Below the pieces are notes generated by a model that saw only the letters and a list, made by a program, of their open reading frames with translations, did not search any database and was not told where the DNA came from. The position numbers and the translations under genes are program-made. A DNA stretch of 64,000 bases from positions 62,001-126,000 of the forward strand of contig NZ_CAMGYY010000002.1 in NCBI RefSeq assembly GCF_946151045.1. The letters run 5' to 3'. The number at the start of each line of letters is the position of its first letter. Position 1 is the first letter of the stretch. The DNA is from Mammaliicoccus sp. Marseille-Q6498 (GTDB lineage Bacteria; Bacillota; Bacilli; Staphylococcales; Staphylococcaceae). Positions 1 through 64,000 of this stretch are shown in pieces.

Positions 1-1
1 A

Positions 2-625
2 TTTAGTGAAGCCATTCAAATTGATATACAAACAAAAGGTGCGTTCCCTAAATTTGGTGCACCAGACGGAACAATAACGAAAAATGCTGTTATAGAAAAT
101 TGTTATTTTGGAAATTCTGGAGATAAAAATATGTCTGCATGGAATCGAGGAATAGGTTCACATGCAAGTATGTATGATTGTTTCTATGAAAACATCCATA
201 TACAAAATAACACTTTTGAAGGATTAGGGGATTATGCTATAACATTACTCAAATCTAAAGCAACAACAGTTACGAATAATACATTCATCGATTGTGAAGG
301 CGGCATTCGCTATCATGCTGTACCAACTGGAAAATACTCATTAGATATCAATAAAGTTGATAGAGGCGCTCAAGCAGGCTCTACGTTACTTATAGGGCAT
401 AATACATTTAAAAATATAAAATCTAAACAAAGTATATTAATTAAGAGTTATGAAGATGCGATAAATAAAGATATTTATATATATCATAATCATTTTACAG
501 ATCAACAATCCGATAAAATACAATTTATCAACACTGCGGATATTTATTTGTTAAATAATATCAATTTATCTCAAATTAAACAGAAGAATGTAGAAGGATT
601 AAAAGAAATTTCTAAAACAATATAA
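2..625 (+). CDS. Right-handed beta-helix protein, C-terminal part (5' end outside window)
   Basis: The reading frame is open from the first bases of the window, so this is the C-terminal ~207 residues of a longer protein. It shows the repeating pattern of parallel beta-helix proteins: short blocks such as NNTF, NTFIDCEGGI, GHNTFKN and YHNHF, spaced about 20-30 residues apart with Asn ladders. Such folds occur in pectate-lyase-like and glycosyl hydrolase 28-like proteins acting on polysaccharides. No catalytic residue can be assigned, so the substrate is unknown. An internal Met at 131 is not a credible start because the upstream codons continue the same pattern. A terminator follows the stop codon. 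The fold assignment is fairly secure; the function is not. Confidence 0.65.
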   Translation, partial: FSEAIQIDIQTKGAFPKFGAPDGTITKNAVIENCYFGNSGDKNMSAWNRGIGSHASMYDCFYENIHIQNNTFEGLGDYAITLLKSKATTVTNNTFIDCEGGIRYHAVPTGKYSLDINKVDRGAQAGSTLLIGHNTFKNIKSKQSILIKSYEDAINKDIYIYHNHFTDQQSDKIQFINTADIYLLNNINLSQIKQKNVEGLKEISKTI

Positions 626-632
626 TAAGGAA

Positions 633-673
633 AAAAGAGAAACGAAGCGTAGGTGCTTCATTTCTCTTTTTTT
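633..673. terminator. Bidirectional terminator between beta-helix gene and pheA
   Basis: A 16-bp stem with one mismatch (arms 633-648 and 655-670) encloses a 6-base loop. It is flanked by an A-run on the left and a T-run on the right. It can serve both the plus-strand beta-helix gene and the minus-strand pheA, which converge here. Confidence 0.8.
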
Positions 674-676
674 ATA

Positions 677-1489
677 TTAAATATCTTTATTAAAATTACC
701 TAACACATTTACTTTGAAATCAAGTGTTTTTAAAATTGTGATGACTTTTTGCATTTCTTCATCGTTTGTACTGCGATCAGCTTGAACGAAGAAATGGTAC
801 ATGCCTAGTTGTGTTTTTAATGGACGTGATTCAATCCATGAAAGGTTGATGTTAAATAATGCAAATGCGTTTAATATGCTCGCTAACAAACCTGGTTTGT
901 CTTCGGCAGGTGTGATAAGCAATATACTATCAGTTGCATTGATTACAGGTTTACTTTGTGATGATAATATTAAAAATCTTGTCGTGTTATGTGGATAGTC
1001 TTCAATATGTGTTTTGAGTGGCATAACATTTTCGTGACTATCTTCTAATCCGATTGGCGCAATGGCACCTGTATGTTCATCTATTTCATCTAAACTTTGA
1101 ACTGTGCTGTTAGAATAACGATAAGTAAAGTTTTGTTCTTGGATGAATTTTGAAGTTTGATTAATAGCGGGTGCGATAGATACAACTTCTGTTATATCTT
1201 CTAATTTTGTTCCTTTATGTACATATAAAGCAAAGGAAATATCTAAATGTATTTCGTCTATTACGTGAACTTTTTGTTCAGTAAGAGAATCTGCAATGAT
1301 ATTAATCGTACCTTCTATAGAATTTTCAATCGGAGCAATGGCGATACTTTCTTTATCATGCTCTATAGCTTTTACAACTTCATATAAATTTGATTTAGGA
1401 ATATATTCTGTAATGTTTTTTTCGGATTTATAATTTAGCGCAGCCATATGTGAAAACGTTCCTGTTGGCCCAAGGTAATATAACTTCAT
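677..1489 (-). CDS. pheA: Prephenate dehydratase
   Basis: Converts prephenate to phenylpyruvate in phenylalanine synthesis. The protein begins MKLYYLGPTGTFS, typical of stand-alone prephenate dehydratases, and carries the TTRF catalytic-region motif. The C-terminal ~80 residues form an ACT domain with the ESRP motif that binds phenylalanine for feedback inhibition. At 270 residues it is a normal monofunctional length, with no chorismate mutase part. The start at 1489 is preferred over an upstream in-frame start at 1519 because AAGGAAG lies 6 nt before it and the family begins here. It lies 14 nt downstream of nos and is probably cotranscribed with it, the usual staphylococcal pairing. Confidence 0.93.
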   Translation of the reverse strand: MKLYYLGPTGTFSHMAALNYKSEKNITEYIPKSNLYEVVKAIEHDKESIAIAPIENSIEGTINIIADSLTEQKVHVIDEIHLDISFALYVHKGTKLEDITEVVSIAPAINQTSKFIQEQNFTYRYSNSTVQSLDEIDEHTGAIAPIGLEDSHENVMPLKTHIEDYPHNTTRFLILSSQSKPVINATDSILLITPAEDKPGLLASILNAFALFNINLSWIESRPLKTQLGMYHFFVQADRSTNDEEMQKVITILKTLDFKVNVLGNFNKDI

Positions 1490-1503
1490 ATGATACTTCC
1501 TTT

Positions 1504-2562
1504 CTAATGAAATGGACACGTATTACTTTTTTTCTTATATAAAAAATTAGGACTTCTAGTTTCGTTATCATAGCCTTTATGATAATTGTGAACGAGTGAA
1601 GGAGACAGTGGGGGTGCTAACCAACTCCATTTACCTGTAACTTTTCTATCAGCCAACGCTTCATTTTCCTCGAATTTCTTAAACTGTTTAGAAGCGGTAT
1701 AGTGATCGATTATAGATACACCAGACTGTTTAAATGAATGGTAAACAGCGTAATTGAATTCAACTAAAGCTCGATCTCTCCAAAAAGTTGTCGTTGTTGA
1801 CGTATCTAAATCAAAAGATTCGGCAATGTCTTTTAGTTTATTGTAGCGATAGTCATCTGTAAAATTTCTAACCCCGATTTCAGTCTCCATATACCAACCG
1901 TTAAATGGCGCAGTATGATAATAAAGGCCACCAATTTCTAAATCCATATTAGAAATAATGGGAACGGCATACCATTTCAAACCAAGTTGCTCTAATTTAG
2001 GATAATGATCATGCTTAATCAATACTTCTTTAATCAAACCTTCTGGGTAAGTATGATATTTTAAAGAACCATTGTTGATACGATAAATTAATGGCAAAAT
2101 ATCAAAGTCTGTTTTATCACTTTGCCAATTTAAATGTTGCGCAAGCTTAGTCGTATCAAATGACTTCGGATCACCACTATCTTCATAGCCAGCATATCTT
2201 ATAAGTTGTTCGTTCTTAATTTCAATATCATTCGAATAGATGCTTATTAAAGGTCTGATTTTACCTTGATTAGTTGCAATCTTAATATGGTCCTCGATAG
2301 AATCGACAAATTTAGATTCATCCTTAATATGACGTAAATCTCTAACCATTAATTTATCCCAGAAAAGTCTTCCAATACAACGGTTAGAATTACGCCAAGC
2401 AACTTTAGCACCATACATGAGTTCTTCAGTCGTATGTGTATAAGTATTTGTTTCATTAATTTCATCAGTTATTTCTTGAATGCGTTGCTCTGTTATAACT
2501 TCTTTTATATTTAATTCTTTATGCATTTCTTTAATAAAAGCAGTCGCTTTATCTCGTAACAT
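1504..2562 (-). CDS. nos: Bacterial nitric oxide synthase oxygenase
   Basis: Heme- and tetrahydrofolate/biopterin-dependent oxygenase that makes nitric oxide from L-arginine using an external reductase. The [10 protein letters not shown] motif supplies the cysteine heme ligand (Cys62 counted from the chosen start). The region around [12 protein letters not shown] contains the conserved Glu that binds arginine. At 352 residues it is the size of bacterial oxygenase-only enzymes; the mammalian reductase domain is absent. An in-frame GTG lies two codons upstream, but the AGAGGTG ribosome site overlaps it and is correctly spaced for the ATG at 2562. It is followed by pheA. In other bacteria this enzyme is linked to oxidative-stress tolerance and respiration. 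Confidence 0.95.
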
Positions 2563-2689
2563 ATTCACACCTCTATGTACTAGTATAAGCGACTGCTAAC
2601 TTTTGACAATATATGATTTATGACAATTTTTTTTAATTTTTAACGATAAATAAAAAAAGTAGTTTTAATTACGGTTTACTGATGATAAA

Positions 2690-2923
2690 TTCTAACGACC
2701 ATTATTCGGAATTGTGACCGTTAGCGAGTTCTAACGACCATTATTCAGAATTGTGACCGTTAGCGGGTTCTAACGACCATTATTCGGAATTGTGACCGTT
2801 AGCGAGTTCTAACGACCATTATTCAGAATTGTGACCGTTAGCGGGTTCTAACGACCATTATTCAGAATTGTGACCGTTAGCGGGTTCTAACGACCATTAT
2901 TCAGAATTGTGACCGTTAGCGTT
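2690..2923. repeat. R1 palindromic tandem array, 6 units of 39 bp
   Basis: Six head-to-tail units start at 2690, 2729, 2768, 2807, 2846 and 2885. Each has outer arms CTAACG and CGTTAG, inner blocks CCATTATTC and GAATTGTG around a TTCGGAA or TTCAGAA centre, and a short GAG/GGG linker. Units differ mainly at the G/A central base and in the linker. The array fills the gap between the end of hisI and the upstream region of nos. This is one of several arrays of this family in the window. All three frames are closed, so it is not coding. Confidence 0.95.
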
Positions 2924-2941
2924 CTCAACTGTCGTATCTCT

Positions 2942-3574
2942 TTACCAATTATCTACATCTTTTCGTTCGCCTTTAAAGTTTCCGGATTTGTTATGGCGTT
3001 CTTTTAATACTGCTTTTACTTCTTCGATTTTCACGCCTCTGTCATGTAATAAAACAAAGAGGTGATATAAGACGTCTGCTACTTCGTTTGTAAGTTCTAA
3101 ATTATCGTGTTTCATTGCTGCGATGACGACTTCAAATGATTCTTCACCGTATTTTTTCGTGATTTTATCGATGCCTTCTTTTAAAAGGTAGTTTGTATAG
3201 GATTTTGAATTGTTTGAATCGACGCTTTGTTGAATTGTTTCTTCTAATGATTCGATTGTAAAAGGTTCATCAGTTTTGAAACAACTTTGGCTACCTGTAT
3301 GACAAGTAGGGCCGTCTGGGTTTACTTGAATCAATATTGTGTCTTGGTCACAGTCTAATTTAATATCTATTACGTGTTGATAATTTTTAGAGCTTTCTCC
3401 TTTTTTCCATAAACGTTCTTTGCTTCTTGAATAAAACCAGCAAACTTTATCTTGAACTGTTAAGTTATAAGCTTCTTCATTCATATAACCTAGCATGAGT
3501 ACTTGGCCAGTTTTGTAATGTTGCAAAATTGCAGGTATTAGACCTTTAGAAAAATCAGGTGTTAATGGGCTCAT
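2942..3574 (-). CDS. hisI: Bifunctional phosphoribosyl-AMP cyclohydrolase / phosphoribosyl-ATP pyrophosphatase
   Basis: Catalyses steps 2 and 3 of histidine synthesis. The N-terminal ~110 residues are the cyclohydrolase, with the zinc-site region CWFYSRSK and DCDQD followed by CHTGSQSCF. The C-terminal ~90 residues are the pyrophosphatase, with KYGEESFEVVIAA and the NEVADVLYH helix. The fused HisIE form of 210 residues is usual in staphylococci. It is the last gene of the his operon and overlaps hisF by 4 nt at ATGA. A repeat array follows the stop codon, and no separate classical terminator is seen. Confidence 0.95.
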   Translation of the reverse strand: MSPLTPDFSKGLIPAILQHYKTGQVLMLGYMNEEAYNLTVQDKVCWFYSRSKERLWKKGESSKNYQHVIDIKLDCDQDTILIQVNPDGPTCHTGSQSCFKTDEPFTIESLEETIQQSVDSNNSKSYTNYLLKEGIDKITKKYGEESFEVVIAAMKHDNLELTNEVADVLYHLFVLLHDRGVKIEEVKAVLKERHNKSGNFKGERKDVDNW

Positions 3575-4329
3575 CTTACATTCACTCCTTCACTAGCTAA
3601 ATGTGTTTTGACAGCTTGTATCGTTGTTTCTTTGTCATGGAAAATACTAGCTGCTAGTCCTGCAGAGACATCTGTAGATTTAAATAAATCAACAAAATGT
3701 TGGCTGTTTCCTCCGCCACCAGAAGCGATAACAGGTATCGTTACAAGTTTCGCAATGTTATTTAATAACTTATGATCGAATCCTTGTTTTACGCCATCAT
3801 AGTCCATACTTGTAACGAGTAGTTCACCAGCGCCGAGTTCTTCGACTTCTTTAACCCAATCAAGAACTCGTTTATCTGTTCTTTGTTTGCCACCATGTGT
3901 GTAACAATACCAATCTTGATTGTCTGGTTCCCATTGTGCATCTATAGCGATACAAATACATTGTTTACCAAATTTATCACTTGCTTGTTTAATAAATTCA
4001 GGATTACGCAATGCGCTTGAGTTTAATGAAATTTTATCTGCCCCGTGGTTAAGAAGTGAGGAAATATCATCAAGTGTACTGATTCCGCCACCAATTGTAA
4101 GCGGGATGAATAATTTTGAAGCTGTTTCTGTAATAATATCAAGCATCATTTGATGACCATTCTCAGTTTTTGAAATATCTAAAAAAACGAGTTCATCTGC
4201 TTCTTCATTATTATAGTATTCAGCTAAATTAACAGGGTTACCGATATCTCTTAAACCTTTAAATTTTATCCCTTTGACTACACGGCCATCTTTAACATCG
4301 AGACAAGGAATGATTCTCTTTTTGATCAT
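3571..4329 (-). CDS. hisF: Imidazole glycerol phosphate synthase, cyclase subunit
   Basis: TIM-barrel cyclase that uses ammonia delivered by HisH to convert PRFAR to imidazole glycerol phosphate and AICAR. It begins [18 protein letters not shown], and a conserved Asp occurs in both half-barrels (CLDVKDG and AIDAQ). TIGGGIS and VIASGGGG are the two phosphate-binding loops. The start at 4329 has a GGGAGGG site 6 nt upstream, so an extension to 4344 is unlikely. Overlaps hisA by 4 nt. Normal length at 252 residues. Confidence 0.96.
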
Positions 4330-5030
4330 GAGATACCCTCCCAAAATGCATCAGTATTTGCAGCTTTTCCTACAATCGCAGCATGAACATTTAAGCTTTC
4401 TAATTTATCAATGTCTTCTTTATTTCTTATGCCACCTGAAGCGACAATAGGAATTGAAGTTGCTTCTACTAATTGACCTGTTAATTCAAAATTCGGTCCA
4501 GATAATTTACCGTCTTTAGATATGTCAGTATAAATAATGCCGCCTAAAGGTAATCCGTCAATTTTTTTAATAAAATCAAATAAATTTAAACCAGCATCAT
4601 CAATCCAGCCATTTAATTTAATTTCTTCTACATAAGCATCTACTGATAAATATATTTTATTAGGAAATTGTTCTGTTATTTGTGTTAACCACTCTAAATC
4701 TTGAATGCCTTTTGTACCAACGATGATATATTGAATACCTTTATCGAAATAAGATTGGATTGTTTCAATTGTTCTTATGCCACCGCCAACTTCGATAGGT
4801 AAATCTGTTAATTGTACAAGTTGCTCTATGTAGTCTGATTCAGTTGGTTGTTGATTTTTAGCACCGATTAAATCGATAACATGAATTCTAGAAACACGTT
4901 CAAACTGTGAGTAAAATTTGATTGCTTCTTCAGCTGTACGATTCATTGCTTCTTTAGAATCATATTTACCTTCAGTTAATCGCACGCTTGTTGAGTCTAT
5001 TAAGTCAATTGCTGGCCATATTTCAATCAT
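4326..5030 (-). CDS. hisA: ProFAR isomerase (HisA)
   Basis: 1-(5-phosphoribosyl)-5-[(5-phosphoribosylamino)methylideneamino]imidazole-4-carboxamide isomerase, step 4 of histidine synthesis. A TIM barrel homologous to HisF, with [14 protein letters not shown] at the N-terminus (catalytic Asp), VGGGIR as the first phosphate-binding loop, [14 protein letters not shown] with the second Asp, and VASGGIR as the second phosphate loop. At 234 residues it is normal in length. It sits in the fixed his operon order and overlaps hisH by 8 nt. Confidence 0.95.
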
Positions 5031-5604
5031 TTAAAAAACCTTCTTTCAATGCTTGATCTAATATTTGAAGTCCATAGTCACCGCTTTTTTCAGGGTGGAA
5101 TTGAATACCTATAATATTCTTTTGTTGAACGATAGCTGTGATTGGTTGTCCATAGTCAGCAGTTGCTACGATAGGTAATGGTGTAGAAACGTGATATGAA
5201 TGTATAAAATAAACATCTTTATTTAATAATGGATGCTTACTTTGTAATGTATTCCAACCTAGATGAGGAACAGGGTAGGGACTTTCAATAGGAATAACTT
5301 TACCTTCAAGTATACCTAGACCATCTGTTGATCCTTCTTCACTAAAATCAAAAAGTACTTGCATACCTAAACAAATACCAATAATACGATGTGTATCTTT
5401 AATTTCATAAATGATTTTATCTAAACCACTTTTTTGTAATTGCTGCATGGCATCTTTAAAGTGTCCTACGCCTGGTAAAATAACATGTGTACTATTTTTA
5501 ATTTTTTCTTCATCGGAAGTAAGTTCTGCTTCATAACCTAAATGAATTAAAGCACGTTCGATATTTTTTATGTTTCCTAATCCATAATCGATTATGGCGA
5601 TCAT
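5023..5604 (-). CDS. hisH: Imidazole glycerol phosphate synthase, glutaminase subunit
   Basis: Class I glutamine amidotransferase that supplies ammonia to HisF. Starts [14 protein letters not shown], has the PGVGHF oxyanion-side loop and the nucleophile motif GICLGMQ, and ends with the catalytic His-Glu pair in IQFHPEKSG. At 193 residues it is complete. An AAGGGTG ribosome site lies 7 nt before the start. It lies between hisB and hisA with short overlaps on both sides, consistent with translational coupling to its partner subunit genes. Confidence 0.96.
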
Positions 5605-6179
5605 TCGATCACACCCTTAGAAGAAGGGATGCCAGCATAATCACTTTCACTTAAAGCAATTTTGAGACTTCTAGCAAATGCTTTGAATATCGCTTCAATT
5701 TCATGATGTGTATTGCCGCCTCTAATTAAATCTACATGCGTCGTTAATCTTGCATTGATTACGAGCGCTCTGAAAAATTCTTCTACAAGTTCAGTATCAA
5801 ATGTACCTACTTTTTCGCGAGAGAACGTTGCATTAAATGATAAAAATGGACGACCACTAATGTCTGTTACAACTCGAGCTAACGTTTCATCCATAGGAAT
5901 ATAAAATGAACCATATCTAGTGAAAGATTTTTTATCTTTAACAGCTTCAAGTAATAATTGACCGATTACGATACCAATATCTTCAACTGTGTGATGATCA
6001 TCGACATACGTATCACCTTCGACATCGATATTTAACGATATGCCACTATGAAAAGTAAATAAAGTTAACATGTGATCTAAAAATCCAACACCTGTATTGA
6101 TTTTAGATGCTTCATTATTTAATGATAGCTGTATATTGATTTTTGTTTCTTCAGTTGATCTTTGTTTTTGATAAGTCAT
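5601..6179 (-). CDS. hisB: Imidazoleglycerol-phosphate dehydratase
   Basis: Manganese-dependent dehydratase, step 6 of histidine synthesis. The two internally duplicated metal-binding motifs are visible: GFLDHML with HHTVEDIG, and HEIEAIFKAFARSLK. Monofunctional at 192 residues, without the phosphatase domain found in enterobacteria. The start at 6179 follows GGAGG with 7-nt spacing; a longer frame to 6203 lacks a site. Overlaps the 3' end of hisC by 29 nt. Confidence 0.95.
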   Translation of the reverse strand: MTYQKQRSTEETKINIQLSLNNEASKINTGVGFLDHMLTLFTFHSGISLNIDVEGDTYVDDHHTVEDIGIVIGQLLLEAVKDKKSFTRYGSFYIPMDETLARVVTDISGRPFLSFNATFSREKVGTFDTELVEEFFRALVINARLTTHVDLIRGGNTHHEIEAIFKAFARSLKIALSESDYAGIPSSKGVIE

Positions 6180-7161
6180 ATTGCATCCTCCACTCTTTAA
6201 CAACTTTTTCTAATTCATCAAGTTCTGTTTCAGTAGCTATTGAATAGCGAACTGTATGATTCATATTTGGTTCATCATAAAATCTTGGGTAAAAACCGTG
6301 ATCATAAATATATTGACCAAGATTTTTAGCTAAGTCTCCGTAAGTTAATACAAAGTTTGATTTTGATGGAAGTACATGAATAATATCACTTACATTGTCA
6401 TTAAAAATGCTTCTTAGTTGAACACATAATTGACGTTGTCTTTTAAGTAATGATTGAACATGTTGTTTATCATCAAAAAGTGATTTAGCAATATTTAAAG
6501 TTAATGTATTTAATGGATAAGGATGCGCGATACTATTTAATGTGTTAATAGTCTTTTCAGTAGATATCACGATTCCAATTCTTAATCCTGCTAAAGCAAA
6601 AGCTTTACTTAACGTGCGCATTTGAATGACGTGATCTTGTAATTCGATTGAATAATCATCCCCAAAATCTAAATAAGCTTCATCAATTACAAAGTAACCA
6701 CCAATTTCTTTCATTAATTCAGAAATAGCATTTAGAAACGCATCAGAGTATTGAATGCCTGACGGGTTATGTGGCACACTCATAATAAAAAATGCTGGTT
6801 TAATGCGTTTAATTTCGGATAATATTTTATCTAGTGAAAATGTATAATCAGGTTCTGCATCTACATAATAGATAGGTCGTTTAATTTGATTAGCATAAGC
6901 TGTATACATAAAGAAATCTGGATTGAGCGTTAATACAGGTCCATCTGGTAATGCAATCATACACTTTTGAATCCATTCATCAGAGCCGTTCGCTGCCGAA
7001 ACTTGTTTAGGAGATAAGTTGTAGTAATTTGCATATGATTGTATGAATGCGTCATATTCTTGATCTGGATAAAAATTAAAATTAGCATTGGATATGATTT
7101 CACGTAATGCATCATCTTCCAGAGCGGGTATTGGGCTTTCATTTTTGTTAATTCTTATCAT
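6151..7161 (-). CDS. hisC: Histidinol-phosphate aminotransferase
   Basis: Fold-type I PLP aminotransferase for step 7 of histidine synthesis. Visible motifs: NKNESPIP at the N-terminus, NGSDEWI, SVPHNPSG, DEAYLDF for cofactor ring binding, and RTLSKAFALAGLRIG with the PLP-lysine. At 336 residues it is at the short end of the family, as expected for staphylococci. An AAGGAG site precedes the ATG by 9 nt. It is separated from hisD by only 3 nt. Confidence 0.93.
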   Translation of the reverse strand: MIRINKNESPIPALEDDALREIISNANFNFYPDQEYDAFIQSYANYYNLSPKQVSAANGSDEWIQKCMIALPDGPVLTLNPDFFMYTAYANQIKRPIYYVDAEPDYTFSLDKILSEIKRIKPAFFIMSVPHNPSGIQYSDAFLNAISELMKEIGGYFVIDEAYLDFGDDYSIELQDHVIQMRTLSKAFALAGLRIGIVISTEKTINTLNSIAHPYPLNTLTLNIAKSLFDDKQHVQSLLKRQRQLCVQLRSIFNDNVSDIIHVLPSKSNFVLTYGDLAKNLGQYIYDHGFYPRFYDEPNMNHTVRYSIATETELDELEKVVKEWRMQYDLSKTKIN

Positions 7162-7164
7162 CTT

Positions 7165-8421
7165 TCACGACTCCTTGTTGTTAGATAATCTCACTTCGAG
7201 TGATTGTTTATGTTGATACAATCCTTCTTCATCAGCTATTTGAATTGCGCTAGGTGCAATTTCTTGGAAAGCATGTTCATCTAAATGAATAACAGAGTGA
7301 CTTGTTAAGAAATCATTAACAGTTAATCCGTTTGAAAATCTTGCTGTTTGATCAGTAGGTAGAACATGGCTTGGTCCAGCAGAATAATCTCCAATTGCTT
7401 CAGGAGAATATTGACCTAAGAACATTGCGCCGACATATTTAATTTTACCTAAATATATGTTTGGTTCTGTCGTTTGAATAGATAAATGTTCTGGCGCGAT
7501 ATAATTTACAACTTCTATTGTTTCATTAACATCCGTCGTCAAAATAGGATAATGATAATTTTGTATACTTTTTTCTATTATGTCTTTTCTAGGTGCGGCA
7601 TCAATCGCTTGTTGTAATTTTTGATTTACTTTTGTTAAAAATGATTGATCAGTTGAAATAAGAAATGTTCGAGCTTGCTCATCATGTTCTGCTTGAGCTA
7701 ATATATCTTGAATAATATAGTCTACGTTTGAATGTTCATCAGCAATTAACGCTATTTCACTAGGTCCGGCAATTTGATCTATACCGACAATGCCATATAG
7801 CAATTGTTTACTTAATGAGACAAATTGATTACCGGGACCAACGATTTTATCTACTTTAGGTATCGTTTCAGTTCCGTATGCTAGTGCGGCAATACTTTGT
7901 GCACCACCAACTTGGAATACACGGTCTACGCCTGTAATGTGACATGCTGCTAAAATAGCAGGGTTGATGCCATCTTTTTGAGGAGGGGTAACGACTATAA
8001 TTTCATTAACGTTAGCAACTTTTGCAAGTGTAGCTGTCATTAAAACTGTTGATGGGTAACTTGCTTTACCGCCCGGCACATAAATGCCGACTTTTTCGAT
8101 AGGGTGGTATAGCTGAAAAGTTTGGCCTGTTGTAACATTTTCATGTTTAATTTTTTGTTGAAAAGCTTTAATTTGTTCATGACTTTTTTCAAGTGCTGAC
8201 TTTAATTCTTTAGAAATTAAATTGATGCTATTTTTTATTTCGTGTTGAGGCACTTCGAGTTGATCTAAATTAACTTTGTCAAATTGCTCATTATACTTAA
8301 ATAAAGCTTGGTCTTTATTTTCTTGAACATCTTGAATGATATTTCTTACACTTTCAATGTGTTGATTGTCTGTTACACGATCTTGTTCAAATTGAGTTAT
8401 AAATTGTGATTTAGATAGCAT
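7165..8421 (-). CDS. hisD: Histidinol dehydrogenase
   Basis: Zinc-dependent NAD enzyme that oxidises histidinol to histidine in the last two steps. Motifs include YVPGGKASYPSTVLM, VGGAQSIAALAYGTETIPKV, the metal-binding region QAEHDEQA, and GAMFLGQYSPEAIGDYSAGP with the catalytic and zinc ligands. 418 residues. The start at 8421 has GGGGTG 7 nt upstream and is preferred to the in-frame start at 8436. Overlaps hisG by 11 nt. Confidence 0.95.
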   Translation of the reverse strand: MLSKSQFITQFEQDRVTDNQHIESVRNIIQDVQENKDQALFKYNEQFDKVNLDQLEVPQHEIKNSINLISKELKSALEKSHEQIKAFQQKIKHENVTTGQTFQLYHPIEKVGIYVPGGKASYPSTVLMTATLAKVANVNEIIVVTPPQKDGINPAILAACHITGVDRVFQVGGAQSIAALAYGTETIPKVDKIVGPGNQFVSLSKQLLYGIVGIDQIAGPSEIALIADEHSNVDYIIQDILAQAEHDEQARTFLISTDQSFLTKVNQKLQQAIDAAPRKDIIEKSIQNYHYPILTTDVNETIEVVNYIAPEHLSIQTTEPNIYLGKIKYVGAMFLGQYSPEAIGDYSAGPSHVLPTDQTARFSNGLTVNDFLTSHSVIHLDEHAFQEIAPSAIQIADEEGLYQHKQSLEVRLSNNKES

Positions 8422-9028
8422 TAATAGACACCCCAATTTCTTCTATAAAAGTTTCTATACTTTCCGATTTACTAAAGAAAGCATGTTTGTTTGTTATAAG
8501 TTTAGCATTAACTTCACCAACAGTTTCCTTTTCAACTAAGCCGTTTGACTTAAGCGTTGTTCCAGTTTGAACGATATCTACAATAGCATCTACCATGTTA
8601 ACAACTGCAGCTAATTCTACTGAGCCAGATAGGGGAATAATTGAAACGTCTTGACCTTTATTTTTAAAATATTTTTTAGTGGTCTTAACATAAGTTGTCG
8701 CAATTCTATTGTATTCCGTAACTTCTGGTTTGCTTGCTACAGAAAAGTGACAAAATCCAAACGGTAAATCTACTAAATTATTAACGTTTAATTTATCTTT
8801 TTCATCAAGAATATCACTACCCGTTATACCGATATCAGCAATGCCTTCCTCGACATAAGTCGGAACGTCGTTACCTTTTACTAAAATAAATCTCACATCT
8901 TCTATTTGAATTTGTAACTTTCTTTCTCTATTGTTTAAAGCTTTTGCCCATTTTTCATTTCCGTTTGAATCTATAAATTGAATAAAGTCCTTTAGTAAGC
9001 GACCTTTACTGAGTGCAACAGTTAACAT
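8411..9028 (-). CDS. hisG: ATP phosphoribosyltransferase catalytic subunit, short form
   Basis: First committed enzyme of histidine synthesis, joining ATP and PRPP. Begins LTVALSKGRL, with GITGSDILDE and the PRPP-binding block VDAIVDIVQTGTTLKSNGL. At 205 residues it is the short form lacking the C-terminal histidine-binding ACT-like domain, so it needs HisZ, which is encoded 9 nt upstream. GGAGG lies 5 nt before the start. Confidence 0.96.
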   Translation of the reverse strand: MLTVALSKGRLLKDFIQFIDSNGNEKWAKALNNRERKLQIQIEDVRFILVKGNDVPTYVEEGIADIGITGSDILDEKDKLNVNNLVDLPFGFCHFSVASKPEVTEYNRIATTYVKTTKKYFKNKGQDVSIIPLSGSVELAAVVNMVDAIVDIVQTGTTLKSNGLVEKETVGEVNAKLITNKHAFFSKSESIETFIEEIGVSINAI

Positions 9029-9037
9029 AAGAACCTC

Positions 9038-9868
9038 CTAATTTAATTGAATACCAAATCCGAATCCTTCAAGCGTTCCACTATAATGTCCACCTGAAGC
9101 GATAGGAATACGGTTATTATTTTGATAAAGCTGTATAAAACTACCTACATAGTAAGATTTCGGTGGCATTGTCGTTATATCAAGATGAATATGATTGATG
9201 CCTGAATCTTCAAGCGTTTTTTTCCAATATTTTAATGATTGATAAGTAGGGTGATTAACATCTGCAAAAGTTGTTAAAAAATCTAACTGTAAATGAGTAG
9301 GTGTTTTTAATAATTGAACGACAGGATGATTTTGAGTAAGCAATTTTGAAATTTTAGAAATATTTCTTTCACTTATCGCGTCAAAAAGTTCTTCACTATG
9401 TTCTTCGTTAGATAACAGTAAATCGAAAAGTTGATAATGACCGATTACAGCGAAATCAACGTTCAAATCTAACTCAGACTGTATGAATTCATAAACAAAT
9501 TCATAACATTCAAGCATATCTTGTCTTTTAGGATTAAATACCTCAACACCTAAATTAGTATAAATATGTTCATTTATAGAAACCGGACCAGCATATGATA
9601 CACGAGACGCTTTTAAATTATATTCACGACTATAGTGTTGAATTTGATCAGTCCAATCATTTCTCAAACTATAAAAAGAATCACCATTCTTCCATATACT
9701 TCTCGTATCAAGACTATTTAAATCATCTTGAGTTAGTTGGTTCCATTGCAATTTTTCTATGAAGTTCATATCGATTACTTCATAATTTCTTTCATTAAAG
9801 AAATTTAAGAACTTTAATTCCTTCTGTTTTCTATTAATAACATCATCTTTATAGCGTACATAATCCAT
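9038..9868 (-). CDS. hisZ: ATP phosphoribosyltransferase regulatory subunit
   Basis: Class II histidyl-tRNA-synthetase-like protein that forms a hetero-octamer with short HisG and confers histidine feedback control. The sequence is divergent, but placement directly before short hisG and features such as the C-terminal IPIASGGHYSGTLEGFGFGI, corresponding to the synthetase motif 3 region, support the call. 276 residues, shorter than most HisZ proteins but, as I recall, typical of staphylococci. First gene of the operon, with GAGGT before the ATG. Confidence 0.9.
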   Translation of the reverse strand: MDYVRYKDDVINRKQKELKFLNFFNERNYEVIDMNFIEKLQWNQLTQDDLNSLDTRSIWKNGDSFYSLRNDWTDQIQHYSREYNLKASRVSYAGPVSINEHIYTNLGVEVFNPKRQDMLECYEFVYEFIQSELDLNVDFAVIGHYQLFDLLLSNEEHSEELFDAISERNISKISKLLTQNHPVVQLLKTPTHLQLDFLTTFADVNHPTYQSLKYWKKTLEDSGINHIHLDITTMPPKSYYVGSFIQLYQNNNRIPIASGGHYSGTLEGFGFGIQLN

Positions 9869-9915
9869 TTTTTAGACCTCGCTTTTATTCTCTACCGAGT
9901 TAAAGTATTTATATA

Positions 9916-9945
9916 ATTATAACAGATACTATAACATGCTTACAA
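9916..9945 (-). promoter_or_regulatory. Candidate SigmaA promoter of the his operon
   Basis: On the minus strand, TTGTAA (9940-9945) and TATAAT (9916-9921) are 18 nt apart and about 50 nt upstream of hisZ. No T-box or other leader RNA is evident between this and hisZ. Confidence 0.4.
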
Positions 9946-10146
9946 AAACTAATCAATTCAAAGTTCTGATAATTCTAATTATTAGGTAAATTGTATTGAA
10001 AAAATTAAAAGTCAGCTAGTTCATCGTAGAAAGTTGTTTTATAATAATAAAAAGAAAAGTTAGGTAAGGAGGATCTACAATCTTATGGAGAATTTATTAA
10101 TACACTCAAAAATAACTCACAACAAAATCATAAGTAGGTAGATGTA

Positions 10147-10295
10147 ATGAGAAATTATAAACAAAGAATATAGAACCATTAAGTGAATGTGAAAAAGAAT
10201 TTTTACTTAATTTAAACACACTGTGCAAGATAAATGATGAATACATTATAAAAGGCTTGAAATATTTAGAAATTGAGGTGATTACTTATGATTAG
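10147..10295 (+). pseudogene. Degenerate small gene upstream of a 72-residue ORF
   Basis: The 9869-10287 gap has no intact gene. An ATG at 10147 with a weak site opens only eight codons before a stop. In another frame, from about 10171 to 10295, a coherent stretch reads NIEPLSECEKEF and continues for ~35 codons, overlapping the next ORF start by 8 nt as coupled genes do. A similarly coherent tail (KEDLQSYGEF ... QQNHK) ends near 10137 in a third frame. This looks like one or two short genes broken by frameshifts, but short open stretches also arise by chance in AT-rich DNA. I do not recognise the parent gene. Confidence 0.3.
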
Positions 10296-10506
10296 TGCAA
10301 GCAAGAAAAAAGCAGTTGAAAAAAGAATAAAAGAAAGAAATAAAATACTAAATGCTAAAGCTAAAGAGCGTGGTATAACTCGACCGTTAACAATTTCTGA
10401 ACGTTGGGAGATAGAAGGACAAATCGCATATGAAATAACTAAAAGAGATGCAGCAAATATAATAAAAGAAACAAAACAAGGAAACTACAAAAAATTATCA
10501 ATATGA
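10288..10506 (+). CDS. Small basic hypothetical protein
   Basis: 72 residues, rich in Lys, Arg and Glu, largely alpha-helical by composition (KKAVEKRIKERNK ... ITKRDAANIIKETK). No membrane segment or signal peptide. A good GAGGTG ribosome site lies 7 nt before the ATG, which supports translation. I do not recognise the family. It lies alone between the his operon and a repeat cluster, next to what seem to be frameshifted remnants, so it may be a surviving piece of accessory DNA. Confidence 0.55.
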   Translation: MISASKKKAVEKRIKERNKILNAKAKERGITRPLTISERWEIEGQIAYEITKRDAANIIKETKQGNYKKLSI

Positions 10507-10530
10507 CTTATTTCATTGTTTGTCAGTTTG

Positions 10531-10633
10531 TAGATAAACTTAACCGATTAAAAACTCGCTTGCCTAGGGTACAGTCTCAGCCTGTAGTCTTCGACTTGTA
10601 CTATTCCCTCAGGCGTCTCGTTTTTAATCGGTT
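10531..10633. repeat. R2 element, copy 1
   Basis: A 103-nt element beginning TAGATAAA, closed by a perfect 14-bp inverted repeat (AACCGATTAAAAAC at 10542 paired with GTTTTTAATCGGTT ending at 10633). Inside, GCCTAGGG can pair with CCCTCAGGC, and two small hairpins (TACAG/CTGTA and AGTC-TTC-GACT) follow one another, giving a multi-branched fold. It differs from the copies at 44039 and 47813 by one base in the 92-nt core (T at 10597). A single inverted R1 unit follows directly. Confidence 0.92.
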
Positions 10634-10639
10634 TTTGTA

Positions 10640-10676
10640 TTCTAACGGTCAGAATTCCGAATAATGGTCGTTAGAA
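10640..10676. repeat. Single R1 palindrome, inverted orientation
   Basis: One unit of the 39-bp family, present as the reverse complement of the units in the long arrays (CTAACGGTCAGAATTCC ... GGTCGTTAG read on the plus strand). It is the only unit in this window oriented this way. It lies directly after R2 copy 1, between convergent genes. Confidence 0.9.
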
Positions 10677-10679
10677 TTC

Positions 10680-10733
10680 CAAAACAAACAAAAAAACTGC
10701 CAACAATTTCACTTTAAGTGAATTTGTCGACAG
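10680..10733 (-). terminator. Hairpin of the CTGCCAACAA family, terminator of the MFS gene
   Basis: Arms CTGCCAACAATTTCACTT and AAGTGAATTTGTCGACAG (10697-10733) form a long stem. On the minus strand it is followed by a run of T residues (10680-10696), as expected for termination of the MFS gene. A close copy of this hairpin occurs at 48265-48301. Confidence 0.7.
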
Positions 10734-10736
10734 TCT

Positions 10737-10766
10737 AACGCAAATCAATTTGATTTGCGTTTTTGT
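10737..10766 (+). terminator. Hairpin with T-run between repeats and MFS gene
   Basis: AACGCAAATCA pairs with TGATTTGCGTT around a 3-base loop, followed by TTTTGTTTTTT on the plus strand. It would stop plus-strand transcripts coming through the repeat region. Confidence 0.65.
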
Positions 10767-10778
10767 TTTTTGATATCG

Positions 10779-11945
10779 TTATTCAGTTTGTAACGGTTCT
10801 TTATGAACAAGTAATAATAGAAATACAATGAATACAAATGAAGCGATTATTGTGAAAAATATTGTGCCGTTTGAAATTTGTATCACTGCGCCACCAATCA
10901 TTGGACCGATAATACTACCAATACTAAATGACATAGCGATCATAAGATTTCCTGCAGGTAAGTTGTGTTTTGGTGTTAAGTCTGTCATAAAGCTTACACC
11001 TAATCCGTAAAACGATCCTGTAAATAATCCTGCTATTAAAAATAATCCCATCATAATAAATGGAGAAGTAGGTAGAAAATCTCCTAAAAAGAATACGATA
11101 CTTCCTATTAAAGTTAATGTTAATAATACTTTTTTTCTTCCATATACATCACTAAACATGCCTAAAGGTACTTGGAACAATATTGCGCCGAGACTAAAAG
11201 CGGGTAATATTAGTGTAATGCTTGTTACGTCGAGTCCGTTTCTTAATCCGTACACTGGAAAGTTGCTGTGCAATCCGGCTTCAAACATTCCGTATAATAG
11301 TGGAAACATAAATGCAATCCAAGAAGTTTTAATAACATCGTTAAAGTTTTTTAATGTATTGATTAAATTAATTGGTCGTACATTTGATGATGGAAATTCA
11401 TTATGAATCATCAAAACTAAAGATATTGTAATAATTGATAGAATTGCTGAAAGGATAAAAGGCAATGCTTCGGAGACATCAACTAGTTTAGCTAATAAAG
11501 GTCCGAGCATAAAACCAGCTGAAAAGCTAAAGCCATAAACTGAAATCGTTCTGCCTAATTTTTCTTTTGGTGTAATATGCGTAAGCCATGTTTGCGTACT
11601 GAAATGTAACATGTTATCACCAATACCAATAAGTAATCTTAATATGAACCAAATGGATAGCGATTTTAAAGTTGGGAATAGCAACAACGATATAGCGACA
11701 ATTGCGCCACCAACTAAAATCATATATTTAAATCCAGTTTTTCTTACAAGTCCTTCAATAAAGAATGAAGATAAAAAGACACCAATATATAAGGACGTAG
11801 CATGTAAACCGTTTAATGAACTTGAAATGCCACTTCTTTCAAAAATGACAGAAATTAAAGGTAAAAGCATGCCTTGTGAGAAACCAGAAATAGCTACAAT
11901 AATTGATAAAATGATGAATAATTTTTTGAATGATGAATTTTTCAT
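10779..11945 (-). CDS. MFS transporter, drug-efflux-like
   Basis: A 388-residue polytopic protein with about 12 hydrophobic segments and the layout of the major facilitator superfamily. The loop after TM2 carries GLVRKTGFKYM, a degraded form of the motif-A region, and MFSDVYGRKKVLL in the second half is a clear motif-A copy. This is the size and architecture of drug/H+ antiporter-like exporters. The substrate cannot be told from sequence. The start at 11945 has GGGAGG 7 nt upstream, so the in-frame codon at 11960 is not used. It stands alone, divergent from pncB. Confidence 0.82.
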   Translation of the reverse strand: MKNSSFKKLFIILSIIVAISGFSQGMLLPLISVIFERSGISSSLNGLHATSLYIGVFLSSFFIEGLVRKTGFKYMILVGGAIVAISLLLFPTLKSLSIWFILRLLIGIGDNMLHFSTQTWLTHITPKEKLGRTISVYGFSFSAGFMLGPLLAKLVDVSEALPFILSAILSIITISLVLMIHNEFPSSNVRPINLINTLKNFNDVIKTSWIAFMFPLLYGMFEAGLHSNFPVYGLRNGLDVTSITLILPAFSLGAILFQVPLGMFSDVYGRKKVLLTLTLIGSIVFFLGDFLPTSPFIMMGLFLIAGLFTGSFYGLGVSFMTDLTPKHNLPAGNLMIAMSFSIGSIIGPMIGGAVIQISNGTIFFTIIASFVFIVFLLLLVHKEPLQTE

Positions 11946-12101
11946 ACTATAGCCTCCCACAATCTTTTTGTATCTTCAATATTTTACCATAGGGAGATTT
12001 GAGTTTACATGTATGAATATAAATAAATCCAAATTTTTAAAATTACTTTTAAAAGTGTGATAAAATAATTACAAATTATATAATCTGAGGAGTATTGAAT
12101 A

Positions 12102-13571
12102 ATGTATAAATATGAAGACGATAGTTTAATGTTACACACGGATTTATATCAAATCAATATGGGGGAAACATATTGGAATGACGGAATCCATGAACGTACA
12201 GCTGTATTTGATTTATACTTTAGAAGTATGCCGTTTAATAGTGGTTATGCTATTTTTAGTGGTCTTGAAAGAATTGTACAATTCATTAGTCACTTTAAAT
12301 TTACGGATACTGACATTGAATATTTAAAAGAAATCGGTTATCAAGATGACTATTTAGACTATTTAAAAGAATTGCGTTTTACAGGAAATATTAGAGCGAT
12401 GAAAGAAGGGGAATTGTGCTTTAATAATGAACCTTTGATTCGTGTGGAAGCACCTTTAATTCAAGCGCAATTAGTAGAAACAGCATTATTAAATATTGTA
12501 AACTTCCAAACTTTAATTGCGACAAAAGCAAGTCGTATTAAACAAGTGGTGCGTGATGAAATTGTTATGGAATTTGGAACGAGAAGAGCTCAAGAAATGG
12601 ATGCTGCAATTTGGGGTGCTAGAGCTGCTGTAATTGGTGGCTTTGATTCCACAAGTAACGTAAGAGCGGGTAAACTTTTTGGTATACCAGTTTCAGGTAC
12701 GCATGCACATTCAATGGTTCAAACTTATGATGATGAATATACAGCGTTTAAAAAATATGCAGAAAGACATAAAAACTGCGTCTTCTTAGTAGATACATTC
12801 CACACTTTGAAATCTGGCGTACCTAATGCTATAAAAGTTGCAAAAGAACTCGGAGATAAAATTAATTTCATTGGTATAAGATTAGATTCTGGAGATATTG
12901 CTTATTTATCTAAAGAAGCAAGAAGAATGTTAGACGAAGCAGGATTTACAGATGCAAAAATCTTTGCATCCAATGATTTAGATGAAGAAACGATTACGAG
13001 TTTAAAAGCTCAGGGTGCTAAAGTAACTGCTTGGGGTGTAGGTACTAAATTGATTACTGCTTATGATCAACCAGCTCTAGGTGCAGTATACAAATTAGTC
13101 GCAATTGAAGATGACAATGGAGTATTATCAGATAGAATCAAAATCTCTAACAATGCAGAAAAAGTGACAACACCTGGTAAGAAAAATGTTTATAGAATTA
13201 TAAATACGGTAACGAAAAAGTCAGAAGGGGATTACATCACTTTAGGACATGAAAATCCAAATGATGAAGAACGATTAAAAATGTTCCATCCGGTTCATAC
13301 TTACAAAATGAAATATATTAAAAACTTTGAAGCGGTGGATTTACATCATGACATATTCAAAAATGGGAAACTCGTTTATGACTTACCAGAAATAAAAGAA
13401 ATACAACAATTTGCTTTTGATAATTTGGAAATACTTTGGGAAGAAAATAAACGTTACTTAAATCCTGAAGAGTATCCAGTAGACTTGAGCAAAGCTTGTT
13501 GGGATAATAAAAATAAAAAAATATTTGAAGTTGCTGAAAGAGTAGCAGAAGCTATAAAGGATGTGGAATAA
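12102..13571 (+). CDS. pncB: Nicotinate phosphoribosyltransferase
   Basis: Salvages nicotinate to nicotinate mononucleotide, feeding NAD synthesis. Conserved features: [15 protein letters not shown] at the N-terminus, [22 protein letters not shown] with the catalytic-region His, and [19 protein letters not shown] for phosphate binding. 489 residues, the usual Gram-positive length. A GAGGAG site precedes the ATG. Its last base overlaps the first base of the nadE start, so the two enzymes of the Preiss-Handler route are translationally coupled. Confidence 0.96.
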
Positions 13572-14392
13572 TGAGAGATTTACAATCAATCATCGTAAAA
13601 GAAATGCAAGTTAAACCTAGCATTGACCCAAAGACAGAATTTGAAGAAATTAAACACTTTTTAAAATCATATGTAAAAGCACATAGTTTTGTAAAATCAC
13701 TTGTACTCGGTATTTCAGGTGGACAAGATTCAACATTACTCGGGAAAATTGCACAATTAACAGTCGACGAATTAAACGAAGAAGAAAATAGCAATTACGA
13801 ATTTATTGCAGTTAGATTGCCTTACGGAGAACAAATTGATGAACAAGATACACAAGATGCATTAGAATTCATCAAGCCAAACAAACGTATTACAGTTAAT
13901 ATTAAACCAGCTGTATCAGCTAGCATTCAGTCTTTAAAAGAAGCGGGCGTTGAGCTTACAGATTTCCAAAAAGGAAACGAAAAAGCGAGAGAACGTATGA
14001 AAGTTCAATATTCAATCGCATCTGCACATAGCGGAATTGTATTAGGAACAGATCATTCAGCAGAAAATATCACAGGATTCTTCACTAAATTTGGTGATGG
14101 CGCATGTGATATCGCACCATTATTTGGATTAAACAAAAGACAAGGTAAAGCTATTTTGAAATATCTTGGTGGACCAGAACATTTAATAAACAAAGTGCCA
14201 ACAGCTGACTTAGAAGAAGACAAACCTGCATTACCAGATGAAATTGCTTTAGGTGTAACTTATGATGCAATTGATGACTTTTTAGAAGGTAAAAAAATTA
14301 GTGAAAAAGATCAAGAAATCATTCAAAATCATTATGTAAGAAATGCGCATAAAAGAGAAATTCCATATACTCGAACAACTTGGCCTAAATAA
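13571..14392 (+). CDS. nadE: NAD+ synthetase, ammonia-dependent
   Basis: Amidates nicotinate adenine dinucleotide to NAD. The ATP pyrophosphatase P-loop [14 protein letters not shown] lies at about residues 45-58; [19 protein letters not shown] and [15 protein letters not shown] are further NadE signatures. At 273 residues there is no glutaminase domain, so ammonia is the nitrogen source. It directly follows and overlaps pncB. Confidence 0.96.
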
Positions 14393-14456
14393 TGCGTGAC
14401 AATCATAAGTTCGCCTGATAAAATAATTCCAGTATTTTGATAAATGGAGGGTTTAA

Positions 14457-15026
14457 ATGTCAGCTATATTAGATAATCCGTGGTTGATGGTCATATCTAT
14501 ATTTATAATAAATATCGTTTATGTATCATGTTTAACAATGAGAACGATATTAACACTAAAAGGATATCGATATGTAGCGGCGGCTGTTAGTGTACTAGAA
14601 GTAGTCGTTTATGTTATCGGTTTAGGATTAGTAATTAATAGCCTTGATCAAATTCAAAACATATTAGCTTATGCACTTGGATTTTCAGCAGGAATAATAG
14701 TAGGAATGAAAATAGAAGAAAAAATTGCATTAGGATATATAGTAGTAAATGTTACAACTGCAGAATACGAAACGGATTTACCTAGAAAGTTAAGAGACTT
14801 AGGTTACGGTGTGACACATTACGTAGCTAAAGGTAGAGACGGGGATCGTTTAGTGATGCAAATTTTAACACCGAGAAGATTTGAATTTAAATTAATGGAT
14901 ACAATTAAACAACTAGATTCAAAAGCTTTCGTTATTGTATATGAACCTAAAAATATTCACGGTGGATTCTGGGTTAAAGGCGTTCGAAGTAAGAAATTGA
15001 AGGCATACGATACAGATGAAATTTAG
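14457..15026 (+). CDS. UPF0316 family membrane protein (DUF2179-type)
   Basis: 189 residues. The first ~85 hold three hydrophobic segments (around residues 8-28, 38-60 and 65-85). The C-terminal ~100 residues form a soluble DUF2179-like domain with [31 protein letters not shown]. Homologues are conserved next to nadE in staphylococci and are of unproven function; the soluble domain is thought to sense a small ligand. GGAGGG precedes the ATG. The last four codons overlap the next gene, suggesting coupling. Confidence 0.88.
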
Positions 15027-15192
15027 AGTAGAAGATAACGAAACAATTGAAATGTGTCTTAAACGAATGAGAGAACAAGGATATACACCTGTGAAAAGAT
15101 TTGAAAAACCAGTCTTTATAGAAAAAGAAAACGGTGAATACGAAGTACTTAAACAAGAAATTCAATTTACCGGTAAAAAAATTAAAGACTGA
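15016..15192 (+). CDS. NETI-motif small protein
   Basis: A 58-residue protein beginning [20 protein letters not shown]. The NETI sequence at residues 8-11 defines the small NETI family of Firmicutes, whose role is unknown. It starts inside the last codons of the UPF0316 gene in a different frame, a conserved pairing that implies coexpression. The product is charged and soluble, with no signal peptide. A strong terminator follows. Confidence 0.85.
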
Positions 15193-15197
15193 ATAAA

Positions 15198-15230
15198 AAT
15201 GCCTAGGACAAGCGTCCTAGGCATTTTTTG
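15198..15230 (+). terminator. Terminator after the NETI gene
   Basis: A perfect 12-bp stem AATGCCTAGGAC / GTCCTAGGCATT with a 4-base loop, followed by a T-run. The rest of the 15231-15412 gap has promoter-like AT-rich sequence before purB but no gene. Confidence 0.9.
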
Positions 15231-15412
15231 CACTAAATATCATTCTATTTAGTGCTTTTATTTTATAATGCGACTGTTACAATATATAATGTAAAAGAAA
15301 AATAGTATAGAACGTTATTTACGAACTTTATTTCATTTTCCATAAATAATGTACGTGTTACGGAAAGTTTGTTATACTTTAAAAGACTAATATATGATAG
15401 GAGATTTTATCA

Positions 15413-16708
15413 ATGATTGAACGTTATTCTAGAGAAGAAATGGCTAATATTTGGACTGAACAGAATCGTTTTGAAGCTTGGTTAGAGGTTGAAATACTAG
15501 CTTGTGAAGCATGGAGTAAATTAGGACATATTCCTGAAGAGGATGTAAAACTAATTAGACAAAATGCTAAGGTCGATGTTGATAGAGCGAAAGAAATTGA
15601 GCAAGAAACAAGACATGATGTTGTTGCTTTTACAAGACAAGTGTCTGAAACTTTAGGTGAAGAGCGTAAATGGGTACATTATGGTTTAACTTCAACTGAC
15701 GTAGTAGATACTGCTTTAAGTTATGTTATTAAACAAGCAAATGAAATTATTGAAAAAGATATAGAAAACTTTTTAGAAGTGTTAAAAAATAAAGCGATTG
15801 AACATAAAACAACATTAATGATGGGTAGAACGCATGGTGTTCATGCTGAGCCTACTACTTTTGGTGTTAAAATGGCTTTATGGTATACAGAAATGAAACG
15901 TAATTTAGAAAGATTTAAACGTGTACGTGAAGAAATTGAAGTAGGTAAAATGAGTGGTGCTGTAGGTACATTTGCAAACATCCCTCCTGAAATTGAAGAA
16001 CATGTTTGTAAAGAATTAGGATTAGACTATGCACCAGTATCTACTCAAACACTACAACGTGATCGTCATGCTTACTACATTGCGACGTTAGGTTTAATTG
16101 CTACTTCAATTGAAAAATTTGCCGTAGAAGTTCGTGGCTTACAAAAAACTGAAACAAGAGAAGTTGAAGAAGCTTTTGCTAAAGGTCAAAAAGGTTCATC
16201 AGCTATGCCTCATAAACGTAATCCTATTGGTTCAGAAAATGTAACAGGATTAGCACGTGTGATTCGTGGTTATGTTACAACTGCATATGAAAATGTTCCG
16301 TTATGGCACGAAAGAGATATTTCACATTCTTCAGCTGAACGTATTATGTTACCAGACGTAACAATTGCGTTAGACTATGCATTAAACAGATTTACAAATA
16401 TTATTGATAGATTAACTGTATATCCTGAAAATATGAAACGTAATATAGATAAAACATTCGGCCTTATATACTCACAACGTGTCATGCTTACGTTAATTAA
16501 TAAAGGTATGGTAAGAGAAGAAGCGTATGATATCGTTCAACCAAAAGCTATGGAATCTTGGGAAACACAAACACCATTTAGAACGTTAGTAGAACAAGAT
16601 GAAAAAATTACAAATCTTTTAAGTAATACTGAGTTAGATGAATGTTTCGATGAAAAACATCATTTAAATCAAGTAGATACAATCTTCAGAAGAGCTGGTA
16701 TTGAATAA
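15413..16708 (+). CDS. purB: Adenylosuccinate lyase
   Basis: Fumarase/aspartase-superfamily lyase that acts twice in purine synthesis, cleaving SAICAR and adenylosuccinate with release of fumarate. Family motifs: [36 protein letters not shown] with a catalytic His, and the signature loop [17 protein letters not shown] with the mobile serine. 431 residues, full length. Stands alone with its own promoter region. Confidence 0.97.
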
Positions 16709-16784
16709 AATTCATAATACTGTACTTTAATAGGTTAGTGCGTTAAAATGCAATTAATGACTTATTAAAACAGGGGTTGATTTT

Positions 16785-17087
16785 TTGCAAATTGAAAAAT
16801 TAAGAGGAAAAGCATTAGACGAATTATTTGATGCTGTTCTAACATTAAAAACGCGAGAAGAATGTTATCAATTTTTTGATGATTTATGTACTGTTAATGA
16901 ATTACAGTCATTATCTCAAAGATTACAAGTTGCTAAAATGATTAAACAAGGGTTTACTTATGCACATATAGAGAAAGAGTCTGGTGCGTCTACAGCGACA
17001 ATATCTCGAGTGAAACGCTCTTTACAATGGGGTAACGATGCATATACTATGATTCTTGAAAGAATGAATATTGATTTCGAAAAATAG
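16785..17087 (+). CDS. TrpR-like / YerC family transcriptional regulator
   Basis: A 100-residue all-helical protein with the C-terminal helix-turn-helix of the TrpR/YerC-YecD family (QRLQVAKMIKQGFTYAHIEKESGASTATISRVKRSL). It starts at TTG, preceded by AGGGG 8 nt upstream; no ATG or GTG fits. In staphylococci it lies between purB and pcrB, so here the backbone has been opened just downstream. Target genes are unknown. Confidence 0.85.
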   Translation: MQIEKLRGKALDELFDAVLTLKTREECYQFFDDLCTVNELQSLSQRLQVAKMIKQGFTYAHIEKESGASTATISRVKRSLQWGNDAYTMILERMNIDFEK

Positions 17088-17141
17088 TATGAAAATGATA
17101 AGTAAGCCATTTTAGTCAAATAGAGATTAAGTACTTAAAAA

Positions 17142-17190
17142 GGGCAAGCCTAAAAAACCAAATGATTTTGGTTGGGTTTGTTCTTTTTTA
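17142..17190 (+). terminator. Terminator after yerC-like gene
   Basis: An imperfect hairpin with core AACCAAAT / ATTTTGGTT, extended by partially pairing GGGCAAGCC and GGGTTTGTTC arms and ending in TTTTTT. It separates the yerC-like gene from the M15 peptidase gene. Confidence 0.65.
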
Positions 17191-17244
17191 TATAAATTAA
17201 GACAAATGCATAATTTTAAAAAGTCATAATAGGAGCGGTTTTAC

Positions 17245-17964
17245 ATGAAGAAAATATTAATAATAATTGGATTATCTACTATTGTTTTAGGTGCTTGTGG
17301 AGGTCAAGATGAATCGGATCAAAAGTCGAAAAATGAAGATTCAACAACTTCTAAAGAACAGAAAAAAGATACTCAAAAACAAAAAGAAAAACAAGATCAA
17401 AAACAAGACAAAAAGCAAAAACATAATGTAACAAAAAAAGATGGTGTTACATATATAGATGGTCATGTCTTTGCTAATAAAAAAGTAGATTTACCTAGAA
17501 ATTATGCACCAGGTGAAAATGAAGTAGCCCGTAACCAATTGAACAAAATGATTACAAAAGCTAGAAATAGTGGATTAGATATTGTTTTTCGAAGTGGTTA
17601 TCGTTCATATGATGAACAAGATCAACTATACAAAGATTACGTTGCAAGAGATGGTGAAAAAGCAGCAAATCAATATAGTGCGAAACCAGGACAGTCAGAA
17701 CACCAAACAGGTTTATCTTTTGATGTAGGAACAAATAAAGCTACATACGATTTTAGAAAATCATTTGGTAATACTGATGAAGGAAAATGGATTAAAAACC
17801 ATGCGCATGAATATGGATTTATTATCCGTTATTTAAAAGGTAAAGAACATATAACTGGTTATCAGTACGAACCATGGCATCTAAGGTATGTAGGAAAAGA
17901 TTTAGCAAAGAAAATTTATAAACAAAACGTAACATTAGAAGAATACTTTGATTACGGAGATTAA
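17245..17964 (+). CDS. M15 family D-alanyl-D-alanine carboxypeptidase lipoprotein (VanY/YodJ-like)
   Basis: A 239-residue lipoprotein: signal peptide with lipobox LGAC (Cys18), then a ~45-residue Lys/Gln/Asp-rich linker, then an M15B zinc peptidase domain. Zinc ligands and catalytic residues can be placed at His153 and Asp160 in SEHQTGLSFD and at Glu209 and His212 in EPWHLRYVG; the substrate-binding SGYRSYDEQ lies at 117-125. Such enzymes trim terminal D-Ala from peptidoglycan stems at the outer membrane face. No van genes are adjacent, so a resistance role is not implied. Followed by a 33-nt terminator identical to one at 23566. Confidence 0.9.
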   Translation: MKKILIIIGLSTIVLGACGGQDESDQKSKNEDSTTSKEQKKDTQKQKEKQDQKQDKKQKHNVTKKDGVTYIDGHVFANKKVDLPRNYAPGENEVARNQLNKMITKARNSGLDIVFRSGYRSYDEQDQLYKDYVARDGEKAANQYSAKPGQSEHQTGLSFDVGTNKATYDFRKSFGNTDEGKWIKNHAHEYGFIIRYLKGKEHITGYQYEPWHLRYVGKDLAKKIYKQNVTLEEYFDYGD

Positions 17965-17996
17965 GAAGCGAAATTTTTCGCTTCTTTTTTTGTTTA
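17964..17996 (+). terminator. Terminator, left copy of a 33-nt identical pair
   Basis: AAGCGAAA / TTTCGCTT hairpin followed by TTTTTTTGTTTA. The 33-nt sequence is identical to 23566-23598, at the other end of the phosphoesterase / ABC transporter block. Confidence 0.85.
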
Positions 17997-18022
17997 CAAA
18001 ATCTGAACAACTGCTTAATTTT

Positions 18023-18059
18023 GTTTTAATGTTTTGAATATATAATTCAAACATAAAAC
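18023..18059. promoter_or_regulatory. Long palindrome before the phosphoesterase gene, possible operator
   Basis: The left arm GTTTTAATGTTTTGAAT and right arm ATTCAAACATAAAAC are inverted repeats (one arm has 2 extra bases) around an ATAT centre. It ends 19 nt before the ATG and is not followed by a T-run, so it is not a terminator. It is a reasonable candidate binding site for the DeoR-type regulator encoded in the same block. Confidence 0.45.
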
Positions 18060-18078
18060 AAAAAGGAGCAAGCTTTTT

Positions 18079-18897
18079 ATGTTTAAGATACTTCAATTAA
18101 CTGATTTACATTTTGGAGAAATACTTCAAGAATCACCACAAATCGATAATGTCACTAAGACGCTTATTAAACGGTTGATTAGGGAAAATAATCCTGATTT
18201 CATTGTGATTACAGGAGATTTAATTTGGAGTTTATCACTAAATAGTTTAAAAACATTTCAAGATGTACTATCTTTTATAAATGCATTTCAAATTCCATTC
18301 GCTGTAACTTTAGGAAATCATGACAGTGAAAGTGATTTTTCCCGTTCAGAATTGAATGAAATCTTACTCGCTCAATCAAACTTTACGAAACATGAAGCAT
18401 TATTCGATGATAATGGTTGTCTTTGTTATTATGTGCCAATTAATATTGAAGGTGTTAATCATCGGTTATATTTTATTGATTCTGGAGATTATGATGCAAA
18501 TAAAATTGGTAAATATGATTATATTAAGCACCAACAAATTGAGTGGCTCATTAAAGCGGATAAAGATTTCAATGGCGTTGGTCAATTATTCTTTCATATT
18601 CCAATCCCTGAATATAAAGATGCGAAACAACTTGGTCTTGCTCAGGGTAACCAAGACGAAGAGGTTTGTTGTCCACAGTTGAATACAGGTTTGTTCAGTC
18701 AATTAATTGTGAATAATAGTAGTGTAAAAGCAATGTATTGTGGTCATGATCATAATAATGATTTTGAGGCTGATTATCATGGTATTAAATTGAACTATGG
18801 TCGTATAACAGGATTTAACACGTATGGTACTTTACGTCGAGGTGGACGTATAATTGAGTTAAATGGAGAAGTTATTCATTCTTATATAGTAGAGTAA
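18079..18897 (+). CDS. Calcineurin-like metallophosphoesterase
   Basis: A 272-residue cytoplasmic protein with the full dinuclear metal motif set: DLHFG (Asp9, His11), GDLIW (Asp47), GNHDSES (Asn80, His81), a HIPIPEY His and GHDHNND near the C-terminus. These enzymes hydrolyse phosphomono- or diesters; the substrate is unknown. The gene opens a block with a DeoR regulator and an ABC importer, so it may process an imported phosphodiester or phosphorylated compound. An AAAAGGAG site precedes the start. Confidence 0.87.
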   Translation: MFKILQLTDLHFGEILQESPQIDNVTKTLIKRLIRENNPDFIVITGDLIWSLSLNSLKTFQDVLSFINAFQIPFAVTLGNHDSESDFSRSELNEILLAQSNFTKHEALFDDNGCLCYYVPINIEGVNHRLYFIDSGDYDANKIGKYDYIKHQQIEWLIKADKDFNGVGQLFFHIPIPEYKDAKQLGLAQGNQDEEVCCPQLNTGLFSQLIVNNSSVKAMYCGHDHNNDFEADYHGIKLNYGRITGFNTYGTLRRGGRIIELNGEVIHSYIVE

Positions 18898-18910
18898 AAG
18901 GGGTGATCGC

Positions 18911-19618
18911 TTGAAAGATTCACGATTAAATAAGATTGTTCAACTAGTAGAAGAATCTGAAAAAATGTATGTGAATGATTTGTCTGAATTACTAAATGTA
19001 ACTAAAGAAACGATTCGTCGTGATTTATCAGAACTTGAAAATGAGAAAAGGATATCTCGTATTCACGGAGCAGCCATTCCTTTTCAAAGTAATAGCAATG
19101 AATTATTTTATAATCGAAAATATGCTTTAAATGAAGATGTGAAAAGAAATATCGCTAAAGAAGCTGCAAGTTTGATTGAATCAAATGACATGATTGCTGT
19201 AGATGGTGGGACTACGACAGTTCATATTCCAGATTACCTAAATGATATAAAAGGATTAAAAGTTGTCACGAACTCTTTAACATTTGCTTTGAAGTTTAAT
19301 GAGGCGTTAGAACATAAGCGTGTCGAAGGTGAACTTATTATTATACCTGGTATTTCTTATTCTCAACAGAATTCTGTTAAAGGTGCTATGTCTGTTCAGT
19401 TCTTATCGCAATGTTATTTTGATAAAGCTTTTATTTCATGTGGAGGATATACGGATAATATCGTTACAGAATTTGATTTAGAAGAAACCGAAATTTCTCG
19501 TGTCATGATGCAACAAAGTAAGAATAGTTTTTTACTATCTGATAGTTCAAAGAAAGGAAAAGTAAGAGCTTTTAAAATTGCTAACTTGAATGAGTTTAAA
19601 CAATTAATTATTAAATAA
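18911..19618 (+). CDS. DeoR/GlpR family transcriptional regulator
   Basis: A 235-residue regulator with an N-terminal DeoR helix-turn-helix (LNKIVQLVEESEKMYVNDLS, then VTKETIRRDLSELE) and a C-terminal sugar-phosphate-sensing domain with VDGGTTTVHIP and NSLTFALKFNE. Start is TTG with GGGGTG 5 nt upstream, 13 nt after the phosphoesterase stop, so the two are cotranscribed. DeoR proteins are usually repressors released by a phosphorylated metabolite, which fits a neighbouring phosphoesterase and importer. Confidence 0.9.
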   Translation: MKDSRLNKIVQLVEESEKMYVNDLSELLNVTKETIRRDLSELENEKRISRIHGAAIPFQSNSNELFYNRKYALNEDVKRNIAKEAASLIESNDMIAVDGGTTTVHIPDYLNDIKGLKVVTNSLTFALKFNEALEHKRVEGELIIIPGISYSQQNSVKGAMSVQFLSQCYFDKAFISCGGYTDNIVTEFDLEETEISRVMMQQSKNSFLLSDSSKKGKVRAFKIANLNEFKQLIIK

Positions 19619-19641
19619 CATAACAGTCTATTCTTTTAGAT

Positions 19642-19670
19642 GAGGGACCTGATGCCAGGTCTCTTTTTTA
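19642..19670 (+). terminator. Terminator between regulator and ABC operon
   Basis: GAGGGACCTG pairs with CAGGTCTCTT around a short loop and is followed by TTTTTT. The next ~130 nt hold spaced TTTGTTTA, TTTGCTTAAC and TTTGTTTAAC direct repeats (about 19687-19732) that may be regulator sites or promoter elements for the ABC operon. Confidence 0.75.
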
Positions 19671-19801
19671 TTTAAATATTTGATTGTTTTTTGTTTATCA
19701 TAAATTTATGTTTGCTTAACTTTTGTTTAACAGATAATTTACAAATATTTGGTATATTATCCATGTATTACTAATTATCGTGAGAAAAGGAGTTATCCAA
19801 T

Positions 19802-20890
19802 ATGTTTAAAAAAATATTAATTCCAGCAATGGCAGCAACTTTACTTTTAGGTGCATGTGGTAACGGTGGTAAATCGGATAGTAAAGAATCTGTAGATTTA
19901 AACAAAATCAAACTTGAAGATTTAACAAAGAAAGCTAAAGAAGAAGGAAAAATCAATTCATTAGGTATGCCTGATGATTGGGCAAACTGGAAAGAAACAT
20001 GGGAAGATATCGATAAAAAATATGGTCTTAAACATAAAAATACGGACAGTCCTTCTGCTGAACAATTAGCAAAGTTTGAAAGTGAAAAGAAAAATGCATC
20101 AGGAGATATTGGTGATGTAGGTATTGCATTTGGACCATTAGCAGTTGAGAAAGATTTATTAACAAGTTATAAAACGTCATACTTCGATGAAATTCCTGAT
20201 TGGGCAAAAGATAAAGAAGGGAAATGGATGCTCGGTTATACAGGTACAATGGCATTTATGACAGATAAGAAAGCAGTTAAAGATGCACCTAAAACATGGG
20301 AAGATATTAAAAAAGGTAAATATAAAGTTACAGTTGGAGATGTTGAAAAAGCGAACCAAGCTCAATTTGCAGTATTAGCAGCAGCTTATGCGTTTGGTGG
20401 CGATGAAAAGAATTTACAACCTGGTATTGATTTCTTTAAGCAACTAGCTAAAGAAGGTCGTTTAGTTACAACTAATCCATTAGTTGGTTCTATTGAGAAA
20501 GGTGAACATGAAGTGATGCTCGTATGGGATTTCAATGGATTAAATTATCGTGACAAAATTGATAAAGATCGATTTGAAGTAACAATTCCTGAAGATAAAT
20601 CAGTTGTGAGTGGATATACAACAGTTATCAATAAGTATGCTAAGAACCCTCATGCTGCAGCATTAACACGTGAATTTATTTTATCAGATGAAGGGCAAGA
20701 TAATTTAGCTAAAGGTTACGCTCGTCCAATTCGTAAAAAAGCTAAAATTTCTGATGAAGCAAAGAAAAAATTGTTACCAGAAAGCATGTATAAAAATGTT
20801 ACACCTGTGAAAGATTCTGACGCATGGAATAAAGCATTAAAAGAATTACCGAAAAAGTGGCAAGAAGACGTTATCTCAATAATAAAATAA
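19802..20890 (+). CDS. ABC transporter substrate-binding lipoprotein (Fe3+/polyamine/phosphonate-type family)
   Basis: A 362-residue lipoprotein with lipobox LGAC (Cys19) and a type II periplasmic-binding fold. The segment GYTGTMAFMTDKKAVKDAPKT and a late FILSDEGQDNLAKGYARPIR motif match the family of iron(III), 2-aminoethylphosphonate and spermidine binding proteins. The ligand is not readable from sequence. It is followed by two permeases and an ATPase on the same strand, forming a complete importer. The neighbouring phosphoesterase and DeoR regulator hint at a phosphate-containing substrate. Confidence 0.85.
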   Translation: MFKKILIPAMAATLLLGACGNGGKSDSKESVDLNKIKLEDLTKKAKEEGKINSLGMPDDWANWKETWEDIDKKYGLKHKNTDSPSAEQLAKFESEKKNASGDIGDVGIAFGPLAVEKDLLTSYKTSYFDEIPDWAKDKEGKWMLGYTGTMAFMTDKKAVKDAPKTWEDIKKGKYKVTVGDVEKANQAQFAVLAAAYAFGGDEKNLQPGIDFFKQLAKEGRLVTTNPLVGSIEKGEHEVMLVWDFNGLNYRDKIDKDRFEVTIPEDKSVVSGYTTVINKYAKNPHAAALTREFILSDEGQDNLAKGYARPIRKKAKISDEAKKKLLPESMYKNVTPVKDSDAWNKALKELPKKWQEDVISIIK

Positions 20891-20949
20891 TGATTGTTTA
20901 TAAAATAAAAGGGAGACGTTTGTTCTCCCTTTCGTTTTAGGAGGTTATG

Positions 20950-21792
20950 ATGAAAGGAAAATCTCTATTTATTACCGCTATTATTGTGCTGTTCGTTTGT
21001 TTATTTGCATTTTTAATATATCCATTCTTAATGATGCTCATTAGTAGTTTTCAAACGAATACACAAGATGCTTTTACTTTAAATAACTATCAAGAAGTAT
21101 TTACTAAACCAATGTATTTAACAGCATTTATGAACTCTATCGTTATTTCATTCATTTCAAGTATTCTCGCACTTGCAGTTACAATGATTGCAACATATGC
21201 AATTAAAGAGAAGTCTAAGAAGATTCAAGATAATATTTTAGTCATGGCAAATTTAACGAGTAACTTTGCAGGTATTCCTTTAGCTTTTGCTTTCATTATT
21301 TTATTAGGTAATACAGGCTTATTTATTTTGTTAGATAAATCATTAGGTCTAAATATTTTGGATGGTTTTAATCTATATAGTTGGAGTGGTTTAATTCTGA
21401 TTTATATTTATTTCCAACTACCACTAGGGATTATGTTGCTCAACCCAATTTTTGATGGATTAGATAAAAATTGGAGAGAAGCGGCAACAATTTTAGGTGC
21501 AAGTGATTTTCAATATTGGAAACGGATTGCAATTCCTTATATTACGCCGAGTGTGTTAGGTGTATTTACGATAATGTTTGCAAATGCAATGGGTGCTTAT
21601 GCGTCAGCCTATGCTTTAACAGGCAGCACTTATAATATGTTGGCGATTCGAATTGGTGCAACAGTTTCTGGAGATATCTTTGCGAGACCTGAAATTGCAG
21701 CGTCATTGTCTATTATTTTATCCATCATCTTATTCGTTAATTTAGTCGTGAATGATTGGTTAACGAGCAGAATGAGGAGGGATATTTCATGA
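20950..21792 (+). CDS. ABC transporter permease (PotB-like position)
   Basis: A ~280-residue membrane protein with six predicted transmembrane segments and the inner-membrane component EAA loop WREAATILGASDFQYWKRIAIPYITPSV, which docks on the ATPase. Two adjacent ATG codons occur; the second (20950) is better spaced from AGGAGG. The gene overlaps the next permease at ATGA, indicating coupled synthesis of the two halves of the channel. Confidence 0.87.
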   Translation: MKGKSLFITAIIVLFVCLFAFLIYPFLMMLISSFQTNTQDAFTLNNYQEVFTKPMYLTAFMNSIVISFISSILALAVTMIATYAIKEKSKKIQDNILVMANLTSNFAGIPLAFAFIILLGNTGLFILLDKSLGLNILDGFNLYSWSGLILIYIYFQLPLGIMLLNPIFDGLDKNWREAATILGASDFQYWKRIAIPYITPSVLGVFTIMFANAMGAYASAYALTGSTYNMLAIRIGATVSGDIFARPEIAASLSIILSIILFVNLVVNDWLTSRMRRDIS

Positions 21793-22565
21793 AAGGTTTA
21801 ATAAAAAACTTAAGTATAATCTTTATTATTTTATATTTAATTATCCCTTTAATTGCAACAGTAATGTATTCTTTTGCAACAGCATGGAGTCATAGTATTT
21901 TGCCTGAAGGTATTACTTTGAAATGGTATGTTGAATTGTTTTCAAATGAAGACTTTATTCAATCAATGTTGAATTCTATTCTGCTAGTCGGTGGCGTTAC
22001 AATTGCCGGAATATTGATTATAGTTCCAGCGATTTACGGCATTGTTTTATATTTTCCAATGCTAGAACGATTTGTTAAATGGGCCATAATTGGTGTTTAT
22101 ACAATGCCAGGTATTATTGCAAGTGTAGGATTACTGAAAACATATGCAGATAGTTCTATACCTATGATATTAGTTCTTGCTGGTGCCTATTTAGTACATA
22201 CATTGCCATTTATGTATCAAGGTATTCGTAACAACATGCGTAATATTAATGTTGTACAGCTTGTCGAAGCGGCAGAAATATTAGGTGCTACAAAGATGCA
22301 AGCATTCACAAAGATTATTGTACCTAATATTATGTCAGGAGTAATAGTTTCTGCATTACTGAGTTTCTCAATATTATTTGGTGAGTTTGTAATGATCAAC
22401 ATATTACTAGGTTCAAACTATAAAACTGTTCAAATATTCTTGTTAGAAAATCTAAAGGTAAATGGCCATATATCTAGTGCAGTCGTAAGCTGTTACTTTG
22501 TTGTGATCGCATTGATTACATTTGTAATTTTAAAGTTGACGATGAATAAAAAGGAGAATGCTTAG
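21789..22565 (+). CDS. ABC transporter permease (PotC-like position)
   Basis: The second channel subunit: 258 residues, six hydrophobic segments and the EAA loop EAAEILGATKMQAFTKIIVPNIMSGV. The start at 21789 has GAGGAGGG 7 nt upstream; a longer in-frame reading to 21756 runs inside the preceding gene and is not needed. The stop directly abuts the ATPase start. Works with the preceding permease and the following ATPase. Confidence 0.87.
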   Translation: MKGLIKNLSIIFIILYLIIPLIATVMYSFATAWSHSILPEGITLKWYVELFSNEDFIQSMLNSILLVGGVTIAGILIIVPAIYGIVLYFPMLERFVKWAIIGVYTMPGIIASVGLLKTYADSSIPMILVLAGAYLVHTLPFMYQGIRNNMRNINVVQLVEAAEILGATKMQAFTKIIVPNIMSGVIVSALLSFSILFGEFVMINILLGSNYKTVQIFLLENLKVNGHISSAVVSCYFVVIALITFVILKLTMNKKENA

Positions 22566-23567
22566 ATGACTTATATTCAAATTAATAATTTAATTAAAAA
22601 ATTTAGTGGTAAAGAAGTTTTAAAGTCACTAGATTTAGAAATTCAACAAGGTTCTCTTACAACATTATTAGGTCCGAGTGGTTGTGGTAAAAGTACTCTA
22701 CTAAGAAGCATTGCAGGATTGCATAATATTGATTCAGGTGAAATTTTCATAGATGGTAAACGTGTTGATAACTTATCACCGAAAGAACGTGAAATTGGAA
22801 TGGTATTTCAAAATTATGCACTTTTTCCAAATATGACAGTTGAAGAAAATGTTAGTTTCGGTTTAGAAATGAAAAAGTTAAATAAAACTACTGCTAAAGA
22901 AAAAGTACAAAAAATGATTAATCTCGTAGATTTAACAGGTAAAGAAAAATCATATCCAAGACAATTATCAGGAGGACAACAACAACGTGTCGCTTTAGCA
23001 CGCGCACTTGTAACAGAACCAAAAGTATTGTTATTAGATGAACCATTAAGTGCATTAGATGCACAAATTCGGAAACATTTACAATCATTATTAAAACAAC
23101 TTCAATTAGAATTAGGTATAACAATGATTTTAGTAACACATGATCAGGAAGAAGCAATGGCATTAAGTGATTATGTGTACATATTAAATGATGGTGAAAT
23201 TGCACAAAGTGGCGAGCCAAATGAAATTTATAAACAGCCAAAATCAGAATTCATTGCAAAATTCATTGGGAATTATAATGTGTTAAATAAAGAAACGTAT
23301 CAAAAAGTATTTAATGCACCATTAACAGATGCAACTTTTGTCGCAATTAGACCAGAAATTATTAGTCCCGAACCAGTTGAAGGGGCTCATGAGATTACGG
23401 GTGAAGTTTTAAATACACAAATGTTAGGTTCGATTGTGAGGTATGAAGTTCAAATAGGTGAACAATTCGTACATGTAGACAGATTAAACAGAGCATATCA
23501 CCAAATAAATACAGATAATAAAATTAAGTTATACGTGAAAGATGAAGACATGATCAAAATTATTTAG
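22566..23567 (+). CDS. ABC transporter ATP-binding protein (PotA/FbpC-like)
   Basis: A 333-residue ATPase: Walker A GPSGCGKST (about residues 36-44), Q-loop MVFQNYALFPN, signature LSGGQQQR, Walker B VLLLDEPLSALD and switch His in VTHDQEEA. The C-terminal ~90 residues form a TOBE-like regulatory domain, as in polyamine/iron/phosphonate importers. It energises the permease pair upstream. Followed by the right-hand copy of the duplicated 33-nt terminator. Confidence 0.93.
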   Translation: MTYIQINNLIKKFSGKEVLKSLDLEIQQGSLTTLLGPSGCGKSTLLRSIAGLHNIDSGEIFIDGKRVDNLSPKEREIGMVFQNYALFPNMTVEENVSFGLEMKKLNKTTAKEKVQKMINLVDLTGKEKSYPRQLSGGQQQRVALARALVTEPKVLLLDEPLSALDAQIRKHLQSLLKQLQLELGITMILVTHDQEEAMALSDYVYILNDGEIAQSGEPNEIYKQPKSEFIAKFIGNYNVLNKETYQKVFNAPLTDATFVAIRPEIISPEPVEGAHEITGEVLNTQMLGSIVRYEVQIGEQFVHVDRLNRAYHQINTDNKIKLYVKDEDMIKII

Positions 23568-23598
23568 AAGCGAAATTTTTCGCTTCTTTTTTTGTTTA
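23566..23598 (+). terminator. Terminator, right copy of a 33-nt identical pair
   Basis: Same hairpin and T-run as 17964-17996, identical over 33 nt. It ends the ABC operon just before the promoter region of pcrB. Confidence 0.85.
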
Positions 23599-23675
23599 AA
23601 ACTATCTATTTCATTTCGGAATTTATAGTTAAAAATGCTATAATTAATCTTACGATAATTAAAGGAGTTTAATGT

Positions 23676-24359
23676 ATGTACGATATAAAGTTATGGCGAC
23701 ATGTTTTTAAATTAGATCCTGCCAAATCAATATCAGATGATGATTTAATGAAAGTTTGTGAATCGGGTACTGATGCTATCATTATTGGTGGTACGGATAA
23801 TGTAACTGAAGATAATGTATTAAATTTAATGAGTCGCATTAGACGATATCCTTTACCGTGTGCTTTAGAAATTTCGAACATGGAAAGTGTAGTTCCGGGA
23901 TTTGATTTTTATTTTGTACCGAGTGTCTTAAACAGTAATAACGTTAAATACCATAATGGCATATTGCATCAATCTGTTAAAGAGTATGGTTATATGATGA
24001 ATTTTGATGAAATATTTCTTGAAGGTTATATCGTTATGAATGAAGACAGTAAAGTAGCAAAGTTAACTGAAGCTCAAACGAAACTTGATGTAGAAGACTT
24101 AATTAGTTATGCAAGAATGGTAGACAAATTGTATCACTTACCCATTTTTTATTTAGAATATAGTGGTAAATACGGAAGCCCTGATGAACTCCAGGCTATT
24201 AAAGAACATTTAGAGCATGCACAATTATTTTACGGTGGTGGCATTAACAGTTTGAATTCGGCTAAAGAAATGGCTGAACATGCTGATACGATCGTAGTTG
24301 GTAATATTATATATGAAGATTTAAAAAAAGCTTTACAAACTGTAAAAGTAAAACAATAA
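23676..24359 (+). CDS. pcrB: Heptaprenylglyceryl phosphate synthase
   Basis: A TIM-barrel prenyltransferase that joins heptaprenyl diphosphate to glycerol-1-phosphate, the Firmicutes relative of archaeal GGGP synthase. Motifs: [17 protein letters not shown], the active-site region [25 protein letters not shown] and the phosphate-binding YGGGINS. 227 residues. First gene of the pcrB-pcrA-ligA-camS operon; AAAGGAG precedes the ATG. Confidence 0.94.
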
Positions 24360-24371
24360 AGGAAGGTTTTT

Positions 24372-26552
24372 ATGAACGCATTGTTAGATAGAATGAATGA
24401 TGAACAAAAACAAGCAGTCAAAACGACACAAGGTCCCTTATTAATTATGGCTGGTGCTGGTAGTGGTAAGACTAGAGTTTTAACACATAGAATTGCATAT
24501 TTACTTGATGAAAAAGATGTATCGCCATACAATGTTTTGGCTATTACGTTTACGAATAAAGCCGCTAAAGAAATGAAAGAAAGAATCAGCCATTTAGTTG
24601 GTCCTGAAGCAGAAAGTATCTGGATCTCAACATTCCATTCAATGTGTGTAAGAATCTTAAGACGAGACATTGATCGTATAGGTATTGAAAGAAACTTTAC
24701 GATTATAGATCCTACCGATCAAAAATCAGTAATTAAAGAAATTTTAAAAAAAGAAAACATTGATAGTAAAAAGTACGATCCTAGAACTTTTATCGGTGCA
24801 ATTTCTAACTTGAAAAATGAACTGAAAACAGCTGAAGATGCAGAGAAAGAAGCAAATGACTTTTATACTCAAATGGTTGCAAAAGTATATAAAGGTTATC
24901 AAGATAAATTGTTAAGAAATCATGCATTAGACTTTGATGATTTAATTATGATGACGATACAATTATTTAATCGCGTACCTGAAGTATTGGAATTTTATCA
25001 AAATAAATTCCAATATATTCATGTTGATGAGTATCAAGATACGAACAAAGCGCAATATACGTTAGTTAATCTTTTAGCAAGTAAATTTAAAAACATTTGT
25101 GTAGTAGGTGACTCTGATCAGTCTATTTATGGTTGGAGAGGGGCAGATATTAAGAATATTTTATCTTTTGAAGAAGATTATCCAAATGCCCAAACTATCT
25201 ATTTAGAACGAAATTATAGATCTACTAGAACAATTTTAACGGCCGCTAATGAAGTAATTAGAAATAACTCAGAACGTAAACCAAAAGCTTTATGGACGGA
25301 TAATGATTCAGGTGGCAAAATTCAATATTATGAAGCCATGACTGAAAGAGATGAAGCGGAATATGTTATTCGACAAATTTTAAAGAAAAAACAAGAAGGT
25401 TACAATAACCAAGATATAGCGATTTTATATAGAACGAATGCACAGTCACGTGTATTAGAGGAAACGTTCTTAAAATCCAACATTCCTTACACAATGGTTG
25501 GCGGAACAAAGTTCTATGATAGAAAAGAAATTAAAGATGTATTAAGTTATTTAAGATTAGTTTCAAATAGTAATGATGATATTAGCTTCGAGCGTATTAT
25601 TAACGTACCTAAAAGAGGTGTTGGACCTACATCGGTTCAAAAAATCGCGCAATATGCATCTATGAATAATTTAAGTTATTTTGATGCATTAGGAGAAGTA
25701 GACTTTATTGGATTATCCAAAAAAGTAACGCAAGAATGTGCTGATTTTTATGATTTAATGAACAATTTTATGCAACAACAAGAATTTTTATCTATAACAG
25801 AATTAGTTGAACAAATACTTGATAAAACTGGCTATAGACGCATGTTAGAGAATGAACAAACGATAGAATCACAAAGTAGACTAGAGAATATTGACGAGTT
25901 CTTATCTGTACCGAGAGACTATGAGAAGAATACACCTATTGAAGAACAATCACTTATGAATTTCTTAACAGATCTATCTTTAGTAGCAGATGTTGATAAT
26001 GCCGATTTAGAAGCGGGCGTTACGTTAATGACGATGCACTCTGCAAAAGGTCTTGAATTTAAAGTTGTATTTATAGTAGGTATGGAAGAAAGTATATTCC
26101 CTCATTTTAGAAGTTTACAATCAGGTGAAGAACATGAAATGGAAGAAGAAAGACGTATCGCATATGTTGCTATTACACGTGCTGAAGAACAGTTACACGT
26201 TTCACACGCAACGTCACGTACATTGTTCGGAAGATCACAAGCTAATGTGAAATCAAGATTCTTAAATGAAATTCCTGAAGATTTACTAGAGGGTGTTAAA
26301 CCAAAAACGTCATTCAAATCTAAACAAACAGCTGCACCTAAACGTGGATTTGCACGTAGAATGAACACAGATCAGAAACCAGAAACGTCTTGGAATGTAG
26401 GCGATAAAGTGACGCATAAATCATGGGGTGAAGGTATGGTTAGTGCAGTTAATGATAAAAATGGTTCAGTAGAATTGGATATAATCTTCCAAAAAGAGGG
26501 TCCTAAACGTTTATTAGCACAGTTTGCACCAATTGAGAAAAAAGGAGAGTAA
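24372..26552 (+). CDS. pcrA: ATP-dependent DNA helicase PcrA (UvrD/Rep family)
   Basis: SF1A 3'-5' helicase essential for repair and for rolling-circle replication of plasmids in Gram-positive bacteria. 726 residues with motif I AGAGSGKT (about residues 28-35), motif Ia [11 protein letters not shown], motif II DEYQDTN, motif [16 protein letters not shown], motif IV ERNYRST, motif [12 protein letters not shown] and motif [14 protein letters not shown]. The C-terminal ~80 residues end in the Tudor-like RNA-polymerase-binding segment ([15 protein letters not shown]). 12 nt after pcrB and 3 nt before ligA. Confidence 0.97.
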
Positions 26553-28559
<2,007 letters not shown>

Positions 28560-28570
28560 AGGTTAATGAT

Positions 28571-29758
28571 ATGAAAAAAGGATTTCTTATTTTAGCGACT
28601 GTAATATTGCTTACAGCATGTTCATCAGATACTACTCAGAAAAATGATCAAAATAAATCTGATAAAGAAAAAGAACAAACAAAACAAATTTCTACGGGCA
28701 TGCAAATTTCGAACGATTATTATAGAACATTATTACCATTTAAGGTAAGTGCGGCTAGGGGACTAACGCAAGATAATATGATATCTAGTTTTAACAGTGA
28801 AGCATTTGAAAGTGGTTTGTTAGATATAAGTAAAAAAACATTTCCAACTGAAGATTATTTATATCGTGACGGTCAATTTTTAGATAAAGATACAGTACGA
28901 GCATACTTATCTCCAAAATATACTAAAAAAGAGATAAGTGCGATGAGTGATGAAGATAAAGAAGCAAAAAAAGCTGGAGAAAACTTAGGATTAAATCCTA
29001 CACATGATGGTGAAAAAGATCCAGAAAAAATAGCTGAAAAATCTCCTACATATTTATCACATATTATAGAGCAAGATTATTTTACGGAAAGTGATGCTAA
29101 GAAACAAAAAATTTCAGGCATGACAATCGGTTTAGCAATGAATAGTGAATATGTTTATCAAAAAGAACAATACGGTGAAACGTATACTAAAAAACTTGAT
29201 AAAAAAGAAGTCGAGAAAAAAGGTAAAGAAATGGCAGAAGAAATTTTATCTCGACTAAGAGTAAGAGATGATTTAAAAAATATCCCAATCAACTTTGCTA
29301 TTTTCATACAATCAGGTGAAGGAGATATTGAGCCTGGTAAATTTGTCGTTCATGCTTCAAGTGATGGCGGTAAAAGAAGTGTGAAAAGTTGGGAGAAAAT
29401 GAATCAACAACATGTTACAATTCCATCGTCTGATGCTTCAGATTTAGATGAAAATTTAAACTCTAATTTTGAACAGTTCAATCAAGATTTACAAAAATAT
29501 TTCCCTAACTTTACACAAGCTGTAGGTACAGGTAAATTTGATGATGATAAACTAACCGAACTGAAAATAAAAGTACCATTAGATTACTATGGAAAAGCAG
29601 AAGTAGTTGGTGTTACGCAATATGTATCAGATTTATCAGAGAAGTATTTTAAAGGGGTAGACGACTTTGAAATATCTATTGTTGATGGTGAAGAACCTCA
29701 AGCATTAATCACTAAAACTAAAGACGATAAAGAAACACAAATTCATATTTATAAATAA
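28571..29758 (+). CDS. camS: CamS family sex pheromone lipoprotein
   Basis: A 395-residue lipoprotein with signal peptide and lipobox LTAC (Cys17). In staphylococci the cleaved CamS signal peptide yields a pheromone-like heptapeptide, and the mature domain (DUF/CamS) is surface-anchored and of unknown function. The mature part has YYRTLLPFKVSAARGLT and repeated Lys/Asp-rich stretches. Last gene of the pcrB-pcrA-ligA-camS operon, closed by a bidirectional terminator. Confidence 0.93.
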   Translation: MKKGFLILATVILLTACSSDTTQKNDQNKSDKEKEQTKQISTGMQISNDYYRTLLPFKVSAARGLTQDNMISSFNSEAFESGLLDISKKTFPTEDYLYRDGQFLDKDTVRAYLSPKYTKKEISAMSDEDKEAKKAGENLGLNPTHDGEKDPEKIAEKSPTYLSHIIEQDYFTESDAKKQKISGMTIGLAMNSEYVYQKEQYGETYTKKLDKKEVEKKGKEMAEEILSRLRVRDDLKNIPINFAIFIQSGEGDIEPGKFVVHASSDGGKRSVKSWEKMNQQHVTIPSSDASDLDENLNSNFEQFNQDLQKYFPNFTQAVGTGKFDDDKLTELKIKVPLDYYGKAEVVGVTQYVSDLSEKYFKGVDDFEISIVDGEEPQALITKTKDDKETQIHIYK

Positions 29759-29762
29759 CGAA

Positions 29763-29815
29763 AAAACAGCACTAGGAATGCTTATTACAAGCTTTCCTAG
29801 TGCTGTTTTAATTTA
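29763..29815. terminator. Bidirectional terminator between camS and putP
   Basis: A long stem with arms 29763-29781 and 29791-29809 (AAAACAGCACTAGGAA and its complement), flanked by A and T runs. It serves the convergent camS and putP genes. Confidence 0.88.
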
Positions 29816-29821
29816 ATTTAA

Positions 29822-31357
29822 CTATTTATCTTCTTTTAAGATTGTATTCATACGATCTAAACTATCAATAACATATTGATCAGGTTTTTTAGTGAACGCA
29901 CTTACTACTACTGTAACAACTATGTTAGTTAAGAAACCTGGGATAATTTCGTATAATTCGAAAATACCGCCATGTCCTTTCATCATAATCCAGAATAAAA
30001 CTACAATAGAAGAAGTAACCATACCTGCGATGGCACCATTCTTAGTTAAACCTTTCCAGTATAATGACATTAATACTAGTGGTCCGAATGCTGCACCGAA
30101 ACCAGCCCAAGCGTTACCTACAAGGTTTAAAATTGTATCATTAGGTGTCCATGCAAGTAAAATCGCGACAACTGCAACGGCAAGTACTGCAAAACGCCCA
30201 ACCATTACGAATTCTTTATCTCTATCTGGTTCATAACCTCTTTTTTTAGTTATGATTCTATAGAAATCTTGTGTTAGCGCACTTGAAGTAACAAGTAATT
30301 GAGATGAAATTGTACTCATTATTGCTGCTAAAATTGCTGCTAAGAAGAATCCACCAACTAAAGGATGGAATAATACTTGACTCAATAAGATAAATATTGT
30401 TTCTGGGTTATCAATTGTTTGGCTTGTATCATGAATATATGCAATACCAGTAAGTCCTACTAGACATGCACCTATTAATGAAATGGCCATCCAACCGATA
30501 CCGAAACGTCTTGCTGTTGGTAATAGCTTATGAGATTTGATTGACATGAAACGAACAATGATATGTGGCTGTCCGAAGTAACCAAGTCCCCAAGCAATTA
30601 AACCAATAATACTAATAGCTGAAGTACCTTTAAAGAAATCTAAATTTGTTGGTTTAACTTCTGCTACTGTGTTAAATGTATCAAGTCCATTTAAAGTAAG
30701 TAATGCTGCAATAGGTACCATGACCATTGCGATTAACATAATGACACCTTGGAAGAAGTCTGTTAAAGATACAGCTAAATAACCTCCAAAGAAAGTGTAT
30801 AATACGACAATCCCACCTGTCAGTATAATACCTAATCTGTAGTCCACGCCGAATGCACTTTCGAAAAGTGTTCCGCCTGATACCATACCTACAGATGTAT
30901 ATAAAGTGAAGAATACTACGATAATAATACCTGAAATAATTTTTAAAGCATGTGAATTATCTGCGACACGTTTTTCAAAGAAATCTGGAATTGTAATTGC
31001 ATTCCCGTTATGTTCAGTATAAACACGTAATTTCGGTGCTACGAGTATGTAATTAAGCCACGCACCTACTGTTAAACCGATTGCTAGCCATGTAGCTGAT
31101 AAACCTACGTTGTAAACTTCACCAGGAAGTCCCATTATCATCCAACCACTCATATCGGATGCGCCGGCGGATAATGCTGTTACGTAAGGGCCAATACTAC
31201 GACCTCCCAACATGTACTCGTCTAAATTACTTGTTGATTGTTTATAAGCGTAATAACCAATCGCTAATAAAACAATAAAATAGACAATAATCATGAAATA
31301 AGTCTGCCAGCCGGAAGCAACTCCAGCGCTAGCGTCAATTTGTCCTAAAATAAACAT
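29822..31357 (-). CDS. putP: Sodium/proline symporter PutP
   Basis: A 511-residue sodium:solute symporter with about 13 membrane segments. PutP features include [15 protein letters not shown] in the sodium/proline site region, [31 protein letters not shown] and [16 protein letters not shown]. Imports proline as nutrient and osmoprotectant. A second PutP paralogue lies immediately upstream on the same strand, separated by 249 nt. A GGAGCGGG site precedes the ATG. A SigmaA-like TTGAAT / TATAAT pair (31422-31427 / 31401-31406, spacing 15) lies upstream. Confidence 0.93.
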
Positions 31358-31606
31358 ATTCCCGCTCCTCTGTTTTTGTATTTAAAGTTGCACGTTGCCC
31401 ATTATACACAATATAATTTATATTCAAAGGGTAAAAAGTAACTATAATGTTTATTTAGACGACGATATTTAGAAAAATCATGTCACATTTTATACACAAA
31501 TATTTATATAAAAGTTCCTAAATGCTTATAGTTATAGGATTTGTGTAAAAAGTATTAGATTTTATATATCATTGCAAATTTTGTTTGAAAAAAATTTGCA
31601 AAATTT

Positions 31607-33136
31607 TTAACTTTTTAAGATTTGTACCATATTATCGAATTTTTCTTCATCTTGTTTCGTTGGTTTAGGTGTGATCCAACTGACTAAAATAGTTAAAACC
31701 GTACTTGTTAAGAAACCAGGAATAATTTCATAGAGTTCAAAGATTCCACCATGGTCTTTCATCATAATCCAGAAGATAACGACTATAGATCCACTTACAA
31801 TTCCAGCAATCGCACCATATTTTGTTAATCGTTTCCAATATAGTGATAAGAGAATGAGAGGACCAAAAGCTGCACCAAATCCTGCCCAAGCATTTCCAAC
31901 TAAATTTAAAATTGTATCGCTAGGATTCCATGCAATCCACATTGCGACAATTGAAACGGCTAATACTGAAATACGTCCGACAAGAACAAATTCTTTTTCA
32001 TGTTCTTTATCTTGTAAAGTTTTGCCTCTTAAAAGCATATAAAAATCTTGTGTTAAAGCACTAGATGTTACAAGTAATTGTGAAGAAATCGTACTCATAA
32101 TGGCAGCTAAAATTGCAGCCAAGAAAAATCCTGCAATGAGTGGATGAAATAATATTTGACTCATCACAATGAAAATTGTTTCTGGATTATCAACTTTAAC
32201 ATGCGTTTGGTCAACGAATACGACACCAATAAGACCTGTTACACATGCACCTAATAAAGAGATAGCCATCCAAGAAATCCCGATTCTTCTCGCTCTAGGC
32301 ATCAGTTTATGTGTTTTAATAGACATAAAACGTACTATTATATGTGGTTGTCCAAAATAACCTAAGCCCCAAGCAAATAAACTGATAATACCAACTGTAG
32401 TTGTTCCTTTAAACCAATCTAAATTTGTAGGTTGTAAATGTCCAACTTCTGAGAATGTATCTAGTCCATTCAATTTTAAAAGTGCTACGATAGGGACCAT
32501 CACTAAAGCTAGAATCATAATCACGCCTTGAAAGAAATCTGTTAACGATACCGCTAAATAACCACCGAATAACGTATAACAAATAACAATACTTGCCGCT
32601 AATACAAGACCAACGTGATAGTTTAAACCGAATGCACTGTTAAAAAGTACGCCACCAGCTACCATTCCTGAATGTGTATACAAAGTAAAGAACACAATAA
32701 TAACTAATCCAGAAATGACTTTAACGATTCGAGTGTTATCTGATAATCGTTTTTCAAAGTAATCAGGAAGTGTTATAGCATTGTCTGTAAGTTCAGTATA
32801 AATTCTCAATCGTGATGCAACTAAAATATAGTTTAACCATGCACCAATTGTTAGTCCTATCGCAATCCATGTAGCTGATAAACCTGTACTGTATACTGAA
32901 CCAGGCAATCCCATAATCATCCAACCACTCATATCAGATGCACCGGCAGATAGGGCAGTAACTAAAGCACCTAAATCTCTACCACCTAACATGTACTCAT
33001 CTAAAGTACTCGTCGAACGTTTGTAAGCATAAAATCCGATTACTAGTAAAATAATAAAATAAACAGCAATCATGACATATGTTTCCCATGTCGATTCGAC
33101 CTTTACATTTTTAAACGTATTACCAAGTAATAACAT
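31607..33136 (-). CDS. Second sodium/proline symporter, PutP paralogue
   Basis: A 509-residue paralogue of the adjacent PutP, sharing the same motif series ([61 protein letters not shown]), so it is a tandem duplication or a paralogue acquired next door. The start at 33136 has AGAGGTGG 6 nt upstream. The frame stays open to 33379 but that extension runs antisense into gatC and lacks a ribosome site. The 31441-31606 gap has an AT-rich TTGCAAATTTT inverted repeat (about 31574-31598) but no clear T-run terminator. Confidence 0.9.
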
Positions 33137-33302
33137 TAAAAACCACCTCTCACTCATTGACTTAAAATTCAGAAAACATTCTGATAATTTATTATACAAT
33201 AATGTATACGCTTTCATATAGCTATTTTTCAATAACTTTAGATTTTTATATGAAAATTTGGTAAAATTGTATGATGTTAGATTAACTAAGGAGGCGTCGC
33301 AC

Positions 33303-33602
33303 ATGACGAAAGTAACATCTGAGCAAGTTGAACATGTTGCTAATTTAGCTAGACTTGAAGTTTCACAAGACGAAGTCAATGAATTTACTCAATCTCTAGA
33401 GGATATCTTAAACTTTGCAGGACAATTAGATGAAGTAGATACTGAAAATGTAGAACCAACATTTCACGTATTAGATTTACAAAATGTCCTTAGAGAAGAT
33501 AAGAGTGAATCAGGGATTCCTCAAGAACAAGCATTAAAAAATGCTAAAGAAACTGAAGCAGGACAATTTAAAGTTCCAGCTATTATGAATGAGGAGGACT
33601 AA
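33303..33602 (+). CDS. gatC: Asp/Glu-tRNA amidotransferase subunit C
   Basis: Small subunit that stabilises the GatA-GatB complex. 99 residues, with [20 protein letters not shown] and the central [26 protein letters not shown] wrapping segment. The start at 33303 has GGAGG 8 nt upstream; an upstream frame to 33258 overlaps the putP paralogue promoter region and is unlikely. First gene of gatCAB. Confidence 0.95.
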
Positions 33603-33605
33603 AGC

Positions 33606-35072
33606 ATGACAATTCGTTATGAAACAATTGAACGTTTAACAGAAATGATTAAAAATAAAGAAATTAAACCATCTGAAATCGTTAGAGATATTTTTGAAGC
33701 TATCGAAGCAGATGATATAAATATCAAAGCATTTTTAGCGTTAAATAAAGAAGCAGCCATTAAAAAAGCTGAAGAACAAGATCGTTTACAAGCTGAAGAT
33801 AAAATGGAAGGTAAATTATTTGGTATTCCAATGGGGATTAAAGATAACATTATTACTGAAGGTGTTGAAACGACATGTGCAAGTAAAATGTTAGAAGGAT
33901 TTATTCCTATTTATGAATCTACAGTAATGAACCAACTAAATGAAGAAAACGGGATTTTAGTTGGTAAATTAAACATGGATGAATTCGCAATGGGTGGTTC
34001 TAATGAGAATTCTTACTTCAAAAAGACTGTTAACCCATTTGATCATAAAGCAGTACCAGGTGGATCATCAGGTGGTTCAGCTGCAGCTGTTGCAGCAAGT
34101 TTAGTACCATTCGCATTAGGTTCAGATACAGGTGGTTCAATTCGTCAACCAGCATCATACTGTGGTGTAGTTGGTATGAAACCTACATACGGACGTGTAT
34201 CACGTTTTGGTTTAGTTGCTTTTGCTTCATCATTAGACCAAATCGGACCGATTACACGTAGTGTTAAAGACAATGCATTAATTTTAGAAACAATTTCTGG
34301 TCATGATCCAAAAGATTCAACGAGTGCACCAATTGAAGATGTTGATTTCACATCAGAAATTGGAAAAGATATTAAAGGTTTAAAAATTGCTGTTCCGGAA
34401 GAATTTGTCGGTGAAGGCGTATCTGAAGATGTTAAAAAATCAGTAACTGAAGCAGTTAAAACACTTGAATCATTAGGCGCTACGGTTGACCGTGTTTCTT
34501 TACCAAACACTAAATACGGTGTAGCAAGTTATTATATTATTGCATCTTCAGAAGCATCAGCTAACTTAGCTCGTTTTGATGGTATTCGATATGGTTATCA
34601 TTCAAAATCAGCAAATACACTTGAAGAATTATATAAAAAATCTCGTGGAGAAGGCTTCGGAGATGAAGTTAAACGTCGTATCATGTTAGGAACTTTCGCA
34701 TTAAGTTCAGGTTACTACGATGCTTACTACAAAAAAGCTCAAAAAATTCGTACATTAATTAAACAAGATTTTGAAAAAGTATTTAACGAATATGATGTCA
34801 TTGTTGGACCTACTGCGCCAACAACAGCATTTAATATCGGTGAACAAATTAATGATCCATTAACAATGTATGCTAACGATATATTAACAATTCCAGTTAA
34901 CCTAGCAGGTGTACCATCTATCTCAATTCCTTGTGGTAAATCAAATGGTCGTCCAATCGGTTTACAAATTGTTGGTAAACCTTTCGATGAAAAAACAATA
35001 TACAAAGTTGCTCATCAATACGAAACACAATTTAACTTACATGATGACTATAAAACTTTACAGGGAGTGTGA
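33606..35072 (+). CDS. gatA: Asp/Glu-tRNA amidotransferase subunit A (amidase)
   Basis: Releases ammonia from glutamine for transamidation of Glu-tRNA(Gln) and Asp-tRNA(Asn). Amidase-signature family, 488 residues. The catalytic Lys lies in GIKDNI, and the Ser-cisSer region [16 protein letters not shown] is followed by [25 protein letters not shown] upstream of the ATG; 3 nt after gatC. Confidence 0.97.
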
Positions 35073-35078
35073 ATTTGA

Positions 35079-36506
35079 ATGCATTTTGAAACAATAATCG
35101 GCTTAGAAGTACACGTCGAATTAAAAACAGAATCAAAAATGTTCTCACCATCACCAGCTCATTTTGGTGCTGAGGCAAATACAAATACAAATGTTGTTGA
35201 TTTAGCATATCCAGGCGTTTTACCAGTAGTAAACAAAACTGCTGTAGACTGGGCAATGCGTGCAGCAATGGCATTAAATATGGAAATTGCTACAGAATCT
35301 AAATTTGATAGAAAAAATTATTTCTATCCAGATAATCCAAAAGCTTATCAAATTTCTCAATTCGACCAACCAATTGGTGAAAATGGTTGGATTGATATTG
35401 AAGTAGATGGAGAAACGAAAAGAATTGGTATAACACGTTTACACATGGAAGAAGATGCGGGTAAACTTTCACATAAAGATGGTTATTCTTTAGTAGATTT
35501 AAACCGTCAAGGTACGCCTTTAATTGAAATCGTTTCTGAACCAGATATTCGTTCACCTAAAGAAGCATATGCATATTTAGAAAAATTACGTGCAATCATC
35601 CAATATACAGGTGTATCTGACTGTAAAATGGAAGAAGGTTCATTACGTTGTGATGCTAACATTTCTCTTCGCCCATATGGACAAGAAGAATTTGGTACTA
35701 AAGCAGAACTTAAAAACTTAAACTCATTTAACTATGTGCGTAAAGGTTTAGAACATGAAGAAAAACGCCAAGCAGAAGTATTATTAGCTGGCGGAGAAAT
35801 CTTACAAGAAACACGTCGTTTTAATGAATCAACAGGTGAAACAATTTTAATGCGTATTAAAGAAGGATCAGACGATTATCGTTATTTCCCTGAACCAGAC
35901 TTAGTACCTTTATATGTTGATGAAGAATGGAAAGAACGTGTTCGTAAAACAATTCCTGATTTACCAGACGTACGTAAAGAACGTTACGTTAATGAATTAA
36001 ATTTACCAGCTTACGATGCACATGTATTGACGTTAACTAAAGAAATGTCTGATTTCTTTGATGAAACAATTAAACATGGAGCAGATGTTAAATTAACTTC
36101 AAACTGGTTAATGGGTGGCGTAAACGAATACTTAAATAAAAACCAAATCGACTTAAACGATACTGCTTTAACACCTGAAAACTTAGCAGGCATGATCAAG
36201 CTAATTGAAGATGGCACTATGAGTAGTAAAATAGCTAAAAAAGTATTCCCTGAATTAGCACAAAATGGTGGAGACGCTCATCAAATTATGAAAGACAAAG
36301 GTCTTGTTCAAATTTCTGACGAAGCAACACTATTAGGATTTGTTACTGAAGCTTTAGATAACAATCCACAATCAGTAGAAGACTTTAAAAATGGTAAAGG
36401 TAAAGCAATGGGCTTCTTAGTTGGACAAATTATGAAACTTTCAAAAGGACAAGCAAACCCACAAGTTGTTAACCAATTACTAAAATCAGAATTAGAAAAA
36501 AGATAA
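35079..36506 (+). CDS. gatB: Asp/Glu-tRNA amidotransferase subunit B
   Basis: Kinase/transamidase subunit that activates the misacylated tRNA. 475 residues: [16 protein letters not shown] at the N-terminus, the ATP/metal-binding [17 protein letters not shown] and [29 protein letters not shown], and the C-terminal helical YqeY-like tRNA-binding tail ([23 protein letters not shown]). 6 nt after gatA. The organism therefore makes Gln-tRNA and/or Asn-tRNA indirectly. Confidence 0.97.
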
Positions 36507-36508
36507 AA

Positions 36509-36555
36509 CAAAAGCTACCAACCAAATTCGAATGAATTTGGTTGGTAGCTTTTTG
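36509..36555 (+). terminator. Terminator after gatCAB
   Basis: A perfect 19-bp stem (AAAGCTACCAACCAAATTC and its complement) with a short loop, followed by TTTT. Confidence 0.9.
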
Positions 36556-36556
36556 T

Positions 36557-36672
36557 TCTAACGAGATTGTTTTCATGATCCTATTATGATGGAGAGTTCT
36601 AACGACCATTATTCAGAATTTTGACCGTTAGCGCATTCTAACAACCATCATGATTCGGAATTATGGTTATTA
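36557..36672. repeat. R1 palindrome with degenerate flanking units
   Basis: One well-preserved unit at 36597-36633 (TTCTAACGACC ... TTTTGACCGTTAGCG) is flanked at the normal ~39-40-nt spacing by two decayed units: one beginning TTCTAACGAG at 36557 and one beginning TTCTAACAACC at 36636 and ending GGTTATTA. This looks like an array eroding by mutation. It lies between tandem genes (gatB and the HerA-like gene), unlike the other arrays. Confidence 0.75.
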
Positions 36673-36738
36673 CTTGCATGCCTAGAGAGTTCAAGTAAAA
36701 TAGAATTAGATATATAGTTTAATAAGGGGTGACGAAGT

Positions 36739-38196
36739 ATGACACAATTAAAAATTGCTAAAAATGAAAATGAAATTAATTTAGAGCTAGGACAAGCTAA
36801 CAGACACGGTTTAATCGCTGGTGCTACTGGTACAGGTAAAACGATAACTTTAAAAGTATTAGCTGAACAATTTTCTAAAGAGGGCGTCCCAGTATTTTTA
36901 TCTGATGTAAAAGGTGATATTTCAAGTTTAGCTGAAGCTGGTTCTGTTAATGATAAGATTAAAGAAAGATTAGAACAGTTAAATATTGAAGATTTTAAAA
37001 ACGAAGCATATCCGGTAACTTTATTCGATGTATTTCAAAAAACGGGTGTTCCTGTAAGAACAACAATTACGGAAATGGGTCCATTATTAATTGGTAGATT
37101 GCTAGATTTAAATAATACACAATTAGGTGTATTAGATATCGTCTTTAAAGTAGCTGATGAAAGTGGCTTATTACTGATTGATATGAAAGATTTTAAAGCA
37201 CTTTTAAAAGAAATTAATGAAAATCGTACTGAATACTCAGAGAAATATGGAAATATTTCTTCAGCTTCAATTGGTGCTATTCAACGCTCATTATTACGTT
37301 TGGAATCTGAAGGAGCAGAAACATTCTTTGGTGAACCTGCACTTCAATTAGAAGATTTTATAAAATTTGATGAGTCTGGTAAAGGTATGATTAATGTACT
37401 GGATGCTTCTGTGTTATATCAAAAGCCTAAATTATATGCAACATTTTTATTATGGTTATTATCTGAGCTATTTGAAAGTTTACCTGAAGTAGGTGACGCT
37501 GAGAAACCTAAAATTGTATTTTTCTTTGATGAAGCGCATTTACTATTTAATGATACTTCAAAAGAAATCGTTGAAAAAGTAGAGCAAGTAGTAAGATTAA
37601 TTCGTTCTAAAGGTGTAGGTATTTACTTTGTTACTCAAAATCCAATAGATATTCCTGAATCTATATTAGGTCAACTTGGTAATAGAGTACAACATGCTTT
37701 AAGAAGTTATACGCCGAAAGACCAAAAAGCAATTAAAAGTGCTGCTCAAACATTTCGTCAAAATGAAGCATTCGATACTGCGCAAGTCATTGGTGAACTG
37801 AAAACCGGTGAAGCACTCATTTCATTTTTAAATGATGAAGGTCAACCGAATATCGTTGAACGTGCTTTCGTTCGTCCCCCGGAAAGTAAAATTGGTGTAA
37901 TTGATGAAGCGGTTAAGAAGGAACTTATTGATCAATCACCACTGAATGAAACGTATAAAGAAACTTTTGATCGTGAAAGTGCTTATGAACTATTACAAAA
38001 GAAAATTGAAGAACAACCTACATCTCAAGATGAGAAAACAGATAATAAAAAAAGTGCTTCAAAACCGAAAGAAACTAAGAAAAAAGAAAAGCCTTCTCAA
38101 TTCCAAAAAGAAACATCAAAATTATTATCATCTGTAGGTAGACAAATTGGTAGAGAAATTGTAAGAAATATTTTTGGTACTAAGAGACGTAAATAA
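36739..38196 (+). CDS. HerA/FtsK-like ATPase, DUF853 family
   Basis: A 485-residue cytoplasmic P-loop ATPase of the HerA-like DUF853 (YjgR) family. Walker A GATGTGKT lies near residues 28-35, Walker B with IVFFFDEAHLLF near 253-264, and an arginine-finger region LRSYTPKDQKA follows. The Lys-rich C-terminus (about 425-460) looks disordered and basic. Its role is unknown; HerA relatives pump or process DNA. As I recall, S. aureus has gatB next to dagK, so this gene would be an insertion, preceded here by decayed R1 repeats. GGGGTG precedes the ATG. Confidence 0.86.
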   Translation: MTQLKIAKNENEINLELGQANRHGLIAGATGTGKTITLKVLAEQFSKEGVPVFLSDVKGDISSLAEAGSVNDKIKERLEQLNIEDFKNEAYPVTLFDVFQKTGVPVRTTITEMGPLLIGRLLDLNNTQLGVLDIVFKVADESGLLLIDMKDFKALLKEINENRTEYSEKYGNISSASIGAIQRSLLRLESEGAETFFGEPALQLEDFIKFDESGKGMINVLDASVLYQKPKLYATFLLWLLSELFESLPEVGDAEKPKIVFFFDEAHLLFNDTSKEIVEKVEQVVRLIRSKGVGIYFVTQNPIDIPESILGQLGNRVQHALRSYTPKDQKAIKSAAQTFRQNEAFDTAQVIGELKTGEALISFLNDEGQPNIVERAFVRPPESKIGVIDEAVKKELIDQSPLNETYKETFDRESAYELLQKKIEEQPTSQDEKTDNKKSASKPKETKKKEKPSQFQKETSKLLSSVGRQIGREIVRNIFGTKRRK

Positions 38197-38265
38197 TTAA
38201 TGCTTTCTTATATGTTGTATTTGCTTTAATATAAAGATATATAAGAATAAACAAGAGGGATTTCA

Positions 38266-39228
38266 ATGAAAAAAAAAGCTAGAATCATCTACAACCCTAC
38301 ATCAGGGAGAGAAGTGTTTAAAAGAACATTACCAGATGTGTTGATTAAACTAGAGCAAGCTGGGTATGAAACGAGTGCACACGCTACGACAAGTGCAGGA
38401 GATGCTACAAATGCTGCTAAAGAAGCGTTAAAGTATGATTATGATGTGCTTATAGCGGCTGGTGGAGATGGAACTTTAAATGAAGTGATAAATGGAATTG
38501 CTGAAGCTAAAAAAAGACCTAAACTCGGTTTGATTCCAATGGGTACGGTTAATGACTTCGGTAGAGCTTTACTTATTCCTAATGATATTATGGAAGCAGT
38601 AGATATCATCATTAAAGGAGATCTTGTACCTGTAGACGTAGGTAAAATGAATAACCGTTACTTTATTAACATTGCTGGTGGAGGTAAGATTACAGAAGTA
38701 TCTTATGAAGCACCAAGTAAATTGAAGACGATGGTTGGCCCATTAGCATACTACATAAAGGGACTAGAAATGCTGCCTCAAATCAAAGCAACTGACATTA
38801 GAATAGAATACGATGGTAACGTATTCCAAGGAGAAGCGATGATGTTTTTAATTGGATTAACAAATTCAATTGGCGGCTTTGAAAAATTAGTACCTGACGC
38901 TGATATAAATGACGGTAATTTCACATTATTAATACTTGAAAAAGTAAATTTTGCTGAATTAGGTCATATCATGACATTAGCATCTAGAGGTGATCATATA
39001 CACCATCCTAAAGTACATTATACGAAAGCTAAAAATATCAATGTATCATCATTCGAACAAATACAGCTTAACGTAGACGGTGAATTTGGTGGTGTGTTAC
39101 CAGCTAATTTCTTGAATTTAAAACAACATATTCAAGTCTTTTCTAAACTTGAACGTGTGAAACAAGAACACGGTATTGAAACAGTAGAAAGAGAACGAGA
39201 AAGATTACAAGAAGAACTAAAAGAATGA
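38266..39228 (+). CDS. dagK: Diacylglycerol kinase (DgkB/YegS type)
   Basis: A 320-residue soluble lipid kinase that returns diacylglycerol, left over from lipoteichoic acid synthesis, to phosphatidic acid. Nucleotide-binding AAGGDGTLNEVINGIA and IPMGTVNDFGRALLIP, the aspartate-rich VPDADINDGNFTLLI region and the DAGK catalytic-domain ends are present. AGAGGG precedes the ATG. Next to rlmD, as in other staphylococci. Confidence 0.94.
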   Translation: MKKKARIIYNPTSGREVFKRTLPDVLIKLEQAGYETSAHATTSAGDATNAAKEALKYDYDVLIAAGGDGTLNEVINGIAEAKKRPKLGLIPMGTVNDFGRALLIPNDIMEAVDIIIKGDLVPVDVGKMNNRYFINIAGGGKITEVSYEAPSKLKTMVGPLAYYIKGLEMLPQIKATDIRIEYDGNVFQGEAMMFLIGLTNSIGGFEKLVPDADINDGNFTLLILEKVNFAELGHIMTLASRGDHIHHPKVHYTKAKNINVSSFEQIQLNVDGEFGGVLPANFLNLKQHIQVFSKLERVKQEHGIETVERERERLQEELKE

Positions 39229-39284
39229 GTCTAGGGGCATATTTTGTCCCTTTTTTCTATGCGAACCTCTAAAAAGGAGTTATT

Positions 39285-40658
39285 ATGACAGCTATTGTAA
39301 ATAAAAATGAAACTTATACAGGACAAGTGATTGATTTTACGCATGAAGGGCACGGTGTAGTGAAAATTGATCGTTATCCGATATTTGTACCAAATGCGAT
39401 TAAAGATGAAACGATTGAATTTAAAGTCATTAAAGTGAAAAAGCAATTCGCTATTGGTAAACTTATAACGATTAAAGAAGCTTCGGAAAACAGAATAGAA
39501 CCACCATGTGAATACTATAAAGTATGTGGAGGTTGCCAATTACAACATTTAAGTTACAACGCACAACTAGAAATGAAGAAAGAACAAGTTGTTAACTTAT
39601 TTAAGCGTAAATCACATTTTGAAGATACGATGATTCACGACACAATTGGTATGGAAAATCCATGGAACTATCGAAATAAATCTCAAATTCCAGTCGGTAA
39701 AAATAGACAAGGTGAAATTGAATTAGGCTTTTATAGACAGCGCAGTCACGATATAGTAGATATTGATCACTGTATGATCCAAGATAAAAAACATGATCAT
39801 ATTATGAATAAACTTAGAGCGTTGATAGAACAATTAAATATTAGTATATACAACGAACATAAACATAAAGGTGAACTTAGACATATTATATTACGTACTG
39901 GATATTATACTGGTGAAACGATGGTTATCTTTGTAACAAACAGTAAGCAATTAAGTTATAAAAATAAAGTTATAGAAACGATAACATCAGAATTTGAAAA
40001 TGTTGTCAGCATAAAACACAATATTAACCAAGAAAAATCAAACGTCATTATGGGTAGAACTTCTACAACATTATACGGACAAGACACAATTACAGATAAA
40101 TTAGCAGAATACCAATTCAAAATATCAGATACATCATTTTATCAAATTAACCCAATGCAGACTGAAAAATTATATGACAGAGCATTAGAATATGCACAAT
40201 TAGACGGAGAAGAAACTGTAATTGACGCATACTGTGGCATAGGAACAATTGGTTCATACATGTCACAACAAGCAAAACATGTATATGGTGTTGAAATTGT
40301 AGACGAAGCAATAAAAAATGCTAAAGAAAACGCTGAAATCAACCATATTGATAATGCTACTTGGGAAGCCGGAAAAGCAGAAGAAGTCATATTAAAATGG
40401 AAGAAAGACGGTATAAAACCAGAAGTCGTAATGGTCGATCCACCAAGAAAAGGTTGTGACCAAACCTTTATAGAAACGTTAATAGAACTAGAACCAAAAA
40501 GAATCGTTTATATATCATGTAATCCAGCAACACAAGTGAGAGACGTGGAGATATTGGGAAGAAACGGTTATCAACTAAAAGAAATCACACCAGTAGACAT
40601 GTTCCCACATACAACACACGTAGAAACAGTGGCGTTAATAGAGAAAATAGAAGAATAA
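39285..40658 (+). CDS. rlmD: 23S rRNA (uracil-C5)-methyltransferase, RlmD/RumA family
   Basis: A 457-residue SAM-dependent RNA m5U methyltransferase. It has an N-terminal TRAM domain (VIDFTHEGHGVVKIDRYPIF), a cysteine cluster CEYYKVCGGCQ for an iron-sulfur site, SAM motif DAYCGIGTIGSYM, DPPRKGCD, and the catalytic cysteine in YISCNPATQVRD. The exact target uracil cannot be settled from sequence alone. AAAGGAG precedes the ATG; a terminator follows. Confidence 0.92.
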   Translation: MTAIVNKNETYTGQVIDFTHEGHGVVKIDRYPIFVPNAIKDETIEFKVIKVKKQFAIGKLITIKEASENRIEPPCEYYKVCGGCQLQHLSYNAQLEMKKEQVVNLFKRKSHFEDTMIHDTIGMENPWNYRNKSQIPVGKNRQGEIELGFYRQRSHDIVDIDHCMIQDKKHDHIMNKLRALIEQLNISIYNEHKHKGELRHIILRTGYYTGETMVIFVTNSKQLSYKNKVIETITSEFENVVSIKHNINQEKSNVIMGRTSTTLYGQDTITDKLAEYQFKISDTSFYQINPMQTEKLYDRALEYAQLDGEETVIDAYCGIGTIGSYMSQQAKHVYGVEIVDEAIKNAKENAEINHIDNATWEAGKAEEVILKWKKDGIKPEVVMVDPPRKGCDQTFIETLIELEPKRIVYISCNPATQVRDVEILGRNGYQLKEITPVDMFPHTTHVETVALIEKIEE

Positions 40659-40666
40659 AAAGAAGG

Positions 40667-40696
40667 CAACCAGCATTGATGTTGGTTGTTTTTTTG
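40667..40696 (+). terminator. Terminator after rlmD
   Basis: CAACCAGCAT pairs with ATGTTGGTTG (one G-T pair) around a 2-base centre, followed by TTTTTTT. Confidence 0.8.
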
Positions 40697-40755
40697 AGCG
40701 TTATTGTTGAGTGTATTTATACACTTCTGTATAAATAAAGTAAGGAGGGGTGTTT

Positions 40756-41883
40756 ATGAAACGTATGTTAGCGAGTGTGCTTTCGGTAAGTTTTTTAGTA
40801 ACGGCTTGTGGTAATGAGTCGGAAGATAGTTCGAATGAAGGTTCTAATCAAGGTCAAAGTGATAGTAATAAACAACAAAATGGCACGGATAAGAAGCAGG
40901 AAAGTAAAGTCACTAAAGGGGTAGAGACTGTAGCTAAAGATATTGATACGCCATGGTCTATTGAGAAGGCTGGTGATGTTTTTTATTTAACTGAACGTCC
41001 TGGGAAGATCGTTAAGATTGAAGGTAAGAAACAGACTGAACAGAAGGTTAATTTAGATGAGACGGTTTCGACTGCAGATGAAGCTGGATTGTTAGGTTTT
41101 GTGTTAGCGCCTGATTTTAAAGATTCTAAAGAGGCTTTTGCTTACTATACTTATGAGAATGATGAAGGTCAGTTTAATCGTATTGTAAAATTGAAGTTGG
41201 TGGGTAATAGTTGGAATGAAGCGGAAGTATTGTTAGATCATATTCCGAGTGGTCCTTATCATGATGGTGGCAGATTGAAGATTGGTCCAGATAATAAGTT
41301 ATACGCTACAGCTGGTGATGCTTCGAATGAACAAAATGCTCAAAATAAAGATTCTTTAGGTGGTAAAATTTTAAGATTGAATCTTGATGGTAGTAAACCA
41401 AGGGACAATGCTTTTTCTAATTCTTATGTATATAGTTATGGTCATAGAAATCCACAAGGTTTAGTATGGACAAATAAAGATGAAATGTATGCGAGTGAAC
41501 ATGGTAATCAAGCGAATGATGAAATAAATGAAATTAATAAAGGTAAAAATTATGGATGGCCAGAGATTGAAGGTAACGAAGAAAAAAGTGGTATGGAATC
41601 GCCATTATTCACTTCAGGATCTGATGATACATGGGCACCATCAGGTTTAGCTTATAAAGACGGTATGATTTATTCTGCAGCTTTAAGAGGAGAAGCGGTT
41701 ATAAGATTTGATATTAAGAATAATGAAATGAAAAAAGTAATTACTGATTACGGCAGAATTAGAGATGTTTATATTGAAAATGATGATTTATATTTTATAA
41801 GTAATAATTCGGATGGTAGAGGGAATCCTTCAAGTGATGATGACAAATTATATAAAGTTTCATTAAGTCATTTAAGTGAATAA
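40756..41883 (+). CDS. PQQ-dependent sugar dehydrogenase-like lipoprotein
   Basis: A 375-residue lipoprotein with lipobox VTAC and a Ser/Asn/Gln-rich linker to about residue 50, then a six-bladed beta-propeller of the glucose/sorbosone dehydrogenase type: DTPWSIEKAGDVFYLTERPGKI, EAGLLGFVLAPDF, GPYHDGGRLKIGPDNKLY, YSYGHRNPQGL and EHGNQANDEIN are family blocks. Homologues in organisms without PQQ synthesis may use imported cofactor or have another function. The start at 40756 has AGGAGGGG 5-6 nt upstream; an in-frame GTG at 40750 overlaps that site. Confidence 0.87.
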   Translation: MKRMLASVLSVSFLVTACGNESEDSSNEGSNQGQSDSNKQQNGTDKKQESKVTKGVETVAKDIDTPWSIEKAGDVFYLTERPGKIVKIEGKKQTEQKVNLDETVSTADEAGLLGFVLAPDFKDSKEAFAYYTYENDEGQFNRIVKLKLVGNSWNEAEVLLDHIPSGPYHDGGRLKIGPDNKLYATAGDASNEQNAQNKDSLGGKILRLNLDGSKPRDNAFSNSYVYSYGHRNPQGLVWTNKDEMYASEHGNQANDEINEINKGKNYGWPEIEGNEEKSGMESPLFTSGSDDTWAPSGLAYKDGMIYSAALRGEAVIRFDIKNNEMKKVITDYGRIRDVYIENDDLYFISNNSDGRGNPSSDDDKLYKVSLSHLSE

Positions 41884-41979
41884 TATGTCACATTTTATGT
41901 AATGATTAGTATTAAATTAAAAAATATTTTATAATAGGGTTGTGAATGTTATTAAGAGGTAGTTTCATGGAGGAATTGG

Positions 41980-42525
41980 ATGTTACAAATAGACTTAATA
42001 AACAATAATTCTATAATAAAAAGATTTGCCTTATTACAATTTGTTTTGTTCCTGTCGCTTATATTGATTAGTTTTAAAGTGATGGGCAATATAATGTATA
42101 TATATGATGAAGGATTTATAGAAAATATATTAATTGGTATCATTGGGCTATTTATTTTAGCTTTTGTTCATGAAATTATTCATGGCATTTGTTTTAAAAT
42201 TTTTAATCCAAGTCATAAAGTAAAGTATGGATATGCTAAAGGTATGTTCTATGCTTCGATGCCGAATGCCGTTTTTACGAGAAAGCAGTTTTATATTATT
42301 TTATTAGCACCGTTCATTTTAATTAGTTTAATGTTATTGTTCGTTTTAATTTGGCTACAAGTTACATCTGTTATATATGTTTTTGCCTTTCATGGAGCAT
42401 CATGTATCGGTGACTTTTATATGTCCCAAATTATTTATAGTAATAAGCAAATGAAATATATTGAAGACACTGAAGTGGGAATCAATTTGTATTCAGACAA
42501 TAAAGACATATCTACAACAACTTAA
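41980..42525 (+). CDS. DUF3267 family membrane protein with HEXXH motif
   Basis: A 181-residue membrane protein with about four hydrophobic segments. FVHEIIHGICFKIF holds the HEXXH zinc-binding signature (residues ~66-70) and, after further segments, HGASCIGDFYMS resembles the conserved distal motif of DUF3267, a family of putative intramembrane metalloproteases. The substrate is unknown. GGAGG lies 6 nt before the ATG. It stands alone, with its own terminator. Confidence 0.8.
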   Translation: MLQIDLINNNSIIKRFALLQFVLFLSLILISFKVMGNIMYIYDEGFIENILIGIIGLFILAFVHEIIHGICFKIFNPSHKVKYGYAKGMFYASMPNAVFTRKQFYIILLAPFILISLMLLFVLIWLQVTSVIYVFAFHGASCIGDFYMSQIIYSNKQMKYIEDTEVGINLYSDNKDISTTT

Positions 42526-42540
42526 TATAATTTTTGATAT

Positions 42541-42578
42541 AATAAGTAGGAAATTGGAGAGCCAATTTCCTACTTATT
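42541..42578. terminator. Terminator between DUF3267 gene and dinB
   Basis: A perfect 17-bp stem AATAAGTAGGAAATTGG / CCAATTTCCTACTTATT with a 4-base loop, flanked by A/T-rich tails. It lies immediately before the dinB ribosome site. Confidence 0.75.
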
Positions 42579-42594
42579 TATTGGGGTGTTAATG

Positions 42595-43662
42595 ATGGAA
42601 CGGCGAATTATTCATATTGATATGGATGCATTTTTTGCGCAAGTAGAAGTAAGAGATAATCCAAAGTTAAAAGGTAAACCAGTCATTATAGGTGGTCGTG
42701 CATCAGGTAGAGGCGTTGTTTCAACTGCTAGTTATGAAGCACGTGAATATGGTGTCCATTCTGCTATGCCCATGGCTCAAGCACATCAATTATGCCCAGA
42801 TGGATATTATGTGCGTCCTAGGATGAATGCTTATAGAGACGCATCAAATGAAATTATGGCAATATTTAAAAGTTATACAGATATTGTTGAACCATTATCG
42901 TTGGATGAAGCATATTTAGATGTAACAGACTTGGTCAGAAGAGATTTATCAGCTTCTACAATAGCGCAATATATACAAAGAGATATTTACGATAAAACAC
43001 ATTTAACTTCCTCAGCAGGTGTTTCTTATAATAAATTTTTAGCGAAATTGGCAAGTGGTATGAATAAACCGAGTGGTCGTACAATTATTCATTATGATAA
43101 TAAACATGAAATATTGATGAATTTACCAATTGGAAAATTTTCAGGAATAGGTAAAGTGACTGAAGAAAAAATGAAAGAATTAGGTATTAACAACGGTGAA
43201 GATTTGTATCAATATAGTCAAATGGAATTGATACAAATGTTTGGCAAGAGGGGTTCAAGTTTTTATAATAAAGCTCGAGGAATAGATAACTCTCCTGTAA
43301 AACCTACAAGAATTCGTAAGTCTATTGGTCGTGAAACAACATTTGAAACAGACCAAAATGACGATGACTTTATTTTGAATACAATTCGTAAATTAAGTGG
43401 TGAAGTATCAAGTAGGGCTGATAAGTATGAAGTAGCAGGTCGTACGATTACAGTGAAAATAAAAACACATGACTTTGAATCGCTTTCAAAACAAACGAGT
43501 GTTAACACACCGGTTTATGATGAAATAGAAATTTATAACATAGCTTATGAACTATATAATACCCTTAAAGATCAAGATACATCTATTAGATTAGTTGGTG
43601 TTTCAATAGGGAATTTAGTTTCAAAAACTTATCGTAATTTGACGATTTATGATTTCATATAG
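42595..43662 (+). CDS. dinB: DNA polymerase IV
   Basis: Y-family translesion polymerase, 355 residues. Palm and fingers motifs: [31 protein letters not shown] and the catalytic [10 protein letters not shown]; a helix-hairpin-helix ([19 protein letters not shown]) and the little-finger domain follow. A beta-clamp-binding-like tail is not obvious, and the protein ends NLTIYDFI. Three start codons cluster (GTG 42586, ATG 42592, ATG 42595); the last is best spaced from GGGGTG. No clear LexA box is seen in the short upstream gap. Confidence 0.95.
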
Positions 43663-43718
43663 ACATAATACTTGATATATAATTGTATACTTAGTATTCT
43701 AATAAAGGTCATAGACAC

Positions 43719-43744
43719 GTTTATAATGAGGGATTAGAGGGTAA
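43719..43744 (+). promoter_or_regulatory. Candidate SigmaB promoter of the small membrane protein gene
   Basis: GTTTAT at 43719-43724, 14 nt spacing, GGGTAA at 43739-43744. This matches the Gram-positive SigmaB consensus GTTTAA-N12-15-GGGTAT at 10 of 12 positions. It would give a leader of about 30 nt before the ATG at 43782. Confidence 0.6.
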
Positions 43745-43781
43745 TTAATAAAAACTTACAATTAAGAAAGTAGAGATTAAT

Positions 43782-43997
43782 ATGAAATTTAAATTTTCCA
43801 TTATAGCGATAACTGTATTATTAATTATATTATTTATAAAGACTACAATTGATACGGGATCATTTGATGTCATTAAACTATTAGGTATTATCGCAATTGC
43901 AATTCTATTATTTTGGTTAGACAGAAAATTAGAACGCCCAGTTAATAGAGCAAGCTTAAGAAGAGATATTAAGAAAGAATTTAAAAATAAAGAATAA
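43782..43997 (+). CDS. Small two-helix membrane protein, hypothetical
   Basis: 71 residues with two predicted transmembrane helices (about 5-22 and 32-48) and a positively charged C-terminal tail (RRDIKKEFKNKE), which should face the cytoplasm. I do not recognise the family. A SigmaB-type promoter lies directly upstream and a strong terminator follows, so it appears to be a real monocistronic, possibly stress-induced gene. The ribosome site (AAAGTAGAG) is moderate. Confidence 0.7.
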   Translation: MKFKFSIIAITVLLIILFIKTTIDTGSFDVIKLLGIIAIAILLFWLDRKLERPVNRASLRRDIKKEFKNKE

Positions 43998-44034
43998 AAC
44001 AGAGCAGGACATTTAAGTCCTTGCTCTGTTTTAT
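43997..44034. terminator. Terminator after small membrane protein gene
   Basis: AAAACAGAGCAGGAC pairs with GTCCTTGCTCTGTTTT, bounded by A and T runs. R2 copy 2 begins 5 nt further on. Confidence 0.85.
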
Positions 44035-44038
44035 TTTG

Positions 44039-44141
44039 TAGATAAAAATAACCGATTAAAAACTCGCTTGCCTAGGGTACAGTCTCAGCCTGTAGTCTTC
44101 GACTCGTACTATTCCCTCAGGCGTCTCGTTTTTAATCGGTT
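44039..44141. repeat. R2 element, copy 2
   Basis: Same 103-nt element as at 10531 and 47813: TAGATAAA leader, 14-bp closing stem (starting AACCG at 44050, ending CGGTT at 44141), the GCCTAGGG/CCCTCAGGC helix and two inner hairpins. The 92-nt core is identical to copy 3. It runs directly into the variant palindrome array. Confidence 0.92.
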
Positions 44142-44146
44142 TTGTG

Positions 44147-44375
44147 TTCTAACGAGCATTATTCAGAATTCTGCTCCTTACAGCATTCTAACGAGCATTA
44201 TTCGGAATTCTGCTCCTTACAGAGTTCTAACGAGCATTATTCAGAATTCTGCTCCTTACAGCATTCTAACGAGCATTATTCAGAATTCTGCTCCTTACAG
44301 CATTCTAACGAGCATTATTCGGAATTCTGCTCCTTACAGAGTTCTAAGGAGCATTATTCGGAATTCTGCTCCTTA
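44147..44375. repeat. R1-variant (R1v) palindromic array, 6 units of 39 bp
   Basis: Units start at 44147, 44186, 44225, 44264, 44303 and 44342. They share the R1 centre (CATTATTCRGAATTCTG) but the arms are TAACGAGC / GCTCCTTA, with CAGCA/CAGAG linkers. The last unit has fully complementary arms, CTAAGGAGC / GCTCCTTAG. Two forward frames stay open across the array because the period is 13 codons; these open frames have no ribosome site and are not called genes. Lies between convergent genes. Confidence 0.95.
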
Positions 44376-44419
44376 GAATTGTTCATCATCATTTATAAAC
44401 TCTTGCTCTGTTTTATTTT

Positions 44420-44974
44420 TTATACATATTTTTTGTCAGATAGACTTTTACCGTAAATACTTAATACAGTATCTAAGTCAGGGTAATGTTTTAAAAGTCT
44501 ATAAGTTATAATGGCACAGGCTTTTGCATCATTTAAAGCATGATGATGTCCGTTAAAATCTATATTATAATATGACATCATGGGTGCCAGGCCATATTTA
44601 TGATTATCGACTGTTTTTCTTGCTAGTACACAAGAACAAAAATAAGTCATATCTGGAATGTTTATGTTTAATTTTATAAGAGACTTAAACAATACATTCA
44701 TATCGAATTTAGCATTATGCGCCACAACTGGTAAATCTCCAATAAAGTCCATCATATATGGAAATACAACATCAAAAGTAGGGGCGTCTTCTACATCTGA
44801 TGGGTCAATTTTATGGATTTTAATATTAAATTTTGAAAAATAGTCTTTAGGATTTACTAAAGTATAGAAGTTCTCAGTTATTTGATGATCAACTACTTTG
44901 ACCATTCCTACAGAACAAATACTTTCAGGACTCCCATTAGCTGTTTCGAAATCGAGCGCAACGAATGAAGACAT
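44420..44974 (-). CDS. DEDDh 3'-5' exonuclease (DnaQ-like)
   Basis: A 184-residue single-domain exonuclease of the DNA polymerase III epsilon family. Exo I is VALDFETAN (Asp and Glu ligands), Exo II HNAKFDMNVL, and Exo III HHALNDAKACA (His and Asp), all in the right order. It may act in DNA or RNA trimming; the target is unknown. The start at 44974 has AAGGAAGTG 5 nt upstream, so the longer frame to 45007 is rejected. It lies between dinB and ftnA, as I recall for other staphylococci. Confidence 0.9.
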   Translation of the reverse strand: MSSFVALDFETANGSPESICSVGMVKVVDHQITENFYTLVNPKDYFSKFNIKIHKIDPSDVEDAPTFDVVFPYMMDFIGDLPVVAHNAKFDMNVLFKSLIKLNINIPDMTYFCSCVLARKTVDNHKYGLAPMMSYYNIDFNGHHHALNDAKACAIITYRLLKHYPDLDTVLSIYGKSLSDKKYV

Positions 44975-45048
44975 TACATCACTTCCTTTGAACGTAATTA
45001 TAATCATAGATCTTTAAATTGTAAATGAAGTAGATTTTTATTTAACGC

Positions 45049-45079
45049 AAAAAAGCTGAGACATTTAAGTCCCAGCTTT
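45049..45079 (-). terminator. Terminator of ftnA
   Basis: On the minus strand AAAGCTGGGAC pairs with GTCTCAGCTTT and is followed by TTTTGCG. It lies 11 nt after the ftnA stop codon. Confidence 0.8.
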
Positions 45080-45089
45080 AAATATTATA

Positions 45090-45593
45090 TTATTCTTCTT
45101 CGTCAAATTGACGAGATGCTAATTCTTTTTCATAAATGTATAATGCGTTATTGTCTTCTTGAATTCTTTCTAAATAATCAATGTGTGTTTCGAACATTGA
45201 CTCTTCTTCAACTTGTTCATCTAAGAACCAATTTAAGAATGAAATTGTAGCGAAGTCATTTTCGTTTTTAGCAATTTCAGATAAATTATAGAAACGACGA
45301 GTAACGTCTTGTTCTTGAGCAAGTCCATCTTTAAATGTTTCTAATAATGAACTGAATTCAGTTTTAGGTGCATCTAGTGATGTGAACACTGCTTTTTCAC
45401 CACGGTCATTTATATAGTTGTATATTTTCATTCCATGGAAACGTTCTTCTTTAGCTTGTTGAATATAGAAGTTTGCAAAACCGTCGTAACTCTTGTCTGC
45501 ACAATATGCTGCCATAGCCATGTATGCATGTGCTGCGTAAAATTCGTGATTTAATTGATTGTTTAAAGCATCTAATATATTTTTAGATAACAT
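45090..45593 (-). CDS. ftnA: Ferritin, iron storage protein
   Basis: A 167-residue four-helix-bundle ferritin. Ferroxidase residues are visible in [31 protein letters not shown] and [13 protein letters not shown]. It forms a 24-mer that oxidises and stores iron in the cytoplasm. The start at 45593 has GAAGGGAAG upstream; a longer frame to 45623 is not supported. An AT-rich inverted motif near 45633-45655 resembles a loose PerR site, but the spacing does not match the consensus. Divergent from murT. Confidence 0.93.
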
Positions 45594-45740
45594 ATTAATC
45601 TTCCCTTCTATAAGTAAATTCATTTTACATTTATATTATACATTAATTATAATTTGATACCAACGATTTGAAATAGTGAAACTCTTTTTTAAACGCTTTT
45701 GAACGTGTTATAATAATGTGAAAGTATAAGGAGGTAACGT

Positions 45741-47051
45741 ATGAAGAAGTTTGTTGCGAAAAATGTAGCGAAACTTGCAAGATACGCAAGTCGAAAAGTA
45801 GGGAAACAAGGTACGGATCTTCCGGGACAAGTTGCACGTAAGATAGATCCATTAATCTTAAGAAAACTAGCTAATGATGTAGATGAAATCGTTATGATTA
45901 GTGGTACGAATGGTAAAACAACAACATCTAATTTAATAGGATATACTTTAAAAAAGAACAATATAAATATTATACATAACACTGAAGGTGCCAATATGGC
46001 GGCGGGAATTACATCTAGTTTTATTGTACAATCAAATGAAAATACAAAGATTGCCATAATAGAAATAGATGAAGGTTCAATACCAAGAGTTTTAAATGAA
46101 ATGACGCCTACAATGATGGTCGTAACAAACTTTTTTAGAGACCAAATGGATAGATTTGGTGAAATTGATATTATGGTCGATAACATTGCACAATCAATTA
46201 AAGATAAAGGCATTAAACTACTGTTAAATGCTGATGATCCTTTCGTAAGTCGTTTGAAAATAGCAAGCGACGATATTGTATATTACGGTATGAGAGCAGA
46301 TGTTCATGAGTTCGAACAAAGTACGATGGTTGAAAGTAAATACTGTCCTAACTGTGGACGCTTATTGAACTATAGCCATATACATTATAATCAAATTGGT
46401 CATTATACGTGTGAATGTGGATTTAAACGTGAGAAACCACAATATGAAGTGACTTCATTTACGCAAGATCCATTTATTAAAGTAGGCTTAAATGATGAAC
46501 AATTTAATATGAAGATAGCAGGAGATTACAACGTCTTTAATGTCATTGCGGCTTATACAGTCTTGAAAAAATTAGGATTAAACGATCAAAATATTAAAAA
46601 AGGTTTTGAAACTTATACTTCTGACAATGGTCGAATGCAGTACTATAAAAATAGTAAAAAAGAAACTTTAATTAATTTGGCTAAAAATCCAGCCGGTTTA
46701 AATGCGAGTTTATCTGTAGGTGAACAAATTGATGAAGAAAAAGTATTTTTAATCAGTTTAAATGACAATGGCGCAGATGGGAAAGATATTTCTTGGATTT
46801 ATGATGCTGACTTTGAAAAACTTTCAAGGCAGAATATTAAAGCGATAATCTGTACTGGGCAAAGAGCTGAAGAATTGGCTTTACGTTTAAAATACGCTGA
46901 AGTAGATTCAGAAATCATTGTAGAACATTCAATTGAGACTGCTACAGAATTGTCTATGACATATCCTCAGTTTACTGTTGCGATACCGAACTATACGTCA
47001 TTATCACCAATGCATAGAACATTAAACAAAGCATTTAAGGAGGAAAAATAA
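45741..47051 (+). CDS. murT: Lipid II isoglutaminyl synthase subunit MurT
   Basis: Mur-ligase-like subunit that activates the D-Glu alpha-carboxylate of lipid II so that GatD can amidate it. 436 residues: ATP-binding [12 protein letters not shown] (about 55-66), the inserted zinc ribbon CPNCGRLL ... CECG (about 205-230) that marks MurT, a DNAGRMQ-like DNGRMQYY segment, and the C-terminal DUF1727 domain with [19 protein letters not shown]. The last codon overlaps the gatD start. AAGGAGG precedes the ATG. Confidence 0.95.
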
Positions 47052-47773
47052 TGTCATCTATAAAGATATTCCATTTCATGCCTGATAAATTAAATCTTTA
47101 CGGAGATATAGGGAATATTATTGCGCTTAAAAAACGTGCAAATTGGCGTAATATCGATGTAGAAGTAGTAGATATTACGGATACAGAAAATTTAAGTTTA
47201 GATGAATGTGACATTTTCTTTATAGGTGGTGGCAGTGATAGAGAGCAAAGCCTTGCTACAGAACAATTAAAGAAAATTAAAACACAACTTAAAAATGCAA
47301 TTGAAGACGGTATGCCGACTTTAACAATATGTGGAGGGTACCAATTTTTAGGTTCAGAATATGTAACACCAGACGGTACAAGATTAGAAGGATTGAATAT
47401 CCTCAATATTTATACTGAATCAAAAAAAGAAAGATTAACAGGTGATATTGTTATAGAGTCTGAAACATTCGGACAAATTGTTGGTTTTGAAAATCATGGC
47501 GGTAGAACGTATCATGACTATCCAACACTTGGAAGAGTCGTTAATGGATTTGGTAATAATGAAAATGACAAAAAAGAAGGTATACATTACAAAAACCTTC
47601 TAGGAACGTATTTACATGGACCAATATTGCCGAAAAATCACGAAATTACAGATTACTTATTGAAACAAGCGTGTGAAAGAAAAGGAATTGAATTCGCACC
47701 AGAACAATTAGATAATACTGTAGAAGAATCAGCAAAACAAGCAATAATTCATAGATTATTAAAAGAAAAATAA
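47051..47773 (+). CDS. gatD: Lipid II isoglutaminyl synthase glutaminase subunit GatD
   Basis: Class I glutaminase-like partner of MurT. The nucleophile is in [10 protein letters not shown] (Cys near residue 94) and the catalytic His in [14 protein letters not shown]. 240 residues. It delivers ammonia for amidation of peptidoglycan stem D-Glu to D-isoGln, which affects cross-linking, growth and beta-lactam susceptibility in staphylococci. The 1-nt overlap with murT ensures equal synthesis. Confidence 0.95.
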
Positions 47774-47812
47774 ACAGAAGCAGTGCTCGAAATTGAGCAC
47801 TGCTTTTGTTTA
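47774..47812 (+). terminator. Terminator after murT-gatD
   Basis: AAGCAGTGCTC / GAGCACTGCTT hairpin (47778-47805) followed by TTGTT. Its 27-nt core recurs at 48307-48333, at the far side of the repeat region. Confidence 0.85.
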
Positions 47813-47915
47813 TAGATAAAATTAACCGATTAAAAACTCGCTTGCCTAGGGTACAGTCTCAGCCTGTAGTCTTCGACTCGTACTATTCCCTCAGGCGTCT
47901 CGTTTTTAATCGGTT
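47813..47915. repeat. R2 element, copy 3
   Basis: Third copy of the 103-nt element. The closing 14-bp stem runs from AACCG at 47824 to CGGTT at 47915. The 92-nt core is identical to copy 2 at 44050-44141. It lies 8 nt after the murT-gatD terminator hairpin and is followed within 6 nt by the R3 palindrome array. Confidence 0.92.
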
Positions 47916-47921
47916 TTTGTT

Positions 47922-48256
47922 CTTACTAGAAAGACTTTGAGAACAATCTAGTTAGAATTTCTAACTAGAAAGAATACAAAAACAATCTAGTTAGAGCTAT
48001 TTTGCTTATAAAAATGTGTAATTTCACATTAATTCCATTGATTTTCAGCTCTAACTAGAAAGACTTGGACTAACAATCTAGTTAGATTTTCTAACTAGAA
48101 AGAATTGCACAAACAATCTAGTTAGCGCTATTTTGCTTACAAAAACATGTAATATCACACTTATTTCGTTGGTTTTTAGCTCTAACTAGAAAGAATTTGC
48201 ACAAACAATCTAGTTAGAATTTCTAACTAGAAAGAATGCAAAAACAATCTAGTAAG
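47922..48256. repeat. R3 palindromic array: three pairs of CTAACTAGA/TCTAGTTAG units
   Basis: Six ~34-36-nt palindromes start at 47922, 47961, 48051, 48091, 48182 and 48223. Each has CTAACTAGA (first unit CTTACTAGA) and TCTAGTTAG (last unit TCTAGTAAG) arms around a variable AAAGA ... AACAA middle. They occur as pairs about 40 nt apart; successive pairs are separated by a ~56-nt spacer beginning GCTATTTTGCTTA that is itself conserved between the two copies, so the higher-order period is 129-131 nt. Lies between convergent genes. Confidence 0.93.
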
Positions 48257-48264
48257 CGCAAAAA

Positions 48265-48301
48265 CTGCCAACAAGTTCACTTTAAGTGACTTTGTTGACA
48301 G
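48265..48301. repeat. Second copy of the CTGCCAACAA hairpin
   Basis: CTGCCAACAAGTTCACTT and AAGTGACTTTGTTGACAG arms. It is close to the hairpin at 10697-10733, differing at 3 positions of 37. A short T-run on the minus strand (TTTTTGCG) follows it, so it may back up the terminator of the ArAE gene. Confidence 0.8.
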
Positions 48302-48305
48302 TCAA

Positions 48306-48340
48306 AAGCAGTGCTCGAAATTGAGCACTGCTTCTTTATT
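48306..48340 (-). terminator. Terminator of the ArAE-type gene, near-copy of 47778-47805
   Basis: AAGCAGTGCTC / GAGCACTGCTT, identical core to the murT-gatD terminator. On the minus strand it is followed by TTTTGACTG. Confidence 0.75.
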
Positions 48341-49344
48341 TAATCTTCTTTTACAGTTTTTTTAAGGTATCGATTGTTTATAATTTTATTGATCATTAGT
48401 ATTTCGTATATAATATGACTTTTAATTTGGTTATCATCGAATTCGTCTATGCCTTTGACACTATTTTTAAGTGTTGAGGCTGCTTTTTTATGTCTAATTA
48501 ATTCTTGATGTTCAAAGAGATGTTTGTAAGATTTGATTAGATTGAGAATTGCTAATCTTTCTTTTTCAGTAAATATAATTCTCGTATCTTCAGGTAAATA
48601 AATTAAATTTAATAAATGTGCATTAAGTAATCGGTTTGTATGGTAAGACATTTCTACTTTTCGTATGTATGATTTGGATTCCTTTTTAGTTCTATGATAG
48701 TCGTATTCTTCTTTTTGATATTTAATAAGCTGTTCAATTTTAGTTGCTGATTGTTGAATGGAGGTCATATTCTTTATTGAAATGCTTGATTCATATTCTC
48801 CAAGCAAAAGTTCTTTTAAACGATGAATGTATATTTCTAAAATTTTCTGTTCCATTGTTTTATTAATATCTTCAATTTGGCTAATGTATTTAGGCGGTAA
48901 AATAATAAAATTAACAATTCCGGCTGTCGCTAATCCGATTGTAGTTGTCGCTAATCTTGATACAAAGTTATAAACGAACGCTTCATGTATAACAGGTACC
49001 ATTGCTACAGCTGTAATTGCGGCTACGAGCATGCCATCCATTAATTTTAATTGGTAACAGACCAATATGGTAACAGTTGCTGCTAGTGAGAAGCTAAGAG
49101 GTGATTCTCCAAAGAAATAAGTACTTATAACTGCTATTAAAGCACCTATTACTGAAGCGGGAAAACGAACATACGCTTTTTTGAGTGATGCTTTTGCAGT
49201 AGGTTCAATCGTTACGATAGAAGTGATGACCGCAAAAATAGGATTTAAATTAAGTGTCATACAAATTAATCCTGTTAAAAAAGTAGCCAATCCTGTCTTT
49301 ATAATTCTTGCGCCGATAATTTTAGTTAACCAATTTTCTCTCAT
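48340..49344 (-). CDS. Aromatic acid exporter family protein (ArAE/FUSC-like)
   Basis: A 334-residue protein with an N-terminal half of about six hydrophobic segments (GARIIKTGLATFLTGLI, FAVITSIVTIEPTAKASLKKAY, FPASVIGALIAVISTYFF and others) and a C-terminal cytoplasmic helical half rich in Lys and Glu. This is the layout of the Gram-positive ArAE_1/DUF939 family, sometimes annotated as aromatic acid exporters. The substrate is unproven. The start at 49344 has GGAG 8 nt upstream; a TTG two codons earlier is less likely. Divergent from map. Confidence 0.85.
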   Translation of the reverse strand: MRENWLTKIIGARIIKTGLATFLTGLICMTLNLNPIFAVITSIVTIEPTAKASLKKAYVRFPASVIGALIAVISTYFFGESPLSFSLAATVTILVCYQLKLMDGMLVAAITAVAMVPVIHEAFVYNFVSRLATTTIGLATAGIVNFIILPPKYISQIEDINKTMEQKILEIYIHRLKELLLGEYESSISIKNMTSIQQSATKIEQLIKYQKEEYDYHRTKKESKSYIRKVEMSYHTNRLLNAHLLNLIYLPEDTRIIFTEKERLAILNLIKSYKHLFEHQELIRHKKAASTLKNSVKGIDEFDDNQIKSHIIYEILMINKIINNRYLKKTVKED

Positions 49345-49442
49345 ATTCAAAACTCCAAAATCATTTTTTTATAGTATAACACTATATTTCTGATATAATA
49401 ATAAACGACGAAAAAATTTTAAAAAGAAAGAACGGGATTTAA

Positions 49443-50198
<756 letters not shown>

Positions 50199-50201
50199 AG
50201 T

Positions 50202-50278
50202 AGAGCTCAAGCATCGTAACCGACATGCTTGAGCTCTTTCTAGGACTAAGGACCTACAATAAGTTCGTACCTAGGTCC
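50202..50278 (+). terminator. Terminator after map, with a second hairpin
   Basis: AGAGCTCAAGCAT pairs with ATGCTTGAGCTCT (50202-50237) and is followed by TTC. A second imperfect hairpin GGACCTA / TAGGTCC occupies about 50250-50278, just before the vra operon promoter region. Confidence 0.75.
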
Positions 50279-50281
50279 ATT

Positions 50282-50308
50282 TTGTAATTTTCAAAAACAT
50301 TTTATAAT
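50282..50308 (+). promoter_or_regulatory. Candidate SigmaA promoter of the vraUTSR operon
   Basis: TTGTAA (50282-50287) and TATAAT (50303-50308) with a 15-nt spacer, about 30 nt before the first gene. The short spacer may suit an activator such as VraR, whose operon is known to be autoregulated in S. aureus; this is inference. Confidence 0.35.
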
Positions 50309-50339
50309 AGAATCTAATCTGACAGAAGTAGGTGATTCT

Positions 50340-50729
50340 ATGTTTAATGTTGTATCAAATCAATTAAAGCAACTCATTCTTGTTTCTTATTATGAAAGTT
50401 TAGATACATGCGCTAAGCAATTAGATGTTAAAATAAAGGCAATGCAAGAATATATTGCATATTTAGAACGAAAGCGTAATAATTTATGTACATTGATTGA
50501 AAATTATACTTTAGAATTAGACAATAAGTATATGGATAAAATTGAAGATTATAAAATTGCTTGTGCAAAAAATTTAGAAGACCATGATTTATTATGGTTA
50601 CAAAAACAAATTAATAAGTTAGAAAGTGATTCAGCAAGGATTGAAGAAGCGATTAAACGCACTTTAGATCAAATTGCGAATACAATAGCTGAACGTACAA
50701 TGCTTACGCAAATGAATTCACTTCTCTAA
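50340..50729 (+). CDS. vraU: VraU-like coiled-coil protein, first gene of the vra operon
   Basis: A 129-residue, almost fully helical protein with long coiled-coil stretches (QLDVKIKAMQEYIAYLERKRNNL and LQKQINKLESDSARIEEAIKRTLDQIANTIAER) and no membrane segment. Its identity rests mainly on position: it lies 15 nt before the VraT/LiaF gene, matching orf1/vraU of the staphylococcal vraUTSR operon. Its molecular role is poorly known. Confidence 0.75.
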   Translation: MFNVVSNQLKQLILVSYYESLDTCAKQLDVKIKAMQEYIAYLERKRNNLCTLIENYTLELDNKYMDKIEDYKIACAKNLEDHDLLWLQKQINKLESDSARIEEAIKRTLDQIANTIAERTMLTQMNSLL

Positions 50730-50744
50730 TATAGGAGTGGTAGA

Positions 50745-51455
50745 TTGAAGAATAAATTTATATCAACAGAATTATTAATTATATTTTCGATTTTAATTTT
50801 GTTGTCGAACATTTACTATATCTTCTTTGAAAAAATAGGACTATTGCTTGTCGTTATAATGGGCATGATTTTTATATATGTAGGATATTTATATTTTCAT
50901 AAGTTACGTGGATTGATTATATTTTGGATAGGCGCGATATTATTAATTTATGCGTTATTATCTAATCCGTATATGCTTGCTATTTTATTTTTATTTTTAA
51001 TTTTCTTAGTTATACGGTACGTCATCTACAGAAAGAAACCTTTAAAGGTGGAACATGTTGAAATAACATCGAATGATAATATAAATGAATCATTTATAAA
51101 ACAGCGATGGTTTTCTCCTCAAAAAACACCACATTACATTTATAAGTGGGAAGATATTCAAATTCAACAAGTAATAGGAGATATAGAATTAGATTTATCT
51201 TTAGCTGCCAATTTAACAGAAAGCAACGTTATTGTGATTAGGCAATTGATTGGGAAGACACAAATTATCGTGCCTTATAACTATCATGTGAATGTACATG
51301 TTTCTGCACTGTTCGGCAGATTATATATGGATAATCAAGTATACAGAATCAAAAATGAAACAGTTCACTATGAAACGAATAGTCATAAAAACAGCTTTAA
51401 AGTAAATATATTTTTCTCAACAATCATGGGAGATGTTGAGGTGATATACCGATGA
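50745..51455 (+). CDS. vraT: VraT/YvqF, LiaF-type membrane regulator
   Basis: A 236-residue protein with about four membrane segments in the first 95 residues and a C-terminal LiaF-like extracytoplasmic-type domain ([18 protein letters not shown] ... [23 protein letters not shown]). Start is TTG with a GGAGTGG site. In S. aureus VraT is needed for the VraSR response to cell-wall damage and for beta-lactam resistance. The stop overlaps the vraS ATG. Confidence 0.9.
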
Positions 51456-52495
51456 ATAATTACACTAGAATAATCGGTTCTATGTTAGTACTCGTTTATA
51501 CAGTCGTGTTTATATTATTCTTTTTAGATCGGATATTTATAAATATTATTTACTTCCAAGGGCTATTTTATACTCAAATTATGGGTATACCTGCATTTTT
51601 ATTTGTCAATATAGTCGTAATATTACTGTGTATCATTATCGGTTCAGCTGTAGCGTATAAAATTAACCAACAACATCATTGGATTAAAGATCAACTAGAA
51701 AGATCTTTTCAAGGTGAAATGTTAGGTGTAAATAATCATGAAATTGATTTACACAAAGAAACTTTAGAAATTTATCAAACACTTATTCCGTTACATGAAG
51801 AACTTTATACGTTACGCTTAAAATCACAAAAAATTATTAACGAATCCTACCAAATGCAAGATTCTGTCGTAAAGAAAATTATTGAAGATGAAAGACAACG
51901 TTTAGCAAGAGAATTACATGATTCCGTAAGCCAACAACTCTTTGCTGCAAGTATGATGCTATCTGCAATTAAATCTACAGAACTTACTGAACAGTTATCA
52001 AAACAAGTAGATTTATTAGAAAAAATGATTCAAGATTCACAACTAGAAATGAGAGCATTGTTATTACACTTAAGACCTTTAGGACTTAAAAATAAATCAC
52101 TAGGTGAAGGCATTAAAGACTTAGTAGTTGATTTAAAACAAAAAATCCCTATGAAAGTCGTTTATGATATAGAAGATATAGAAATTGAAAAAGGTACAGA
52201 AGATCATCTTTTCAGGATTACACAAGAAGCGATTTCTAATACTTTACGCCACTCAAATGGTACAAAGTTATCAATAGAGCTCATTGAAACGAGTGATTAT
52301 GTTATATTACGTATTCAAGACGATGGGGTAGGATTTGATACTTCAAATAGAGACCCTCAAAGTTATGGTCTTAATACAATGAATGAACGTGCATTAGAAA
52401 TTGGCGCGACACTTAATATTATTTCAATGCCTGAATCGGGAACGCGAATTGAAGTTAAGGTACCAAATAATAAGGAGGAACAACATGACAATTAG
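51452..52495 (+). CDS. vraS: Sensor histidine kinase VraS
   Basis: A 347-residue NarL/LiaS-type kinase: two transmembrane helices (about 10-32 and 42-67) with a very short outside loop, the HisKA_3 box [19 protein letters not shown] with the phospho-His, and an HATPase domain with [17 protein letters not shown] and DDGVGFDT. It senses envelope stress inside the membrane together with VraT and phosphorylates VraR. Its 3' end overlaps the vraR start by 11 nt. Confidence 0.95.
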
Positions 52496-53114
52496 AGTGT
52501 TATTCGTAGATGACCATGAAATGGTTCGAATAGGTATTTCAAGTTATTTATCAACACAAGTAGATATTTCAGTAGTTGGGGAAGCGGCTTCAGGTAGAGA
52601 AGGCATTCAAAAAGCAGAAGAACTAGAACCAGACGTTATACTTATGGATTTAGTGATGGATGATATGAATGGAATTGAAGCAACACAACATATAAAAAAG
52701 CATCAACCAAGAGTGAAAATTGTTATGTTAACGAGCTTTATAGAAGATAATGAAGTATATCAAGCATTAGATGCAGGCGTTGATAGTTATATTTTAAAGA
52801 CAAACTCTGCAGATGATATAGCAAATGCTATACGTAAAACTTATAATAAAGAATCTGTATTTGAAGCAGAAGTTCTCGTTAAAATGCGTAATAGAATGAA
52901 TCAAAAAGCAGAACTATTCGAAATGCTTACAGAAAGAGAAATGGAAATACTATTATTAATTGCAAAAGGTTATTCAAACCAAGAAATTGCAAGTGCTTCT
53001 CATATTACAATTAAAACTGTTAAAACACATGTGAGTAATATATTAAGTAAATTAGAAGTACAAGACAGAACACAAGCTGTTATATATGCATTCCAACATA
53101 ATTTAATATCTTAA
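52485..53114 (+). CDS. vraR: Response regulator VraR
   Basis: A 209-residue NarL/FixJ-family regulator: receiver domain with FVDDHEMVR (acidic pocket), phospho-Asp in [11 protein letters not shown], and conserved Thr/Lys in MLTSF and YILKT; then a LuxR-type helix-turn-helix [22 protein letters not shown]. The start at 52485 has AAGGAGG 6 nt upstream. It controls the cell-wall stress stimulon (for example peptidoglycan synthesis genes) in S. aureus. Confidence 0.96.
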
Positions 53115-53117
53115 GAG

Positions 53118-53163
53118 AAAACCCCCAGCAATGCTCTGGAATCAGCGCATTGCCGGGGGTTTT
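53118..53163. terminator. Bidirectional terminator between vraR and carbonic anhydrase
   Basis: AAAACCCCCAGCAATGC pairs with GCATTGCCGGGGGTTTT with one mismatch. Symmetric A and T tails serve both convergent operons. Confidence 0.9.
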
Positions 53164-53167
53164 AAAA

Positions 53168-53740
53168 TTATTGATTAATATCTTCGTATCCATTGTGTAT
53201 CAGTTCTAATGAACCGTCATGTGGATCTATAACTAGACCATGTATTGGAACTGATTTATCAAATAGTGGATGATTATATATTGTTTGGATGTTTGATTTT
53301 ACGTTTTGTGTAACATCATCAAATCCTCTTAAAAATTGTTGTATATCGATACCTGAATTTTGTATTGTATTCAAAGTTTCTTCGGTTATACCACGATTTT
53401 TCATTGTTTCTATTACTGTATCGACATCTAAATTACCCATTCCGCAATCTTTATGTCCCATAATGATAATTTCTTCTGCACCTAGTGCGTATATTGCAAC
53501 GAATAAACTACGAACTGTGGAACCGTATGGGTGTGAAATAGTCGCACCGGCATTTTTAACTACTTTTACATCGCCGTTTTTAAAGCCTAAAGCACGAGTG
53601 GATAACTCTGTAAGTCTTGTATCCATACATGTTAATAATACTGCTTTAGCATCAGGTTTTTTCGTAGTGACAAAGTTCTCAAATTCTTTTTTATCCAAAA
53701 ATGAAGCATTAAAGTTTAAAATATCATTCAATAGAGGCAT
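53168..53740 (-). CDS. Beta-class carbonic anhydrase
   Basis: A 190-residue zinc enzyme interconverting CO2 and bicarbonate. Zinc ligands and the Asp-Arg dyad are visible: CMDTR (Cys, Asp, Arg) and GHKDCGMG (His, Cys). The gene start overlaps the 3' end of the BrkB-family gene by 17 nt, so it is probably translated by coupling from that gene; its own ribosome site (GGTG) is weak. A terminator follows. Confidence 0.92.
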   Translation of the reverse strand: MPLLNDILNFNASFLDKKEFENFVTTKKPDAKAVLLTCMDTRLTELSTRALGFKNGDVKVVKNAGATISHPYGSTVRSLFVAIYALGAEEIIIMGHKDCGMGNLDVDTVIETMKNRGITEETLNTIQNSGIDIQQFLRGFDDVTQNVKSNIQTIYNHPLFDKSVPIHGLVIDPHDGSLELIHNGYEDINQ

Positions 53741-54791
53741 TAGTCATTTCACCATTTTCTGTAATGTTGTTGAATGCTTGTTCATCGGGTGAACCGTTTT
53801 TAAGCATTTTCTTTTGGTGTAGAATAGCGTTAATCTCAGCGCCAATGATAATGATTAAACCAGTAAGGAATAACCAAAGCATTAGGATGATGATACCACC
53901 GATACTACCGTAAGTTTTAGAATAGTTTGCAAAATTATTTACATATAAACCGAATAATGCACTTGATCCTAACCAAGCAATTGTTGTGAAAGCAGCACCA
54001 GGTATTACGGACATCACTTTAATTTTAATGTTAGGTGCAATAGCATAAAGAGTGATAAATACAATAAATGTAACAATTAATGGAAGTACAACTTTAATTA
54101 AGCTAAATACCCAACGGAATTCAGATTCTAATCCTAGTGGACCGAACAATAAGTTACCTATTTGTTCACCGAATATTGGTAGGGCAAGTGCTAAACCGAA
54201 TACGACTACCATGATTACAGTGAAGAATACACTCATAAGTTTTAAGACGATTGCATTACGTCCATCTTCGACATCATATGCGACATTGAATGCATTCATT
54301 AAAGCAGTCATACCATTTGATGCAGACCACAATGCAGCAATTAAACCAATTGAAAATAGTCCGCCGCCTCCGTTACTCATGACGTCATCAATTATGCCTG
54401 TAATAAGTGTTGCTGTATCACCAGGTGCACCTTGAGAAATCATTTTTGTAATGGAATCCGGATCCACTTGGGAAAGTGGAATTAAAGTTAATACAAAAAT
54501 TAGAGTAGGGAATAATGCTAATAAGAAATAGTATGAAAGCTGAGCAGCTAACCCTGTAGCATTATCTTTACCAATTCTGTAAATTAACGTTGAAAGAATA
54601 TTTCCATCTTTAGTATATTTTGCAGGTTTATTAATTTTAGAAACGAAAAAGATTTGGTTGTCTTTTTTGGCTTCTTTAGAGTTAAATCTTTGTGGTGGTA
54701 TGTAATGCTCTTTTTTTATTGATTTTTTTTGTTCTTCTTTAAAGTTTTTAGCTTGTGTTAAGAACTTTGAGCTAGATTTATCTTTTCCCAT
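53724..54791 (-). CDS. YihY/BrkB family membrane protein
   Basis: A 355-residue protein: a basic N-terminal ~75 residues, then six membrane segments with the YihY core (NATGLAAQLSYYFLLALFPTLIF, SKTYGSIGGIIILMLWLFLTGLIIIIGAEINA) and a short C-tail. Once called ribonuclease BN, the family is now regarded as an integral membrane protein of uncertain, possibly transport, function. The start at 54791 has GAGGAG 7 nt upstream. Probably cotranscribed with the carbonic anhydrase gene. Confidence 0.88.
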   Translation of the reverse strand: MGKDKSSSKFLTQAKNFKEEQKKSIKKEHYIPPQRFNSKEAKKDNQIFFVSKINKPAKYTKDGNILSTLIYRIGKDNATGLAAQLSYYFLLALFPTLIFVLTLIPLSQVDPDSITKMISQGAPGDTATLITGIIDDVMSNGGGGLFSIGLIAALWSASNGMTALMNAFNVAYDVEDGRNAIVLKLMSVFFTVIMVVVFGLALALPIFGEQIGNLLFGPLGLESEFRWVFSLIKVVLPLIVTFIVFITLYAIAPNIKIKVMSVIPGAAFTTIAWLGSSALFGLYVNNFANYSKTYGSIGGIIILMLWLFLTGLIIIIGAEINAILHQKKMLKNGSPDEQAFNNITENGEMTNASIE

Positions 54792-54819
54792 AAAATTTCT
54801 CCTCATCTTATATATTGTT

Positions 54820-54858
54820 AAAAAAGACTAGGACAAATGAAGAAGCCTAGTCTTTTTT
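54820..54858 (-). terminator. Terminator of the ytxH-like gene
   Basis: On the minus strand AAAAAAGACTAGG pairs with CCTAGTCTTTTTT around a loop and ends in a T-run. It separates the YtxH gene from the BrkB operon. Confidence 0.85.
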
Positions 54859-54863
54859 ATAAT

Positions 54864-55163
54864 TTAAGAATGTGTTGGGCCTGAGATTTTTCTTTCGTTC
54901 TTTTTGTCTACGAAAGTATCTTTAGCGTCTTTTAAAGATTGTTCTAATTCTGGATTTTTGCGGCGAATTTCTTCTACTACATCTTTCCAGTAAAGTACTT
55001 CATCTTTAAGTTGGTTAATTTTAGATGGTCCTCTTGAAGTGTTACCTTCTTTAATGTTTTGAACTTGGCCAGATAATGATTGGCGTGTATTTTTGTCAGC
55101 TAAAGCTACAATTGCACCAATTGTACCGCCTATTAATATTGCAGGAACTAATTTGTTTTGCAT
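54864..55163 (-). CDS. YtxH domain protein, general-stress-like
   Basis: A 99-residue protein with one N-terminal hydrophobic segment (VPAILIGGTIGAIVALAD, about 6-23) followed by a charged helical region (INQLKDEVLYWKDVVEEIRRKNPELEQSLKDAK). This is the YtxH/gas-vesicle-like layout of general stress proteins. AAAGGGGAA precedes the ATG. A well-matched SigmaB promoter lies about 130 nt upstream, which fits the SigmaB control known for YtxH in Bacillus subtilis. Confidence 0.82.
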   Translation of the reverse strand: MQNKLVPAILIGGTIGAIVALADKNTRQSLSGQVQNIKEGNTSRGPSKINQLKDEVLYWKDVVEEIRRKNPELEQSLKDAKDTFVDKKNERKISGPTHS

Positions 55164-55292
55164 ATTGTTTTTCCCCTTTCAAATTATATAAATTCAAATA
55201 AATATCTTTGACCTACATATCATATCATATTTACTTATTGATTTTGATAAGTTAGGCGTTATTAAATATTTAAATTTTCACTAATAACATTC

Positions 55293-55318
55293 ATTCCCAT
55301 TATTACAAATTTGTAAAC
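55293..55318 (-). promoter_or_regulatory. Candidate SigmaB promoter of the ytxH-like gene
   Basis: On the minus strand GTTTAC (55313-55318), a 14-nt spacer and GGGAAT (55293-55298), matching GTTTAA-N12-15-GGGTAT at 10 of 12 positions. It sits just after the PH-domain gene and would give a ~125-nt leader to the ytxH-like gene. Confidence 0.6.
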
Positions 55319-55329
55319 ACGTTATTCAA

Positions 55330-55695
55330 TTATAAAACAGCCTTTGATAATAATTGTTCAAAAGGCATCATATCTAAATGTTCACTGATTTTAATTTTTA
55401 ATTTACCGACTCTTGTCCATAATGTAATTTCTCCATTTAAATCTAAAAGTTTACCTGCATTTTCAGTAGACCACATATGAATGATATTATATGGTATAGA
55501 ATAAGTTTCAATCTTCTTACCAGTTATACCTTGTGCATCACGGATGATAATACGTTTATTTGTGAAAACTGCAGTATCTCTATAAGTTCTAAAAGCACTA
55601 TAGGCCTCTTCACCAGCAACAAGGTATTGATTAATATCATCTGGTACAGCTACTTGATCAAACAAAGTCCACGATAAAATTTCTTGTACAGCCAT
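55330..55695 (-). CDS. Bacterial PH-domain protein
   Basis: A 121-residue protein that is a single bacterial pleckstrin-homology-like domain (bPH_1 type): EEAYSAFRTYRDTAVFTNKRIIIRDAQGITGKKIETYSIPYNIIH is the characteristic strand pattern, ending with a helix (MMPFEQLLSKAVL). No signal or membrane segment. The function is unknown; such proteins are often stress-associated. GGGAGTG lies before the ATG. Confidence 0.82.
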   Translation of the reverse strand: MAVQEILSWTLFDQVAVPDDINQYLVAGEEAYSAFRTYRDTAVFTNKRIIIRDAQGITGKKIETYSIPYNIIHMWSTENAGKLLDLNGEITLWTRVGKLKIKISEHLDMMPFEQLLSKAVL

Positions 55696-55830
55696 TATGA
55701 ATCACTCCCAGTATAATAATTTAATTATATTGTATAAAAATTCCATACATGTTGTAAAGATTATAAGTGAGTATGTCAGTTTTATTTATAAGCGTTTTTT
55801 GCTAAACTATTTGAGAAAGGATGATAAAAA

Positions 55831-56034
55831 ATGACTGAATCAATTGAACAAATGGTAGATGATTTAAAAGGCAAGTTGAGACTTGTAAATACGAGTGTGT
55901 TAAATAAAGATGCAATTCCTGAAGAAAAGAAAGACGAATTGAAAGATATTCATACTATGGTAATGTCTAGAAAAAATATTTCACCAAGTGAAATGTCGGC
56001 AATCACACAAGCTTTAGGAGATTTGAGAAAATAA
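55831..56034 (+). CDS. DUF1128 family small protein
   Basis: A 67-residue soluble helical protein (MTESIEQMVDDLKGKLRLVN ... MSAITQALGDLRK) of the DUF1128 family, conserved in Bacillales next to an M29 aminopeptidase gene, as here (20 nt to the next start). The role is unknown. GAAAGGATG ribosome site. Confidence 0.85.
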   Translation: MTESIEQMVDDLKGKLRLVNTSVLNKDAIPEEKKDELKDIHTMVMSRKNISPSEMSAITQALGDLRK

Positions 56035-56054
56035 ATAAAAGGGTGGTTAAGTAC

Positions 56055-57284
56055 ATGAACTTCGAAGGACAATTACAAAAATACGCAGAACTTTTAGTTA
56101 AAGTTGCATTAAATGTACAAAAAGGTGAGCCAGTTTATATTCAAGCATCTATAGATTCAAGTGAATTGGTACGATTAGTTGTAGAAGAGGCATACAAAGT
56201 TGGTGCCCAAGATATCAAAGTGAACTATGGTGATGATAGATTACAACAATTAAAATTCCAATATGAATCAGAAGAATTTTTCAGTAACGTAAAACAATAT
56301 GTTGTAGATGAAAGAATGGATTACCTGAATAGAAAAGCAGCTTTCTTATCAATTGTTTCTGCAAGCCCTGAAAATTTAAAAGACGCAGATCCGAAAAAAA
56401 TTAGCACAGCAATGGCTGCTAACGGCAAAGCGCTTAAAGATTATATGATAGCTGTACAAAGTGACCAAATGAGTTGGTGTGTTGCAGCTTATCCATCAGT
56501 AGGTTGGGCGAAGTTGATGTTCCCAGACTTAAATGATGAAGATGCAAAAAACAAACTATTAGAGGTTATTTTAAAAACAGTGAGAGTGGATCAAGAAGAT
56601 CCAATTAAAGCTTGGGAAGAACATGATAAATTACTTCATGAAAAAGCTACATATTTAAATAATAAAAAATACAAAGCGCTTCATTATAAATCAGAAGGTA
56701 CAGATTTAACAATTGAATTACCAACTGGTCAATATTGGAGTGGTGCAAGTTCTGTAAACTCTAAAGGTAATTCATTTGTAGCAAATATGCCTACAGAAGA
56801 AGTGTTTACAGCTCCACATAAAAATGGTGTAAACGGTACTGTGAAAAATACATTACCTTTAAGTTACGCTGGTAATATAATCGATGACTTTTCAATTACT
56901 TTTAAAGACGGTGAAGTTGTAGATTATAAAGCAGGTAAAGGTGAAGAAATTTTAAAAAGTATTTTAGAAACGGATGATGGTGCTAAGAGACTTGGAGAAG
57001 TTGCACTCGTGCCAGTAGATTCTCCAATTTCAAATATGAATACATTATTCTATAATACGCTATTTGATGAAAATGCTTCATGTCACGTTGCATTAGGTTC
57101 AGCTTATGCATTTTGTATTGATGGCGGAAAAGATATGACGCCAGAAGAATTAGCTGAAAGTGGCTTGAATGATTCTACAACACACGTTGATTTTATGATT
57201 GGTAGTAAAGCATTATCTATTGATGGCATTTTAGAAAATGGTGAAACAGAACCGGTGTTTAGAAACGGTAATTGGGCATTTTAA
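56055..57284 (+). CDS. M29 family aminopeptidase (AmpS/PepS type)
   Basis: A 409-residue cytosolic metallo-aminopeptidase. Conserved M29 blocks include GEPVYIQASIDSSELVRLVVEEAY, the glycine-rich middle with LPTGQYWSGASSVNSKGNSFVANMPTEEVF (metal-ligand Glu), and the C-terminal HVALGSAYAFCIDGG and STTHVDFMIGS with His and Asp ligands. It releases N-terminal residues from peptides during protein turnover. The start at 56055 has GGGTGG 8 nt upstream; a GTG at 56043 is too close to that site. Confidence 0.92.
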   Translation: MNFEGQLQKYAELLVKVALNVQKGEPVYIQASIDSSELVRLVVEEAYKVGAQDIKVNYGDDRLQQLKFQYESEEFFSNVKQYVVDERMDYLNRKAAFLSIVSASPENLKDADPKKISTAMAANGKALKDYMIAVQSDQMSWCVAAYPSVGWAKLMFPDLNDEDAKNKLLEVILKTVRVDQEDPIKAWEEHDKLLHEKATYLNNKKYKALHYKSEGTDLTIELPTGQYWSGASSVNSKGNSFVANMPTEEVFTAPHKNGVNGTVKNTLPLSYAGNIIDDFSITFKDGEVVDYKAGKGEEILKSILETDDGAKRLGEVALVPVDSPISNMNTLFYNTLFDENASCHVALGSAYAFCIDGGKDMTPEELAESGLNDSTTHVDFMIGSKALSIDGILENGETEPVFRNGNWAF

Positions 57285-57366
57285 ATCATAGCCATTTGAC
57301 ATGACATCATGTATAATATAGATAAATAACATCATAATTTGTTTGTCATTCAAAGGAGGGGATATC

Positions 57367-57546
57367 ATGAGTACACCTATGGAATGGAGTATAATGATAG
57401 CATTTATATTCGTAATTTTTACTTTTGGTGGTGCATTAATGATGTACTTATCAAAGACATTTGATAGTAGGGAAGCTGTACGAATTGATACTGCTGAAGA
57501 GGCACTTGAGAAGAAAGTGTTTGATGAAGAGGAACATTTTCATTAA
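57367..57546 (+). CDS. Small single-span membrane protein, hypothetical
   Basis: 59 residues: one transmembrane helix (about 6-28, IMIAFIFVIFTFGGALMMYL) and an acidic C-terminal tail (AEEALEKKVFDEEEHFH). The start at 57367 has AGGAGGGG at good spacing; the frame continues upstream to 57343 but without a site. I do not recognise the family. The short hydrophobic helix plus acidic tail resembles small regulatory membrane proteins. Confidence 0.68.
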   Translation: MSTPMEWSIMIAFIFVIFTFGGALMMYLSKTFDSREAVRIDTAEEALEKKVFDEEEHFH

Positions 57547-57621
57547 TAAGTAGTAATAGCCAGGGGAACCTGGCTATTATTTTTGAACAATACATAGAAA
57601 AATCAATGAGGGGTTATGAAG

Positions 57622-58134
57622 ATGGATAGCAGAAAGCCAATGAAAGAATCTAGAAGCATCAAATCAATACAAGTATTTCCAGAAGATACAAATCACCATA
57701 ATACAATGTTTGGTGGAAATTTAATGGCAGAAATCGATGAAATAGCAGCTATTGCAGCTATGAGACATAGCGGTAATTCTGTCGTAACAGCATCAACAGA
57801 TTCAGTAGACTTCTTAAAACCAATTAGAACTGGAGAAGTCGTATCTTTAGTATCATTTGTGACGCACGCAGGTACATCATCAATGGAAATTTGTGTGAAA
57901 GTCATTAGTGAAGATATTATTAATCGTCAAAAACATTTAGCTGCGTATAGCTTTTTAACTTTTGTAGCATTAGATATCGAAGGAAATAAAGCAAAAGTTC
58001 CAGCTATATATCCAGAAACTGAAGATGAAAAATGGTTTTATGAAACGGCAAAAGAACGCGTTCAACTTCGTCATGATAGAAGACATGAAAGTAAAAAAAC
58101 GATGGACTTTATGTCTACGAAATTATATATATAA
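57622..58134 (+). CDS. Acyl-CoA thioesterase, hotdog fold
   Basis: A 170-residue protein of the acyl-CoA hydrolase (YciA/BACH-like) family: FPEDTNHHNTMFGGNLMAEIDEIAAIAA contains the NHH..FGG active-site region with the catalytic Asp/Glu, and DSVDFLKPIRTGEVVSLVSFVTHAGTSSMEI is the second strand block. It hydrolyses acyl-CoA thioesters; chain length is unknown. Two ATG codons are possible; 57622 is better spaced from GAGGGG than 57616. Confidence 0.9.
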   Translation: MDSRKPMKESRSIKSIQVFPEDTNHHNTMFGGNLMAEIDEIAAIAAMRHSGNSVVTASTDSVDFLKPIRTGEVVSLVSFVTHAGTSSMEICVKVISEDIINRQKHLAAYSFLTFVALDIEGNKAKVPAIYPETEDEKWFYETAKERVQLRHDRRHESKKTMDFMSTKLYI

Positions 58135-58137
58135 ACC

Positions 58138-58176
58138 AAAAACCCCACGCCAGTTGTGAAACGGCGTGGGTTTTTA
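58138..58176. terminator. Terminator after the thioesterase gene
   Basis: AAACCCCACGCC pairs with GGCGTGGGTTTTT, followed by ATTTAAT. Strong GC stem. Confidence 0.88.
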
Positions 58177-58209
58177 TTTAATATAAAGTTAGTTGAGAAG
58201 AACTGGTAT

Positions 58210-58240
58210 TGTAAGGAGCAGAATTGTGACCGTTAGCGGA
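58210..58240. repeat. Chimeric half-unit at the left edge of the 58-kb R1 array
   Basis: TTGTAAGGAGCAGAATT is the reverse complement of the right half of an R1v unit (GAATTCTGCTCCTTACAG), and it passes at GAATT directly into GTGACCGTTAGCG, the right half of an R1 unit. So two palindrome families are joined at their common centre. Confidence 0.8.
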
Positions 58241-58552
58241 TTCTAACGACCATTATTCGGAATTGTGACCGTTAGCGAGTTCTAACGACCATTATTCGGA
58301 ATTGTGACCGTTAGCGGGTTCTAACGACCATTATTCGGAATTGTGACCGTTAGCGGATTCTAACGACCATTATTCAGAATTGTGACCGTTAGCGGGTTCT
58401 AACGACCATTATTCGGAATTGTGACCGTTAGCGAGTTCTAACGACCATTATTCAGAATTGTGACCGTTAGAGAGTTTTAACGACCATTATTCGGAATTGT
58501 GACCGTTAGCGGGTTCTAACGACCATTATTCGGAATTGTGACCGTTACAGTC
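58241..58552. repeat. R1 palindromic array, 8 units of 39 bp
   Basis: Full units start at 58241, 58280, 58319, 58358, 58397, 58436, 58475 and 58514. All have GAATTGTG in the right half. One unit (58475) starts TTTTAACG instead of TTCTAACG, and the last ends GTTACAG, a linker otherwise typical of R1v. The array lies between convergent genes. Confidence 0.95.
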
Positions 58553-58564
58553 CATCAACACACA

Positions 58565-59695
58565 TTACATTTGATTCATTCTTCTTTCGTTTGCTTTAAA
58601 GTCTACATCTTTATAGTACATATCTTTTACGAGTAGGTTTGGTCCTAAGCATTTTACTTTAGGGCAATGACAATTTAATGATTTTGCAAGTGATGAGTTC
58701 ATCCAAGTTTCATATACGTCTTGTAATTTATCAGTTTTAATATTAGCGATTGATCCTGTTTCGTCTCCGAAATCAGTTACGATAACATCTCCTGAAAATA
58801 CATTTACGTTTAAGCGACTTCTTCCGTCTGGGTCATTTCTTAGTGAAACGTTTTTTGCGTTATGTAATGCTGAAAGTAAGTTTTGATCTGATTCATTTAA
58901 GAAGCAAGGATAAAAAGGTAATGTTCCAAATAACATCCAAATGTCTTCATGTCTGAATTCAAGAATATCGTGTATCGTTTCTTTCATTTCATCTAATGAC
59001 ATTATATTGAGTTGACTTGCAAAGTCTGATGGATACATCGGGTGAATCTCATGACGGCTGCATTTCATATCTTGTACGATTTCATTATGAATTTTCTTTA
59101 AATGTGGTTTCGTACTTTGGTTTAACATCGTTTCTGCAGATACGAACATGCCTTGTTCTGATAGGGTAGCTGAATTTTGTATCATTTGTTCATATAATTT
59201 GTATCTTGCTTTTAGCGGTGGTTTTTTGTCCATAACATGGAATCCGACTTCGCTAAATTCATCTATCGTTCCCCAGTTGTGAGAAATGTGCATAACATCG
59301 ATATATTCTGCGATTTCTAAATAACGATCTAATGGCAATGTTAAATTAGAATTCATTTGCGTGTATATGCCTCGTTTATGCGCATATTTTAAAAGTGGGG
59401 TAACCGTTTCTCTAATAGACTTTTTACTGAACATTGGTTCTCCGCCAGTTATTGAAATGGTCTTTAAGTTTGGCACTTCATCTAATCTTTTTAAAATTAA
59501 ATCCATAGGCAATGTGTCTGGATCTCGTAATTGTAGTGTATATCCTACAGCGCAGTGTGCACATCTCATATTACACAAAGTTGTTGTTGTAAATTCTATA
59601 TTACTAAGTTGCAATGAACCGTGTTCTTCTATATCATTATACGACTCCCAAGGGTCGTGCATTATTGAGATAGGACTTTTTAAGTCATATATCAT
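58565..59695 (-). CDS. Radical SAM / CxCxxxxC protein, YfkAB family
   Basis: A 376-residue radical SAM enzyme. The 4Fe-4S cluster motif is CNMRCAHC (CxxxCxxC, near residue 42-49), followed by SITGGEPMFSKKS for SAM binding. The C-terminal CHCPKVKC fits the CxCxxxxC signature that defines YfkAB, which probably binds an auxiliary cluster. The reaction is unknown. In B. subtilis the gene was once annotated as split yfkA/yfkB; here it is one intact gene. A ~120-nt gap separates it from the divergent SE1561 gene. Confidence 0.88.
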   Translation of the reverse strand: MIYDLKSPISIMHDPWESYNDIEEHGSLQLSNIEFTTTTLCNMRCAHCAVGYTLQLRDPDTLPMDLILKRLDEVPNLKTISITGGEPMFSKKSIRETVTPLLKYAHKRGIYTQMNSNLTLPLDRYLEIAEYIDVMHISHNWGTIDEFSEVGFHVMDKKPPLKARYKLYEQMIQNSATLSEQGMFVSAETMLNQSTKPHLKKIHNEIVQDMKCSRHEIHPMYPSDFASQLNIMSLDEMKETIHDILEFRHEDIWMLFGTLPFYPCFLNESDQNLLSALHNAKNVSLRNDPDGRSRLNVNVFSGDVIVTDFGDETGSIANIKTDKLQDVYETWMNSSLAKSLNCHCPKVKCLGPNLLVKDMYYKDVDFKANERRMNQM

Positions 59696-59832
59696 GATTT
59701 ATCCTTCTTTCTGATTTTTTTCCTATCTATGAGCGTACCACTAGTAAAAGAATTTTCCAATACCGTTTTATGATTGTTTTTAATCTGTTAATCATTCATA
59801 ATAAAATTATTAAAAATAAAAGGAGTATTCAT

Positions 59833-59994
59833 ATGAGTCAAAAAACGTCACTAAGTGAAATTAAACAGAGGTTATCGGAATTTTTAGATGAATTTGAAGC
59901 GATGGACCCTAAAGATATGGAAGTATCCGATATTGATGAATGGATTGCTTTGTTAGATGAGCTCGAGAAAAAAGTTCAATCTATGCATGAATAA
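59833..59994 (+). CDS. SE1561 family small protein
   Basis: A 53-residue acidic protein, MSQKTSLSEIKQRLSEFLDEFEAMDPKDMEVSDIDEWIALLDELEKK, matching the staphylococcal SE1561 family of unknown function. The start at 59833 has AAAGGAG 7 nt upstream; an extension to 59770 would run through promoter-like DNA. It appears helical and soluble. Confidence 0.85.
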   Translation: MSQKTSLSEIKQRLSEFLDEFEAMDPKDMEVSDIDEWIALLDELEKKVQSMHE

Positions 59995-60056
59995 TGGTGT
60001 GAAAAAACATATTATTAAATGTTAGTCGAAAAAATAAAACTTTTGTAAGAAATTAA

Positions 60057-60081
60057 GTTTAAAAACTTTCGTAAGTGGTAT
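60057..60081 (+). promoter_or_regulatory. Candidate SigmaB promoter of the pfpI-like gene
   Basis: GTTTAA (60057-60062), a 13-nt spacer and TGGTAT (60076-60081), matching the SigmaB consensus at 11 of 12 positions. It would give a leader of about 30 nt before the ATG at 60123. The best SigmaB-like site seen in the window. Confidence 0.65.
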
Positions 60082-60122
60082 ATAAATATAAGAATTATTT
60101 ATGAAAGGAAGAGATTGATACT

Positions 60123-60638
60123 ATGAGTAAAAAAATCGCAGTAGTTGTAACAGATTTATTTGAAGACGTTGAATTAACAAGCCCACAAAAAGCATATACA
60201 GATGCAGGACATGAAGTTGTTCTTATTGGTGAAGAAAAAGGTAAAGAAATCACTGGTAAAAAAGGCGAAAAAGTTAAAATAGACGTAGGTATTGATGAAG
60301 CAAATGCAGCAGATTACGACGCAGTCTTACTTCCTGGTGGATTTTCTCCAGATTTATTACGTGGAGATGAAAAAGGTCGTTTTGGCGAATTCGTTAAATA
60401 TTTCGTACAAAATGAAAAACCTTCATTCGCAATTTGTCACGGACCTCAATTATTAATTGATACTGATTTATTAGAAGGAAGAACTGTAACAAGTTTCTTA
60501 TCTGTACGTAAAGACTTACAAAATGCAGGTGCAAAAGTCGTTGACGAATCTGTAGTAGTTGACAACGGTATTGTTACAAGTCGTACACCAGATGACTTAG
60601 AAGACTTTAACCGTGAATCACTAGCATTACTTCAATAA
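60123..60638 (+). CDS. DJ-1/PfpI family protein (type 1 glutamine amidotransferase-like)
   Basis: A 171-residue protein of the PfpI/YraA/Hsp31-related family. The nucleophile elbow is AICHGPQLL, with the Glu of ELTSP near the start and [15 protein letters not shown] at the C-terminus. Members act as protein deglycases, proteases or chaperones under stress; which applies here cannot be told. GAAAGGAAGAG precedes the ATG, and the upstream SigmaB-like promoter supports a general stress role. Confidence 0.9.
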
Positions 60639-60647
60639 ATAAATTGG

Positions 60648-60682
60648 AAAAACCACTCACCATTGCGGTGAGTGGTTTTTTT
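60648..60682 (+). terminator. Terminator after the pfpI-like gene
   Basis: AAAAACCACTCACC pairs with GGTGAGTGGTTTTT around a 5-base loop, followed by a T-run. Confidence 0.9.
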
Positions 60683-60741
60683 GTGCGTATTATCATATAA
60701 TTTTGCTATAAAAAATTGTTTTGTATAAAGGAGGACATCGT

Positions 60742-61626
60742 ATGAATGAACAATACTACGAAATTTATATTGAAGCTATAAAAGGGAGAGCAGAATTAAA
60801 CGAAGCTTTGTTACAAAAACTTCAGAATAAATCAAGTGGAGATGATGGAGAAGATTATTTTCGTGCTGTTCTTAAATGCCGTGACGATCTCAATGTTATA
60901 AATAATTTTCAACTTAATCACAATAACCATGTGCAAATAGATTCAATTGTGATTGATGATCATGCCATTCATTTATTCGAAATTAAAAATTACAAAGGGA
61001 TATACACAATAGACAAATCTTACATAAAAAATAGTTATGGCGGAACAATCACATCACCTCTCATACAATTGCACCGAGCCGAAAAAGAACTAAATAATTT
61101 TTGTAAAAGTTTAGGTATTACTTTACCAATTATTTCGAAAATCGTTTTTACAAACCCATATTTTATACTCAAAGAAACCACTCCTCAAAAAGATAAAATT
61201 ATTTTACCCGCTGAAATAGGGAACATACAGAATACCTTTTCAAATCAATTTCCTGAAAATAGTTTAAATATAAAACGAAAATTATTATCTAAGAGAAAAG
61301 ATTTTTATGAAAACTATAACTTCGGAATCACGATACCATTTAGTCAAATCATACCCGGAATAAAATGCCCAGCATGTAATCGAATGTTTACTGTCAAAAT
61401 TGAAAATCAAAAACAAAAATGTAAATGCCAATATTGTAAAAGAGAGATGGACAAAAAATATGTATACGAACGCAATTTGCTAGAACTATGGTATTTAAAA
61501 AGAGAAAGTTTCACAATGCAAGAAGCAATGTGGTGGTTAGGAGAGGAGAAAATTAGTACAGTTAGAAGAATTTGCAATAATACTTTCAAGTGTTCAGGTA
61601 AACGCTATAAAAAATACTTTCTATAG
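60742..61626 (+). CDS. NERD-domain protein with C-terminal zinc ribbon
   Basis: A 294-residue protein. Residues ~35-140 are a nuclease-related (NERD) domain: GDDGEDYF, QIDSIVIDDHAIHLFEIKNYKGIY with the Asp and Glu-x-Lys core of the restriction-endonuclease-like fold. Residues ~210-235 contain a zinc-ribbon pattern (CPACNRMF and CKCQYCKREM). The last ~55 residues look like a small helical DNA-binding end (MQEAMWWLGEEKISTVRRICN). The start at 60742 has AAAGGAGG 7 nt upstream. NERD proteins are suspected nucleases of unclear role and may be accessory. It is followed by the largest repeat array. Confidence 0.82.
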   Translation: MNEQYYEIYIEAIKGRAELNEALLQKLQNKSSGDDGEDYFRAVLKCRDDLNVINNFQLNHNNHVQIDSIVIDDHAIHLFEIKNYKGIYTIDKSYIKNSYGGTITSPLIQLHRAEKELNNFCKSLGITLPIISKIVFTNPYFILKETTPQKDKIILPAEIGNIQNTFSNQFPENSLNIKRKLLSKRKDFYENYNFGITIPFSQIIPGIKCPACNRMFTVKIENQKQKCKCQYCKREMDKKYVYERNLLELWYLKRESFTMQEAMWWLGEEKISTVRRICNNTFKCSGKRYKKYFL

Positions 61627-61661
61627 GTTTATATTTTGTTAAAAGTAGTCTATATACAAAA

Positions 61662-62166
61662 TTCTAACGACCATTATTCAGAATTGTGACCGTTAGCGAG
61701 TTCTAACGACCATTATTCAGAATTCTGACCGTTAGCGAGTCAAACGACCATTATTCAGAATTGTGACCGTTAGCGAGTTCTAACGACCATTATTCAGAAT
61801 TCTGACCGTTAGCGGGTTCTAACGACCATTATTCGGAATTCTGACCGTTAGCGGGTTCTAACGACCATTATTCGGAATTCTGACCGTTACAGCATTCTAA
61901 CGACCATTATTCGGAATTCTGACCGTTAGAGCATTCTAACGACCATTATTCGGAATTCTGACCGTTAGCGGATTCTAACGACCATTATTCAGAATTCTGA
62001 CCGTTAGCGGGTTCTAACGACCATTATTCAGAATTCTGACCGTTAGCGGGTTCTAACGACCATTATTCGGAATTCTGACCGTTAGCGAGTTCTAACGACC
62101 ATTATTCGGAATTCTGACCGTTAGCGGGTTCTAACGACCATTATTCAGAATTCTGACCGTTAGAGC
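61662..62166. repeat. R1 palindromic array, 13 units of ~39 bp
   Basis: Unit starts: 61662, 61701, 61740 (38 bp, TCAAACG variant), 61778, 61817, 61856, 61895, 61934, 61973, 62012, 62051, 62090 and 62129. The first and fourth-from-left G-type units (GAATTGTG) alternate at the left end with C-type units (GAATTCTG); from the fifth unit onward all are C-type. Linkers include GAG, GGG, GGA, ACAGCA and AGAGCA. The array lies between convergent genes (NERD and pyruvate oxidase). Confidence 0.95.
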
Positions 62167-62192
62167 CTGAACACACAACCACACTCCACACA

Positions 62193-62236
62193 AAAACCCC
62201 CAGTACATTCGCTACCGGATGTACTGGGGGTTTCCT
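62193..62236. terminator. Terminator of the pyruvate oxidase gene
   Basis: AAACCCCCAGTACAT pairs with ATGTACTGGGGGTTT. On the minus strand it is followed by TTTGTG, 25 nt after the stop codon. Confidence 0.85.
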
Positions 62237-62257
62237 ATATGCTATATCCTAATATTT

Positions 62258-63991
62258 CTAGAAGAATCTTCTGATGAGTGTTTTCAGTGGTGGCATTTTT
62301 TCTAGTCTGTTTTCTTCTAATACATTTCTGATTTCAAATGTAGCGTAACCGCGTGCTTCGTCCCATACGATTTTACCTGGTAATGGGGCTGCGTCTGGGT
62401 CTACTTTTACATTTACGATTACGGGTTTGTTTGCGTTTTTGGCTTTTTCTAAAGTTGGTGCGATTTCATCTACGTCTGTTACGTTGTAGCCAATTCCGCC
62501 ACAGCTGTCAGCAAATTTAGCGAAATCAATATCGCCTAAATCAATTGCATATTCTAATTCGCCTGCTGCTTGTTGTTCGTATTTAATGAATGACAGTTCT
62601 TGGTTATTTAATACAACTACGATGATTGGTAATTTATATAACACAGCTGTTACGAAATCTTGCATTACCATGGATAAACCACCATCACCAGTTATAGCAA
62701 TGGCTTGTTTGTCTGGATTAGCTATTTTACTTGCTATTGCGCCTGGTAATGCACATCCCATCGTACCTAACCATGATGATGTTATAAATTGATGGTTATG
62801 ATCTAAGCGTAAATAACGTGTGCTCCATACAGTAGAGGTACCGACATCTACAGAGAATACTGTATCTTTCGTTGTTATTTTTTCTATTTCTGCCATTAAT
62901 TTTTCTGGTCTGATTGGAAGACTTTTATCAGCTCTGTCTTCGTCTAACCATTTATTCCATAGTCTCATGTTTTCTTGACATGCTTTAAGGAATTTACGAT
63001 CAGTAACGCTGTTTGTTTCTTTTATTAAAGCTTCAAGTATATTTTTAGTATCTCCAACTAGACCAACATCTACATTGAATCGTTTACCGATTGTGTCTTT
63101 GTTAATATCTATTTGAATACATGGTATATCTTTATCAGGTAAATAATTTACATACGGATAATTTGTACCAACTAAGATTAAAAGGTCAGCGTCTTTTGAA
63201 GCTTCGAATGCTGGTTTAGTCCCGATTTTACCTAAGTTACCCATAAAGTTAGGGTGTTTGTCAGGTATGATACCTTTTGCAGGTAATGTGATTAAACCTG
63301 GTGCATCGATATGATCTATGAAAGATAGTAGTTCGTCTTTCGCATTTTTAGCACCGACACCTGTTAATACGACAGGTTTTTTACTTTTATTAATCAATTC
63401 TGCCGCTCTTTTTACGTCAACATCGTCAGCGTAAGTGACAGCGTTTTGGAATTCATACGTTTCTCTTGGCACTCTGTCTTCGATTTTTTCTGCTAAAAGA
63501 TCATTTGGTAACGTTAATACTGCGACACCTTTTTTAGCATATGCAGTTTTAATCGCTTCATCTACAACTTCGTGAATATTTTCAGCAGAATCAATTTGTT
63601 TATTGTATACAGCAACATCTTCAAATAGTGCTGGTAAGTTCACTTCTTGGAAAAATTTCGTACCTAATAATTTAGAATCTGTTTGGCCAGCTAATACTAA
63701 CATAGGGACATTATCCATTTTAGCGTCATACATACCGTTTAACATGTGTATTGCCCCAGGTCCGCCGATACTTAAAGCAACAGCTATTTTACCTGTTAGT
63801 TTTGTATAACTACTTGCAGCTAATGTACCAACTTCTTCGTGTCTAACTTGATAGAATTTGATATTGTCTTCTTCTTTTTTCAATGCATCTATCACTTTGT
63901 CAATTGAATCACCAGGAAGACCGTACACGTGATCAATTTGCCAATTTTTTAAGACTTGTACTAGTGCATCGTTTGATTTTATTTTTGCCAT
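62258..63991 (-). CDS. cidC: Pyruvate oxidase (CidC/PoxB type)
   Basis: A 577-residue thiamine-diphosphate and FAD enzyme that oxidatively decarboxylates pyruvate to acetate, passing electrons to menaquinone. Conserved blocks: YGLPGDSIDKVIDAL, the catalytic Glu in VRHEEVGTLAA, ALSIGGPGAIHMLNGMYDAKMDNVP, and the ThDP motif GDGGLSMVMQDFVTAVLYKLPIIVVVLNN. It resembles S. aureus CidC closely along its length from memory. cidA/cidB are not visible next to it; the region upstream lies outside the window. Probably translated from the ATG at 63991 with the usual MAKIK start. Confidence 0.93.
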   Translation of the reverse strand: MAKIKSNDALVQVLKNWQIDHVYGLPGDSIDKVIDALKKEEDNIKFYQVRHEEVGTLAASSYTKLTGKIAVALSIGGPGAIHMLNGMYDAKMDNVPMLVLAGQTDSKLLGTKFFQEVNLPALFEDVAVYNKQIDSAENIHEVVDEAIKTAYAKKGVAVLTLPNDLLAEKIEDRVPRETYEFQNAVTYADDVDVKRAAELINKSKKPVVLTGVGAKNAKDELLSFIDHIDAPGLITLPAKGIIPDKHPNFMGNLGKIGTKPAFEASKDADLLILVGTNYPYVNYLPDKDIPCIQIDINKDTIGKRFNVDVGLVGDTKNILEALIKETNSVTDRKFLKACQENMRLWNKWLDEDRADKSLPIRPEKLMAEIEKITTKDTVFSVDVGTSTVWSTRYLRLDHNHQFITSSWLGTMGCALPGAIASKIANPDKQAIAITGDGGLSMVMQDFVTAVLYKLPIIVVVLNNQELSFIKYEQQAAGELEYAIDLGDIDFAKFADSCGGIGYNVTDVDEIAPTLEKAKNANKPVIVNVKVDPDAAPLPGKIVWDEARGYATFEIRNVLEENRLEKMPPLKTLIRRFF

Positions 63992-64000
63992 TTAAATTCC

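Follow-up and report, generated by a model that had tools for sequence, protein, structure and literature searches.

R3 palindrome pairs of Mammaliicoccus as the probable internal tandem-hairpin module of a BOX-like modular element related to IS1182

The BOX elements of Streptococcus pneumoniae follow the plan boxA-boxB(n)-boxC, and their ends have been proposed to match the resident ISSpn2 (PMC3049150). In S. suis, the same inner BOX module is found between different outer modules (PMC3049150). IS1272 and TnSha1, members of the IS1182 family from Staphylococcus, target hairpins, often terminators, with no sequence consensus; their insertion deletes or replaces the hairpin, and no duplication results (PMC4923244, PMC5678879). 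A further route, pathway b, has been proposed, in which the element would be joined to the other foot of the stem-loop and the hairpin would be duplicated as a whole (PMC5678879). Two other families are known from S. aureus: the small RNA tsr24 (RF02577) and the STAR repeats, whose origin is given as unknown (PMC3532100).

We analyzed a window of 64,000 nucleotides from Mammaliicoccus sp. Marseille-Q6498 (contig NZ_CAMGYY010000002.1, positions 62,001 to 126,000), in which a sequence-only reading had noted an array of paired palindromes, R3. Based on sequence comparison, R3 very probably forms the tandem-hairpin interior of a miniature element (MITE) that is non-autonomous, has a BOX-like modular plan, and is related to an insertion sequence of the IS1182 family. 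By analogy, the modular plan is closest to that of pneumococcal BOX (PMC3049150). The likeness is one of plan, namely fixed outer modules, a variable number of tandem inner hairpins, lack of coding capacity, many copies, and ends that resemble those of a resident insertion sequence. Unlike BOX, the Mammaliicoccus elements belong to another genus and are related to another insertion sequence family, they are flanked by a duplication of a whole terminator hairpin, and the type of array itself (R1, R1v, or R3) is swapped. They resemble IS1272 and TnSha1 in their association with an IS1182-family transposase and in their hairpin or terminator targets, but both the insertion sequence and the MITE described here leave a full hairpin on each side, and they look like the outcome of pathway b (PMC5678879). 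The R2 core of the element matches tsr24, although tsr24 lacks R3 and the match beyond the core is weak. Our literature search found no paper on such Mammaliicoccus elements.

The array consists of six imperfect CTAAC/GTTAG palindromes of 34 to 36 nt that form three pairs, and the sequence-only reading had placed it correctly, at 47922 to 48256. Gaps of 5, 56, 5, 56, and 5 nt separate the palindromes, resulting in a period of approximately 130 nt. The outer CTAAC and GTTAG arms are perfect in four of the six, with a single-base change in palindrome 1 (CTTAC) and another in palindrome 6 (GTAAG). The two 56-nt spacers, compared together with their flanking arms, are 86% identical. Across the window, the pattern CTAAC-N10-40-GTTAG was observed 30 times, compared to 1.2 expected from shuffles.

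Although the array coordinates hold, the true unit is larger (Table 1). The R3 palindromes are not a free-standing repeat; they are the inner part of a probable mobile element whose ends and duplicated terminators had been missed. The array fills the middle of this 500-bp element (47806 to 48305), in which the left end is followed by the R2 core, the array, and the right end, and which contains no open reading frame of 80 amino acids. The AAGCAGTGCTCGAAATTGAGCACTGCTT hairpin abuts both ends, lying just before the left end and just after the right end. The element is located between an upstream gene (47051 to 47773) and a convergent gene (48340 to 49350). In five sibling species, the same two genes are adjacent, with a short intergenic region that carries a terminator-like hairpin and lacks the element. 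In a sibling species, G022, the orthologous intergenic region (L243, after 2220) contains a different hairpin array, ATGTTGC-TTGTTTGGTAAGTCTT-GCAACAT, with arms unrelated to those of R3 and a loop nearly identical to the R3 loop.

Table 1. Features of the R3-bearing element, in window positions
Feature	Position	Strand	Remarks
Intrinsic terminator hairpin, left of the two copies (target-site duplication)	47778-47805	.	AAGCAGTGCTCGAAATTGAGCACTGCTT, identical to 48306-48333
Left terminal inverted repeat region (TL)	47806-47823	+	TTGTTTATAGATAAAATT; family consensus CAGTTTGTAGATAAACTTAA
R2 core, structured IS1182 subterminal module	47824-47915	-	Rfam tsr24, RF02577
R3 palindromes 1 and 2 (pair 1, 47922-47994)	47922-47955, 47961-47994	+	
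Spacer 1, 56 nt	47995-48050	+	86% repeat family D2
R3 palindromes 3 and 4 (pair 2, 48051-48125)	48051-48085, 48091-48125	+	
Spacer 2, 56 nt	48126-48181	+	
R3 palindromes 5 and 6 (pair 3, 48182-48256)	48182-48217, 48223-48256	+	
Right end (TR), 49 nt, imperfect-palindrome terminal inverted repeat	48257-48305	+	Family consensus AGTGACTTTGTCGACAGTCT
Right copy of the duplicated terminator hairpin	48306-48333	.	Same hairpin as 47778-47805

We mapped related copies in a sample of approximately 340 kb of loci fetched through R2, end, and R3 matches; therefore, co-occurrence rates in this map are not unbiased. The map contains approximately 100 element clusters, in which the order TL, R2, array, TR recurs (66 TL, 68 R2, and 66 TR matches). 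The TL and TR consensus ends are identical at 12 of 17 positions as inverted repeats, and the TR consensus end AGTGACTTTGTCGACAGTCT has 63 sites in the genome, compared to 0 in a reversed control. The slot for the array holds either R1/R1v or R3. We counted 239 R1 palindromes and 188 R3-type palindromes in the map, and in nearly all R3 arrays the spacing alternates between 5 nt and 56 to 58 nt. The copy in the window is of the TA subtype. With terminal inverted repeats, a target-site duplication, short length, many copies, and no transposase gene, the elements have the properties of MITEs.

For the 42 copies with two ends, we scored the match between the 60-nt flanks that adjoin the left and right ends, using all mismatched flank pairs as the control. 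In 27 of the 42 copies, the match exceeded the 99th percentile of the mismatched pairs (median score 49 for true pairs; null median 13, null maximum 41). The duplicated stretches are 22 to 44 nt long, lie mostly 0 to 2 nt from the element ends, and contain a stem of at least 9 pairs in 26 of 27 cases (96%), compared to 12% of random stretches. They are complete terminator hairpins that differ between loci. The same duplication was found at five of the seven assessable elements in G022, which is another species. No clear duplication is present in the other 15 of the 42 copies, which may reflect decay, deletion, or another insertion mode. The elements insert at palindromic stem-loops, as IS1182 elements do, and the hairpin replacement known for IS1272 was not found: both hairpins are kept in the 27 MITE copies and at two insertion sequences of the same genome, L069 and L070. 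With the hairpin duplicated, the host gene would retain a terminator, and the element would sit between two terminators.

L069 and L070 are 1.64 kb long and 99.8% identical, each lies between two copies of one terminator hairpin, and each encodes a transposase of 459 amino acids that matches the IS1182 family model (NCBIfam NF033551, 453 bits). Their left end is identical to the right end of the MITE (the first 17 bases of TR) at 16 of 17 positions, and their right end is identical to the MITE left end (the TL consensus) at 13 of 17. Given the weaker match of the MITE left end, the true helper may be a different IS1182 element, possibly one that has been lost. An R2-like core with the same apical sequence, TCTCAGCCTGTAGTCTTCGA, adjoins the left end of the IS1182 element, which carries no R3. 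Ends and subterminal core are common to the MITE and to an insertion sequence with an IS1182-family transposase, and a resident insertion sequence with matching ends, core, and target indicates that the element is an IS1182-related, BOX-like modular MITE.

The R2 core itself is highly structured (fold z -5.2) and gave a cmscan match to tsr24 of 68.5 bits over 47800 to 48039 on the minus strand. One fold is common to twelve R2-type cores from the MITE, IS1182 elements, and staphylococcal tsr24 loci, with double compensatory changes at 11 of its 21 pairs. The tsr24 loci of S. aureus-like genomes occupy an end of an IS1182-family element, adjacent to its transposase. The shared fold and the position of tsr24 at IS1182 ends indicate that R2 is a subterminal module of IS1182 elements. 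A phage origin of the element was rejected because no phage match was found, and a plasmid origin was rejected because the plasmid matches listed span the R2 core alone, 13% of the query. A second, different IS1182-family element is present at L071 (1322 to 3001, 559 amino acids), with an R2-like core at 3100 to 3190 that has the apex GCTCGAGCC. At L193 (about 1640 to 1730) and L196 (about 1650 to 1700), a STAR-like repeat and another hairpin lie inside the apical loop of an IS1182/tsr24 core. STAR arrays, like R3 arrays, are intergenic tandem hairpins of variable copy number (PMC3532100). We rejected kinship between the two: 23 STAR sites examined in one S. aureus-like genome have no R2 core within 1.5 kb, no element ends, and no duplicated terminator, and the 14-bp STAR motif, T(G/A/T)TGTTG(G/T)GGCCC(C/A), was detected 0 times in the window with up to 2 mismatches.

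The sequence-only reading had proposed that R1, R1v, and R3 are forms of one element class, in which the inner arms change while the outer CTAAC/GTTAG is kept. The map bears out the first part of this proposal. The three types are alternative arrays in one slot after R2: copies that have a core or a left end contain R3 alone in 35 cases, R1/R1v alone in 37, and both in 2. The second part applies within R3. Among related copies, positions 6 and 9 of the R3 arms covary across all four arms between subtypes and species, CTAAC and G8 are constant, and positions 5 and 7 are often mismatched; this covariation extends to all four arm combinations and fits pair-level nested folding as well as single-palindrome folding. 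The second part does not apply between R1 and R3, whose difference goes beyond an exchange of inner arms in one sequence: R1 consists of a single 39-nt unit and was found in one of eight Mammaliicoccus genomes (the source genome only), and R3 is a paired unit of 130 nt found in at least four. M. fleurettii, M. lentus, and G020 have R3-type pairs with the 5/57-58-nt alternation and other covarying arms, and other Mammaliicoccus carry unrelated hairpin arrays with units of approximately 40 nt in the same kind of element. Separate distributions of R1 and R3 with no link to R2 had been named as evidence against a common class; the distributions do differ, but both types are firmly linked to R2.

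Identical 97-nt R2 cores bear R1, R3-TA, R3-TC, or R3-GA arrays, which indicates that the arrays either turn over faster than the frame or are exchanged on it. Within one copy, units resemble each other more closely (0.919) than they resemble same-subtype units of other copies (0.882). In the map, the orientation relative to the core is fixed for R3 (35 of 37 copies) and R1v (17 of 17), and R1 has the opposite orientation in 19 of 22. From the matching ends, core, and target, it appears that an IS1182 transposase could act in trans on the MITE ends. In this scheme, the element ends would be joined by the transposase to both feet of a terminator stem-loop, with the hairpin then duplicated by gap repair. 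Array copies may be added or lost locally, and entire arrays (R1, R1v, and the R3 subtypes) may be swapped between elements by recombination through the shared core and ends.

Regularly spaced palindromic repeats could also be read as a CRISPR-type array, but CRISPR spacers are not expected to repeat each other, and this interpretation is refuted because the R3 spacers do: they are copies of one sequence, 86% alike in the window and alike within subtypes across the family, and transposon ends bound the array. We regard it as having essentially no chance of being correct. That the repeats are host regulatory or chromosome-organization sites located after genes, and not mobile DNA, would fit their large number and their intergenic positions beside terminators; this is contradicted by the terminator duplications, the terminal repeats shared with an insertion sequence, the empty sites in sibling species, and the mixed arrays on identical cores, and we consider it very improbable. 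The sequence-only reading had suggested binding sites for a protein (a transposase or host factor) of changing specificity, with one protein variant for each palindrome type. The joint change of positions 6 and 9 in four arms, with CTAAC and G8 unchanged, is what such sites might show, but concerted evolution of tandem copies yields the same pattern, uncompensated variation occurs at position 7 and, in one arm, at position 5, and the resident IS1182 element lacks such a site. No such protein was found, and because several arm types coexist in one genome, one protein per type is not a simple fit; binding of this kind seems rather unlikely.

We consider R3 most likely to be structured cargo of a selfish element. 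Its main rival, possibly correct though on balance doubtful, is that R3 acts as a structured transcript, either a functional RNA or a series of tandem minus-strand intrinsic terminators, and has spread through a benefit to the host or the element. On the minus strand, the inner hairpin is followed by TTGTTT, a terminator-like arrangement in all three window pairs, and the 8 nt that follow the inner arm contain at least five T in 89 of 89 pairs on the minus strand and in 0 on the plus strand. The minus strand also folds better than the plus strand after dinucleotide shuffling, both here (median z -3.88 versus -3.12, from related copies that are not independent sequences) and in G020 (-5.56 versus -4.74). 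The T-rich stretch after every inner arm and the better minus-strand folding hint at strand-polar structure, and both the fixed orientation of R3 and the tsr24 match of the core on the same strand agree with this. However, nearly perfect inner stems are common in the TA subtype alone (15 of 19 pairs, compared to 5 of 48 GA and 0 of 21 TC pairs), and wobble-type mismatches are few compared to others (A.C 27, G.T 13 over four overlapping pairings, counts too weak to rely on). In addition, no promoter above background was found, and the terminators on both sides of the element should block read-in. A further suggestion, which we consider quite unlikely, is that the arrays are an active module of IS1182-related MITEs, with hairpins whose stems covary and change freely and which are recognized as single strands or as RNA by an element or host factor, and that the arrays may even grow by repeated hairpin duplication through the same transposition chemistry; in G022, the loop edges TTGTTT...TCTT are kept with quite different arms.

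As probable IS1182-related MITEs, the elements provide many natural IS1182-type insertions that duplicate a complete terminator hairpin, an outcome previously just proposed for IS1272, for which the published cases consulted are deletions. The choice between replacement and duplication is therefore directly testable. The Rfam small-RNA family tsr24 is explained as the end of an insertion sequence, and Staphylococcaceae gain a BOX-like modular element that trades its inner arrays while the mobile frame stays constant, with the host terminator left intact.

Several arrays depart from the usual arrangement. Neither a core nor ends lie close to eight arrays in the map, and three R1 arrays in the window (2692 to 2919, 58243 to 58548, and 61664 to 62163) likewise lack an R2 core and nearby ends; the first unit of the orphan array near 58220 is a fusion of an R1v half-unit and an R1 half-unit. 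Two further tsr24/R2 copies are present in the window: a small element that has both ends and contains one R1 unit (10516 to 10789), and a copy with an R1v array that lacks the right end (44053 to 44138). At C3:588959-589360 of G000, a compound element consists of an R1-type element joined to an R3-type element, and the two together lie between two copies of one terminator. Other insertion sequences, with the ends GGGGTGCGGTGCAAAT and TTTTGGGGTTCAGACCA, seem to lie inside or at R3 arrays at L011, L022, L030, and L031 (about 1500), which suggests that the arrays may double as landing sites.
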